Positions 1-42,469 of a stretch of DNA of 42,469 nt are shown in pieces (positions within the stretch are counted from its first letter, which is position 1; every line of letters starts with the position of its first letter). The notes beneath the pieces are model-generated. The model made no database searches, was not told where the DNA came from, and was given only the letters and a program-made list of their open reading frames with translations. Source of the DNA: a virus; the IMG/VR virus record IMGVR_UViG_3300048927_000593, positions 1-42,469 of that record; one strand, 5' to 3'. Both the position numbers and the translations under genes were made by a program.

Positions 1-62
1 GCCTCGGTGACGTGATCGAAGCCTACGAAGAAGTCGCCAATCGTCTCGGCGTACCGCTTTAA
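1..62 (+). CDS. C-terminal end of an unidentified host gene (partial)
   Basis: An open frame enters from the left edge (codons from base 3) and ends at TAA 60-62. It encodes 19 visible residues ending in EEVANRLGVPL. The fragment is too short to assign. It lies outside the prophage and upstream of the tRNA-Ser gene in the same orientation, so it is host chromosome. The reading frame is supported only by being open and by its Pseudomonas-like codon use. Confidence 0.45.
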   Translation, partial: LGDVIEAYEEVANRLGVPL

Positions 63-145
63 TCGACGCAAGCATCTGATAGCACGGAAAAAAATCGCTT
101 CGGCGCTTTGCATCCACGAATCATGCTGTTATGATGCGCGCCGTT

Positions 146-235
146 GGAGAGATGCCAGAGTGGCCGAATGGGACGGATTCGAAATCCGTTGTACCTTCAC
201 CGGTACCTAGGGTTCGAATCCCTATCTCTCCGCCA
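146..235 (+). tRNA. tRNA-Ser (anticodon CGA)
   Basis: The acceptor stem GGAGAGA (146-152) pairs with TCTCTCC (225-231), followed by discriminator G and an encoded CCA (233-235). The anticodon stem ACGGA/TCCGT encloses loop TTCGAAA with anticodon CGA, which reads UCG serine codons. A long variable arm (GTACCTTCACCGGTAC region) is typical of class II serine tRNAs, and the T loop reads GTTCGAATC. The gene is the integration target: its last 27 or so bases are duplicated at the far end of the prophage, so the tRNA remains intact after integration. Confidence 0.97.
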
Positions 236-238
236 TTA
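212..238 (+). repeat. attL core (27-bp direct repeat, tRNA 3' end)
   Basis: Bases 212-238, from the T arm of tRNA-Ser to three bases beyond CCA, are identical to 42343-42369. Identity stops on both sides (G211 against C42342 and T239 against C42370). This is the crossover region left by site-specific integration. Confidence 0.95.
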
Positions 239-251
239 TTGAATACGACTA

Positions 252-287
252 AGCCCCTGAAATGGTTGAACATTTCAGGGGCTTTTT
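252..287 (+). terminator. Rho-independent terminator after tRNA-Ser, phage-borne
   Basis: A perfect 13-bp stem (252-264 with 271-283) with a 6-base loop is followed by TTTT. It lies inside the prophage, just past attL, so it is supplied by the phage and replaces the host terminator displaced to attR (42381-42411). It probably ends tRNA transcription and insulates the cargo genes. Confidence 0.9.
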
Positions 288-305
288 CGTTGTTGGGGTT
301 TGGTT

Positions 306-325
306 TAGGACAAATTTAGGGCAAA
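306..325 (+). promoter_or_regulatory. Candidate integrase arm-type sites (left)
   Basis: Two near-identical nonamers, TAGGACAAA (306-314) and TAGGGCAAA (317-325), are direct repeats spaced 11 bp apart about 70 bp from the attL core. The same word TAGGGCAAA, also in an 11-bp-spaced pair, occurs near attR (42231-42250). Tyrosine integrases bind such short direct repeats through their N-terminal domain, so these are proposed arm sites. Binding is inferred. Confidence 0.5.
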
Positions 326-361
326 ACTGCGAATGCTGAACTGCTTCTTCTGGCACTTAAG

Positions 362-1051
362 TTACTGATCTGAACGTAGGCACCATTCGTTGAGACTGAT
401 ACCCAAAGTCAGCATTTCGTTATGTATCTCGACGGTGCCCACAAGTACCTCCTGCACCCAGTAGCTCTTGAACGTTCTTCCTCGATATTCGAAGGCTGCT
501 ACTTCAGCTCCCCCTCCCTGATATTCGCCAGTAGCATCTTGGGGCCTCTGGGACGGTTGATGGGAGACGAGTTGGCGATGTTTGATCGTGTTGCTGAAAC
601 CCGAGAGATAGCGAAACCAAGGGAGTTTGGTGACGCGCGTTATCTCATTTTTCAGAGGGCTTTGAGGAAGTCCATCCCTCACCTTGCTGATGTTGCAGTG
701 TTCTATGCAGAAGGGCTGAGGCAGAGCTAAGGCATTCACAATCTGAGCAAAGATGTCGAATGCGTTGCGAGTAATATTGATTGCAGCAATTAGGTTCGCT
801 TCGCTGGCAAGTTTTGCATTTTCGAACTCATCATCGGCTCCCATCATCATTGCCCCGGTGAACATTTTTATCCCATCAGGGTCGTGCTCAGCTTGATAAG
901 AGGCGAATGCGTCGCGAGCAAGACACTTGTGATACTGGTAGATAAGCAGGGAGTGGCTCACAGAGTCCACGGTGCTCAACAGCCAGGCCTTGTTGGGTTC
1001 GTTGATGCGTATGTGTTCTTTTAGTGCTGCTAAATCCCATTTCCTTGGCAT
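362..1051 (-). CDS. Cargo protein of unknown function, 229 aa
   Basis: I do not recognise the family. The start chosen is the ATG at 1051 (MPRKWDLAALKEH), preceded by a GGAAC ribosome site; a longer open frame upstream to 1285 has no support. The protein is mostly predicted helical, with a helix containing NITRNAFDIFAQIVNAL and later a GFSNTIKHRQLV stretch. An N-x-x-K-H-R segment after a helical region resembles some HEPN-like proteins, but this is only a fold guess. It lies between attL and the integrase, where temperate phages often carry lysogenic-conversion or defence genes, and is transcribed away from the cargo pair at 1409-2707. Confidence 0.7.
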   Translation of the reverse strand: MPRKWDLAALKEHIRINEPNKAWLLSTVDSVSHSLLIYQYHKCLARDAFASYQAEHDPDGIKMFTGAMMMGADDEFENAKLASEANLIAAINITRNAFDIFAQIVNALALPQPFCIEHCNISKVRDGLPQSPLKNEITRVTKLPWFRYLSGFSNTIKHRQLVSHQPSQRPQDATGEYQGGGAEVAAFEYRGRTFKSYWVQEVLVGTVEIHNEMLTLGISLNEWCLRSDQ

Positions 1052-1182
1052 GGTCGTTCCTTTGGTGTTCGTACTGCCAGTTTTTGGACGCCGATCAGAG
1101 TAGTGTTCTGAAAATCGACGGGTGTGATGGCATTTTGCGATCTTGCCAGATACCCTAAGCTGATGACAAAGGGGCAGTAAGC

Positions 1183-1263
1183 ATGAAGGCATTTCGCGTA
1201 GCGATTCCGCTGTTTTTTTTGTTTGCATGCCTGTTGCTACTGCGCCTGGAGCTCTGGGCATAG
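1183..1263 (+). CDS. Possible 26-aa hydrophobic peptide
   Basis: A short frame starts at ATG 1183 and stops at TAG 1261-1263. An AGGGG ribosome site lies about 8 bases before the start. The peptide has a lysine and an arginine near the N terminus, then a continuous hydrophobic stretch (AIPLFFLFACLLLLRL), so it could span the membrane once. It sits in the intergenic region between divergent cargo genes. It could be a toxin-like or membrane-effector peptide of the neighbouring cassette, or a chance frame. Nothing else is evident in 1052-1408. Confidence 0.35.
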   Translation: MKAFRVAIPLFFLFACLLLLRLELWA

Positions 1264-1408
1264 CTGATTGCCATACCGTTCGCATGAAGGCTTAAAGGGC
1301 GTTGCTGTGGCTGATAGGGGCTAAAGCAGCGACTTGGGATTGGGAATGACAAATGTTCCACCAGCGGTGAATACCGGATAGTTTGTTTGCTATGAGGAGA
1401 TCTGCCAA

Positions 1409-1942
1409 ATGTCCATCGACGAAGTTGATTTTCGATCTACGCCGCTGCTAACTCTTTGCACATCCGCGACTAATGCGGTCTCTGAGCTACTCAGTTTTCG
1501 TGAGTTTGGACTTTTTGATAATGCTACTGCATTAGAATATTCTGAGTACTTCAATGGGGCTGTATTAGTTGCATGTCAGGCGTATGCGGCTGGAGTGGTC
1601 TCAGATGTTAATAGAATTAGAAATTTACTTGGTGAGCCTCGACTAAATAAATTTGAGTTGTATAGGCAGGGCTCTTTAGTTGTTAAAGGGTTCACGCAAG
1701 TAGAGTTTATCAATGCGTTAGCGAATTTTTTCAAGCATAGGGATGAGTGGGAGTTAAAGTCGGATCCTAGAACTATGAAGGTTTTGAATGCTTTTGATAT
1801 TTTTGAGACAATGGATTTTCCTCTACATTCAGGGATTCAAAAAATTCTCGGAGAATCAACTGATCTTCGCGGAGTTTTTCGAGTTTTGGAAGAGTGGAGA
1901 TTTTTTCAATTTGAGGGTTTGCGTGGGTTAGGTAATGTTTAG
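1409..1942 (+). CDS. Cargo protein of unknown function, 177 aa
   Basis: The start ATG at 1409 follows an AGGAGAT ribosome site. The gene is AT-rich compared with the phage core, which suggests separate acquisition. The protein is probably all-helical; it carries FINALANFFKHRDEW near residues 110-125. The N-x-x-K-H-R motif is also present in the divergent neighbour at 362-1051, hinting at a related helical fold. The DUF2971 gene starts 93 bases downstream in the same direction, so the two may form a cargo pair. Function is unknown; a defence or exclusion role is inferred only from location. Confidence 0.75.
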   Translation: MSIDEVDFRSTPLLTLCTSATNAVSELLSFREFGLFDNATALEYSEYFNGAVLVACQAYAAGVVSDVNRIRNLLGEPRLNKFELYRQGSLVVKGFTQVEFINALANFFKHRDEWELKSDPRTMKVLNAFDIFETMDFPLHSGIQKILGESTDLRGVFRVLEEWRFFQFEGLRGLGNV

Positions 1943-2035
1943 CTTATCTTGCTGGTGATGGCGATTTAAGATTGAGGTAAGGTGGTTTTTATTTTTTATG
2001 TAATTTATTTGTTGAATTTATATGGTGTGAGTTAG

Positions 2036-2707
2036 ATGATTTCAAGTAATAAGTTTTTGTATAGGATCATGAGGTTTGACCATGCTGTGCAGGTTCTGAA
2101 AGGATCGCTCTACTTCTCGCATCCATCTCAATGGGAAGATCCTTATGAAACACACGTAAAACATAACTATGATCATGCGATTTTTGCTCAGTGCTGGACG
2201 ACGGCCAGCATGTCGGATGCGATGTGGAGAATATATTCGCCTAATTTTCTTGGCGTTCGACTTCGTACGAAAGCTGGTAAGCTTGCGAAGGCTATGCAAA
2301 GCTATACCGCAAAGAATGAAGGCTTTAAAAGGCGTCTGAAAGAGGTTGAATACCTAGAACAGGCGAGTTATAAGAAGGAAACTACGCAAATTGAGCTACT
2401 CATAGCTGATGATGACTATAGCAGTCCTTCATTGGGGGCTGATTTACTATGTATCAAAAGATCTGCGTTTGAGCATGAGAATGAAGTTAGGGCGATTTTG
2501 TTTGACTCCAATGCTGAGCGAAAAGAAGGTGGTGTTCTAAAGGGTATTTCTGTTGAGTTCTCTGGTGTCGATTTAATTGACTCTGTACTTCTTGATCCTA
2601 GAGCTCCAGACGAACTTTGTAATGCTATGCGTCATTATATTAAGGATGTGTTAGGGTTTTCAGGGGCTGTAGAGAAGTCAAAGCTTTATACTGTCAGAGC
2701 TCGTTAG
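2036..2707 (+). CDS. DUF2971 family protein, 223 aa
   Basis: The protein has the hallmarks I associate with DUF2971: an N-terminal LYRIMRFDHAVQVLKGSLYF, then HPSQWEDPYETH, a central CWTTASMSDAMWRIY segment and a late FEHENEVRAILF. Length fits the usual 220-300 aa. The biochemical role of DUF2971 is not established; members are common in phage and genomic-island cargo. The start at ATG 2036 has only a weak ribosome site. The gene is AT-rich, follows the 177-aa gene in the same direction, and ends 191 bases before the convergent integrase gene. Confidence 0.8.
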   Translation: MISSNKFLYRIMRFDHAVQVLKGSLYFSHPSQWEDPYETHVKHNYDHAIFAQCWTTASMSDAMWRIYSPNFLGVRLRTKAGKLAKAMQSYTAKNEGFKRRLKEVEYLEQASYKKETTQIELLIADDDYSSPSLGADLLCIKRSAFEHENEVRAILFDSNAERKEGGVLKGISVEFSGVDLIDSVLLDPRAPDELCNAMRHYIKDVLGFSGAVEKSKLYTVRAR

Positions 2708-2898
2708 TTAAAAGGGGGGGTGAGTGGTATTTTGCTAAATGCATAAATCTTTATGCGAGGGTGTGGTATCAATTCCATAGCTTAGTTGTGGTTCGCAAAT
2801 ATGTTTTTGAAGAGGTGATGGTTAAGTTTAGGTGCTTTCAGTTGGTACACCTACGGTGTCATACATATTTTATTGGTTTGCGAGTTTTTTAAGACTAG

Positions 2899-4113
2899 TC
2901 AATGCCTAAAACCGAGCATTTTTGAAACGATGCCCGCCATGCTCTTGGTATCTTTTGGAATCCACCTGCCGTAGTGCCTTCTCACCATGGTGGTATCCGC
3001 ATGACCCAGCTGCCGAGCTACCCATTCGACCGGCACATAGCTCGACAGCATCTGGCTGGCAAACGTATGCCGGCATTGGTTGGCCCCACGATGCCTAACC
3101 TCAGCTTTCTTCAAATGAGCCGTAAACCACTTGCTCAAAATTTTCCCGTTCCAAATCAACCCGCTGGCAGAGCTTCGGAACAGAAACCTGACCCTCGCAG
3201 GCTTTGTCGTGATGTTGTCCCGCTGTGTGACGCTGATATCGGTGTACGGCACATCGCTGGCCGCTGTCAGGATCTCCCGCATCAATTCCCGAGCGGGATC
3301 AATCAGCTCCACCACCCGCACCCTGGAGCGTTCCTTGGGCACCTTGAACTGCCCAACCACCAATGCGCGTCGAACATGAACAGTGCCAGCCTTCAGATCC
3401 ACATCTTCAACGGCAAGCGCAATCAGCTCGGACAGTGAAAGTCCCGTCCAGCAGTTGAACACGATCATCCTGGCATCGGCCATTCGCTCTGGATCTGCCG
3501 CTCCAATCCGCTCTATTTCATCCCGGCTGAAAGGGTCGGCATGTTCGTAATCGGCGTCTGTGCTGACGTTGCTGATTCTCTCCAGCGGATTGGTTTTCAG
3601 AATCCCATCACCAAACGCATCAGCCCAAACCCCGCGCACCACGGTAAAAATGTCGTTCACCGTTTTCGGTGCCAGCTTTTGCTTCAATAGCTGAGCCTGG
3701 AACAGCTCAATGTCGCTCTTGCTGACGTCGACGATCCGAGACTGTCCAAACTTGTTCTCGACGTGCACAGCCTTGCTCTCGTAGTTGATCACCGTGCTGG
3801 CAGCCTTTAGCGCGCGCTGCACCTCCAGCCAACGGTCTATACCTTCTTTCACGGTTCGTTTGGCTGAATGCCCGGCGCTCCCCGAGAGCGTCTTTGCCCT
3901 TGGGGAGTTGGGGAAGTGTGCGGCGTAGTCAAAGCGGTTCTCCTTGATCTCTGCAAGGATCGCCCGCCGCTTGTTGTCCGCGTAGGCGATAGAGGCCTTG
4001 TTGACCGTTACAACGCCTTCCAGGGGCTCTCGGCAGCGTTGGCCGTGGAGCATGAAGCAGATGCGGAGCTGCTTGCCGTTCAGCTCCACACCCGTTGGCA
4101 TTTTCCCGCTCAT
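2899..4113 (-). CDS. int: Tyrosine site-specific integrase, 404 aa
   Basis: This catalyses integration and excision at the tRNA-Ser att site. The N terminus is the short arm-binding type of phage integrases, followed by a SAM-like core-binding domain (about residues 90-190) and a C-terminal catalytic domain. The end matches the family: CRHTFASQML, then LGHADTTMVRRHYGRW with the nucleophilic Tyr near residue 380. Two normally conserved positions differ: the Arg of the TGLR-S-E box is Ser (TGLSLSEL, near residue 224), and the His of HxxR is Asn (NQCR). The start at 4113 is chosen because its ATG overlaps the excisionase stop as ATGA; an ATG at 4131 is also possible. Confidence 0.95.
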   Translation of the reverse strand: MSGKMPTGVELNGKQLRICFMLHGQRCREPLEGVVTVNKASIAYADNKRRAILAEIKENRFDYAAHFPNSPRAKTLSGSAGHSAKRTVKEGIDRWLEVQRALKAASTVINYESKAVHVENKFGQSRIVDVSKSDIELFQAQLLKQKLAPKTVNDIFTVVRGVWADAFGDGILKTNPLERISNVSTDADYEHADPFSRDEIERIGAADPERMADARMIVFNCWTGLSLSELIALAVEDVDLKAGTVHVRRALVVGQFKVPKERSRVRVVELIDPARELMREILTAASDVPYTDISVTQRDNITTKPARVRFLFRSSASGLIWNGKILSKWFTAHLKKAEVRHRGANQCRHTFASQMLSSYVPVEWVARQLGHADTTMVRRHYGRWIPKDTKSMAGIVSKMLGFRH

Positions 4114-4325
4114 GGCTGGCCTGCCATCCACTTTTCGATTTCGTCACGGTTGTAGACGATTACGTGGGCAGGGTCCCATCGCCAATGTTTGCCTTCCAGC
4201 CAAATACCCCTAGAGCGGTATTTGCGGACCGCTTCGGTGCTCAGGCCAAAAACGGGGAAAAGCAGGTCTTGGCGAAACCAGGTTCCCGGTGTGACGCTGA
4301 TCTCCAATTTCTCGGCGGTGTTCAT
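4110..4325 (-). CDS. xis: Excisionase-like DNA-binding protein, 71 aa
   Basis: This small basic protein probably bends att DNA and directs the integrase towards excision. It has a winged-helix/MerR-like segment (FPVFGLSTEAVRKYRSRGIW, then W-x-W) and ends IEKWMAGQP. Its stop codon overlaps the integrase start (ATGA, 4110-4113) and its own start overlaps the end of the upstream gene by 4 bases, so all three are translated in a coupled fashion. The call rests on size, fold features and position next to int. Confidence 0.75.
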   Translation of the reverse strand: MNTAEKLEISVTPGTWFRQDLLFPVFGLSTEAVRKYRSRGIWLEGKHWRWDPAHVIVYNRDEIEKWMAGQP

Positions 4326-4636
4326 GCTGTCGCCTCCTTAGCCTCCGGGCCATGGCCCGCCGTGCGGCTGGCATAGCTCGCGTCGCTCAACTCTTCGTAG
4401 AGGCCTTCTGTTTCGTCGATGCTGATCCAGCGTGCCATAAGGCCCATCTCAATCTGCCCGTAGACGATCCAGTAATTGACCTGACGCATTTTCTTGTCGC
4501 CCAGGCGCACTTCGTTGATACGCCAGCGCAGATGGCTCAGGAAGCGCTCGTGGATTTGCTCGGGCGGCAGCAATTGCACGAGATCATTCTGTGCGCTGGT
4601 GGCGACAGCTTCGGATTTAATCTGTGAGTGAGACAT
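4322..4636 (-). CDS. Early phage protein of unknown function, 104 aa
   Basis: The start at 4636 is preceded by a strong GAGGAG ribosome site. The protein contains a central HLRWRINEVRLGDKKMRQVN segment and an acidic/alanine-rich tail. I do not recognise a domain. It is the middle gene of the leftward early operon, ending in a 4-base overlap with the excisionase-like gene, so it is probably co-regulated with integration/excision. Confidence 0.75.
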   Translation of the reverse strand: MSHSQIKSEAVATSAQNDLVQLLPPEQIHERFLSHLRWRINEVRLGDKKMRQVNYWIVYGQIEMGLMARWISIDETEGLYEELSDASYASRTAGHGPEAKEATA

Positions 4637-4646
4637 TTCGCTCTCC

Positions 4647-4910
4647 TCATGTAGTCAGGGTTGGCGATGGGCGATCTACGGGCGTGCCCATAGCATCCAA
4701 ATAGTCAGCGAGGTCATGCAGATAGATCACCGGTGCAGACCTGATCGAGCCATGCAACCGCGTGTATCTGATCGGGATATGACCCACATTGATTTCGTGG
4801 AGCATGTATCTGTCTGTCTTGATGTGCGGAAAGTACCGCTGACGCACAGCCGACAGCGTGGGGCAGGGTGTGCTCCATTCACGGCGGAGTTGGTCGAGGG
4901 TTGAGTTCAT
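4647..4910 (-). CDS. PrtN-like pyocin activator family protein, 87 aa
   Basis: PrtN is the activator of pyocin genes in Pseudomonas aeruginosa, and related small proteins occur in Pseudomonas prophages. The fit is seen in the spacing of LSAVRQRYFPH, a central GHIPIRYTRLHGS and the C-terminal IYLHDLADYLDA. The start at 4910 follows an excellent GGGAGGT ribosome site; a longer frame to 4979 lacks one. It sits in the leftward early operon, under the promoter at 5191-5219. It could regulate phage genes or cross-talk with resident pyocins; which targets it binds is unknown. Confidence 0.8.
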   Translation of the reverse strand: MNSTLDQLRREWSTPCPTLSAVRQRYFPHIKTDRYMLHEINVGHIPIRYTRLHGSIRSAPVIYLHDLADYLDAMGTPVDRPSPTLTT

Positions 4911-4957
4911 GTGATTACCTCCCGTCATCGCGTTCCTGGGCGTTGACGTGCAATGGT

Positions 4958-5152
4958 TCAGGCGGCGTCGCCACCCCATGGATTGGTGTCATCGTGATAG
5001 GCGATGGGCTCGGGTGGTTTTGGCGCACTTGAGCGCTGACCGATGATGATCAGCAATTGGCCTATACGCTTTTGAAGGGCCTCAATCTCGGCTCGTTGCG
5101 AGACGGCGGGATGGAGGTACACCGGCTGTGCATTTAGTTTTCTGACTTTCAT
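4958..5152 (-). CDS. Small early phage protein, 64 aa
   Basis: The frame starts at ATG 5152 and ends just upstream of the PrtN-like gene. It contains a short possible coiled coil (QRAEIEALQKRIGQLLIII) and a proline-rich tail. It is the first gene of the leftward operon, about 40 bases after the predicted promoter. No good ribosome site is seen, so translation is plausible but not certain. No family is recognised. Confidence 0.6.
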   Translation of the reverse strand: MKVRKLNAQPVYLHPAVSQRAEIEALQKRIGQLLIIIGQRSSAPKPPEPIAYHDDTNPWGGDAA

Positions 5153-5190
5153 GGTCGCTACACCGCATGCAGCGAAGTGATGACGATTAA

Positions 5191-5219
5191 AAATTAGGAT
5201 TACTAATTTCGTGTGTCAA
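5191..5219 (-). promoter_or_regulatory. Leftward early promoter with operator
   Basis: On the minus strand TTGACA (5219-5214) is followed after exactly 17 bases by TAATTT (5196-5191). An inverted repeat ATTAG-GATTA-CTAAT (5193-5207) covers the spacer and -10. The word AGGATTACTAAT (5196-5207) recurs exactly in the cro promoter (6162-6173). This looks like a repressor-controlled early promoter for the 64-aa gene to int. Confidence 0.75.
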
Positions 5220-5296
5220 CTGCACTTTCTGAGCGGGGTGTATAAGCAGTGATGGAGTGATGCTGATATAGCTGACAGGGAATTCTGAGGGAAGCT

Positions 5297-6094
5297 TTAA
5301 ATCAACGCTGAATACCAAAACACTTTGCCGAGAATTTGGATATTTTTCGCAACAAAATCACCGTCTCGATTTTCCTCAGGATACTCATCGCTGTTGTAAC
5401 TGCGCAGTCGCAATCCGTTTTCTGGCAGTTTGTAGAGCAGGCGTAGTCGGAGTTGGCCTTTGTAATCGAGGAGGTACATCTTCCCGTCCTGGATCTGCGT
5501 TACCGAGGTATCAATGGCAACGCGGCTACCCTCGGGTAGCACGGGGTCCATGCTGCTTCCTTCGACTAAAACACCTGCAACCACTTCAGGCTTGATGTTC
5601 TTGAGGTACAAGTCCCTACGACTGCACGGCATTGTCCTTCCGCCACCTAATTTCACCTTCGTGCCCTTGCCGTCGGGGCGTTCAACCTCGTGATAGAGGT
5701 CGACTTCGATGTCGCCGGGAGCCATTGGAATCTTGTTGTTCAAGTCGGAAGGTGGGGGTGAGCTCACGTCGGTTTCACCCAGGGCACGAAGGAAAGAGGT
5801 GCCGATGCTAGTCGGCTGGGAGCCAACGTTGAAACCTTCAATTGGGAAGTCGGAGAAGAGGCGGGTGCTAACGTCGGTGGGCTGAAACTCCAACAGGGTG
5901 GCGAATTTCAGCAGCGCAGGCATGTTTAAAGGAATCTTCCCTGTCATGTACTGGCTGACGATGCTTTGCCCTTTCCAGCGACATTCTTCCCCAAGTTTTT
6001 TCTGAGTCAGAGCTGGATAGAGATCCTTGCGATCCTTGTAAATCGCCAGCAAGCGTGCAGCTTCTTCAAGGATATGCGGTGGTTGATCTGACAT
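5297..6094 (-). CDS. cI: CI-like S24/LexA-type phage repressor, 265 aa
   Basis: This keeps the prophage silent by binding early operators. The N-terminal domain (about 1-80) is a helix-turn-helix (LTQKKLGEECRWKGQSIVSQ). The C-terminal domain (about 150-265) is S24 peptidase-like, with the serine box VEGSSMDPVLPEGS and the segment GQLRLRLLYK followed by LRLRSYNSDEYPEE. Where self-cleaving repressors have Lys (V-K-R-L), this one appears to have Arg (L-R-L-L). The divergent cro gene shares its regulatory region. No Shine-Dalgarno is seen before the ATG; a TATATT box 8 bases upstream suggests a leaderless transcript. Confidence 0.92.
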   Translation of the reverse strand: MSDQPPHILEEAARLLAIYKDRKDLYPALTQKKLGEECRWKGQSIVSQYMTGKIPLNMPALLKFATLLEFQPTDVSTRLFSDFPIEGFNVGSQPTSIGTSFLRALGETDVSSPPPSDLNNKIPMAPGDIEVDLYHEVERPDGKGTKVKLGGGRTMPCSRRDLYLKNIKPEVVAGVLVEGSSMDPVLPEGSRVAIDTSVTQIQDGKMYLLDYKGQLRLRLLYKLPENGLRLRSYNSDEYPEENRDGDFVAKNIQILGKVFWYSALI

Positions 6095-6102
6095 AGGCTG
6101 AA

Positions 6103-6108
6103 AATATA
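6103..6108 (-). promoter_or_regulatory. Possible -10 box of the cI maintenance promoter
   Basis: On the minus strand TATATT ends 8 bases before the cI ATG (6094), which would put transcription start at or within a few bases of the start codon. No good -35 is present at 16-18 bases, as expected for an activator-dependent maintenance promoter. This is a prediction. Confidence 0.35.
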
Positions 6109-6146
6109 AGGGCGGCTTATTTCAGCATACTTTTACATCTTGGCGG

Positions 6147-6175
6147 TTGAGATGCAAAAGAAGGATTACTAATAT
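6147..6175 (+). promoter_or_regulatory. Rightward early (cro) promoter with operator
   Basis: TTGAGA (6147-6152), 17 bases, then TAATAT (6170-6175). The operator-like word AGGATTACTAAT (6162-6173) overlaps the spacer and -10, in the same relative region as in the leftward promoter. GGAT...ATCC (6163-6177) makes a partial dyad. This probably drives cro and the replication genes and is shut by CI. Confidence 0.75.
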
Positions 6176-6207
6176 CCATAGTCCAAAACCATTCGAGGTA
6201 TCAAGGA

Positions 6208-6417
6208 ATGGACGATGATATTGGTATTTCGCTGAAGGATTTTGCTCACGGTCGCACCCAGCCGGAACTCGGAAAACTGCTGGGTGTTTCGCAAAGCGCA
6301 GTGTCCCAGATGCTGAGCTCGGGTCGTGATATCCGCATTCAGATCGATAAGCAGGGCCGTTACTTGGCCTACGAGATTCGACCTGTCGGCGGGCGTAGAA
6401 AGTCTACGGCCGCGTAG
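6208..6417 (+). CDS. cro: Cro-like regulator, 69 aa
   Basis: This small basic protein is divergent from cI and would compete for the same operators to favour lytic growth. It has a helix-turn-helix: QPELGKLLGVSQSAVSQML (about residues 23-41). The tail GGRRKSTAA is basic. The start at 6208 has a GAGGT ribosome site 9 bases upstream. It is followed after 9 bases by the primase gene, so the two are one transcript. Confidence 0.88.
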   Translation: MDDDIGISLKDFAHGRTQPELGKLLGVSQSAVSQMLSSGRDIRIQIDKQGRYLAYEIRPVGGRRKSTAA

Positions 6418-6426
6418 GGTTGTGCG

Positions 6427-8769
6427 ATGCAACGGCCAACATCCTCTGACTGGGCAAAGCGCTACGTTGAACTGTTCAACCTAGCCCTCGTTCCCATCGA
6501 ACCTCGTCAGAAAGCGCCCAAGGGCAATGCCTGGAATCAGCCGGGTGGCTATCTCACCGACGCCGAGCAGGCTGCGGCCTTCTGGCGTGACCATCCAAAA
6601 CACAACATGGGTGTGGTTCTGGGGCCGAGCCGTCTGTGTTCGTTGGACGTGGATGATGTGCAGTGGACGCGGCAAGTTTTGTTCGATCAGTTGGGCCTTG
6701 ATCTGGATGAGATGGCGAACGCCTTCCCGTGCGTAATTGGTAACCCTGCACGTATGAGGATTCTGTTTCGTGTTCCGGACGAAGTGGAACTCAGCCGACA
6801 CGCGTTAGCGTGGCCACGTGAAAGCGATCCTGATAGTTCGAAATTCAAAAGCGCCATCGCGATGGCGAAAGAGGCCAAGGCCTCTGGGGATCAAGCTTCT
6901 GAAGCCGCAGCGAGATCGCTGGCGGACAAGTACAAGGCATTCACGGTTTTCGAGCTCCGAGCCGGGCTTGTTCAGGACGTGCTGCCGCCCTCCATTCATC
7001 CCGGAACAGGCAAGCCTTACACCTGGAAGAACCCACCTCCGGCTGAAGGTTTTCCGGTGCTGCTTCCAGAGCTACTTAAAGCCTGGCAGAACTGGGAGCT
7101 GTTCAAGCGTGATGCCGACGCAAGTTGCCCGTGGAAGCCCGCACCTAAACCGCCTGTGCGCAAACCGAAGCAAACTGAGCCAGGAAAGCACCCTTCGGTG
7201 ATCGATGAGTTCAACCGCGCCCATGACGTTGAGGCAATGCTGGCCGATCACGGCTACACCAAACATGGTCGAAAGTGGCTCTGCCCTCATAGCAGCACAG
7301 GCTTACCCGGTATCACCGTAACTGAGGGCCGCGTGTATTCACATCACGCGTCAGACCCACTCGCCAATGGTCACCAGAACGATGCCTTCGCGGTGTATTG
7401 CTTGCTGGAGCACGACGGTGATGTATCGCGGGCAGTGAAAGCAGCCGCGAAGCTGTTAGGTCTAACCCCTACAGAAAAACCTCCGAGATCGCACAAGCGC
7501 CCGAGCGGCGCTATCGTCGAAAGTGATGACTGGAAAGCGCTTTTACGGCGTACCGAGGAGGGTGTGTTACGGTCCCAACTCGCCAATGCTTATTTGATCC
7601 TCAAGCACACACCCGAATGGCAGGGCGTCCTTGCCTACAACGAATTCGCCGACCGCATCGACAAACTCAAGCCTCCTCCTACGCCCAACGGTGAAAAAGG
7701 CCCATGGCAGGATGTCGATGCCAGCAAGACGCTGGTGTGGCTGCAGATGGTGTGGAGCCTGCACCTGCGCAGCAGTGCTGTCGCCGACGAGGCGGTGCGG
7801 ATGGTTGCCTGGGAGCATCGCTTTCACCCCGTACGCAATTGGCTCGAGTCTCTACCGCCCTGGGATGATCAGCCCCGCTTGGAGATGCTGTTGCCCACGG
7901 TATTCGGTGCCGACATCAACCCCTACACCGCGCACATCGGCCAATCCATCCCTGTGTCCTCGATTGCGCGGATCTTCATTCCGGGCTGCAAAGTCGACGA
8001 AATGGTGGTGCTGGAAGGCGGGCAAGGACAGGGAAAATCCTCCTGTATCGCTGAGCTGTTTGGCTTCGAGTGGTATCTGGAAACCAGCGAGCCACCGACC
8101 AACAAAGACTTCTACGTCACCATGCAGGGCAACTCTGTGGTCGAGATCGGCGAGATGCAGAGCTTCTCCAAGGCCGATATCAACCAAGTGAAAATGGCGA
8201 TCACCCGGCGCGATGACAAATACCGTGCGCCCTATGATCGTCATGCGCGGAGCCATCCACGGCAGTGCATTTTCATGGGTACCACCAACGCCGACGCCTA
8301 CCTCAGCGACCCAACCGGGGCGCGACGATTCCTACCGGTGTTGTGCCGCAAGGCCGACGTCGCCTATATCCGGCAATGGCGGGATCAGCTTTGGGCTGAG
8401 GCGTTGCACCTGTACTGCACCGGCTTTCAATGGTGGGACTACCCGCAGGATCTAGCCCGCGAAGAGCAGGACTCCCGCTACGTCGAAGATCCGTGGGAGG
8501 AAGCAATTATCAAATACCTGGAAGGCCACGCACCTCAACTTCATTACCCCGACGGATTGTTCGGACCGATCAATGAAGTGACGGTCATGGGCCTGCTGAA
8601 ACATGCCCTACAAATGGACCTGGCGCGGATGAACAAGCCAGAGCAGAGGCGGGTGGCGGACATCTTGCGCCGGTTGGGTTGGGTCAAGGAAAAGCAAAAA
8701 CGCGTGGCCGGAACCTTGGAGCGGGTTCGCCCCTACGTCCGGCCGCAGGCGGAGGATCGAGCGGCGTAG
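6427..8769 (+). CDS. Phage primase-helicase: prim-pol domain plus VapE-type ATPase, 780 aa
   Basis: This probably primes and unwinds DNA for phage replication. The N-terminal third resembles the bifunctional primase/polymerase domain (VPIEPRQKAPKGNAWNQPGG, later CSLDVDDV with acidic metal-binding residues, and a conserved HPGTGKPYTW). A middle region is possibly a small zinc- or DNA-binding part (KWLCPHSSTGLPG). The C-terminal part is VapE-like: Walker A GGQGQGKSS (about residue 533), IGEMQ, and MGTTNADAYLSDPTGARRF. It is translated just after cro. The iteron-like repeats immediately downstream (8772-8992) could be its binding sites. Confidence 0.9.
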   Translation: MQRPTSSDWAKRYVELFNLALVPIEPRQKAPKGNAWNQPGGYLTDAEQAAAFWRDHPKHNMGVVLGPSRLCSLDVDDVQWTRQVLFDQLGLDLDEMANAFPCVIGNPARMRILFRVPDEVELSRHALAWPRESDPDSSKFKSAIAMAKEAKASGDQASEAAARSLADKYKAFTVFELRAGLVQDVLPPSIHPGTGKPYTWKNPPPAEGFPVLLPELLKAWQNWELFKRDADASCPWKPAPKPPVRKPKQTEPGKHPSVIDEFNRAHDVEAMLADHGYTKHGRKWLCPHSSTGLPGITVTEGRVYSHHASDPLANGHQNDAFAVYCLLEHDGDVSRAVKAAAKLLGLTPTEKPPRSHKRPSGAIVESDDWKALLRRTEEGVLRSQLANAYLILKHTPEWQGVLAYNEFADRIDKLKPPPTPNGEKGPWQDVDASKTLVWLQMVWSLHLRSSAVADEAVRMVAWEHRFHPVRNWLESLPPWDDQPRLEMLLPTVFGADINPYTAHIGQSIPVSSIARIFIPGCKVDEMVVLEGGQGQGKSSCIAELFGFEWYLETSEPPTNKDFYVTMQGNSVVEIGEMQSFSKADINQVKMAITRRDDKYRAPYDRHARSHPRQCIFMGTTNADAYLSDPTGARRFLPVLCRKADVAYIRQWRDQLWAEALHLYCTGFQWWDYPQDLAREEQDSRYVEDPWEEAIIKYLEGHAPQLHYPDGLFGPINEVTVMGLLKHALQMDLARMNKPEQRRVADILRRLGWVKEKQKRVAGTLERVRPYVRPQAEDRAA

Positions 8770-8771
8770 AT

Positions 8772-8992
8772 GTCACCAGCGTCACCGGCCATGTCACCAG
8801 CGATGCTCCGAAAAAGCGTTGTAGATCAATGGTGTCACCAGTGTCACTACCGGTTCGCGCACGCGTACACCGCCTCATCGTCATCGGCTGCGTACCGTAC
8901 AAATACTTTTTATCTGGTGACAGTAGTGACACTGGTGACAGCTTTGAATTTAAAGGCGTTTTTGTGTCACCAGTACGTCACCAATGTCACCA
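8772..8992. repeat. Cluster of 11 GTCACC-type short repeats (possible origin/iterons)
   Basis: GTCACCA or one-base variants occur on the plus strand at 8772, 8781, 8793, 8834, 8843, 8966, 8977 and 8986, and in reverse (TGGTGAC/TAGTGAC) at 8915, 8924 and 8933. Spacing is mostly 9 bases (also 11-12). An AT-rich stretch (AAATACTTTTTAT, 8901-8913) precedes the reverse triplet and another (near 8945-8965) follows it. The array lies in the non-coding gap between the primase-helicase and the Q-like gene. Iteron arrays next to a primase-helicase suggest a replication origin. This is inferred. Confidence 0.6.
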
Positions 8993-9015
8993 GATCAATG
9001 AGCGAGGTGAAGACG

Positions 9016-9432
9016 ATGATTCCTGAAATCGAAACCCTGATGCGTCATTGGGGGGAACAGAACCGGCGTTGCAATGCCGAGCGCAGCCTTGGCAGTCCGT
9101 TGGGCACGCTGATGCGATTTGGTGGCCTGATGCCTCGTGGTACGCCGGGCTCCAGAGAGTTGTCCGTTGGTGCTGGTCCCGATCACATAGCGAGGGAAGT
9201 CGAAGCGGCGTTGGCCTGGTTGCAGCATCAGGGTGAGCAGGGCCAGCGGCTAGCCAAACTGGCGAGTCTGCGTTACTTGCCGGAGAGGGAGTTGTCCGTT
9301 GTTGAGCAAATGCGATTGCTAGGGTTGGAGGCAACTGCAGATAGAACCTATCGCAATTGGGTGCAGCGATTGCACGATCTAGTGTTGGCGAGATTGAATC
9401 ACAGAGCATTGAGCCGCTCTGGCGGCTGCTGA
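9016..9432 (+). CDS. Q: Q-like late antitermination protein, 138 aa
   Basis: Q-type proteins let RNA polymerase read through terminators in the late operon. The protein shows an N-terminal LMRHWGEQNRR, an MPRGTPG motif, a helical AREVEAALAWLQHQG and a C-terminal helix-turn-helix-like LSVVEQMRLLGLEATADRTY. The start ATG at 9016 has a GAGGTGA ribosome site 5 bases upstream; an open frame extends back to 8770 through the repeat cluster but has no ribosome site. It lies between replication and late genes, as expected. Confidence 0.7.
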   Translation: MIPEIETLMRHWGEQNRRCNAERSLGSPLGTLMRFGGLMPRGTPGSRELSVGAGPDHIAREVEAALAWLQHQGEQGQRLAKLASLRYLPERELSVVEQMRLLGLEATADRTYRNWVQRLHDLVLARLNHRALSRSGGC

Positions 9433-9515
9433 CTTGTCATTTCTGCTAGGGTTGCCGAACCCAGATCCTTGACTGAGCCCAATAGAGGGCTCATTGTTTT
9501 TAATTGATAGAGTTG

Positions 9516-9938
9516 TTATTTCCAGTTAAAACCAATTATCTCGAAATCCTGAGAGTTGGGGGTATCGGAGTAAGAAAGAGCTAACATCTGTCCGATTGCC
9601 AATGGTAGGGCGCGAAGCTGATTTAGTGGGTCCTCAGGGTTTTGAATGCGCTCGAAGCAGGGATGTAAAGTTGCATGCGAACCGTTTTCGAAGGTCAAGC
9701 TGAGCCGACGTGGATCATTCGCTGGTGCTGTAACGAACTTCGACGTTCGAGTTGAGTAACCGTCATAGATCTTTTCACCACCCCCGGCGAAATCAGACAA
9801 AAATTTAGGGGGTTGGTCGCTATTGCCAGTTATTGTCAGTGTAAGATTTGCCTCGGTGTCCCGCCCTCGGGTTCCTTTGAGGGATGTATAAACTTGAAAT
9901 TCCATTGCGGCTGAAGCTCCATAATGTGTTCGTGTCAT
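9516..9938 (-). CDS. Orphan protein of unknown function, up to 140 aa
   Basis: A lone leftward gene between the Q-like gene and the toxin-antitoxin pair. The protein is rich in beta-forming residues (FQVYTSLKGTRGRD, ANLTLTITGNSDQ) and ends DFEIIGFNWK; no transmembrane segment is seen. The start may be ATG 9938, which has no ribosome site, or ATG 9905, which has GGAG 11 bases upstream (129 aa). I recognise no family. Its isolation and orientation suggest an independently transcribed accessory gene. Confidence 0.6.
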   Translation of the reverse strand: MTRTHYGASAAMEFQVYTSLKGTRGRDTEANLTLTITGNSDQPPKFLSDFAGGGEKIYDGYSTRTSKFVTAPANDPRRLSLTFENGSHATLHPCFERIQNPEDPLNQLRALPLAIGQMLALSYSDTPNSQDFEIIGFNWK

Positions 9939-10167
9939 AGGTTGTATTGCAGCTGATGTGGTCTAAGTAAAACAGGTTTAGCGCTTTAGGCGCGATACCG
10001 CATTACCGTTTGTCAGCTCTCTATACCTTAACCGTGACACAACCTTCTCTCAATTCAGTACTGAGAAAATTTCTTTAATCAGTCCCTTTGCTCAATTTCC
10101 GTTGAGGAGTAAAACCTCGCTAAGTTGTTATTTTTTTGCCGGTAGCCCAGAGTCGAGAGCAACGCGC

Positions 10168-10455
10168 TCAACCCGCCAATGCGTTCAGCACATGTACTGG
10201 ATCGTTGTGAATGGCCTTAAGCAGTGCTTTTGCTGGGCCAGTAGGCTCGCGCCGTCCCTGCTCCCAATTGCGTAAGGTTCCGAGTTGCACATCAATCAGT
10301 GCGGCAAACTTGGCTTGAGTCAGACCCGTTGCTTTGCGAATCTCTTTGACCTGTAGCGCATCAACGTGGAATTCGCGCGAAGGCTGACGCTCACCCCGTA
10401 GGATTTCGTTCATTTCCTGCACGCTTCCCATCAACTCGTCAAAAAATTTGCTCAT
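10168..10455 (-). CDS. HigA/NadS-like antitoxin, HTH, 95 aa
   Basis: This would neutralise the upstream-encoded toxin and repress the operon. The protein carries a Xre-type helix-turn-helix in its second half (LQVKEIRKATGLTQAKFAAL, then LGTLRNWEQGRREPTGPA). Toxin gene first and antitoxin second, 2 bases apart, is the HigBA-type order. In a prophage, such pairs can stabilise the element or act against other phages. Family assignment is from motifs. Confidence 0.88.
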   Translation of the reverse strand: MSKFFDELMGSVQEMNEILRGERQPSREFHVDALQVKEIRKATGLTQAKFAALIDVQLGTLRNWEQGRREPTGPAKALLKAIHNDPVHVLNALAG

Positions 10456-10457
10456 GA

Positions 10458-10772
10458 TTATCTCCAGTGTTCGATTGCAGCCTTCAACGCTTTGCGTTCG
10501 TCGCTGGTCAGGTCGTGCTGTTCATTCTTCGGGTAGATCATCAACAGAATAATCTGCGACATCGAGACGAAGTGGTAGTAGATCACTCGGGCTCCACCTT
10601 GTTTGCCATGGCCCTTCGCAGCAATTCGAACTTTACGAATTCCACCGGTGCCTTCGATCACGTCACCTGCGGACGGGTTAAGCATCAATGCACGCTGAAA
10701 AACAGTGTAGGCATCGTCATCAATCAATTCCTTCACACGGCGCGTGAAGGTTGGGGTCTCAATGAAAATCAT
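10458..10772 (-). CDS. RelE/HigB-like mRNA-interferase toxin, 104 aa
   Basis: RelE-superfamily toxins cleave mRNA on the ribosome. The size and the pattern fit: FTRRVKELIDDDAYTVFQRALM, a central GTGGIRKVRIAAKGHGKQGG, a strand ARVIYYHF and a late IILLMIYPKNEQHDL with the typical Y-x-K motif. It is first in the operon with the HTH antitoxin at 10168-10455. The start at ATG 10772 gives the usual length. Confidence 0.88.
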   Translation of the reverse strand: MIFIETPTFTRRVKELIDDDAYTVFQRALMLNPSAGDVIEGTGGIRKVRIAAKGHGKQGGARVIYYHFVSMSQIILLMIYPKNEQHDLTSDERKALKAAIEHWR

Positions 10773-10889
10773 AGCTAATGTACGCCATTGGCTTAGTTTT
10801 CGGCAATGCTAATCCCGAATACGTCAGCGTGCATCCGATGAGTTGTAACCGCTTTTTAACGAGTCTCGATGTATCGGAGGACTGTCGAT

Positions 10890-11222
10890 ATGCCTTCCAG
10901 TAAAGACCCCACCGCTTGGGCCGTTGCCCTCGCATGGCTGGCTCAACATGCCCCAGTCATCTACGCCACCAGCTTGTCAGCATTGATTTCTGCGCTACGA
11001 ATCATCTACCGAGGCGGCACCCGAAAAGCCGTTCTGTTGGAGTCAATCCTCTGTGGCTGCATCACTCTGGCAATCCTCTCTGGGCTAAGCCTGCTAGGGC
11101 TCCCACAAGAGGCGGCAGCGTTCGTGGGGGGCATGGTTGGGCTACTCGGCGTCGACAAGGTGCGCAATCTGGCTGAACGCTTCGCCGGTGCCAAAATCCC
11201 CCGACGCGACGAGGATAGATGA
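10890..11222 (+). CDS. Lambda-family phage holin, 110 aa
   Basis: Holins form inner-membrane holes that time lysis. Three hydrophobic segments are visible: around AWLAQHAPVIYATSLSALIS, AVLLESILCGCITLAILSGL and AAAFVGGMVGLLGVD, followed by a charged tail (FAGAKIPRRDEDR). The start at ATG 10890 has GGAGG 9 bases upstream; an ATG at 10869 lacks one. It lies ahead of the terminase and away from the endolysin/spanin genes (31995-33049), a split layout known in Pseudomonas siphophages. The stop overlaps the HNH start as ATGA. Confidence 0.85.
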   Translation: MPSSKDPTAWAVALAWLAQHAPVIYATSLSALISALRIIYRGGTRKAVLLESILCGCITLAILSGLSLLGLPQEAAAFVGGMVGLLGVDKVRNLAERFAGAKIPRRDEDR

Positions 11223-11533
11223 ACACATCCGCCCAGCGCGGCTACGGCTACCGTTGGCAGCAGGCTCGCCTCGGCTGGTTAAGACATCACCCGCTGTGCG
11301 CCGAATGCGAGCGCCACGGCCGTATCACCCAAGCTTCAGTCGTCGACCACATCCACCCCCACCACGGTGACACGCGCCTCTTCTGGGACCACACCAACTG
11401 GCAATCCCTCTGCAAGCACTGCCACGACGCCCACAAACAACGCTTTGAAAAATCCGGCGTAGTCCTCGGCTGCACAACCGACGGCCAACCCATCGACCCC
11501 AGCCACCCATGGAACCAGGGGAGGGTGGGGTGA
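11219..11533 (+). CDS. Terminase-associated HNH endonuclease, 104 aa
   Basis: HNH proteins next to terminase genes help make the cos cut in HK97-type phages. Seen here: a zinc-binding CAEC, then VVDHIHPHHGD (the DH of the HNH motif), an Asn in HTNWQSL and the second pair CKHCHDAHKQ. It overlaps the holin stop by 4 bases and lies 117 bases before the terminase gene. The role in packaging follows from family and position. Confidence 0.92.
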   Translation: MNTSAQRGYGYRWQQARLGWLRHHPLCAECERHGRITQASVVDHIHPHHGDTRLFWDHTNWQSLCKHCHDAHKQRFEKSGVVLGCTTDGQPIDPSHPWNQGRVG

Positions 11534-11650
11534 AAGTTGCGCAGCCTCCAGCTTCAAAACCCCGCCCCCCGGTTTTTGTGCAGCGGCGGGAAAAATGAGG
11601 GGTGCCCCTTTCACGCACTAGGCGCTCCCTGGTGAAATCTGAGGTGAACA
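11534..11650 (+). other. Non-coding gap before terminase; candidate cos region
   Basis: This 117-base gap between the HNH nuclease and the terminase holds a GC-rich segment with CCCGCC (about 11565-11570) and GGCGGG (about 11585-11590) as inverted halves around a T-run. In HK97-like cos phages the cos site is usually near this point. No cut site can be defined by eye. Confidence 0.3.
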
Positions 11651-13897
11651 ATGGCCGGTAATCAAAACTCTGGACGCCCAGCCAAGCCCGCCATCGTCCA
11701 TCTGCTAAACGGCAACCCCAGCAAGCGCAACCGCGAAGAACTGCTGCGCGAACAGGCGAAACCACTGGCGCCAGTAGAAGCCCCAGCGAAACCCGATTGG
11801 CTCAGTGACGAGGCCCGCGCCGAATGGGAACGCATCGTGCCCGACCTGGAATCCCTAGGTCTGATCTCCCGCCTGGACCGCCAAGCCATGGCCCACTACT
11901 GCGAAGCTGTCGCCGAGTACCGCTTCTGGACCCTGAAGATCCGCGAGCTTAGCCAGGGCCAATCCCTACGCGGCGACGTGCAAACCTACCGTAGCGGCGC
12001 CCAGGATTTGTCGGTGTGGCGCAAGCTGCGTAACGACGCCGAACGCCGTGCCAATGAAGCAGGCGCCAAGTTCGGCCTGTCGCCCTTGGCCCGCCGTTCT
12101 CTGAAAGCACCTGCGCCCAAGGCGAGCTATTCCCCAATGAGCAAAAGCGCCTCGCGGACAGGTATTTCTGACCGCGTCAGCGCCTTTGCTCTTGAGGTTG
12201 TAGAAGGTCGTATCGTCGCCGGGCCGGATGTTCGCCACGGCTGCCAGCGTCACCTAAACGACCTGAAAAACGGCGCTCAACGAGGCCTGCGCTGGGATCA
12301 GGAAGCGGCCAACCGTGCCATCGGCTACTTCGAAGACGTCCTCTGCCTGAACGGTGGCGAGTACGAAGGTCTGCCATTTTTACTCCTGCCCTGGCAGTCC
12401 TTCATCGTCGGCAGCCTATTTGGCTGGAAAGGCTCGGACGGTTTCCGCCGCTTCCGCACCGCCTACATCGAAACCGCCAAAGGCTCCGGCAAGTCACCGC
12501 TAGCCGCTGGCATCGGTCTATACGGAATGACGTCGGACGCCGAAGCCCGCGCCGAGATCTACGCAGCCGCGACCAAAAAAGACCAGGCGATGATCCTGTT
12601 CCGCGACGCGGTCTCGATGGTCGATCAGTCAGCGTTGCTAGCTAAGCGCCTGGAAAAATCCGGTCGCGGCGAAAAGGTCTGGAATCTGGCCCACTTTGCC
12701 TCAGGCAGCTTCTTCCGCCCGATCAGCGCTGACGACGGCCAATCCGGCCCGCGCCCACACATCGCGCTGCTCGACGAGATCCACGAACACAAAACCCGTG
12801 TCGTGGTGGACATGATCCGCGCAGGCACCAAGAGCCGTCGCCAAGCGCTGATCGTGATGATCACCAACAGCGGCCACGACCGCACTTCGGTCTGCTACGA
12901 GTACCACGAGTACGGGCGAGCGATCTGCTCTGGCCAGCAACACGACGACAGTTTCTTCGCCTTCATCTGCTCCCTGGACGAAGGCGACGACCCGTTCAAA
13001 GATGAGGCCTGCTGGTATAAGTCTAACCCGAGCCTAGCGTTCGGCCGAACCGGCGATGCAAACGGCGGCCTGCCAGGCTTGAAGTACCTGCGCGAACAAG
13101 TCACCGAAGCGCGGGGTATGCCTGCCAAGGAGTCGAGCGTTCGACGGCTGAATTTCTGCCAGTGGGTGGATGCTGAAAACCCTTGGCTCTCCGCTGATGT
13201 CTGGCTGGCTTGCGAAGCCGATTTCACCCTTGAAGACATCCCCCAGAACGAGCCCTGCTATGGCGGTCTGGACCTGTCCGGCACCCGCGACCTCACTGCG
13301 CTCGCGTTGTACTTTCCGCGGTTGCGTAAGGCCCTGGTCGAGTTCTGGACCCCAAAAGACACCTTGAACGAACGTGCCCGCACCGACCGCGTGCCCTATG
13401 ACGTCTGGCTACGCGAAGGCTACTTGCACGCACCACCCGGCAGTGCAGTGGACTACGGCGCAGTTGCCACACGTCTCGGCGAACTGGCCGCACGTTTCAA
13501 CATCGTCGGCGTGGCGTTCGACGCTTACCGCATCAAGTATTTCCTGCCGGAGCTGGAGGCGCGGGGCATTGAGGTGCCGTTGTTCGCCCATGGCCAGGGC
13601 TACACCGTCGCCAAGGATTCCGGCCTCTGGATGCCGCGCTCAATCGAGCTGACGGAAACCCTGCTCACCGAGCAGCGCATCCAGATCAAAACCAACCCGG
13701 TACTACGCTGGAACGCCGCCAGTGCGGTGCTCGACGCAGATCAAAAGGACAACCGCATCTTCGCCAAACGCAAAAGCACCGGCCGCATCGATGGCGTGGT
13801 GGCGCTGGCCATGAGTATTGGCGCCTCCGAGTTGCAACTGGCGGAGGTTGGCGATCGCGACGGCTTCTTCAACAATCCGATCATGGTGGGCGTTTGA
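11651..13897 (+). CDS. Fused small and large terminase (TerS-TerL), 748 aa
   Basis: This packages DNA into the prohead. Residues 1-165 match P27-family small terminases (SGRPAKPAIVHLLNGNPSKR; PDWLSDEARAEWERIVPDL; FGLSPLARRSL). From about residue 175 (RVSAFALEVVEGRIVAG) the protein matches a full large terminase: Walker A AKGSGKSPLAA, Walker B IALLDEIHEH, and nuclease acidic residues in GLDLSGTRDLTALAL, VGVAFDAYR and GRIDGVVALA. Two usually separate genes are in one frame. An internal ATG at 12137 (MSKSASRTG), with AAGGCGAG upstream, could give a separate 586-aa TerL. The stop overlaps the portal start by 4 bases. Confidence 0.93.
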   Translation: MAGNQNSGRPAKPAIVHLLNGNPSKRNREELLREQAKPLAPVEAPAKPDWLSDEARAEWERIVPDLESLGLISRLDRQAMAHYCEAVAEYRFWTLKIRELSQGQSLRGDVQTYRSGAQDLSVWRKLRNDAERRANEAGAKFGLSPLARRSLKAPAPKASYSPMSKSASRTGISDRVSAFALEVVEGRIVAGPDVRHGCQRHLNDLKNGAQRGLRWDQEAANRAIGYFEDVLCLNGGEYEGLPFLLLPWQSFIVGSLFGWKGSDGFRRFRTAYIETAKGSGKSPLAAGIGLYGMTSDAEARAEIYAAATKKDQAMILFRDAVSMVDQSALLAKRLEKSGRGEKVWNLAHFASGSFFRPISADDGQSGPRPHIALLDEIHEHKTRVVVDMIRAGTKSRRQALIVMITNSGHDRTSVCYEYHEYGRAICSGQQHDDSFFAFICSLDEGDDPFKDEACWYKSNPSLAFGRTGDANGGLPGLKYLREQVTEARGMPAKESSVRRLNFCQWVDAENPWLSADVWLACEADFTLEDIPQNEPCYGGLDLSGTRDLTALALYFPRLRKALVEFWTPKDTLNERARTDRVPYDVWLREGYLHAPPGSAVDYGAVATRLGELAARFNIVGVAFDAYRIKYFLPELEARGIEVPLFAHGQGYTVAKDSGLWMPRSIELTETLLTEQRIQIKTNPVLRWNAASAVLDADQKDNRIFAKRKSTGRIDGVVALAMSIGASELQLAEVGDRDGFFNNPIMVGV

Positions 13898-15144
13898 CCG
13901 TGAAACTCTGGAAACCCGGACGAGTGCGTGCCGCCTTGCAACACTGGCTCCGCGTGCCCATCGGCCTGCCCGACAAGGCCTTCTGGCAGGAATGGTTCGG
14001 CACCTCCAGCAGCGGTAAAGCCGTATCGGTCGATTCCGCAATGCGCCTGTCGACGGTCTGGGCCTGCGTGCGGTTGCTCTCGGAATCCGTTTCCACCTTG
14101 CCACTGAAGCTCTACCGGCGACTGCCCGATGGTTCTCGTGAACCCGCCACCGACCATCCGCTGTACCGCGTACTGTGCCGCTCACCAAATCTTGAAATGA
14201 CCCCGCAGCGCTTCATGCTGATGGTGGTCGCCAGCCTCTGCCTGCGTGGCAACGCCTTTATCGAGAAGAAAGTCATCGGTCTGCGATTGGTGGCGCTGGT
14301 GCCTTTGTTGCCGCAATGCATGACGGTCAAGCGCCTGGACAACGGTCGCTTGCAGTACCTCTACAACGAAGCAACAGGGCAGCGCGAGATCTCGGAAAAG
14401 CACCTGGTACACATCCGTGGCTTCGGACTGGACGGCATCTGCGGCATGTTGCCGATCACCACTGGCCGCGACATCTTCGGCGCCTCAATGTCGGCGGAGG
14501 AGGCCGCAGCCAAGGTCTTCGCCAACGGCCTGCAAGCCTCGGGTTTCCTCACCGTTGAAGGCGGCGCTGCACAAGGCGCAGGCACCCTGACCAAAGAACA
14601 ACGCGAACTCCTGCGCAAGAGCCTGGAGGAATTCAGCAGCTCGAAAAACGCCGGTAAAACCATGGTGCTGGAAGCGGGCCTGAAGTACCAAGGCATCACC
14701 ATGAACCCCGAAGCCGCGCAGATGCTGGAGACCCGCGCCTTCAATGTCGAAGAGATCTGCCGCTGGTTTCGTGTGCCGCCGTTCATGGTCGGGCACATGA
14801 CCAAGCAGAGCAGTTGGGCCGCGAGTGTCGAAGCACAAAACCTGCATTTCCTCACCAACAGCCTGCGTCCGTTGTTGGTGAATATCGAACAGGAAATCAA
14901 TCGCTGCCTGATCGACGAGAACGACGCAGAAGGGATCTTCGTCGAGTTCGCCGTAGAAGGTCTGCTGCGTGCTGACAGCGCCGGTCGCGCCAGTTTCTAT
15001 ATCAGTGGTCTGACTCACGGCTGGATCAACCGCAACGAAGTCCGCCGTTTTGAAAACCTACCGCCAATCCCTGGCGGTGAGATCTTCACGGTCCAGGCCG
15101 CGATGGTTTCCCTTGAGCAACTTGATAAACAAAACGCCGCGTAA
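13894..15144 (+). CDS. HK97-family portal protein, 416 aa
   Basis: The portal forms the dodecameric DNA channel at the capsid vertex and is the terminase docking site. Family features: AMRLSTVWACVRLLSESVSTLP near residue 50, the LYRVLCRSPNLEMTPQRFM region, and a C-terminal half with RWFRVPPFMVGH and NQEIN-like IEQEINRCL. Start is TTG 13894, coupled to the terminase stop (TTGA), or GTG 13900. Length is normal for the family. The protease gene follows after 12 bases. Confidence 0.95.
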   Translation: MTVKLWKPGRVRAALQHWLRVPIGLPDKAFWQEWFGTSSSGKAVSVDSAMRLSTVWACVRLLSESVSTLPLKLYRRLPDGSREPATDHPLYRVLCRSPNLEMTPQRFMLMVVASLCLRGNAFIEKKVIGLRLVALVPLLPQCMTVKRLDNGRLQYLYNEATGQREISEKHLVHIRGFGLDGICGMLPITTGRDIFGASMSAEEAAAKVFANGLQASGFLTVEGGAAQGAGTLTKEQRELLRKSLEEFSSSKNAGKTMVLEAGLKYQGITMNPEAAQMLETRAFNVEEICRWFRVPPFMVGHMTKQSSWAASVEAQNLHFLTNSLRPLLVNIEQEINRCLIDENDAEGIFVEFAVEGLLRADSAGRASFYISGLTHGWINRNEVRRFENLPPIPGGEIFTVQAAMVSLEQLDKQNAA

Positions 15145-15156
15145 CACGGAGCACCC

Positions 15157-15927
15157 ATGACCCTCAAAACGCTGCCGCTAGCGCCGCAGTTGCAACCGTG
15201 TGCCCAACTATCCGGCGAGGTTCGGCCCTTGGCCCTGGAGCGTTGGAACCCATCGATCCGAGCGGCAAATAGAGATGAGCACAGCATCTCCATCTTCGAC
15301 CCTATCGGCTTCGATCCCTGGACAGGCGAGGGCGTCACCGCGAAACGCATTGCCGCCGCGTTACGCACTATCGACGGCGCTGACGTTACGGTGAACATCA
15401 ACTCGCCGGGCGGCGACATGTTCGAAGGCCTGGCTATCTACAACCTGCTGCGGGAGTACTCCGGCAAGGTCGTCATCAAGGTGCTGGGGCTGGCCGCATC
15501 GGCAGCATCAATTGTTGCTATGGCCGGAGACGAGGTGCGCATCGCCCGCGCCGGATTTCTGAACATTCATAATTGCTGGGTAGTTGCCATGGGCAATCGT
15601 TATGACCTTACAGAGATGGCGCAGAGGCTGTTACCGTTCGATCAGGCCATGGCAGATATCTACGCCACCCGCACTGGTGGCTCACAGGACGCCATGCAGC
15701 AGTTAATGAACGCTGATAGCTGGATCTCAGGACGTATGGCTGTTGAGAGGGGATTCGCCGATTACCTACTCGCATCTGATGCAGTGGAACAAGGGGCTTT
15801 GCAAGCGGGATTGCTCGCACGGCGCTACCTTGATCATCTTCAAACTAATTCACCTGAGGCTATGGCTGGTTTGAAGGTTTCTTTGGCACGATTTCGAAGT
15901 GCCATAGATGAATTGAGGCGACTCTAA
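15157..15927 (+). CDS. ClpP-like (S14) head maturation protease, 256 aa
   Basis: This cuts the capsid delta domain and scaffold during head maturation. The ClpP core is clear: NINSPGGDMFEGL (about 80-92), the nucleophile Ser in GLAASAASIVAMAG (about Ser115), His in LNIHNCW (about 138), and a later DSWISGRMAVERGFAD with the likely Asp. The ribosome site CGGAG precedes ATG 15157. The last codons form one arm of an 11-bp inverted repeat (15917-15957). Unusually, the next rightward gene, the capsid gene, is 1 kb away, because an oppositely oriented membrane-protein gene is inserted. Confidence 0.93.
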   Translation: MTLKTLPLAPQLQPCAQLSGEVRPLALERWNPSIRAANRDEHSISIFDPIGFDPWTGEGVTAKRIAAALRTIDGADVTVNINSPGGDMFEGLAIYNLLREYSGKVVIKVLGLAASAASIVAMAGDEVRIARAGFLNIHNCWVVAMGNRYDLTEMAQRLLPFDQAMADIYATRTGGSQDAMQQLMNADSWISGRMAVERGFADYLLASDAVEQGALQAGLLARRYLDHLQTNSPEAMAGLKVSLARFRSAIDELRRL

Positions 15928-15957
15928 GGCTTTGGGTGAGGTTGCGTTAGAGTCGCC
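15917..15957. terminator. 11-bp inverted repeat between protease and inserted gene; probable bidirectional terminator
   Basis: GGCGACTCTAA (15917-15927) and TTAGAGTCGCC (15947-15957) are perfect complements, the first arm including the protease stop codon. T-tracts are weak on both strands. It lies between convergent genes, so it could end the moron transcript, with Q-modified polymerase reading through from the late operon. Confidence 0.55.
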
Positions 15958-15970
15958 GAGTTTTGATGTG

Positions 15971-16831
15971 TTACGGAGTTTGTGGAGAGGTTGCTGTTTT
16001 GCTTTCGATTTGTTTTTGAATTTTTCTTGCTATTGTGATTTTGTTGAGTTTTACCAGTATGAAAAATACTACCAGTATCGAGATAAATGCCACTACCAGT
16101 AGGAAGGCTTTTTGCTCTTTTACGCCGTCCTTTACATGCGCGCTGTAGTTGGAGTCAAGAAAAAGATTGCAAATTGTGTTGATGCGGTTTTCGGAGAAAT
16201 CAGTGTTTATGAATTTTTTAAGTGATTCTGGCGATAGGCACTCTGTGGTTGTAAGCGTTGTGTTAGTCCAGAAATGAAATTTTGCCCCGCTCTCTGACAG
16301 ATAGAATGAGGGAGTTTCTGGAGCATTCCTTAGTGACACCATTAGGTGTTCGGAACCTGCAAGTGGAGGGGTGACGGTGATGATTGCGAAAAATAGAATG
16401 AGCAACCCAATGAGAATGCGATAAGGCGCTTTTGAAAACAATTTTTCTTTAAGTGTTAGAGCGTTAAATTCTTTCCAATCAATAAAGGTTCTTATTTTAG
16501 AAACTTCCCTATGGCAGAGTTCGTTTTTGGAAATCCATTCTTCGGCTTGTTTTGCCTGTGTTAGATTTTGTGCGGGGATGTTGAATTCGAATCGATAGTG
16601 CTCGATTTCGCGAAGGTTCTTGCGTGCGATCTCATAAGTTGTATCTTCGAATTTTTCAGAGCCACCAAAAAAGCGCCACATCATGTCGCGCAAAAATATC
16701 AGTGAGCCAGATCGTGAGTATATATAAAATACTAGTAAGCAGATCGCAACTCCGCTAAATAGGCCGGCCACTGCTGCATAGTTTTCAAAAGTCCAGCTTA
16801 CGATGTTGTCGTTTATTTTTGATTCAGACAC
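15971..16831 (-). CDS. Three-TM membrane protein moron in the head operon, 286 aa
   Basis: I cannot name this family with confidence (it may be DUF6216). Three transmembrane segments are visible: AVAGLFSGVAICLLVFYIYS (about 20-40), ILIGLLILFFAIITV (about 140-155) and FLLVVAFISILVVFFILV (about 245-265), with a cytoplasmic-looking charged region between the first two and a probable periplasmic region between the last two. Start is GTG 16831, with AAGGA upstream. It is AT-rich and transcribed against the late operon between protease and capsid genes, a classic moron arrangement, suggesting lysogenic expression and perhaps superinfection exclusion. Confidence 0.85.
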   Translation of the reverse strand: MSESKINDNIVSWTFENYAAVAGLFSGVAICLLVFYIYSRSGSLIFLRDMMWRFFGGSEKFEDTTYEIARKNLREIEHYRFEFNIPAQNLTQAKQAEEWISKNELCHREVSKIRTFIDWKEFNALTLKEKLFSKAPYRILIGLLILFFAIITVTPPLAGSEHLMVSLRNAPETPSFYLSESGAKFHFWTNTTLTTTECLSPESLKKFINTDFSENRINTICNLFLDSNYSAHVKDGVKEQKAFLLVVAFISILVVFFILVKLNKITIARKIQKQIESKTATSPQTP

Positions 16832-16860
16832 GAGGTCGTCCTTGGTTTTTAGGAAATATT

Positions 16861-16886
16861 TTTGTCAGTCTTCAATGGCTGACAAA
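16861..16886. promoter_or_regulatory. Dyad upstream of the moron gene
   Basis: TTTGTCAG (16861-16868) and CTGACAAA (16879-16886) form an 8-bp inverted repeat with a 10-base spacer, 30 bases before the GTG of the leftward membrane-protein gene. It could be an operator or a weak terminator-like hairpin. The surrounding AT-rich DNA (16832-16925) probably contains the moron promoter. Confidence 0.35.
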
Positions 16887-16966
16887 CAAATGATACTGGT
16901 TGTTACTTAGTTTTAAAATTATTTTATGCAGTCCGATACGGCTCAGCATCTATGGGAGGATAAATC

Positions 16967-18211
16967 ATGTCCGACACCACCCACGACCTACTAAAACAGG
17001 TCTCCGCCGAGCTGGAGCGTGCCTCCAGCGCCTTCAGCAAACAGGCCGAGGAGGCCATGAACGAAGCGCGCAAGGCTGGCGGTCTATCGGAGCAAACCAA
17101 GGTCACCGTCGATGAGCTGGCGCTGAAATTCAACAGCCTCACCGAAGCCGAAATTCAGCTGAAAACCCGCCTCGGCGAGATCGAGCAGGAATTCGCCCGG
17201 CTGCCCAGCCCAACGGCAATCGCCCCGCAGGACAGCCTCGGCACCTGCGTCGTCAAAAGCGAAGCACTCAAAGCCTTCGCCGCCAGCGTCGAAGGTGGCA
17301 AGCGCATCAGTATTCCGGTGAACGCAGCGCTTCTGTCGACGGATATTCCCGCCGGTGTGATCGAACCTATGCGCCTTCCCGGCATCGACGCTTTACCCAA
17401 GCAACGCCTGTTCATCCGCGACCTGATCGCCCCAGGCCGAACCACCGCGCCTGCGATTTTCTGGGTCCAACAAACCGGCTTCACTAACGCCGCCGCTGTT
17501 GTGCCGGAAGGGCAAGCCAAACCCTATTCGGACATCCAGTTCGGCATCAAAATCACCGCCGTTTCCACCCTCGCGCACATGTTCAAAGCTGCCAAGCAAA
17601 TCCTTGATGACTTCACCCAACTGCAATCCACCATCGACATCGAGATGCGCTACGGCCTCAAGTACGTGGAGGAGGATGAGATCCTGTTCGGCGACGGCAC
17701 CGGTGTCCACCTCCACGGCATAGTGCCCCAGGCCTCGGCATTCGCCCCGGCCTTTTCGGTGCAAGAGCAATCCGGTATTGATGACCTGCGCCTGGCAATG
17801 CTGCAAGCCCAACTCGCGCGACTGCCCTCCAGTGGCCATGTTCTGCACTTTATCGACTGGGCCAAGATCGAGCTGACCAAAGACACCTTGGGCCGCTACA
17901 TACTCGCCAACCCTCTGGGCCTCGCTGGGCCTGTGTTGTGGGGCCTGCCAGTGGTGGCGACCGAGGCCAGTGGGTTTGAAGGCAAGTTCCTGACCGGCGC
18001 CTTCCGTACTGGCGCGCAGTTGTTCGACCGGGAAGACGCTAACGTAGTGATCAGCACCGAGAACGCGGACGACTTCGAGAAAAACCTGATCTCCATCCGC
18101 TGTGAAGAACGCGTCGCCCTGGCCGTGAAGCGCCCCGAGGCCTTTATCCATGGCCCATTCACCGTGCCTGCGCCGCCTGAACTAGAAGGTCGCCGAGCCA
18201 AGGCTGCCTGA
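16967..18211 (+). CDS. HK97-fold major capsid protein with N-terminal delta domain, 414 aa
   Basis: Forms the icosahedral head. Residues 1 to about 85 are charged and coiled-coil-like (LKQVSAELERASSAFSKQAE...), the scaffold-like delta domain that the upstream protease would remove. The capsid fold follows, with typical segments GVIEPMRLPGIDALPKQRLF, AAAVVPEGQAKPYSDIQF, a helix EDEILFGDGTGVHLHGI and a late FEKNLISIRCEERVALAVKRPEAF. The ribosome site GGGAGGA is strong. Homology is clear from this pattern and position. Confidence 0.95.
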   Translation: MSDTTHDLLKQVSAELERASSAFSKQAEEAMNEARKAGGLSEQTKVTVDELALKFNSLTEAEIQLKTRLGEIEQEFARLPSPTAIAPQDSLGTCVVKSEALKAFAASVEGGKRISIPVNAALLSTDIPAGVIEPMRLPGIDALPKQRLFIRDLIAPGRTTAPAIFWVQQTGFTNAAAVVPEGQAKPYSDIQFGIKITAVSTLAHMFKAAKQILDDFTQLQSTIDIEMRYGLKYVEEDEILFGDGTGVHLHGIVPQASAFAPAFSVQEQSGIDDLRLAMLQAQLARLPSSGHVLHFIDWAKIELTKDTLGRYILANPLGLAGPVLWGLPVVATEASGFEGKFLTGAFRTGAQLFDREDANVVISTENADDFEKNLISIRCEERVALAVKRPEAFIHGPFTVPAPPELEGRRAKAA

Positions 18212-18213
18212 TC

Positions 18214-18555
18214 ATGAGCGTGATCGACATTGAAAACGCGATGCTCCATTTACGAGCCGAACCGGTTGATCAGCCGCTGGTGCAGCGTTATCTGGATGCA
18301 GCGGAAGACGCCGCGATGCAGTACTTGCAGCGGCGCTTCTACGCCAACACATCAGACTTGGAACAGGCCGTTTTCGCGGGTGACGCTGGGCACGATCCAC
18401 TGCTGATCACCCCGTCGATTTTCGCTGCTTGTCTGCTGATCCTGGGGCACTTTTACGACAGCCGCGTCGACCTGTTCAGCGAAACCGGCCGCACCGATTT
18501 ACCCACCGGCTCGCGATCCTTGCTCGCACCTTTCCGCTGCAATCTGGGTGTGTGA
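18214..18555 (+). CDS. Head-tail connector protein, HK97 gp6-like, 113 aa
   Basis: This should form the adaptor ring under the portal. The pattern fits gp6-like connectors: VIDIENAMLHLRAEPVDQ, the helix VQRYLDAAEDAAMQYLQRRF, and a helical ITPSIFAACLLILGHFYDSR. It starts 2 bases after the capsid stop and its own stop overlaps the next start. Confidence 0.9.
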   Translation: MSVIDIENAMLHLRAEPVDQPLVQRYLDAAEDAAMQYLQRRFYANTSDLEQAVFAGDAGHDPLLITPSIFAACLLILGHFYDSRVDLFSETGRTDLPTGSRSLLAPFRCNLGV

Positions 18556-18878
18556 TGCGGGCCGGTCGCTTGCGCCATCGGGTAACGCTCCAACGTCTGA
18601 CCCGTGTGCAAGACGATATCGGCGGATGGATCGAAATCTGGCTGGACGTCGGCGAGACCTGGGCCGAGATCCGCCCAGTCTCCGGCCGAGCCTGGATGGC
18701 GGCAGCTCAGGAGCAACGCGAAGTCACGGCGGAAGTGTTGATCCGCCCACGCCAGGGCATCGTCTCCGGCATGCGCGTGGTGAAGGGCGACACCTTCTAC
18801 CTGATCGAAGCGGCCTTGCTGGATTACGCCCGATGCGAACTCAAGCTGATGTGCAAAACGGTGAAGGCTAATGCTTGA
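18555..18878 (+). CDS. Head closure protein, 107 aa
   Basis: This matches phage head-closure (stopper) proteins: MRAGRLRHRVTLQRLTRVQD at the start, a WAEIRPVSGRAW strand and VKGDTFYLIEAALLDYARCE later. The start ATG 18555 overlaps the previous stop (TGATG). A longer open frame upstream belongs to the shadow of the previous gene. It seals the connector before the tail joins. Confidence 0.9.
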   Translation: MRAGRLRHRVTLQRLTRVQDDIGGWIEIWLDVGETWAEIRPVSGRAWMAAAQEQREVTAEVLIRPRQGIVSGMRVVKGDTFYLIEAALLDYARCELKLMCKTVKANA

Positions 18879-19287
18879 TACCTCGCTACGCGTCATCGGC
18901 CTCGCAGAGCTGGAAACCGACTTCCAACGCCTGGCCAAAGCCACCTCCAACAAAGTGGTGCGCGATGCCACATTGGCCGGAGCCCGCGTAGCCCAGGACC
19001 GCACCCGCAAGAGCGCGCCCATCCGCAGCGGCAAACTGCAAAAACACATTGTTGCAAAACGTCTGCGCCAGCGGGATACACCGGGCGCCGCCGTGGCGGG
19101 TGTCAGCGTGAGGCGCCCGAAGAATTCCCCGGTGCCTTTCTACTGGCGCTTTCTGGAACTCGGCACGTCAAAGATGACCGCCAAACCCTTCATCCGTCCA
19201 ACCTGGGACCGCAGTCTTCCTGATATCGAGGGCGCAGTGCGTAGCAAACTCGCCCAGGCCATTGATCAGGCGCTGTTAGCCCGATGA
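18871..19287 (+). CDS. HK97 gp10-like tail completion protein, 138 aa
   Basis: The protein shows the HK97 gp10 pattern: an N-terminal helix region (GLAELETDFQRLAKATSN), SAPIRSGKLQKHIVAKR and YWRFLELGTSKMTAKPFIRP. It overlaps both neighbours by 4-8 bases. Family members act at the head-tail interface. Confidence 0.93.
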   Translation: MLDTSLRVIGLAELETDFQRLAKATSNKVVRDATLAGARVAQDRTRKSAPIRSGKLQKHIVAKRLRQRDTPGAAVAGVSVRRPKNSPVPFYWRFLELGTSKMTAKPFIRPTWDRSLPDIEGAVRSKLAQAIDQALLAR

Positions 19288-19631
19288 TCGAAACCGCCAT
19301 CGCCGCCCGCATTGGCACGCTGGCAGACGGCCGCGTCTACCCGGAAATCGCCCCAACCGATGCAGCGTCCCCACGCATCACCTGGACCCTGATCAGCGGC
19401 GGCGCAGGCTGGACGCTCGCAGGTTGGGACGGCTCAACCGACGCGCAAATCCAGATCGACGCCTGGGCGCTGAGCAAACGCGAAGCGATCCTCCTGGCCG
19501 AACAAGCCTTCGACCTGATGTCCGCCAGCGGCCCCGATTTTTGCGTCAGCGAGGCGATGCGTTTACCCGATGACTACGAGCCCGACACGCGTCTGTTCCG
19601 CGTGAGCTGGGAGTACACCCTGCAACCCTAG
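19284..19631 (+). CDS. DUF3168-type tail terminator protein, 115 aa
   Basis: This probably caps the tail tube and joins it to the head (gpU-like role). Typical elements are the N-terminal MIETAIAARIGTLADGRVYP, DAQIQIDAWALSKREA and the C-terminal RLFRVSWEYTLQ. It overlaps the previous gene by 4 bases and precedes the tail tube gene. Confidence 0.85.
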   Translation: MIETAIAARIGTLADGRVYPEIAPTDAASPRITWTLISGGAGWTLAGWDGSTDAQIQIDAWALSKREAILLAEQAFDLMSASGPDFCVSEAMRLPDDYEPDTRLFRVSWEYTLQP

Positions 19632-19639
19632 GAGGCACC

Positions 19640-20110
19640 ATGGCCAGCCAGACGCCGACCAAGTCCAAGTACGTCAAATCCCAAGGCACGCAGGTCAGCG
19701 TGTCGAAAACCAGCACCACCGACCCCACTGACGACACTCTGGAGTTCGCCGACCTCTCGGTGACCATCAAGCAGCCCCAGTTCCAGGGCGGGCAGTCCGA
19801 CGAGATCGAAACCACCACCCTGGCCAGCGACGCCAAGGAGTTCACCACCGGCTTGGCGGACAACGGCACCTTCAGCATGTCTGGCAACTGGAAGGCGGAT
19901 GACGAAGCGCAAACCGTGCTGCGTGAGGCGCGGGATGACGGCGAGCCGCGTGCGTTCAAAGTGGTGTTCAAGGACAAAACCAGCTCGTTGTTTCTTGGGT
20001 TGGTGACTCAGTTCACCTGGGACGCTGCACCGAACAGCACGGTGAATGGCACGTTCAATGTGCGGATCACCGGGGCGGTCAGTTTTGATACGGGAGTTGG
20101 AGGTGCGTGA
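19640..20110 (+). CDS. Major tail tube protein, 156 aa
   Basis: This polymerises as the tail tube of a non-contractile tail (gpV-like). It has the expected features: DLSVTIKQPQFQGGQSDEIE, TTLASDAKEFTTGLADNGTF and a repeated beta-rich C-terminal half. AGGAGG precedes the ATG. Size fits short V-like proteins lacking the extra Ig domain. The stop overlaps the tail chaperone start. Confidence 0.9.
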   Translation: MASQTPTKSKYVKSQGTQVSVSKTSTTDPTDDTLEFADLSVTIKQPQFQGGQSDEIETTTLASDAKEFTTGLADNGTFSMSGNWKADDEAQTVLREARDDGEPRAFKVVFKDKTSSLFLGLVTQFTWDAAPNSTVNGTFNVRITGAVSFDTGVGGA

Positions 20111-20577
20111 TGCCGCGTGCAAGAACCAGCGATAGCGACCTGCGCGACAAAATCCTCGATCCGTTGCGCAATTTCAAACATGAGAGTGTGCAGGTTGAGG
20201 AGTGGGAGGGCGCTACGGTGGTGATTCGTGCGCTCAGCGCGGGGGATTGGTTGGAGTATCGACGGCGGGCGTTGGAGCAAGTTCGGCTGGCGCGTGTGGC
20301 GGCGGGGTTGAGTACTCAGCCGCCCGTTGTTGACGGAGAGGATCAGCCCGAGGAGCGGCTGATTGAGGTGTTCAGTGTGCCGCTGTACGCGTTTGTCCTG
20401 GCCCGGACATTGTTCGAGTTGTCGGGTCGCAGGTTGTTTGGCGATGACGATGTGGATGAGTTGGCGGAGGCGTTTAGCCCGGTGCATGACCGGTTGGTGG
20501 CCAAAGCGTTTGAGCTGAGTGGTGTCAGCGCTGAGGCTGATTCGCCTGATCCAGTCGACATGGCGGGAAACGCCTAA
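20107..20577 (+). CDS. Tail assembly chaperone G, 156 aa
   Basis: This is the short form of the lambda G/GT-type chaperone, which guides tape-measure and tube assembly and is absent from the virion. The position between tail tube and tape measure, the acidic C-terminal half (LFGDDDVDELAEAFSPVHD) and the slippery site near its 3' end support the call. Normal translation ends at TAA 20575-20577. A -1 slip at 20565-20571 joins it to the downstream frame. Confidence 0.85.
   Translation: MMPRARTSDSDLRDKILDPLRNFKHESVQVEEWEGATVVIRALSAGDWLEYRRRALEQVRLARVAAGLSTQPPVVDGEDQPEERLIEVFSVPLYAFVLARTLFELSGRRLFGDDDVDELAEAFSPVHDRLVAKAFELSGVSAEADSPDPVDMAGNA
20565..20571 (+). promoter_or_regulatory. Slippery heptamer GGGAAAC for -1 frameshift
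   Basis: In the G frame the codons read G GGA AAC, the canonical X-XXY-YYZ arrangement (lambda uses GGGAAAG). The stop codon follows two codons later. A -1 slip leads into a frame that passes through ATG 20604 and ends at 20897, giving a predicted 263-aa fusion. The position at the G end and before the tape measure matches conserved frameshift sites of siphophages. Confidence 0.88.
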
Positions 20578-20603
20578 ACGCTGAGCCGGAGCTTGGGTTT
20601 CTC

Positions 20604-20897
20604 ATGGCCCTGGCTCTGCGGCTCGGCAAGACCTTGCGCGAACTGATCGAGCAACTGAGCGCCGAAGAGCTGTTCTTGTGGCAAGCCTACAACCGCGAAT
20701 CACCCATCAGTGATGTGAGAGGGGAGGTGCAGACGGCGATCCTTGCGGCTGCCGTGTTTCAGGCGCAGGGCGCGAAGGTTGCCCCTTTGGATCTATTACC
20801 AAGGTGGCGACCTGACGATGAGCTTCCGGATGGAGAAGAGGATGGCGAGGTGCAGCTGCGGCAGTACCTGACAGACCGAGCTGACAGACTCGATTGA
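20604..20897 (+). CDS. T part of the GT tail chaperone (reached by frameshift), 97 aa
   Basis: This DUF4035-like region (LRLGKTLRELIEQLSAEELFLWQAY) is probably made as the C-terminal half of a G-T fusion, because its frame is open back to the slip site at 20571 (CGC codon), which adds 11 residues. The ATG at 20604 falls inside that readthrough and has no clear ribosome site. The T part should bind the tape measure protein. Confidence 0.88.
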   Translation: MALALRLGKTLRELIEQLSAEELFLWQAYNRESPISDVRGEVQTAILAAAVFQAQGAKVAPLDLLPRWRPDDELPDGEEDGEVQLRQYLTDRADRLD

Positions 20898-20940
20898 AAA
20901 CCGATGATACCTTCGCATTTTTCTCTCCAGGAGAAATCAT

Positions 20941-21543
20941 GTGAGACCTATCATCAAGCGTTCCCTGATCAGTTTGGTGCTGGTGTTGTTCATTACCATC
21001 CTCATCGTTGCCTTGGGTTTCTACCGCTTCGGCAACACTCCGCGCCTTACGTACGTCCTGCTCGAAAACTGCGAAGCCGCCGTTCTGCGACTAGTGAAGA
21101 CACCGTCCGCAATGACCCTACTCAACGCCCGGATCTACGAAGGCGGCAACCTGAGCATCAGCGATGACGACCAGCGTGCTTTTAAAAGCAGCACCGCCTA
21201 TGCCGAAGTGGTTGCCCGTGGCGATGGGCGCTTTTTCTATCCGGCGGTCAATCTGGAAATTGAGTCGCTCAACTCCTTTGGGGTAAAGCAGGTCGATACC
21301 GTGCTGTGTCGCTATGGTGGCGTGGAATACAAGAATGGCGCCTTGCTCAGCTTGCGCTTGATGACCTTGGATCTTGGCGCCGGAGTTTTGCGAAATCCCT
21401 TCGTTTACAACAATGCGAAATTCGCGGAGTGGGCGAAGCTCGGGATCATTGATGTGGTCAGCATTGATGAGTTCGCCTGGACTGAACACTGGCGGCATTT
21501 CTTTGATCGGAAAATCAAGGTGGTGAGTCTCGATAACACATGA
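20941..21543 (+). CDS. Membrane-anchored cargo protein in the tail operon, 200 aa
   Basis: Starts with GTG 20941 after AGGAG. An N-terminal signal-anchor, RPIIKRSLISLVLVLFITIL (about 2-25), is followed by a soluble region with GGNLSISDDDQRAFKSS and a late VDVVSI-type segment. No family is recognised. It lies between the chaperone and the tape measure gene, where structural genes usually abut, so it is a probable moron. A periplasmic role, for example surface change or exclusion, is possible but not shown. Confidence 0.75.
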   Translation: MRPIIKRSLISLVLVLFITILIVALGFYRFGNTPRLTYVLLENCEAAVLRLVKTPSAMTLLNARIYEGGNLSISDDDQRAFKSSTAYAEVVARGDGRFFYPAVNLEIESLNSFGVKQVDTVLCRYGGVEYKNGALLSLRLMTLDLGAGVLRNPFVYNNAKFAEWAKLGIIDVVSIDEFAWTEHWRHFFDRKIKVVSLDNT

Positions 21544-21584
21544 TTTTCCTCGGGCTGTTCGCAGATGAATTCAAGTGCATCGAA

Positions 21585-21614
21585 TTGAGTAATAACTCTA
21601 ATCCAAAGTAATTA
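21585..21614 (+). promoter_or_regulatory. Possible moron promoter
   Basis: TTGAGT (21585-21590), 18 bases, TAATTA (21609-21614), upstream of the secreted 107-aa protein gene. This AT-rich gap (21544-21647) is the only plausible independent promoter here. The match is modest. Confidence 0.3.
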
Positions 21615-21647
21615 CAGTCGACCTCTTACTCATCGAGCAGGTGTTTT

Positions 21648-21971
21648 ATGAAAAACGTGTTGGGGTTGATTTTCTCGTTGATTGCCACGCACGCAGTCGC
21701 GCAATCCGTCGAAACGGAGATGAGCCAGTTAAAGGCCCGAGCTGACAGTTGCGTTGCGTCTTCACAACGGGCTCAGCGCTGCGAGCGCACGGCAGAGTGC
21801 GTGGCGTTTCAGCGTTACAGCAAGGCTTTGCTGCCGGAAGGGTTGCCTGGTTACTACGATGTACACATGCGTGATAAGACCATGACACCGGAAAATGGGC
21901 CGTTGGTGAGCAGCGCAGCGAAAGCCAAGGGCAAGGCGGACAAAGTAATTGAGCAATGCAGTTCCAGCTAA
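21648..21971 (+). CDS. Secreted small cysteine protein, 107 aa
   Basis: An N-terminal signal peptide is clear (MKNVLGLIFSLIATHAVAQS, with cleavage likely after AVA). The mature part has four cysteines in SCVASSQRAQRCERTAECV plus a C-terminal QCSSS, suggesting disulfides, and acts in the periplasm or outside. No family is recognised. Together with the 200-aa gene it interrupts the tail operon, so it is likely lysogenic cargo. A PGYYDVHMRDKTMTPENGP segment is distinctive. Confidence 0.75.
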   Translation: MKNVLGLIFSLIATHAVAQSVETEMSQLKARADSCVASSQRAQRCERTAECVAFQRYSKALLPEGLPGYYDVHMRDKTMTPENGPLVSSAAKAKGKADKVIEQCSSS

Positions 21972-22016
21972 CTGCCCTTGTAGGTTGACCTAAACATCGG
22001 GGGGCCTTGGAATGCC

Positions 22017-25000
22017 ATGAATGGTCAGACCTTACGCTCCCTGATCGTCAGCGTCTCCGCCGAAACCAGCGCCTACCAACGCGAAATGGCCCGCGCCGGT
22101 CGAGTCGGGCGCGACTACCTGCGCACCGTCACTGCCGGCAACCGCGAAGCCTCTGCAGGCTGGCGTGCCCAAGAAGCGGCAATCCGCGCCCAGGAGCGGG
22201 CCCTTGGTTCGCTCTCCGGCACCGTCGGCAGCTACGTCCGCGTAATGGCGGCCGGAGCTCTGGCCGTCGGCAACCTTGTCGCCATGGCCGACCAATGGGG
22301 CCAAATCGCCTCCCGCCTTCAACTCGCCACCGACTCTCAGGCCGACTTCGCCGAAGCCCAAACCCGCCTGATGGACATCGGTCGCGTCACCTTCAAAGCC
22401 TTCTCTGAAAACGCCGAGTTGTTCATCCGCACCGCTGGCGTGCTCAAGGACTATGGCGGTACCGCCGAAGACGCGCTGAACATGACCGAGGCCCTATCGC
22501 TGGGCCTGACGGTCAGTGGCACCAATGCCCAGGCCACGGCATCGGTGATTGATCAGGTCAGCAAGTCCCTGGAGCGCGGCAAGTTGCAGGGCGACGGATT
22601 CAATGCGGTGGTCACCCAGGCGCCGCGTCTGTTGCAGGCGTTGCAGGATGCCCTCGGCAAGAACCGTGATGAGCTGCAGTTGATGGCGTCCGAGGGCAAG
22701 TTGACGGTGGATGTCGTCGCCAAGGCTTGGGTCAGCCAGATCGGCCTTATGCGCAAGGAAACCGATGGCATGGCAACCTCGGTGGCGGATGCGGGGTTGC
22801 GTCTGCGTGATGCCTTTATGCAGTACATCGGCACCGCCGACAGCGGCTCGCAGGCCACGGCGAAGTTGGCGCAGGCGATCAGTTATGTGGCGGATAACTT
22901 GGGTGTACTGTCGGCCATCGCCGTCGGCACCGGGTTGGGTTGGATCACCGAGACGGCGGCAGAAAGCATCAAGGCGCTGTATGAGCAGGTAGATGCAGCG
23001 CGAGCGGCGTACTCGGCTGAGTTGGGTCGTGCGCGGGCAGCGCTGGATGCATCGGCGATGATCGCGCGTGTTACTCAGGCTGAGGTGTTGTTGGCCGAGC
23101 GGCGTGTGGCGGCGGCGGTGACGGCGCAGCAACTTAATACGGCAACGCGGGCGCTGACGGCGGCGAAGCTGGCGGATCTGGAGGCTTCACGCGCTGCGGC
23201 AGCGGCGCAGGCGGCGTATGCGGCGGCGAGTTCGTTGTCGGCGCGGGCGATGTCGGGTGTCGCGGCGCTGTTGGGTGGGCCGATGGGGTTGGCGTTCCTT
23301 GTGGGGACCACGGCCACAAGTTTTCTGTTGTTCAGTGAAAATGCGGACAAGGCCCGTGTTTCAGCTGTGGATTTGCAGCGTCCTTTGGCGGAGCTGCGCA
23401 AGGAGTGGGAGGCCCTGAGCAATGCCCAGCGGCGTCCTATCCTCAAGCAGTTGCTCGACCAGCAGACCGTGGCGCGCAAGGCCGCTGAGCAGGCACTCCG
23501 CGATATTCGCCAGCGCGCCCAGTTGTTGGATAAATGGGGCGATAGCTACAGCACCAATCCCTTTGCCAGGGAACGTGCGGTGTCGACATTTCGGCGGGCG
23601 CTGGCGGGCGGGCAGGATATCGACGCAGCGACTCAGGCGCTGATCAAGGTCATTGGGCCGAGTCAAAAACTGCGTGATCAAATCGAAGGCCTGGCCGGTG
23701 CCTATGCCCGCAGTCAGCAGCAGGCCGATGAGGCAGGCAAGCGCATCGACGCGTTGGACGGCATATTGCGCAACGCTCAGAGCGCCGCCGAAGGGGTCAG
23801 CGCGGGACTGCAAAGCATCAAGCCACCAGATGCCGAGCTGACCGCTGCGTGGGAGCGGCGTATCAACAATTTGGTCGAGCAGATGGCCCGCCTGCGGGAT
23901 AGTTCGGCGCTTGGCGAAATCAATCGACAGGCCGAGCGGGATCAGCTCAACCAGACCGAAGCCGGTCGCGCATTACTCGCCCGCGCCCAGGCCGTCGCTC
24001 AACTCAAGGATGCGCAAGAGGCAGCTAACCGAGCCCAGGAAGAGGCGAACCGCCAAGCTCGCCAAGCCGCTGAAGCCGCCCGGCGTGAAGCGCAAAAGCT
24101 TCAGGATAGTTACGAGCGAACCCTGCGTTCATTGCGCGAGCAGCTCCAGCTAAGCGACCAGAAAACCGAACGCGCCCGTATCGAGTACGAGATCAATCAA
24201 GGCTCACTGGCTCAGCTTGATCAGTTAAAGAAAATCGAGTTGCAACGGGCCGCGTTGGCGGTTGATCACCTCAATACTCAACGCGGCTATCAGGAACTGC
24301 TGACGGAGATTCAGCAACAGGAAGACAACCTGTTGGTCAGCACACGCAAGCGTTTCGCTGAACTGGATAGGCTGCAAAAACAGGGCGGCTTATCGGCGGA
24401 TCAATACCGGACCGCAGCCGATGCAATCTCCGGCGCATCGGTCGGCAAAGCACCAGCCTTTATGGGGCTGGATAGCGCCGTCGGTGGCTCAAGCGCCGAG
24501 CTGATTCGCCTCACCGAAGTGGAGCGCGAACTTCAAAAATGGCGCGATAAAGAGTTGGAGCGTCAGCAGGTGTTCTTCGACCAAAAGCTCACCAGTGAGC
24601 AGCAATATCTAGAGCGCGTTGCCGAGATCAACCAACAGAACAATGACCGACTCGCCGCGATTCAAGACGCTTACCGCTCGGCCACGCTTGGCGTGTTCAG
24701 CGAACTCACCGGCAACGCCGCCGACCTGTTCAAGCAACTCGCGGGTGAAGGTTCAGCAGCGTACAAACTGCTGTTCTTCGCCAGCAAAGCAGCGGCCATG
24801 GCCCAGGCAATCATCAACACCGAAGTGGCGGCGACCAAGGCTCTGGAACTCGGTCCAGCCGGTCCGGCAGCGGCGGCGTTGGTTCGGGCGCTGGGCTACG
24901 CCTCGGTGGGCATGATCGCCGCGACTACCTTGGTCGGCATGGCCCACGAAGGCATCGACACGATTCCGAAGACCGGCACCTGGTTATTGCAACAGGGCGA

Positions 25001-25262
25001 GCGGGTGGTGGACGGTCGCACCAATCGTGACCTCAAACAATTTCTGGCCCAGGCACCGCCCGGCAGTGCGCAGCCAATGCCGCAGGTCAGTGTGCAGATC
25101 AACGTCGATGCGCGGGGCAGCAGTGCGATGACCGTCACCTCCCAAGCGGGCGCCCAGCAATTTGCGCAGCAGATGGGACAGGCGATTGAAGAGGCCGTCC
25201 GGCAAGTCATCCGCCAGGAACAACGGCAAAACGGCCTGCTGGACTCAACCGGGAGGCGCTAA
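22017..25262 (+). CDS. Tape measure protein, 1081 aa
   Basis: Sets tail length and forms the inner core. Typical N terminus: SLIVSVSAETSAYQREMARAG and a TMP domain around DSQADFAEAQTRLMDIGR to ALSLGLTVSGTNAQATASVI. A long Ala-, Gln- and Arg-rich coiled-coil region follows (about 330-850), with a hydrophobic patch GGPMGLAFLVGTTATSFLLF (about 420), and a C terminus with GPAGPAAAALVRALGYASVG and a conserved HEGIDTIPKTGTWLLQQGE. It is the largest open frame of the tail region except J, as expected. Length would predict a tail of roughly lambda size. Confidence 0.96.
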   Translation: MNGQTLRSLIVSVSAETSAYQREMARAGRVGRDYLRTVTAGNREASAGWRAQEAAIRAQERALGSLSGTVGSYVRVMAAGALAVGNLVAMADQWGQIASRLQLATDSQADFAEAQTRLMDIGRVTFKAFSENAELFIRTAGVLKDYGGTAEDALNMTEALSLGLTVSGTNAQATASVIDQVSKSLERGKLQGDGFNAVVTQAPRLLQALQDALGKNRDELQLMASEGKLTVDVVAKAWVSQIGLMRKETDGMATSVADAGLRLRDAFMQYIGTADSGSQATAKLAQAISYVADNLGVLSAIAVGTGLGWITETAAESIKALYEQVDAARAAYSAELGRARAALDASAMIARVTQAEVLLAERRVAAAVTAQQLNTATRALTAAKLADLEASRAAAAAQAAYAAASSLSARAMSGVAALLGGPMGLAFLVGTTATSFLLFSENADKARVSAVDLQRPLAELRKEWEALSNAQRRPILKQLLDQQTVARKAAEQALRDIRQRAQLLDKWGDSYSTNPFARERAVSTFRRALAGGQDIDAATQALIKVIGPSQKLRDQIEGLAGAYARSQQQADEAGKRIDALDGILRNAQSAAEGVSAGLQSIKPPDAELTAAWERRINNLVEQMARLRDSSALGEINRQAERDQLNQTEAGRALLARAQAVAQLKDAQEAANRAQEEANRQARQAAEAARREAQKLQDSYERTLRSLREQLQLSDQKTERARIEYEINQGSLAQLDQLKKIELQRAALAVDHLNTQRGYQELLTEIQQQEDNLLVSTRKRFAELDRLQKQGGLSADQYRTAADAISGASVGKAPAFMGLDSAVGGSSAELIRLTEVERELQKWRDKELERQQVFFDQKLTSEQQYLERVAEINQQNNDRLAAIQDAYRSATLGVFSELTGNAADLFKQLAGEGSAAYKLLFFASKAAAMAQAIINTEVAATKALELGPAGPAAAALVRALGYASVGMIAATTLVGMAHEGIDTIPKTGTWLLQQGERVVDGRTNRDLKQFLAQAPPGSAQPMPQVSVQINVDARGSSAMTVTSQAGAQQFAQQMGQAIEEAVRQVIRQEQRQNGLLDSTGRR

Positions 25263-25595
25263 GTGGAAACCTTCGTTTGGCCAGTGCGTCTGGGCTCATC
25301 CGGGCAGATCGAGCAGCGCGTGCAAACCAACGAGTTTGGCGACGGCTACGTGCAGGTGATCGGCGTCGGCCTCAACAATCAAGCCGAAGCCTGGGACGTT
25401 TCTGTGACCGGTGTGTTAGCCAAGATCCAGCCGGTGCGAGCATTCCTCGATCTTCATCGCGGTTCACGCTCCTTCCAATGGACACCACCAGGCGGCAACG
25501 CAGCGCGTTTTCGTGCAACCGGTTACCGCCTGTTGCCCCACGGCAAAGGCATCTACACCCTGAGCTGGACCTTCCAACAAGTTTTCTATCCCTGA
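25263..25595 (+). CDS. Minor tail protein M-like, 110 aa
   Basis: GTG start 25263 directly after the tape measure stop. The protein has the M-family pattern METFVWPVRLGSSGQIEQRV, followed by EFGDGYVQVIGVGLNNQ and a C-terminal GIYTLSWTFQQVF. It is part of the tail tip assembly with L, K, I and J. Confidence 0.92.
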   Translation: METFVWPVRLGSSGQIEQRVQTNEFGDGYVQVIGVGLNNQAEAWDVSVTGVLAKIQPVRAFLDLHRGSRSFQWTPPGGNAARFRATGYRLLPHGKGIYTLSWTFQQVFYP

Positions 25596-25601
25596 CTCAC
25601 C

Positions 25602-26300
25602 ATGGCGATCAACACCGACGTCCAACTGCTGGAGCCGGGTGACGCCGTTCGCCTGTACGAAGTCGATGCCACGCACCTGGGCGGCGACCTGATGCGTTTT
25701 CACGGCCACATGCAGGACGGCACGATTGTCTGGCAGGGCCAGGCCTATGAGCCGATCAGCATCGAAGCCAAAGGCCTGGACCTGAACGGCGACGGTCGCC
25801 CCGCACTGCCAACGCTGACAGTCGGCAACGAAATCGCGGGTGTACGCGGCGCCCTCTCAGCGTTGTGCCTGCATCTGGATGACCTGGCCGGTGCCAAGGT
25901 GACCATCCGCGAAACCTTTCGCCATTACCTCGATGCCGCCAACTTCCCAGAGGGCAACCCGCAGGCCAGTGACCAGCAGCGGGTGATGAGTTGGTTTATC
26001 GAACAGAAAACCGATGAAGACGAGATGCAGCTGGAGTTCCAACTTTCCAGCCCTGCGGACTTGCAGGGCATCAAAGTCCCTGCGCAACAAATTACCAGCC
26101 TGTGCCGCTGGGCCTGCATGAACCAGTACCGAGGCGAGGCCTGCGCGTACATCGGCACGGCGCTGTTCACCAAGCACGACGAACCCACTGATGACCCCGC
26201 ACAAGACCGCTGCGCCGGGCGCTGGCGCAGTTGCAAGGTACGCGGCAACACCGCGCGGTTTGGTGGGGCGCCGGGTTCGAGTTTGATTATTCGGAGGTAG
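25602..26300 (+). CDS. Minor tail protein L-like, 232 aa
   Basis: Lambda L is a tail-tip hub protein that binds an iron-sulphur cluster. This protein has the L pattern VQLLEPGDAVRLYEVDATHLGG and DLNGDGRPALPTLTVGN, and in the C-terminal part cysteines in SLCRWACMNQYRGEACAY and DRCAGRWRSCKVRGN, suitable for a 4Fe-4S cluster. It follows M and precedes K, as in lambda. Confidence 0.92.
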   Translation: MAINTDVQLLEPGDAVRLYEVDATHLGGDLMRFHGHMQDGTIVWQGQAYEPISIEAKGLDLNGDGRPALPTLTVGNEIAGVRGALSALCLHLDDLAGAKVTIRETFRHYLDAANFPEGNPQASDQQRVMSWFIEQKTDEDEMQLEFQLSSPADLQGIKVPAQQITSLCRWACMNQYRGEACAYIGTALFTKHDEPTDDPAQDRCAGRWRSCKVRGNTARFGGAPGSSLIIRR

Positions 26301-26302
26301 CC

Positions 26303-27073
26303 ATGCGAATCAGCCGCGCCCTGGAGGCGCAGATGCGGCAGCACGCCGAGGCGCGCTACCCGGAAGAGGCGTGCGGGCTGTTGATCCGCACCGATAGCGG
26401 GCGCGTGTATTGGCCGTGCCTCAACGCTGCCGCCAGTGCCTCGGAGCATTTTGTGATCAGCCGCAATGCCTGGTGCGAGGCGGAGGATCAGGGCCAGGTG
26501 CTGGCGGTGGTGCATAGCCATAACAACGGCAGTACGCGGCCCAGTCAGGCGGATCGGGTGAGTTGTGAGTTGCATGAGCTGCCTTGGGCGATTGTTGCGT
26601 GGCCGGGGGGCGAGATCCGTTGGTTCAAACCCGAGGGGTATATCGCGCCGCTGTTGGGGCGGGACTTCACCCATGGAGTGCTGGATTGCTACACGCTGAT
26701 TCGCGATTGGTATGCGCGGGAATTGGGGCTGACCTTGCTCGACTACCCGCGCACGGATCGTTGGTGGGAGAACAAGCACGGCCCCAGCCTGTATCAGCAC
26801 CACTTTGCCGAGGCGGGGTTTGTGCAGGTCGATAGCCCTCAGCGCGCGGACGTGCTGATCATGGAAGTCGGCCGCACCTATCACCCCAACCACGCGGCGA
26901 TATTTTTAGGCACGGACGGTTCGCTCTCGAGCGAACGGGCGCCCGATTTGGGTGGCAGTGGTCCGTTTTTTATTCATCACCTGTACGGGCGCAGTTCGAC
27001 CCGCGAGGTGTATGGGCCGGATTGGGCGCAGCGCACGCGGTTAATTTTGCGGCATCGCGAGTCGCGGTCATGA
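26303..27073 (+). CDS. Tail protein K-like: JAMM peptidase plus NlpC/P60, 256 aa
   Basis: K-type tail-tip protein that probably opens peptidoglycan at entry. The N-terminal JAMM domain has EEACGLL and VVHSHNNGSTRPSQAD (HxHx7SxxD). The C-terminal NlpC/P60 domain starts near residue 125, with catalytic Cys in GVLDCYTLIRDWY and His in HPNHAAIFLG. The start ATG 26303 follows GGAGG; the frame open to 26231 is a shadow of L. It overlaps the I gene by 4 bases (ATGA). Confidence 0.93.
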   Translation: MRISRALEAQMRQHAEARYPEEACGLLIRTDSGRVYWPCLNAAASASEHFVISRNAWCEAEDQGQVLAVVHSHNNGSTRPSQADRVSCELHELPWAIVAWPGGEIRWFKPEGYIAPLLGRDFTHGVLDCYTLIRDWYARELGLTLLDYPRTDRWWENKHGPSLYQHHFAEAGFVQVDSPQRADVLIMEVGRTYHPNHAAIFLGTDGSLSSERAPDLGGSGPFFIHHLYGRSSTREVYGPDWAQRTRLILRHRESRS

Positions 27074-27654
27074 GCCAGCGCACGGTGCGGTTGTATGGCG
27101 TGTTGCGAAAGCACTTTGGCCGCGACTTTCCGCTGGAGCTGTCCAGCCCTGCCGAGGGCATCAGTGCGCTGTGCTATTTGCTGCCGGGGTTTGAGCGCTT
27201 TCTGCGGGATGCCGAGTCGCGAGGGTTGGTGTTCTCGGTGTTCGCTGGCCAACGCAATCTGAGCGAGCAGGAACTGCCCCTCATTACCCGCGACGACAGC
27301 GTGATCCGCATCGTGCCGTTGGTGGTTGGCAGCAAAAGTGCGGGGCTGTTCCAGACCATCCTCGGCGTCGCGTTGGTGGCGCTGGGGTATTTCAGCTTCG
27401 GCACCACATCACCTTGGGGCATGGGGCTGATCGCGGCGGGTACCGGCGCGGCTGTCGGCGGTGTGATGCAGATGCTCGCACCGATCCCCAAGCCGGGGCT
27501 GGGCCGAGACGAGGAGGGCAATCGCGCCAGTTATGCGTTCGGCGGCGCTGTCACCACTGTCGCGCAGGGCAATCCGTGGCCGGTTTTGTACGGCGAACGT
27601 GAGATTGGCGGTGCGGTGTTAAGTGGCGGCATCTACGCCCAGGATCAGGTCTGA
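27070..27654 (+). CDS. Tail assembly protein I-like, 194 aa
   Basis: Start 27070 overlaps the K stop as ATGA. The N-terminal half is ubiquitin-like (TVRLYGVLRKHFGRDFPLEL; VFAGQRNLSEQELPL), followed by a hydrophobic glycine-rich region (about 95-150, IAAGTGAAVGGVMQMLAPIP) and the C-terminal YGEREIGGAVLSGGIYAQD. This is the lambda gpI type, needed for J incorporation. Confidence 0.92.
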   Translation: MSQRTVRLYGVLRKHFGRDFPLELSSPAEGISALCYLLPGFERFLRDAESRGLVFSVFAGQRNLSEQELPLITRDDSVIRIVPLVVGSKSAGLFQTILGVALVALGYFSFGTTSPWGMGLIAAGTGAAVGGVMQMLAPIPKPGLGRDEEGNRASYAFGGAVTTVAQGNPWPVLYGEREIGGAVLSGGIYAQDQV

Positions 27655-27661
27655 CGAGACC

Positions 27662-30600
27662 ATGGGCAGTTATGTGGCCGGCGCCAAGGCTGGCAGCAGC
27701 AAGCCCAATCGTCCCTATATCGCCAGCGACAGCGCACCCTCCATCGCCACCGCGAAACTGTTGTACGCCTTTAGCTGGGGCGAAATAGTCGGGCCAGTGG
27801 ATGGGCTGAAATCCATCAAGCTGGACGGCACACCCCTCCAAGCCGCCGATGGCACCGTGAACTTCCCTCGGGCGCGTTGGCAGTTCCGCTCGGGCACTTT
27901 GGATCAGGATCGCCTGGTTGGCTTCCCCGAAATCAACAACGAGATCGCCATCGGCGTTGAGCTGCGTTCCGAGTCACCGTGGGTGCGCTCGGTCAGCAAC
28001 GACGAAATCAACGCCGTGCGCTTGCGACTGTCCTGGCCCCAGCTTCAAGCTCAAGACGCCAACGGCAATATCAACGGCTATCGCATCGACTACGCGGTGG
28101 ATATCGCCACCGACGGCGGCGCTTATTTGCCGGTGCTGACCGCTTTCGTCGCACGCAAAAACACCACCAAATACGAGCGCTCTCATCGCCTGGAATTACC
28201 CGTCGGAAGCGAGTGGACCCTGCGCGTTCGCAGGCTGACTCCCAACCAAAACAGCAGCCTGATCGCCGACATGATGCGCGTCGAGTCGATCACCGAAATC
28301 ATCGACGCCGAACTGACCTACCCCCTCACCGCCGTGGGTGGTATCGAATTCGACGCCGAGCAATTCAACAGCGTGCCCAAACTCTCGGCCCTGATGCGCG
28401 GCCGTATCCTGCGTGTGCCCAGCAACTACGACCCGGAAACCCACACCTACATCGGCATCTGGGACGGTACCTTCAAACTCGCCTACAGCAACAACCCCGC
28501 CTGGGTCTGGTACGACCTGGCGCTGCACCCCTATTACGGCCTCGGCGAGCGGCTCAACGCGGCGACGGTCAACCGCTACGCCCTGTACCGCATCGCCCAG
28601 TGGTGCGACCAAATGGTCCCGGACGGCAAGGGCGGTACCGAGCCGCGCTTCACCTGCAACCTCTACCTGCAAACCCAGGAAGAGGCCTACATCGTCCTCG
28701 AAGACATCGCCTCGATCTTCCACGGCATGGCCTATTGGGATGGCAGCCAGATGGTGGTCAACGCCGACATGCCGCAAGACCCGGTCTACAACTTTCATCG
28801 CGGCAACATCATCAGCCTCAAATACCAGGGCGTGCGCAAACGGGATCGGCATACGCGGGCGATGGTCAGTTGGGACAACCCCGACAACAGCTTTGAGACC
28901 GAGCAGGAGCCGGTGTTTGTCGAAGACGGCATCGCCAAGTTCGGAATTCAGGATTTGCCGCTGGGCGCGGTGGGTTGCACCAGTCGCGGGCAGGCGCAGC
29001 GGGCGGGGATGTTTGCGTTGGTCAGTGAGCAAACGCAGACACGCCCGGCGACGGTGCGCGTCGGCCTGGATGGGCAGATACCGAGACCGGGGCAGTTGAT
29101 TCGCCTGAGTGATGAGCTGCTGGCGGGTCGGGCCAATGGTGGGCGGGTGTCGGCGGTGGCGGGGCGGGTGGTGACATTGGATCGGGATGTGGAGATTCCT
29201 TCTGGATCACGCTTGATCTGCAACCAGCCCAGTGGAGCGTCCGAGTCGCGATTGATTACGCGGGTGGAGGGGCGTGCGGTGACGGTTGCCGCCGAGTACA
29301 GCGAGGTGCTGCTGCCGGAGTGCGGTTGGGTGATTGACGCTGATGACCTGGCGACCCTGCAATTCAAAGTGCTGAGCATCACGCGACCGGAGTGGCAGCA
29401 GTTCCAGTTCACGCTGATCCAGCATGAACCGGGCAAATACGATGCGGTGGATTACGCGAGCAAGATCGACCCATCACCGGTGACCGTGATCCCGCCCGGC
29501 GTGCAGGCGCCGCCCAGTTCGGTACTGATCACGCAAAGCATTTCCACCCAGCAAGGGCTGGCGGTGACCACCATGACCATCGCCTGGCACGCCGCTGAAT
29601 ACGCGGTGGGCTATGACGTGGAGTGGCGGCGGGGCGCCGGGGACTGGGTGCGGATTCCGCGCACCGGAGAACTGTTGGTGGATGTAGTAGGCGTGTACTC
29701 CGGCCAGTACCTGGCGCGGGTGCGGGCGGTGAATGTGCTGGATGTGGCCTCCATACCGGCCAGCTCGGTGTTGACCACCATTGAGGGCAAGATCACGCCG
29801 CCGTCTTCGGTGGCGTTTTTGCGTACGCAAGGCAAGTTGTTTGGGATTGGCTTGCAGTGGGGCTTTCCTGCTGGGGCTGAGGATACACAGCGCACAGAGG
29901 TTTGGTCCTCGCAGGTGCCCGCGTTTGAAAGTGCACAGAAACTCGGTGACTTCGCTTATCCGCAGGCTGCGCATGACTTGCAGGGGCTGGCGGCGGGGGC
30001 ACGGTTCTACTTCTGGGCGCGGCTCGTGGATCGCACTGGCAATGTCGGGCCCTGGTATCCCGTTGGCAATGGTCTGGCCGGGCAAGCCAGCGCCGAGGCC
30101 GGGCCGATTCTGGAACTGATCGCGGGGCAGATTGGCGCGAGCCAGCTTGGTCAGGAGTTGCTGGGTGAGATTGGACTGATTACTGGCGATGGGCCTGGCT
30201 CAGTCAACGACCGGCTGGAAAAGACCCGAGAAGAACTGAAAGAACTCTTCAGCGAGGTGAGCGATGCCTTGGCGTATGACGAAACCAAGGCCTATGCAGC
30301 GGGGGAGATTGTTCGCCTGGGTAGCCGCCTGTTCCAAGCCAGAGAACCGGTTCAAGGCGTGGCCCCACCCGATCCCGAATACTGGCTGGACATCGGCACC
30401 GTCGCCGAGACCGCTGATGCACTGGCCTATCAGGTTGAGGCGAACTCCAGCAGCATCGAACAGCAGGGCGAGCAACTCATCGCCCAAGCCCATCAACTGA
30501 ATACCGTCGTCGCCGCGGTGGATGATGCAGTGGCTTCGGTGCAGCAGGTCAGCCAAGCCCTGGCCAGCACCGATGACAAGCTCCAGGCCATGTGGGCGGT

Positions 30601-31012
30601 GAAGATGGAGCTGAATCAGGACGGGCAGTATGTGGCTGCCGGGTTTGGGTTAGGCATCGAGAACACAGGCGCCGGGTTGCAGAGCCAGTTTCTGGTCAGC
30701 GCCGACCGCTTCGCCATGGTGACCACCCTCGCTGGTGGGCAGGTGTTCACGCCGTTTGTGGTGCAGAACGGGCAGATGTTTATCAACCAGGCGCTGATTC
30801 AAGACGGCTCCATCAGCAACCTGAAAATTGGCGACTACCTGCAATCCAACGACTACATCGCAGGCACGCAGGGCTGGCGACTCGACAAGACCGGCGTGAT
30901 CGAATTCAACGGCCCGGTAGCCGGAGGCGGGCGCCTGAGCATCAACAACCGCGTGGTGCAGGTGTACGACATCAACGGCACTTTGCGGGTACGCCTGGGG
31001 ATCTGGGGCTGA
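27662..31012 (+). CDS. Tail tip/host specificity protein J-like, 1116 aa
   Basis: Central fibre that contacts the host receptor. The N-terminal hub is typical (LLYAFSWGEIVGPVDGLKSI; NEINAVRLRLSWPQLQ), with middle regions around DLALHPYYGLGERL and YWDGSQMVVNADMPQDPVYN. Fibronectin-III-like segments occur near 620-800 (PSSVLITQSISTQQGL; GYDVEWRRGAGDWVRI). A helical part with DUF1983-like character (about 860-1000) is followed by the C-terminal FNGPVAGGGRLSINN. Start ATG 27662 is 7 bases after the I stop; the frame upstream to 27623 is not needed. Receptor specificity is expected in the C-terminal part. Confidence 0.95.
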   Translation: MGSYVAGAKAGSSKPNRPYIASDSAPSIATAKLLYAFSWGEIVGPVDGLKSIKLDGTPLQAADGTVNFPRARWQFRSGTLDQDRLVGFPEINNEIAIGVELRSESPWVRSVSNDEINAVRLRLSWPQLQAQDANGNINGYRIDYAVDIATDGGAYLPVLTAFVARKNTTKYERSHRLELPVGSEWTLRVRRLTPNQNSSLIADMMRVESITEIIDAELTYPLTAVGGIEFDAEQFNSVPKLSALMRGRILRVPSNYDPETHTYIGIWDGTFKLAYSNNPAWVWYDLALHPYYGLGERLNAATVNRYALYRIAQWCDQMVPDGKGGTEPRFTCNLYLQTQEEAYIVLEDIASIFHGMAYWDGSQMVVNADMPQDPVYNFHRGNIISLKYQGVRKRDRHTRAMVSWDNPDNSFETEQEPVFVEDGIAKFGIQDLPLGAVGCTSRGQAQRAGMFALVSEQTQTRPATVRVGLDGQIPRPGQLIRLSDELLAGRANGGRVSAVAGRVVTLDRDVEIPSGSRLICNQPSGASESRLITRVEGRAVTVAAEYSEVLLPECGWVIDADDLATLQFKVLSITRPEWQQFQFTLIQHEPGKYDAVDYASKIDPSPVTVIPPGVQAPPSSVLITQSISTQQGLAVTTMTIAWHAAEYAVGYDVEWRRGAGDWVRIPRTGELLVDVVGVYSGQYLARVRAVNVLDVASIPASSVLTTIEGKITPPSSVAFLRTQGKLFGIGLQWGFPAGAEDTQRTEVWSSQVPAFESAQKLGDFAYPQAAHDLQGLAAGARFYFWARLVDRTGNVGPWYPVGNGLAGQASAEAGPILELIAGQIGASQLGQELLGEIGLITGDGPGSVNDRLEKTREELKELFSEVSDALAYDETKAYAAGEIVRLGSRLFQAREPVQGVAPPDPEYWLDIGTVAETADALAYQVEANSSSIEQQGEQLIAQAHQLNTVVAAVDDAVASVQQVSQALASTDDKLQAMWAVKMELNQDGQYVAAGFGLGIENTGAGLQSQFLVSADRFAMVTTLAGGQVFTPFVVQNGQMFINQALIQDGSISNLKIGDYLQSNDYIAGTQGWRLDKTGVIEFNGPVAGGGRLSINNRVVQVYDINGTLRVRLGIWG

Positions 31013-31015
31013 ACC

Positions 31016-31309
31016 ATGCCTGCCGGATTACAAGTCTGGGACGCCAACGGCGCATTGATTCTGGACACCTCCACCCGCGTCGGAACCCTGATCGGCAGCG
31101 TCAATACCGGCGCGGTCAATGGCGCGATAGCCGTGTCGCTGATCGGTGAGCCGCTGTTCTTCGTCAAGCAACTAAGCTTCCCGCTCTACACCGTGTACAT
31201 CTTCCCGAACGTCTCGATAGCGGGCGGGGTACTCAGCTGGGTCTACCCGCCGCCGTTCAACCCTTACCAAGCCAACGTGGCCGTGAGGATCTTTTATGGT
31301 TTCTACTGA
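31016..31309 (+). CDS. Tail-tip accessory protein with AGLQ module, 97 aa
   Basis: Starts MPAGLQVWDANGALILDTS, four bases after J. A similar MPAGLQ start and a second AGLQ module occur in the next gene, so both derive from a common module. It is beta-rich (VYIFPNVSIAGGVLSWVYP). Small proteins after J are often fibre or tail-tip decoration; that role is inferred. Its stop overlaps the next start (TGATG). Confidence 0.75.
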   Translation: MPAGLQVWDANGALILDTSTRVGTLIGSVNTGAVNGAIAVSLIGEPLFFVKQLSFPLYTVYIFPNVSIAGGVLSWVYPPPFNPYQANVAVRIFYGFY

Positions 31310-31983
31310 TGCCAGCCGGCCTGCAAGCCTTTAACGACTACGGCACCGCCCAGATCACCGGCGAAGAAATCTGCCTCAGCCTCATCAACAAATTCGCCGT
31401 CACCCTGACCCCGCGCTACACCAGCGGCCAGCAGCTCTACTTCGCTGCTAACCTCACGGTGCCGCTGGACGCAGTGATGCTGATGGGCGACACCAGCGGC
31501 GCCTACGTCAACGTCTTTTTCGACCCACGATACGACGGCTCCTACGTGCAACTCACCAGCCACGCGGGCGTCACGGTGACGCTCTACCTGTTCGCTGCCG
31601 CCCCAGTCGTTGCGTCCACGGCGGGGTTACAAGTGTTCGGCAGCGACCAGCGATTGCTGTTCGACGCGTCACACAAAATCCTCCGGCCGATCCATGCCAA
31701 CCCCATGCTCTCACCGGAATACCTACTGCCGGTGGGCAATAGCAGGGCATACGCCGCCGCGCTGACCTACACACGGGTGCATTTCTACAACGAGTTCAAC
31801 GACAACATCGACGGCACCACGTACGACTCCGCCAGCATCGGCCCCGGCTACGTGCGACGCGGCGCGTTGATGGACATCAACCTCTGGGGCCAGAACCTGT
31901 TCCGCTTCTTCACCTACACCGAAGTCACGCCGCTACGGCTGACACCCCCAACCCTGCTGGTGGCGGACGTGACGCACTACTGA
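31309..31983 (+). CDS. Tail-tip accessory protein with two AGLQ modules, 224 aa
   Basis: Begins MPAGLQAFNDYGTAQ, and near residue 105 repeats STAGLQVFGSDQRLLFDASH, both resembling the 97-aa neighbour. The C-terminal half has RVHFYNEFNDNIDGTTYDS and ends LTPPTLLVADVTHY. No enzyme motif is seen. It may decorate the J tip or bind the host surface. Confidence 0.75.
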   Translation: MPAGLQAFNDYGTAQITGEEICLSLINKFAVTLTPRYTSGQQLYFAANLTVPLDAVMLMGDTSGAYVNVFFDPRYDGSYVQLTSHAGVTVTLYLFAAAPVVASTAGLQVFGSDQRLLFDASHKILRPIHANPMLSPEYLLPVGNSRAYAAALTYTRVHFYNEFNDNIDGTTYDSASIGPGYVRRGALMDINLWGQNLFRFFTYTEVTPLRLTPPTLLVADVTHY

Positions 31984-31994
31984 GGGCTAACGAG

Positions 31995-32546
31995 ATGAAC
32001 ATCACCGAGCAACAGTTGCAGCAAATATTCCCCAACGCCCGCGAACAAGCGGGCGTTTTTGTGTCGGTGCTGAATGACGCCATGGGGCGGCGAGAGATCA
32101 ATACGCGGCAACGGCAGGCGGCGTTCCTGGCGCAGATTGGGCATGAGTCGGGGCAGCTGCGGTATGTGCGGGAGCGGGGGAGTGATCGGTATCTGAGCCG
32201 GTATGACACCGGGGCGCTGGCGAGGCTGCTGGGCAATACGCCGGAAGCGGATGGTGATGGTCAGCGGTATCGGGGGCGGGGGCTGATTCAGATTACGGGC
32301 AGACGTAACTACCTCAAATGCAGTCTGGCGCTGTTTGAAGATTTACGTTTGCTTAAGCAGCCTGAATTGCTGGAACAGCCGCAATGGGCAGCTGAGTCTG
32401 CCGCTTGGTACTGGTGGGCGAATGGGTTGAATGCGCTGGCGGATCAGGATGATTTCGTCGGTATTACCCGGCGCATCAACGGCGGCACGAATGGTCTGGA
32501 GGCGCGTATCGAGTTGTGGATCTGGGCGAGGGCGGTGTTGTGCTGA
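31995..32546 (+). CDS. GH19-type endolysin (chitinase/lysozyme-like), 183 aa
   Basis: Degrades peptidoglycan at lysis. The family is clear from REINTRQRQAAFLAQIGHES (catalytic Glu in GHES), YRGRGLIQITGRRNY and a C-terminal AAWYWWANGLN. No signal peptide is visible, so export depends on the holin, here at 10890-11222. It overlaps the spanin frame at its 3' end. Confidence 0.95.
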   Translation: MNITEQQLQQIFPNAREQAGVFVSVLNDAMGRREINTRQRQAAFLAQIGHESGQLRYVRERGSDRYLSRYDTGALARLLGNTPEADGDGQRYRGRGLIQITGRRNYLKCSLALFEDLRLLKQPELLEQPQWAAESAAWYWWANGLNALADQDDFVGITRRINGGTNGLEARIELWIWARAVLC

Positions 32547-33049
32547 ATGTGCGTGTCGCGGTTCTTGTCGCTTTGTTTATCGCCGGTGCTGCTGGTGGTT
32601 GGCAAATCCAGGCTTGGCGGTATGAGCGGCAATTGAGTGATCAAGCACGGCTCCATGCTGAAACGCTCAAAGAGTTGGCCTTCGCCTCCGCGTCACAACA
32701 GCGTAGCGAGGTCGACAAACGCTACGCCCTGGAGCGGCGCCTGCAAGCCAGTGACCAAACCCATCAGAGGGCTTTGACCGATGCCAAACAACGCCAAGCT
32801 CGCCTTATGGATCGCCTGGCTACCGCTGATTTGCGGCTGTCAGTCATCCTCGCCCAGCCGCCCTTTGCCGGAGGTGATGCAGTGCCTGCCACCACCGGCA
32901 CCGGCGGCGTGGTTTATGGAGGTGAGAGAGCCGAACTTGACCGAGCGTTTGCTCAACGAATTGTCAGGATCGCCGAGGAGGGGGATGAGGGATTGATTGC
33001 GTTGGCAGCATGTCAGGGATACGCCAGATCTGTTTCTATTCTCGAATAA
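32540..33049 (+). CDS. Rz: Inner-membrane spanin Rz-like, 169 aa
   Basis: The i-spanin links inner and outer membranes at the last lysis step. It has an N-terminal TM segment (VRVAVLVALFIAGAAGGWQI) and a long periplasmic coiled coil (LHAETLKELAFASASQQRSEVDKRY...). No ATG suits; the likely start is GTG 32540, with GAGGGCGG upstream, overlapping the endolysin stop (32549 is an alternative GTG). The Rz1 gene is nested in the +1 frame. Confidence 0.85.
   Translation: MLNVRVAVLVALFIAGAAGGWQIQAWRYERQLSDQARLHAETLKELAFASASQQRSEVDKRYALERRLQASDQTHQRALTDAKQRQARLMDRLATADLRLSVILAQPPFAGGDAVPATTGTGGVVYGGERAELDRAFAQRIVRIAEEGDEGLIALAACQGYARSVSILE
32781..32996 (+). CDS. Rz1: Outer-membrane lipoprotein spanin Rz1-like, 71 aa, nested in Rz
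   Basis: Entirely inside the Rz gene in the +1 frame, the usual Rz/Rz1 arrangement. The start MPNNAKLALWIAWLPLICGC has a short hydrophobic signal and a lipobox-like Cys (Cys20; ICGC is not the perfect consensus). The mature part is short and proline-rich (SRPLPEVMQCLPPPAPAAW), typical of Rz1. Together with Rz it spans the periplasm. Confidence 0.82.
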   Translation: MPNNAKLALWIAWLPLICGCQSSSPSRPLPEVMQCLPPPAPAAWFMEVREPNLTERLLNELSGSPRRGMRD

Positions 33050-33100
33050 GGCTCGTGAGAGTTTCTCTGCATTCAATGTTAATGATTAATTGGGTGCTTA

Positions 33101-34255
33101 TTACCAGTCCTCGTGGAGAGTTCTAATCTCCAACGGTGTGAGGCGGAACTGCCAGCCGAATTGGCGCTGAACGCTGTGAACTTTTACATGGCATTGGTTG
33201 CAAAGAGATATCAGATCCAGATCGTTCTCACATCCAAATCGGTCGTAAGCTATATGGTGGACACATTGGGCCATTTCTGTGCAGGCTTGACAGATACCAC
33301 TATCTCTTTTCAGAATTCTTGAGCGGGTTCGATACCATTCGTCTGAAGTGTAGTATGTGCCGAATCTGGAGTTGTCTTGAAATTTTATCTCGTTGTTCCA
33401 GATTTTGTTTTGTGTATCAGTTTTATATTTTTTATAAGCGGCTCGCCATTCTGAACCGAGTTTTTCAGCCCAGCGGGAATATGCTATCTCAAGGTTTTTT
33501 TTCTTGGTTTCATCGAAAATAGGTAGCGATTCTACATGTGCTACCAGTTTTTTTGATACCGTATTTATGTGGTGCCCGCAATCTTCGCATTGCGAAACTA
33601 TAGCAATGTTACCGTCATTATATATTCTTCTAGTGAGCCTTGAACTGGTGTGGCTGCATTCGCCCGGGGTGTGTGGGCGAGGGTTTTCTAGTTCATAGAC
33701 TTGTCGAAATGTTGAGTCGTCGAATTTCGGAACTTCACTGCCTTCATTCATAGCCTCCGAGAATACTTTATATCGTGCATCCGCCCATCTGGAGTGTTCT
33801 TCCTGAATCTGTATTACGAATTGTGTGTCAAAAGGTTCAACAGCACTCCAGTCAGCAACCGAGTCTTTTCGATGGCTTCGTGTTTGTATACCGCAGGTAG
33901 CACACTGTGAAACCAGTTGACTGGTGCCATTCTCATAGCAGCGTAATCTCAAACTAACCTTAGGGTGATTACAGGGGCCTGGCTTGAATGGCTCTGGGTT
34001 TTCTCTCTCGAAAATTTCTAAGGCTTGTTCTGGACCACTTACGAATACATCGTAGTCACGAGGAGCTAATGGGAAGTGATCTTTCAGATCTTTCATTTCT
34101 TTACTGAGAACATTAGATCTATTTTGAATCGCAATGCGGTCTGCTGGGGTCGTTGCCTCAGCGTATGCTAAAGAAAGATCAAGCTCTTTCATTTTTAGAT
34201 CGCGCATTTGACGCAGATAGTCATCAAATGCGTATGCATCTAACTGAGAGTCCAT
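33101..34255 (-). CDS. HNH nuclease with two zinc-ribbon repeats, 384 aa
   Basis: A cargo nuclease, AT-rich and opposite to the lysis genes. Two repeats of about 100 aa each carry a Cys-His plus Cys-x-x-Cys ribbon: GPCNHPKVSLRLRCYENGTS...SQCATCG (about 90-125) and GECSHTSSRLTRRIYNDGN...SQCEDCG (about 195-230), each followed by a helical SRWA- or HSRWAD-containing stretch. The C-terminal HNH domain (about 310-370) has RDSGICQACTEMAQCVHHI and SLCNQCHVKVH. The N-terminal 80 residues are helical and charged. The start at 34255 has AGGA upstream. A defence nuclease that recognises target through the ribbons is a reasonable guess, not shown. Confidence 0.85.
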   Translation of the reverse strand: MDSQLDAYAFDDYLRQMRDLKMKELDLSLAYAEATTPADRIAIQNRSNVLSKEMKDLKDHFPLAPRDYDVFVSGPEQALEIFERENPEPFKPGPCNHPKVSLRLRCYENGTSQLVSQCATCGIQTRSHRKDSVADWSAVEPFDTQFVIQIQEEHSRWADARYKVFSEAMNEGSEVPKFDDSTFRQVYELENPRPHTPGECSHTSSRLTRRIYNDGNIAIVSQCEDCGHHINTVSKKLVAHVESLPIFDETKKKNLEIAYSRWAEKLGSEWRAAYKKYKTDTQNKIWNNEIKFQDNSRFGTYYTSDEWYRTRSRILKRDSGICQACTEMAQCVHHIAYDRFGCENDLDLISLCNQCHVKVHSVQRQFGWQFRLTPLEIRTLHEDW

Positions 34256-34555
34256 TCTTGAATCCTAGTCGTCTTTACGAAATTAAATGCTTCATGGCAC
34301 GCTTAGTTTAATCGGAGGAAAAATTAACTGTAACGATGCGGCGAAGCTAATTTTTTATGTTACAGCCTGCAACGGCCGTACGCGAACCGACAGCTAGATA
34401 ACTATTGAAGGAGAGCGATCAATCCGGATGCAGCAACATCCCGACTGACCGCCAAACTCGCAGACCAAGCCTGCAAGTCCAGCCAAGGCTCCCCGCTTTG
34501 CGCGCAAAGCACAGCGAGCCTAGCACCTGTTTCTGCACACAGAGAAGGCTTGCAC
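34256..34555. other. Intergenic region between the HNH and methylase genes
   Basis: Divergent promoters probably lie in the AT-rich left part (34260-34360). In the right part the methylase frame is open back to about 34408, without a canonical start (an AAGGAG is followed by AGCGATC), so an extended N terminus is possible only with a rare start codon. No RNA structure or repeat is obvious. Confidence 0.4.
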
Positions 34556-35350
34556 ATGACCACCCCAATCATCCCTTGGATGGGCGGCAAACGCCACCTG
34601 GCCGACCGCCTCATCCCGCTATTCCCACCCCACGAGTGCTACGTCGAAGTCTTCGCCGGCAGCGCTGCCTTGTTCTTCCTCCGCCCCCAACCCGCACCTG
34701 TTGAAGTCCTCAACGACATCAACGGCGACCTGGTATGCCTGTACCGCGTCGTACAGAATCACTTGGAAGAGTTCGTCCGCCAATTCAAGTGGGCGCTCAG
34801 CTCACGGCAGGTATTCGAGTGGCAAAAGATGACCCGCCCGGAAACCCTCACCGACATCCAACGTGCGGCCCGATTCTTCTACCTCCAACACCATGCGTTC
34901 GCTGCCAAAGTCTCCGGCCAGACCTTCGGTACGGCGACAACAGCGGCGCCGATCAATCTGTTACGGATCGAGGAGAACCTTTCCGCCGCATGGCAGCGGC
35001 TGGCCGGAACCTACGTGGAAAACCTGCCATGGCTCGACTGCGTCCAACGCTACGACCGGCCACATACCTTTCACTACATGGACCCACCGTACTGGAAGGT
35101 CGCAGGCTACGGTGTCGATTTTCCCTTTGATCAATACGAGCAGATGGCCGAATTCATGCGCCAGTGCGAGGGGAGGGTGATGGTCAGTATCAACGACCAC
35201 CCGGATATCCGGCGGGTATTTGATGGTTTTCACTTTGAGACGCTGGATGTTCGATACACCTCAGCTAACCAGCGCCAGGCGACGACAGAACCGAGCGGTG
35301 AACTGGTGATCATGAGCTGGGAGCCTGAGGTGCTGGGTGGCTTGTTTTGA
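34556..35350 (+). CDS. Dam-like (D12 class) adenine DNA methyltransferase, 264 aa
   Basis: Methylates adenine using SAM, with GATC as the usual target of the family, not provable here. Motifs in order: PWMGGKRHLADRL (SAM-binding FxGxK-like), VEVFAGSAALFF, EVLNDINGDLVCLYRVVQ and the catalytic DPPYW (about residue 181). Start ATG 34556 with AAGG upstream. No restriction partner is adjacent, so it may be an orphan that protects phage DNA from host restriction or affects regulation. Confidence 0.92.
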   Translation: MTTPIIPWMGGKRHLADRLIPLFPPHECYVEVFAGSAALFFLRPQPAPVEVLNDINGDLVCLYRVVQNHLEEFVRQFKWALSSRQVFEWQKMTRPETLTDIQRAARFFYLQHHAFAAKVSGQTFGTATTAAPINLLRIEENLSAAWQRLAGTYVENLPWLDCVQRYDRPHTFHYMDPPYWKVAGYGVDFPFDQYEQMAEFMRQCEGRVMVSINDHPDIRRVFDGFHFETLDVRYTSANQRQATTEPSGELVIMSWEPEVLGGLF

Positions 35351-35409
35351 ACCAAGCACAAATCGGATAGCCGCTCTGTGGCGACACGGCTATCCGGGCT
35401 GGGTTGCTG

Positions 35410-35658
35410 TCAGTTTGCAGATGGGCTTTCTCGCTCCAGCACCATGTCGATCAGGAGCCGAGCGTTCTCAACCAGTTGAACGACGCCAAAGGCTTGCTGA
35501 CGTTGTGCGTCATCCAGCTCGAAGATGCATTTGTAGGCGAGCGCGGTTGCTGATTGGAGAAACTCACTGGCGTGAACGAGCGCTTTTTCGGTGGTGATAT
35601 CCGGGCGGATGTTGAAAAGGCCCTGTGAGGTATCTGCGTTATCGTCAATGGGATTCAT
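35410..35658 (-). CDS. DUF6124-like Pseudomonas protein, 82 aa
   Basis: The protein matches the pattern of a small Pseudomonas family (DUF6124 as I recall): TTEKALVHASEFLQSATALA, FELDDAQRQQAFGVVQLVEN and a helical C terminus. GGGAGGT precedes the ATG at 35658. It is downstream of the C4-like RNA (35850-35950) on the same strand, so it could be the RNA's target. Function is unknown. Confidence 0.75.
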   Translation of the reverse strand: MNPIDDNADTSQGLFNIRPDITTEKALVHASEFLQSATALAYKCIFELDDAQRQQAFGVVQLVENARLLIDMVLERESPSAN

Positions 35659-35849
35659 ACGCGAACCTCCCGTTGCGGGTGGCGGTTTTTAACGCGGGTG
35701 GGCGGGTATTTCAGTCGATTGAATTGGCTGACTGAAAATTCCGATATGTGTAACGAAGTATTGATTAGACGTAATGGGCGGCGCCCTGGCGTGAAAGGGG
35801 GATAAGTCATCTCCATACCCTCGGACAATGATAACCCTGTCACCCGCCG

Positions 35850-35950
35850 TTCTGACACGGGATGGGTGGCAGACCGTACGGGGGTCAGAAAACCGGCGTC
35901 CGAGGGAACCGGCCAGGCCGAAGCCTGCCCCGCACGGCCCGCCATAGCAA
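35850..35950 (-). ncRNA. C4-like antisense RNA
   Basis: On the minus strand this region reads CTATGGCGGGCC, GTGCGGGGCAGGC with a TTCG loop, GGCCTGGCCGGTTCC, GCCGGTTTTCTGACC and GGTCTGCCACCC, the order of conserved blocks I recall for P1/P7 C4 RNAs. A CAGGC/GCCTG hairpin is at 35914-35927. C4 RNAs down-regulate translation of a downstream gene in the same transcript; here the next gene on the strand is the DUF6124-like one. Exact ends are approximate. Confidence 0.75.
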
Positions 35951-36082
35951 TGCAGCGGCAAGATGCTGGTGCATCTGTCTGCTAGAGAAGGGCGTTACCG
36001 CGCTTCGGACGTTCGGGGTTCTGACTCCCGGTCACAGGATGGCTGTGACGTTGGAAAGCGTACCGTGGTGAGAAGGATGGGA

Positions 36083-36223
36083 TCAAGTGGCTTGGTTGTT
36101 GGCTGTTTTTGGGCGCCAGCAGACGGCTAAAAAGTGCAGAATCCAGCTAAATGCAGATATTGCCCCGATGCAAGAGACGAGGAATATAGGTCGCATTAGA
36201 TAAGCGACAATGCTGGACGGCAT
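36083..36223 (-). CDS. Small membrane protein, 46 aa
   Basis: ATG 36223 has GGAG 7 bases upstream; the stop is TGA at 36083-36085. The peptide has a hydrophobic stretch LVSCIGAISAFSWILHFLAV (about 15-34), then a basic polar tail. It lies upstream of the C4-like RNA on the same strand and could be the first gene of that transcript. Not recognised. Short size makes it tentative, but the ribosome site and TM support it. Bases 35659-36082 otherwise hold only the RNA. Confidence 0.5.
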   Translation of the reverse strand: MPSSIVAYLMRPIFLVSCIGAISAFSWILHFLAVCWRPKTANNQAT

Positions 36224-36278
36224 GATGGCACTCCGCTAGTCTGCTATCAACAACTCAGCGAATCATTCAGGATCGATA

Positions 36279-36458
36279 ATGGAATATCTTACACACATAT
36301 TTACGTTTCTAGCTGGTCTGGGTGCAGGTTGGACCGCGAAAATTGTAGTCAGTAAAATTCAAATGAATAACTCTCAATCCAGAGAGACAGTGCAAAGTAA
36401 TAATACTGTCCATGGAGATATGTCGGCTGGCGACATGAATAAAAATAATCGGCAGTAA
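36279..36458 (+). CDS. Small membrane-anchored component of ABC-3C-like operon, 59 aa
   Basis: ATG 36279 has AGGAT upstream, and its TAA is 5 bases before the next start. The N terminus is a short transmembrane segment (YLTHIFTFLAGLGAGWTAKI). The C-terminal tail carries SNNTVHGDMSAGDMNKNN, 13/18 identical to SNNIVHGDMAARDINKLN near the N terminus of the next protein. Shared motifs in neighbouring genes suggest that the two bind or co-polymerise through this motif. A membrane effector recruited on activation is the model; it is inferred. Confidence 0.8.
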   Translation: MEYLTHIFTFLAGLGAGWTAKIVVSKIQMNNSQSRETVQSNNTVHGDMSAGDMNKNNRQ

Positions 36459-36463
36459 GTAAC

Positions 36464-37045
36464 GTGTCTGATCAGTCAAATAACATCGTACATGGCGACA
36501 TGGCAGCGAGAGATATCAATAAACTCAATATTGATATGCGCCAAGGTACTACTCTAAATGAGTTGACTTTGCTCTATGCACGTCTTCGTGCGGCAGAAGT
36601 TGATGAAAAGGATGGCAGTGGCTTCTGCGATAAACTCAACCATTATTTAGCCACCCCTACCGAAGGTGATGTCCGAGGCCTTGAAGCGAAGCTCCGAGAA
36701 AGCGGACGAACTGATCAGCTTTATTTTGCGATGAGTCAAAAAGAACAAGCAGCCAAGATGGTGATGCGGCAGCAGTCTTCTAGAGTAGCGCAGAGAATTT
36801 ACACAATTTTATTGGACGAACTCCACACAAATTACATGCTGGCAGTAACGCCTGTCATAGAGTCGGGTGGGGACCGAGTGGTAGTAGATGCTGCAATCAA
36901 TCGTATCCTTCATAATATATGTTCGATGCTCGGTGAAAATTTCTTGGAAATTTCAGTCAAAGACTTATTAGGTTTGCTGTATTTTCTTGGGGGTAATTGT
37001 CATATAAGGTGGGACAAATATGCTGATTTACCATCCAGCCTATGA
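36464..37045 (+). CDS. ABC three-component-type protein with GD-motif N terminus, 193 aa
   Basis: Likely start GTG 36464 (5 bases after the membrane peptide). Residues 5-22 contain the shared NNIVHGDMAARDINKLN motif. The rest is helical and ends LLYFLGGNCHIRWDKY, which I recall as characteristic of the C-terminal component of ABC-3C systems. It overlaps the next gene by 26 bases. ABC-3C systems are predicted phage-defence modules in which this part is a sensor/effector-recruitment component; no activity is shown. Confidence 0.75.
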   Translation: MSDQSNNIVHGDMAARDINKLNIDMRQGTTLNELTLLYARLRAAEVDEKDGSGFCDKLNHYLATPTEGDVRGLEAKLRESGRTDQLYFAMSQKEQAAKMVMRQQSSRVAQRIYTILLDELHTNYMLAVTPVIESGGDRVVVDAAINRILHNICSMLGENFLEISVKDLLGLLYFLGGNCHIRWDKYADLPSSL

Positions 37046-37520
37046 TGCATATCATTGCGTATTTCGAATGCTATCAATTTTGTCCGTAATTCCGAGCCTG
37101 GAGTACGACAAGGCTAGGTTACTCGACTTTTATCTGACTTTTCCTTCTGCGGTTCAAGGAATTACGCTCCCGAAAACGTTAACTTACGGAAAGCGTTTAG
37201 CTAAGAAGTTTGAGAATGTCTATCACGATCCGTTTGATCCGTCATTTATATTCAAGGATATGCGTGCCATTCAAATTTCGGCCGTTGGATGTTTGGTGGC
37301 GTCAGGAATAGTAAATCGGGCAAGCTATGATGATGGCATTATATTGCGAACAGACGTGAAGCTACCTGTTTCGTTAGAGGCTAGAATTTCAGGTTTTTTA
37401 GCAAGTCGTCCCGAAATAGGGGATTTCATCCTACGGGACCTAGCGATGCTTCCCTTGAGAGGTGTCAACGGTTTAAAGCACAGAACAGGCTTGTTGGAGT
37501 ATAAGTATGACATATCTTAA
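37020..37520 (+). CDS. ABC-3C-type middle component, 166 aa
   Basis: ATG 37020 follows AAGGTGG. The pattern LIYHPAYDAYHCVFRMLSIL at the N terminus and an LRDLAMLPLRGVNGL segment near the C terminus are as I recall for middle components. No catalytic motif is evident. It overlaps both neighbours (26 and 14 bases), so the three proteins are probably made in fixed ratio. Exact subtype not determined. Confidence 0.7.
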   Translation: MLIYHPAYDAYHCVFRMLSILSVIPSLEYDKARLLDFYLTFPSAVQGITLPKTLTYGKRLAKKFENVYHDPFDPSFIFKDMRAIQISAVGCLVASGIVNRASYDDGIILRTDVKLPVSLEARISGFLASRPEIGDFILRDLAMLPLRGVNGLKHRTGLLEYKYDIS

Positions 37521-39435
37521 GCCTACACTCAGTGTGCGTAGATTGTTAGTAATGCAAGGGGGGCATCGCGCTTTTGATTGCGACTTTCATGATGGGGTCA
37601 ATATTATCAGGGGCCGTAATAGCTCTGGCAAGACTACCATAATGGATCTTCTTGCTTATTCATTAGGGGCTGAGAATATTCGGTGGAAGCCAGAAGCGCT
37701 GATGTGTTCGGCGACGATGGTTGAGGTACATTTAAATGGGGTGTCTGCTACTCTGCTGAGAGACATCGAACCCGAAAGTCAGCGCCCGTTGAACATTTTT
37801 TGGGGAGGTATTGAATCTGCACTTACTGCTGGGGTAAATAAATGGGAGCGCTATCCATTTCGCCGCTCTGAGCAAAAAATCAGTTTTTCTCAAGCTCTCT
37901 TTTCGGCTTTGGAAATACCGCAAGCACAGGGTGCTGCTGCATCAAACTTAACAATGCACCAATTATTACGTGTTTTGTATGCAGATCAGCCTTCAGTACA
38001 TAGTCCTATATTTAGAGTTGATAGTTTTGATAGCGCTTTAACAAGGGATATGGTTGGCGGCTATCTTTGTGGTGTATCTGATGACAATTTGTATGCTGCT
38101 CAATTAGAGGTTCGGGAGGTTGGCAAGACGCTTGATAAAGTAGTTGGCGAGCTTCGCGGTATATTTAATGTGCTCGGGCGGTCCGGCCAAACACCTGATA
38201 TTGAAGCATCCAGAAGCAGAATCCCAGAATTGGAAGCCGAACGGCAAAAATTGACTGAGTATATCGTCAGCTTAAAAGGTGAGCGCTCACTATCAAAGAA
38301 AGAGGCTAATGCGGCCTCTGCAAAAGTCGATGGAATACGCAGTCGGCTAAATTCTGCAAATAAATATGAATCAGTTCTGAAGGATGGTTTGGTTAAGCTG
38401 AATTTGGAAATTGCTGATTCTAAGTTGTTTCTGAAGGAGCTTGAGGCAAGATTGTCTGGTTTAGAAGATTCAAAAGAAACTCGAAGTTATTTTGGAGCTT
38501 TGTCGTTTTTATTTTGCCCTAGCTGTTTGACGGAGTTAAAAGCTCACGCTTCCGAATCGCATGATTGCCACTTATGTAAGCATGAGCTGACCGAAGGTGC
38601 TAGCGACTCCAATATATTGAGGATGCGAAACGAGCTATCTATACAAATTAAAGAATCATCGATGCTTCTCCATGTAAAAGAAGAGGAGGCTGCTAAGCTT
38701 TCGCGAGATATTCCTTTGGCTGTGGAGGCTGTCAAGCGACTAGAGGTAGAATATGCTTCTATGTCTTCTCACTGGTCGAGTAATGTTGAGACGCTCCTTG
38801 AGGACTCGGCTCGACGGCTAGGTGCATTGGATGAGGAAATAAAGCAAGCTTATGAGGATCAGAAGCTTTACGCTGTTATTTCTGAGTTACAAAAGAGTCG
38901 GAGCGAGTTGACTGCTAAAATAGAAAGTCTTAATGATCTGATTGTTAGTTTGGAAAGGAAGCAAGAGAGCCGTAAAAGAGAAGTGTCGGCTAAGCTTTCT
39001 GAAAATATGGTCGCGCTGCTTAAGAAAGATCTTCATCTGCAGCCTGAGTTTATAAAAGCTAGTACGGTTGATTTCAGCTTTATTGATAACACCGTTTTGG
39101 TTAATGGGTCACGAAATTTTTCGGAAAGCTCCGCAGTCGTACTGCGGCATGTATTTCACTTGGCCTTGCTCAAGACAAGTACAGAGTTGCCATATATGCG
39201 AGTCCCTCGTTTTATGATGCTAGATGGAATTGATGATGGAGGAATGGAAAGAGAGCGAAGCCATAATCTTCAGTCCTTAATAGTGTCCGAGTGTGAGAGG
39301 ATTGAGGTTCCGTTCCAAGTGATTTATGCGACGTCTGAGATCAATCCGGAGCTCCAGGATGGTAAGCTAGTTGTTGGACGTTATTTTAATCCGGAATCTC
39401 GATCTCTTAATGTGCTAGATCCAATCATTGCGTGA
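37507..39435 (+). CDS. ABC-type ATPase of the three-component system (DUF3732-like), 642 aa
   Basis: SMC/Rad50-like ATPase. Walker A is GRNSSGKTT (36-44). A long coiled coil (about 210-540) is interrupted by paired CxxC motifs, FCPSCL (about 335) and DCHLC (about 353), a zinc-hook-like element. The C-terminal ATPase half has SSAVVLRHVFHLALL and the Walker B-like MLDGIDDGGMERERSHNLQ, where the usual second acidic residue after Asp is Gly. Similar DxI-DGG motifs are known from DUF3732. GGAG precedes the ATG. It is the last gene of the operon and is followed by a bidirectional terminator. Confidence 0.85.
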   Translation: MTYLKPTLSVRRLLVMQGGHRAFDCDFHDGVNIIRGRNSSGKTTIMDLLAYSLGAENIRWKPEALMCSATMVEVHLNGVSATLLRDIEPESQRPLNIFWGGIESALTAGVNKWERYPFRRSEQKISFSQALFSALEIPQAQGAAASNLTMHQLLRVLYADQPSVHSPIFRVDSFDSALTRDMVGGYLCGVSDDNLYAAQLEVREVGKTLDKVVGELRGIFNVLGRSGQTPDIEASRSRIPELEAERQKLTEYIVSLKGERSLSKKEANAASAKVDGIRSRLNSANKYESVLKDGLVKLNLEIADSKLFLKELEARLSGLEDSKETRSYFGALSFLFCPSCLTELKAHASESHDCHLCKHELTEGASDSNILRMRNELSIQIKESSMLLHVKEEEAAKLSRDIPLAVEAVKRLEVEYASMSSHWSSNVETLLEDSARRLGALDEEIKQAYEDQKLYAVISELQKSRSELTAKIESLNDLIVSLERKQESRKREVSAKLSENMVALLKKDLHLQPEFIKASTVDFSFIDNTVLVNGSRNFSESSAVVLRHVFHLALLKTSTELPYMRVPRFMMLDGIDDGGMERERSHNLQSLIVSECERIEVPFQVIYATSEINPELQDGKLVVGRYFNPESRSLNVLDPIIA

Positions 39436-39552
39436 CTTATTGATTGAGATTGCTTAATTATTCAGAGTGTTCATAAGTGAAATGGCTTAGGTTTATAGTT
39501 GCTGTTGTTTATCGTGTGGAATAACTCTGTAGCCGAAAACGGGTCATATTTT

Positions 39553-39601
39553 AGTATTCCAGAGTGCTGTTTATCTTGAGTTGTAGGCGCTCTGGAATAC
39601 T
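39553..39601. terminator. Bidirectional terminator between convergent operons
   Basis: AGTATTCCAGAG (39553-39564) and CTCTGGAATACT (39590-39601) are perfect 12-bp complements with a 25-base loop, followed by TTT on the plus strand and with AAAAT on the other side. Located between the ATPase gene and the convergent RloC-like gene, so it probably serves both. Confidence 0.75.
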
Positions 39602-39607
39602 TTTGCA

Positions 39608-42031
39608 TCAGTTCATTCGTTCTGGCTCGCCAATACTCTTCAATAGTGCGTTGTATTGGGCGGCATCAGCTGCATAAATTTTGTCTAATACGTAGTTTGC
39701 TACTTTGGCAATCTCGGGGATCTCTACTGGCTTAAAGCTTCTGTCTGGAACAGCTTCCAAGTGAGAGAACTCATTGTTTAGTCGATTAACAAGAGCGACG
39801 GCCGTATCTTCATCTTCTCCAAAAAATTTTCTTATCCGTTCAAATGCGTCGCTTCTGTCGTCATGATGCGGGTACTTAAAGAATAGAAAGGCTTCAAGGA
39901 ACTTCCGCAAGTTATTGCCGAAGCCAAAGAATGGTTCGTGGCTAGCTTGTGCTGCGGCTTGGTCTTTACACTTGTAGATCTGATGAAACAAGTAATGAAA
40001 CTCTGTGATATAGTCTTTGAGGTAAGAGGGCATGAGAAGGATATTACTTGCTGCGCCGTTGCGCTCAATCATGAAATGCTCATGATCGGAAACGCTCTTG
40101 GTCTTACCTTCGCCCGCAGGTATTTTCTTTGTTGGAATGGATAGTCGCTTAAGATATTTCAAAAAGTCTAAGTTGTGCGTAGAAATAAAAAGTTGCTTGT
40201 AACGATAGCTATTCGAGTTGTCTGCCTTTTTTATTGGCTTGGTGATCAAGCTTTCAATTAGACTGAACATGAAAAATATATGGTTGCTGTCCAAGCTTGA
40301 GATTGGGTCGTCAATGTAAATTATAAGTTCTTTGCCCTTGCTTTCTGGTTCGTCTAGTTTTGCAATAAAATAGCAGAATGCAATCAAGCTGCACTCGCCT
40401 TCGCTTAAGTTGTACGCAGCTTTGCCGTCGCGTGTAATCTCAAATTTAACGGTTACCTTGTCAGCATGGTCACGGGGTTCGAGCTTGAGGCCGTCATGGC
40501 CGAAGAAGTTGTTGAGCAGGGAGTTGACTCGCTCTGCCCCTTTTCGCTCATCTTTCTGCTTGGCTCTTAATATTTGAACTTTTGCCTGGGCGTCACGAAT
40601 CTCTTTTTCTGCGGATGTATATGCAGTGCTTGCAGTATCAGCTTTTGCCTTGAAGGTCGCTATACGGGTGAGTTCCTGTTCATAGGTTATCGCGTCCGCA
40701 AATGCAAATACGTCCGTTAGCCGAAGTGCATCTCTCGCGGCAGTCTTGTCTTTTTCCAGTGTCTTTGTTTTGCCATTGTTTGTTGCAATCAAAATATTGA
40801 TGGCATCTACATGTTTCTGGATTTCTTTCGGGTCGTGCAGTGGCTGAGGCAGCTTCACAGAAAGGAATGGATTGTTTTTCCGTGATTCCAGCGATCTCTT
40901 GAGCGCTTCCACATCACTCTTATAGACACCCAATGCTTCGGCAAGCGCCTGGTTGCTCACGTTAAACGCAGAACGTTCCTCGGTGTAAAATTGATCGCTT
41001 CTCAACGAGACGAAAGCATAGATGGCGGTAATCTCGCAATTGACCGAGACTATGGCCTTTTCCAACGCGGTTTCAAGAACACTGGATTCTTTGCTGAAAT
41101 GCTCGTCGAGCTTCTGCCAGACGTCATGAGGCAAGCTCTGGCCGCAGAAGGCGCAGGTTTCGCGTTTATCGCGATGGTGGGCGATACCTTCTTTGACCCA
41201 GAGTTGCAATACACTGTCGTTGAGGAGTTCTTGAATGGGTTTGGTCGGCGTGATCACTTTGGACAGAATTGGCTCGGCTTGGCCTCTCAGGGAATCAAAC
41301 TGTAGGGCAATGCCAAGTGTGTCAGTAATGTCAGGCAAAGCTTCTTGCTTGAGCAGCGCAAGCTTTCCAGCTTGCTCCTGAAGCGTCAGCGGAACGAATT
41401 CAGTTTTTTTAGTGGCAGCAATGTCACGTCTGATGTGGTCGATGTTGTAAACGGGAACCCCGTACTGGAAGTTCTTCTTGATTTTGTCAGCCGCATGCGT
41501 GCGCAGCTTGCCTTCCAATGCAGTTACAGTGGTGTCGTGGTTGATCTTGGTGAGGTCGCGCTGTTTTCTCGTTGCCTCAAGGTCGAAGTAAAGACCAGTC
41601 TTGGATTCAACGCTTCCCAGCTTAGCCTCGATGGCAGCAATGGCATCGTCGATCTCTTTGTTCTGCTCACCGACTATGGCGAAGGTCTTGATCTCGCCGC
41701 CATCCTGATTGACCAAAAAGCTGAGGTTATCAGTCACAAAATCGCGGTTGTAGACTCTTACGTCGTAGTTGTGAGTCAGTAGGTCCGAGCATGTGACTAC
41801 GCCTTTGTCGCCCGTAACGGTGAAGGACGAGCCAACGTAGTTCAATGGCAGTCTATGAGTCTCCAGTGCGCGAAAGACACGAGAAAGGGTCGTCTTTCCC
41901 GAGTAGTTGCGCCCGTAGAGAATATTCAGACGCTGGAAGATCTTCACGTTCTTCCCGTTGTCCCTAACGGCTTTCTTCCACTCAAGTCCGGAAAAGCTAC
42001 CAAAGTTTGCGATGTCTATCTGATTGATCAT
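39608..42031 (-). CDS. RloC/PrrC-like ATPase with predicted anticodon-nuclease domain, 807 aa
   Basis: ABC-type ATPase and probable C-terminal nuclease. Walker A GRNYSGKTT (40-48), a coiled coil with a zinc-hook CAFC (about residue 293), signature NLSEGECSLIAF (about 543), Walker B LIIYIDDPISSLD (about 573) and ISTHNLDFLKY. The C terminus has NNLRKFLEAF (Arg and Glu 4 apart, about 707) and NRLNNEFSH (His about 755), matching the Arg-Glu-His triad of PrrC/RloC and an Rx6H HEPN motif. RloC cuts tRNA anticodons on DNA damage or phage restriction. Start ATG 42031 has AGGA upstream; a 42-aa longer frame has no support. Confidence 0.85.
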   Translation of the reverse strand: MINQIDIANFGSFSGLEWKKAVRDNGKNVKIFQRLNILYGRNYSGKTTLSRVFRALETHRLPLNYVGSSFTVTGDKGVVTCSDLLTHNYDVRVYNRDFVTDNLSFLVNQDGGEIKTFAIVGEQNKEIDDAIAAIEAKLGSVESKTGLYFDLEATRKQRDLTKINHDTTVTALEGKLRTHAADKIKKNFQYGVPVYNIDHIRRDIAATKKTEFVPLTLQEQAGKLALLKQEALPDITDTLGIALQFDSLRGQAEPILSKVITPTKPIQELLNDSVLQLWVKEGIAHHRDKRETCAFCGQSLPHDVWQKLDEHFSKESSVLETALEKAIVSVNCEITAIYAFVSLRSDQFYTEERSAFNVSNQALAEALGVYKSDVEALKRSLESRKNNPFLSVKLPQPLHDPKEIQKHVDAINILIATNNGKTKTLEKDKTAARDALRLTDVFAFADAITYEQELTRIATFKAKADTASTAYTSAEKEIRDAQAKVQILRAKQKDERKGAERVNSLLNNFFGHDGLKLEPRDHADKVTVKFEITRDGKAAYNLSEGECSLIAFCYFIAKLDEPESKGKELIIYIDDPISSLDSNHIFFMFSLIESLITKPIKKADNSNSYRYKQLFISTHNLDFLKYLKRLSIPTKKIPAGEGKTKSVSDHEHFMIERNGAASNILLMPSYLKDYITEFHYLFHQIYKCKDQAAAQASHEPFFGFGNNLRKFLEAFLFFKYPHHDDRSDAFERIRKFFGEDEDTAVALVNRLNNEFSHLEAVPDRSFKPVEIPEIAKVANYVLDKIYAADAAQYNALLKSIGEPERMN

Positions 42032-42230
42032 TGATCCATTCCTACCCTGGTGGACTTTCAGATGCGTACGACAGATTGATGCTTCATTTTCCGAAGAGCG
42101 TTCTATACCAGATTTTGCACGTGGCCGCTGCTGGCCGTAAATTTTGCTGCCAGCCATTTACTAGCAAGAAACGGGGCCGTTCAGGCGGCATGTCCCCATT
42201 AATTGAGAGACAGTCGTGCCAACGAAGACT

Positions 42231-42273
42231 TAGGGCATTCCTAGGGCAAACCCGAGGCCTTTCTAGGCATTCC
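42231..42273 (+). promoter_or_regulatory. Candidate integrase arm-type sites (right)
   Basis: TAGGGCATT (42231-42239) and TAGGGCAAA (42242-42250) are spaced 11 bp, as are the left sites 306-314 and 317-325. A related TAGGCATTC follows at 42264. They lie about 100 bp from attR. Bases 42032-42230 show no convincing gene; they hold the promoter region of the RloC-like gene. Confidence 0.5.
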
Positions 42274-42313
42274 CACACCATGCTAAAATCCAAAACCACC
42301 GAGATAGACGGCC

Positions 42314-42338
42314 TGAAGCGGCCTCGGGGGCCGCTTCA
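42314..42338. repeat. Perfect 10-bp hairpin beside attR
   Basis: TGAAGCGGCC (42314-42323) pairs with GGCCGCTTCA (42329-42338), loop TCGGG. It abuts the attR core and has no T-tract, so it may be an integration-host site, a structural element or a terminator remnant. Purpose unknown. Confidence 0.6.
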
Positions 42339-42342
42339 AAGC

Positions 42343-42369
42343 GTTCGAATCCCTATCTCTCCGCCATTA
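42343..42369 (+). repeat. attR core (27-bp direct repeat)
   Basis: Exact copy of 212-238. Only the T-arm 3' part, acceptor 3' strand, CCA and three following bases are repeated; the rest of a tRNA is absent, so this is the right junction. Confidence 0.95.
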
Positions 42370-42380
42370 CATAGAAAAAG

Positions 42381-42411
42381 CCCCGTAGCCGAATAAGCTA
42401 CGGGGTTTTTT
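42381..42411 (+). terminator. Host Rho-independent terminator, original tRNA-Ser terminator
   Basis: CCCCGTAGC (42381-42389) pairs with GCTACGGGG (42397-42405), followed by TTTTTT (42406-42411). Its position relative to attR equals that expected for the tRNA-Ser terminator before integration. The bases after it (to 42469) hold no recognisable gene. Confidence 0.88.
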
Positions 42412-42469
42412 CGTTTTGGAATGTAATCGTTCCTTCTCTGTGGCCAGCAAGCCTTCAAGCTTGACCCTA

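Follow-up and report, generated by a model that had tools for sequence, protein, structure and literature searches.

A predicted stand-alone RloC-family ribonuclease in the attR-side cargo slot of a tRNA-Ser(CGA) prophage

RloC has been characterized in Geobacillus kaustophilus (GkaRloC) and Acinetobacter baylyi (AbaRloC), and both enzymes are anticodon nucleases, though 33% identical to each other (PMC3874168). AbaRloC cleaves tRNA Glu and Gln, and GkaRloC excises the wobble nucleotide (PMC2610378, PMC3874168); replacement of any residue of the GkaRloC catalytic triad by Ala abolished activity (PMC2610378). The features by which Davidov and Kaufmann recognised RloC are a Rad50-like ATPase interrupted by a coiled coil with a single CxxC hook, and an Arg-x3-Glu-x36-52-His triad close to the C terminus, in which the His is often preceded by Ser. 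In the characterised enzymes the nuclease is kept latent by zinc hook and ATPase and is activated by linear DNA or double-strand breaks together with ATP hydrolysis (PMC2610378, PMC3874168). GkaRloC is hyperactive when a zinc-hook Cys is replaced by Gly. RloC and PrrC have been placed among the HEPN ribonucleases, with R-x6-H spacing (PMC3710099), and published evidence that RloC stops phage is thin, one recent survey listing it as not tested (PMC12322248). RloC genes usually occur without linked type I/III R-M genes, whereas PrrC (341-416 aa) is hsd-linked and has no zinc hook. Rad50 and SbcC share the ATPase head and the zinc-hook coiled coil, but Rad50 lacks a C-terminal HEPN domain and is partnered by Mre11/SbcD. 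A further point of comparison is Tha of an S. aureus prophage, likewise a prophage-borne HEPN ribonuclease in possible conflict with its own induction; it belongs to a different family and is activated by phage tail proteins (PMC11087260).

Here we describe an rloC-family gene in a viral stretch of DNA of 42,469 nucleotides, which is called the window throughout. It represents a temperate, lambda-like prophage whose integration site is tRNA-Ser(CGA) and whose host is a Pseudomonas-like bacterium. Genes for integrase, CI-type repressor, helicase/primase, terminase, portal, protease, capsid, tape measure, a gpJ-like tail protein and endolysin were found. Unlike the genes of G. kaustophilus and A. 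baylyi, this rloC adjoins one of the attachment sites of a prophage and has another defence system as its neighbour; in keeping with the family, no hsd genes occur among the neighbours scanned. The coordinates of the features are collected in Table 1.

Table 1. Positions of the rloC gene, its predicted functional elements and its prophage surroundings in the window
Feature	Position	Strand	Basis or remark
rloC-family gene, 807 aa	39608..42031	-	ATG at 42031, stop at 39608; frame intact
Walker A GRNYSGKT, residues 40-47	41891..41914	-	G40, G45, K46 50/50 in alignment
Zinc-hook CAFC, residues 293-296	41144..41155	-	within coiled-coil insert
ABC signature LSEGE, residues 542-546	40394..40408	-	motif and alignment
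Walker B / D-loop IIYIDDPISSLD, residues 570-581	40289..40324	-	motif and alignment
His619, linchpin/switch histidine (ISTHN)	40175..40177	-	invariant in 50-protein alignment
HEPN-type anticodon-nuclease domain (predicted), about residues 669-807	39608..40027	-	hhalign to PrrC; mainly helical model
R709-KFL-E713, catalytic triad (predicted)	39893..39907	-	motif, alignment, PrrC registration
H757, catalytic triad (predicted)	39761..39763	-	motif, alignment, PrrC registration
Hairpin between ABC-3C and rloC	39553..39601	.	U-tract only on + strand transcript
ABC-3C CTD9 protein	36464..37045	+	4.6e-29
ABC-3C middle component MC5	37020..37520	+	5.1e-49
Rad50/SMC-like ATPase of ABC-3C operon	37507..39435	+	AAA_23; PADLOC LmuB
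Tyrosine integrase	2899..4131	-	family profile match
attL, 3' end of tRNA-Ser(CGA) (tRNA 146-235)	212..238	+	27-bp repeat
attR, 27-bp copy of tRNA-Ser 3' end	42343..42369	+	repeat match

The start of rloC was set at the ATG because close homologues begin there, at the residue encoded by 42029-42031; a longer open reading frame up to 42157 was rejected on the same ground. The product lies within the published size range of RloC (658-897 aa). Pfam AAA_13 matched residues 24-782 with 491 bits (cut-off 36) and PADLOC PDC-S06 the full length with 1025 bits, and the PADLOC PrrC profile gave 49 bits with partial coverage. The label PDC-S06 probably covers RloC; the link is circumstantial and comes from P. 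aeruginosa PA14, where the count is two for both labels, as two PDC-S06 are reported for this strain (PMC11878078) and Davidov and Kaufmann singled it out as encoding two RloC orthologues (PMC2610378).

All ABC-ATPase motifs shared with PrrC (Walker A, signature, Walker B/D-loop and switch His) are present, and the ATPase is interrupted by a coiled-coil insert that carries the sole CxxC of the protein. Conservation was assessed in an alignment of 50 proteins, with relatives 17-86% identical, in which C293 and C296 (each 50/50), H619, R709 and H757 were invariant; residue 713 was Glu in 48 and Asp in two, and S756, which precedes the triad His, was Ser in 49 of the 50. Triad and hook were fully invariant in a separate set of 25 proteins that takes in plasmid and Pseudomonas chromosomal relatives, and nearly all full-length viral relatives showed the same motif pattern. 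In two relatives (L090 and L106) Asp replaces the triad Glu (RRVLD), with Arg, SH and hook intact. The hook occupies a place similar to C288/C291 of GkaRloC, and the triad 709/713/757 compares with R692/E696/H737 (GkaRloC positions as published); the likeness to GkaRloC and AbaRloC is one of published features.

The triad reads Arg709-x3-Glu713-x43-His757, and R750 together with H757 forms a HEPN-like R-x6-H (RLNNEFSH). When the last 150 residues were shuffled, an R-x3-E-x36-52-SH pattern arose 1.2% of the time; since the pattern is conserved across the 50 aligned proteins, with their wide span of identities, it is not attributed to chance. For comparison with PrrC, ten PrrC-family proteins were drawn from Pseudomonas genomes, each about 370-400 aa long and lacking both CxxC and a coiled-coil insert, and hsdS or hsdM adjoined the gene in all four loci whose flanks were scanned. 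Profile-profile alignment of the 50-sequence RloC set with the PrrC family (Prob 99.0) put R709, E713 and H757 on the invariant R, E and H of PrrC, and the registration was unchanged when the C-terminal domain was aligned alone (Prob 87.9). Besides this triad, the half of the ATPase with the ABC signature and Walker B aligned with PrrC. At the sequence level, homology of the C-terminal domain to the PrrC nuclease, with equivalent triad residues, is thereby supported. Membership in PrrC itself was rejected, given the 807 aa, the hook and the lack of hsd genes among the rloC neighbours scanned. The earlier note had listed the ATPase motifs, one CxxC and an Arg-x3-Glu...His set as signs of an RloC-type enzyme; all of these were found, as were the other sequence features that define RloC, and the Arg, Glu and His fall on the PrrC nuclease triad rather than outside the fold. 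Its number for the catalytic His, 755, was wrong and has to be corrected to 757.

An AlphaFold (AF2) model built on the 50-sequence alignment reached a mean pLDDT of 85.7 and superseded an earlier AF2 model with 16 close homologues (pLDDT 61.7). It consists of an ATPase head, long helical stretches flanking the CxxC on both sides and a helical C-terminal domain, in which R709 and E713 are placed on helix 704-719 and H757 just past helix 742-754, where model confidence is low (pLDDT 45-65). The best Foldseek matches in the PDB were Mre11-Rad50, cohesin, condensin and Lamassu, and they cover the Rad50 part of the model. Because no HEPN structure was among the matches listed, the HEPN assignment draws on the sequence profile and on published work. 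Among PDB sequences, the single protein as query gave no match, and the profile gave a weak match to Rad50.

Relatives of 62-90% identity form a mobile clade in Pseudomonas, beta-proteobacteria, Vreelandella, plasmids and prophages. Sixteen of 299 Pseudomonas genomes contained a relative at E <= 1e-30; four of these relatives are about 80% identical or more, and one of the four is fragmentary and interrupted by an in-frame stop. No gene adjacent to the rloC homologue was conserved across 22 loci with close homologues, which include Pseudomonas, Ralstonia, Paraburkholderia, Achromobacter, Alcaligenes, Variovorax and Vreelandella, plasmids of Pseudomonas, Comamonas and Erwinia, and two viral contigs; one small gene family recurred in two loci, at differing distances from the rloC homologue. 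Thus, rloC is a stand-alone gene that is mobile by itself. The nearest plasmid copy, on pG69, directly adjoins a multi-gene anti-phage cluster of phospholipase D-like, DUF1156, DUF3780 and DUF499 proteins. The DNA block common to the rloC locus and pG69 is 87% identical; it sets in about 105 bp ahead of the rloC ATG and reaches 19 bp past the stop. GC content was 46.9% for rloC, 43.6% for the ABC-3C genes and 57.9% for the phage backbone. Viral contigs gave no match when scanned with the single rloC protein, and 74 loci when scanned with the profile.

The earlier note had seen a defence hot spot packed against attR, with rloC convergent to an ABC-3C-type operon and both sharing one terminator. 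The 3' end of tRNA-Ser is indeed repeated, over 27 bp, at a place 312 bp upstream of rloC, and CTD9, MC5 and AAA_23 matches identify the convergent neighbour (36464-39435) as an ABC-3C operon. No effector domain was recognisable in the 193-aa CTD9 protein, whose N-terminal part is no more than a short stretch with the motif NNIVHGDMAARDIN. The terminator claim held for one of the two partners. The intervening hairpin folds strongly on both strands (z -4.68 on plus, -6.19 on minus); the rightward transcript continues with UUUU, so that by its sequence the hairpin reads as an intrinsic terminator of the ABC-3C operon, whereas a terminator for rloC is not established, because the leftward transcript has UAAAAU and no U-tract.

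The space between the Dam-like methylase gene and attR (34550-42343) is a recurrent cargo site in tRNA-Ser(CGA) prophages. An exact search of viral contigs for the 27-bp att core returned 51 stretches, among them ten attR-type ends with a recognisable Dam-like methylase gene, and the contents between methylase and attR varied by element. In the closest relative (L166), with a backbone 93-96% identical and homology up to 36071, an Mrr-type endonuclease replaces ABC-3C and rloC. Other elements hold Septu PtuAB (L140), a SIR2-like protein with AbiTii (L153), a GmrSD-like GmrSD/Schlafen protein (L147) or an HD protein (L180) in the slot. Several slots contain unrecognised genes, e.g. of 710 aa (L138), 318 aa (L151) and 376 aa (L155), which may be new defence candidates. 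On viral contigs 30 kb or longer, some ends of which may include host DNA, RloC relatives tended towards the ends: their mean relative distance was 0.30, where 0.50 was expected, and 17 of 28 lay within 6 kb of an end. The defence hot spot of the earlier note is therefore supported by the different defence modules that related prophages carry at this position.

Other candidate accessory genes were observed elsewhere in the window. Three genes at 365-2704 (307, 177 and 223 aa), of no or unknown family except that the last encodes a DUF2971 protein, lie between attL and the integrase gene and possibly mark a second cargo site. A gene for a DUF6216 protein (15974-16831, minus strand), in the head gene cluster between the protease and capsid genes, is likely a moron. 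A 384-aa protein encoded on the minus strand at 33101-34255, with the lysis genes on one side and the methylase on the other, shows weak IscB/HNH-like similarity at its C terminus (308-363) and has several Cys-containing stretches that recur; Pfam assigned it to no family with confidence, and the related attR ends compared had no DNA match at this location.

Could the gene be a decayed passenger without function? Relatives L054, L056, L057 and L061 are broken by in-frame stops, but here the frame is open and the motifs are intact, and selection has been strict: dN/dS was 0.10 for the whole gene and 0.03 for the nuclease domain against the pG69 copy (89% identity), 0.08 and 0.02 against a Pseudomonas relative (L017), and 0.04-0.10 and 0.02-0.03, respectively, across the comparisons. 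We consider decay highly improbable. The same data show the nuclease domain to be the part of rloC under strongest purifying selection, which also bears on the idea of a phage-borne Rad50/SbcC-like repair or recombination ATPase without a nuclease of its own. Such a role would agree with Rad50 and SMC proteins as top structural matches; it is nevertheless extremely unlikely, as Rad50 and SbcC lack a C-terminal PrrC-like domain (PMC2610378), whereas the rloC protein carries one with a conserved triad, and neither an Mre11/SbcD-type partner gene nor any other conserved partner was found beside rloC. The two low-GC convergent neighbours, rloC and the ABC-3C operon, might also be taken for one compound system. 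This is very unlikely, because relatives share no ABC-3C or other conserved neighbour among the 22 loci and the homologous pG69 block spans rloC only.

We regard it as likely that the gene encodes an RloC-family ABC-ATPase/HEPN ribonuclease that is complete and stands alone, is carried as attR-edge cargo and presumably acts in defence by cutting tRNA. The domain anatomy, the motif set, the triad equivalence with PrrC, purifying selection, stand-alone mobility and the position in the cargo slot are shown here, and a tRNA target, wobble excision, a DNA-break trigger and a defence role would follow by analogy with the characterised RloCs (PMC2610378, PMC3874168). By this analogy, the C-terminal nuclease would be kept latent by the Rad50-like head with its zinc-hook coiled coil and would become active when DNA ends, either of phage DNA or of host DNA that phage has degraded, are bound and ATP is hydrolysed; R709/E713/H757, the HEPN site, would then cut tRNA at the anticodon, translation would stop and superinfection would be aborted, so that lysogens would be protected from other phages. 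An RloC-family enzyme might instead cut another RNA or tRNA site, or respond to a phage protein rather than to DNA ends. Defence HEPN domains such as those of Tha and RNase LS cut RNA more broadly (PMC3710099, PMC11087260), and no characterised enzyme was placed in the clade of rloC here; nevertheless, triad and zinc hook match those of the tested RloCs, both of them anticodon nucleases in spite of their divergence (PMC3874168), and we judge this alternative rather unlikely.

A translation blocker activated by DNA breaks could sabotage the induction of the very prophage that carries it. In S. aureus such a conflict is real and is solved by an antisense arrangement of genes, Tha/Ith (PMC11087260); Tha has the antisense inhibitor gene ith, whereas no such gene was identified here. 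Since rloC is oriented against the late operon of the phage and lies at the attR edge, rightward lytic transcription (or excision) might silence it, and the cargo position might serve as a safety switch, a counterpart of Tha/Ith. This proposal, made by analogy, is speculative and we consider it unlikely.

The RloC family is already known, and this gene is a well-preserved further member. It would offer a convenient mesophilic protein for the questions of which tRNA is cut by RloC, what the trigger is and whether phage is stopped. Additionally, the locus points to a recurrent defence-cargo slot that extends from the Dam-like methylase gene to attR in tRNA-Ser(CGA) prophages.
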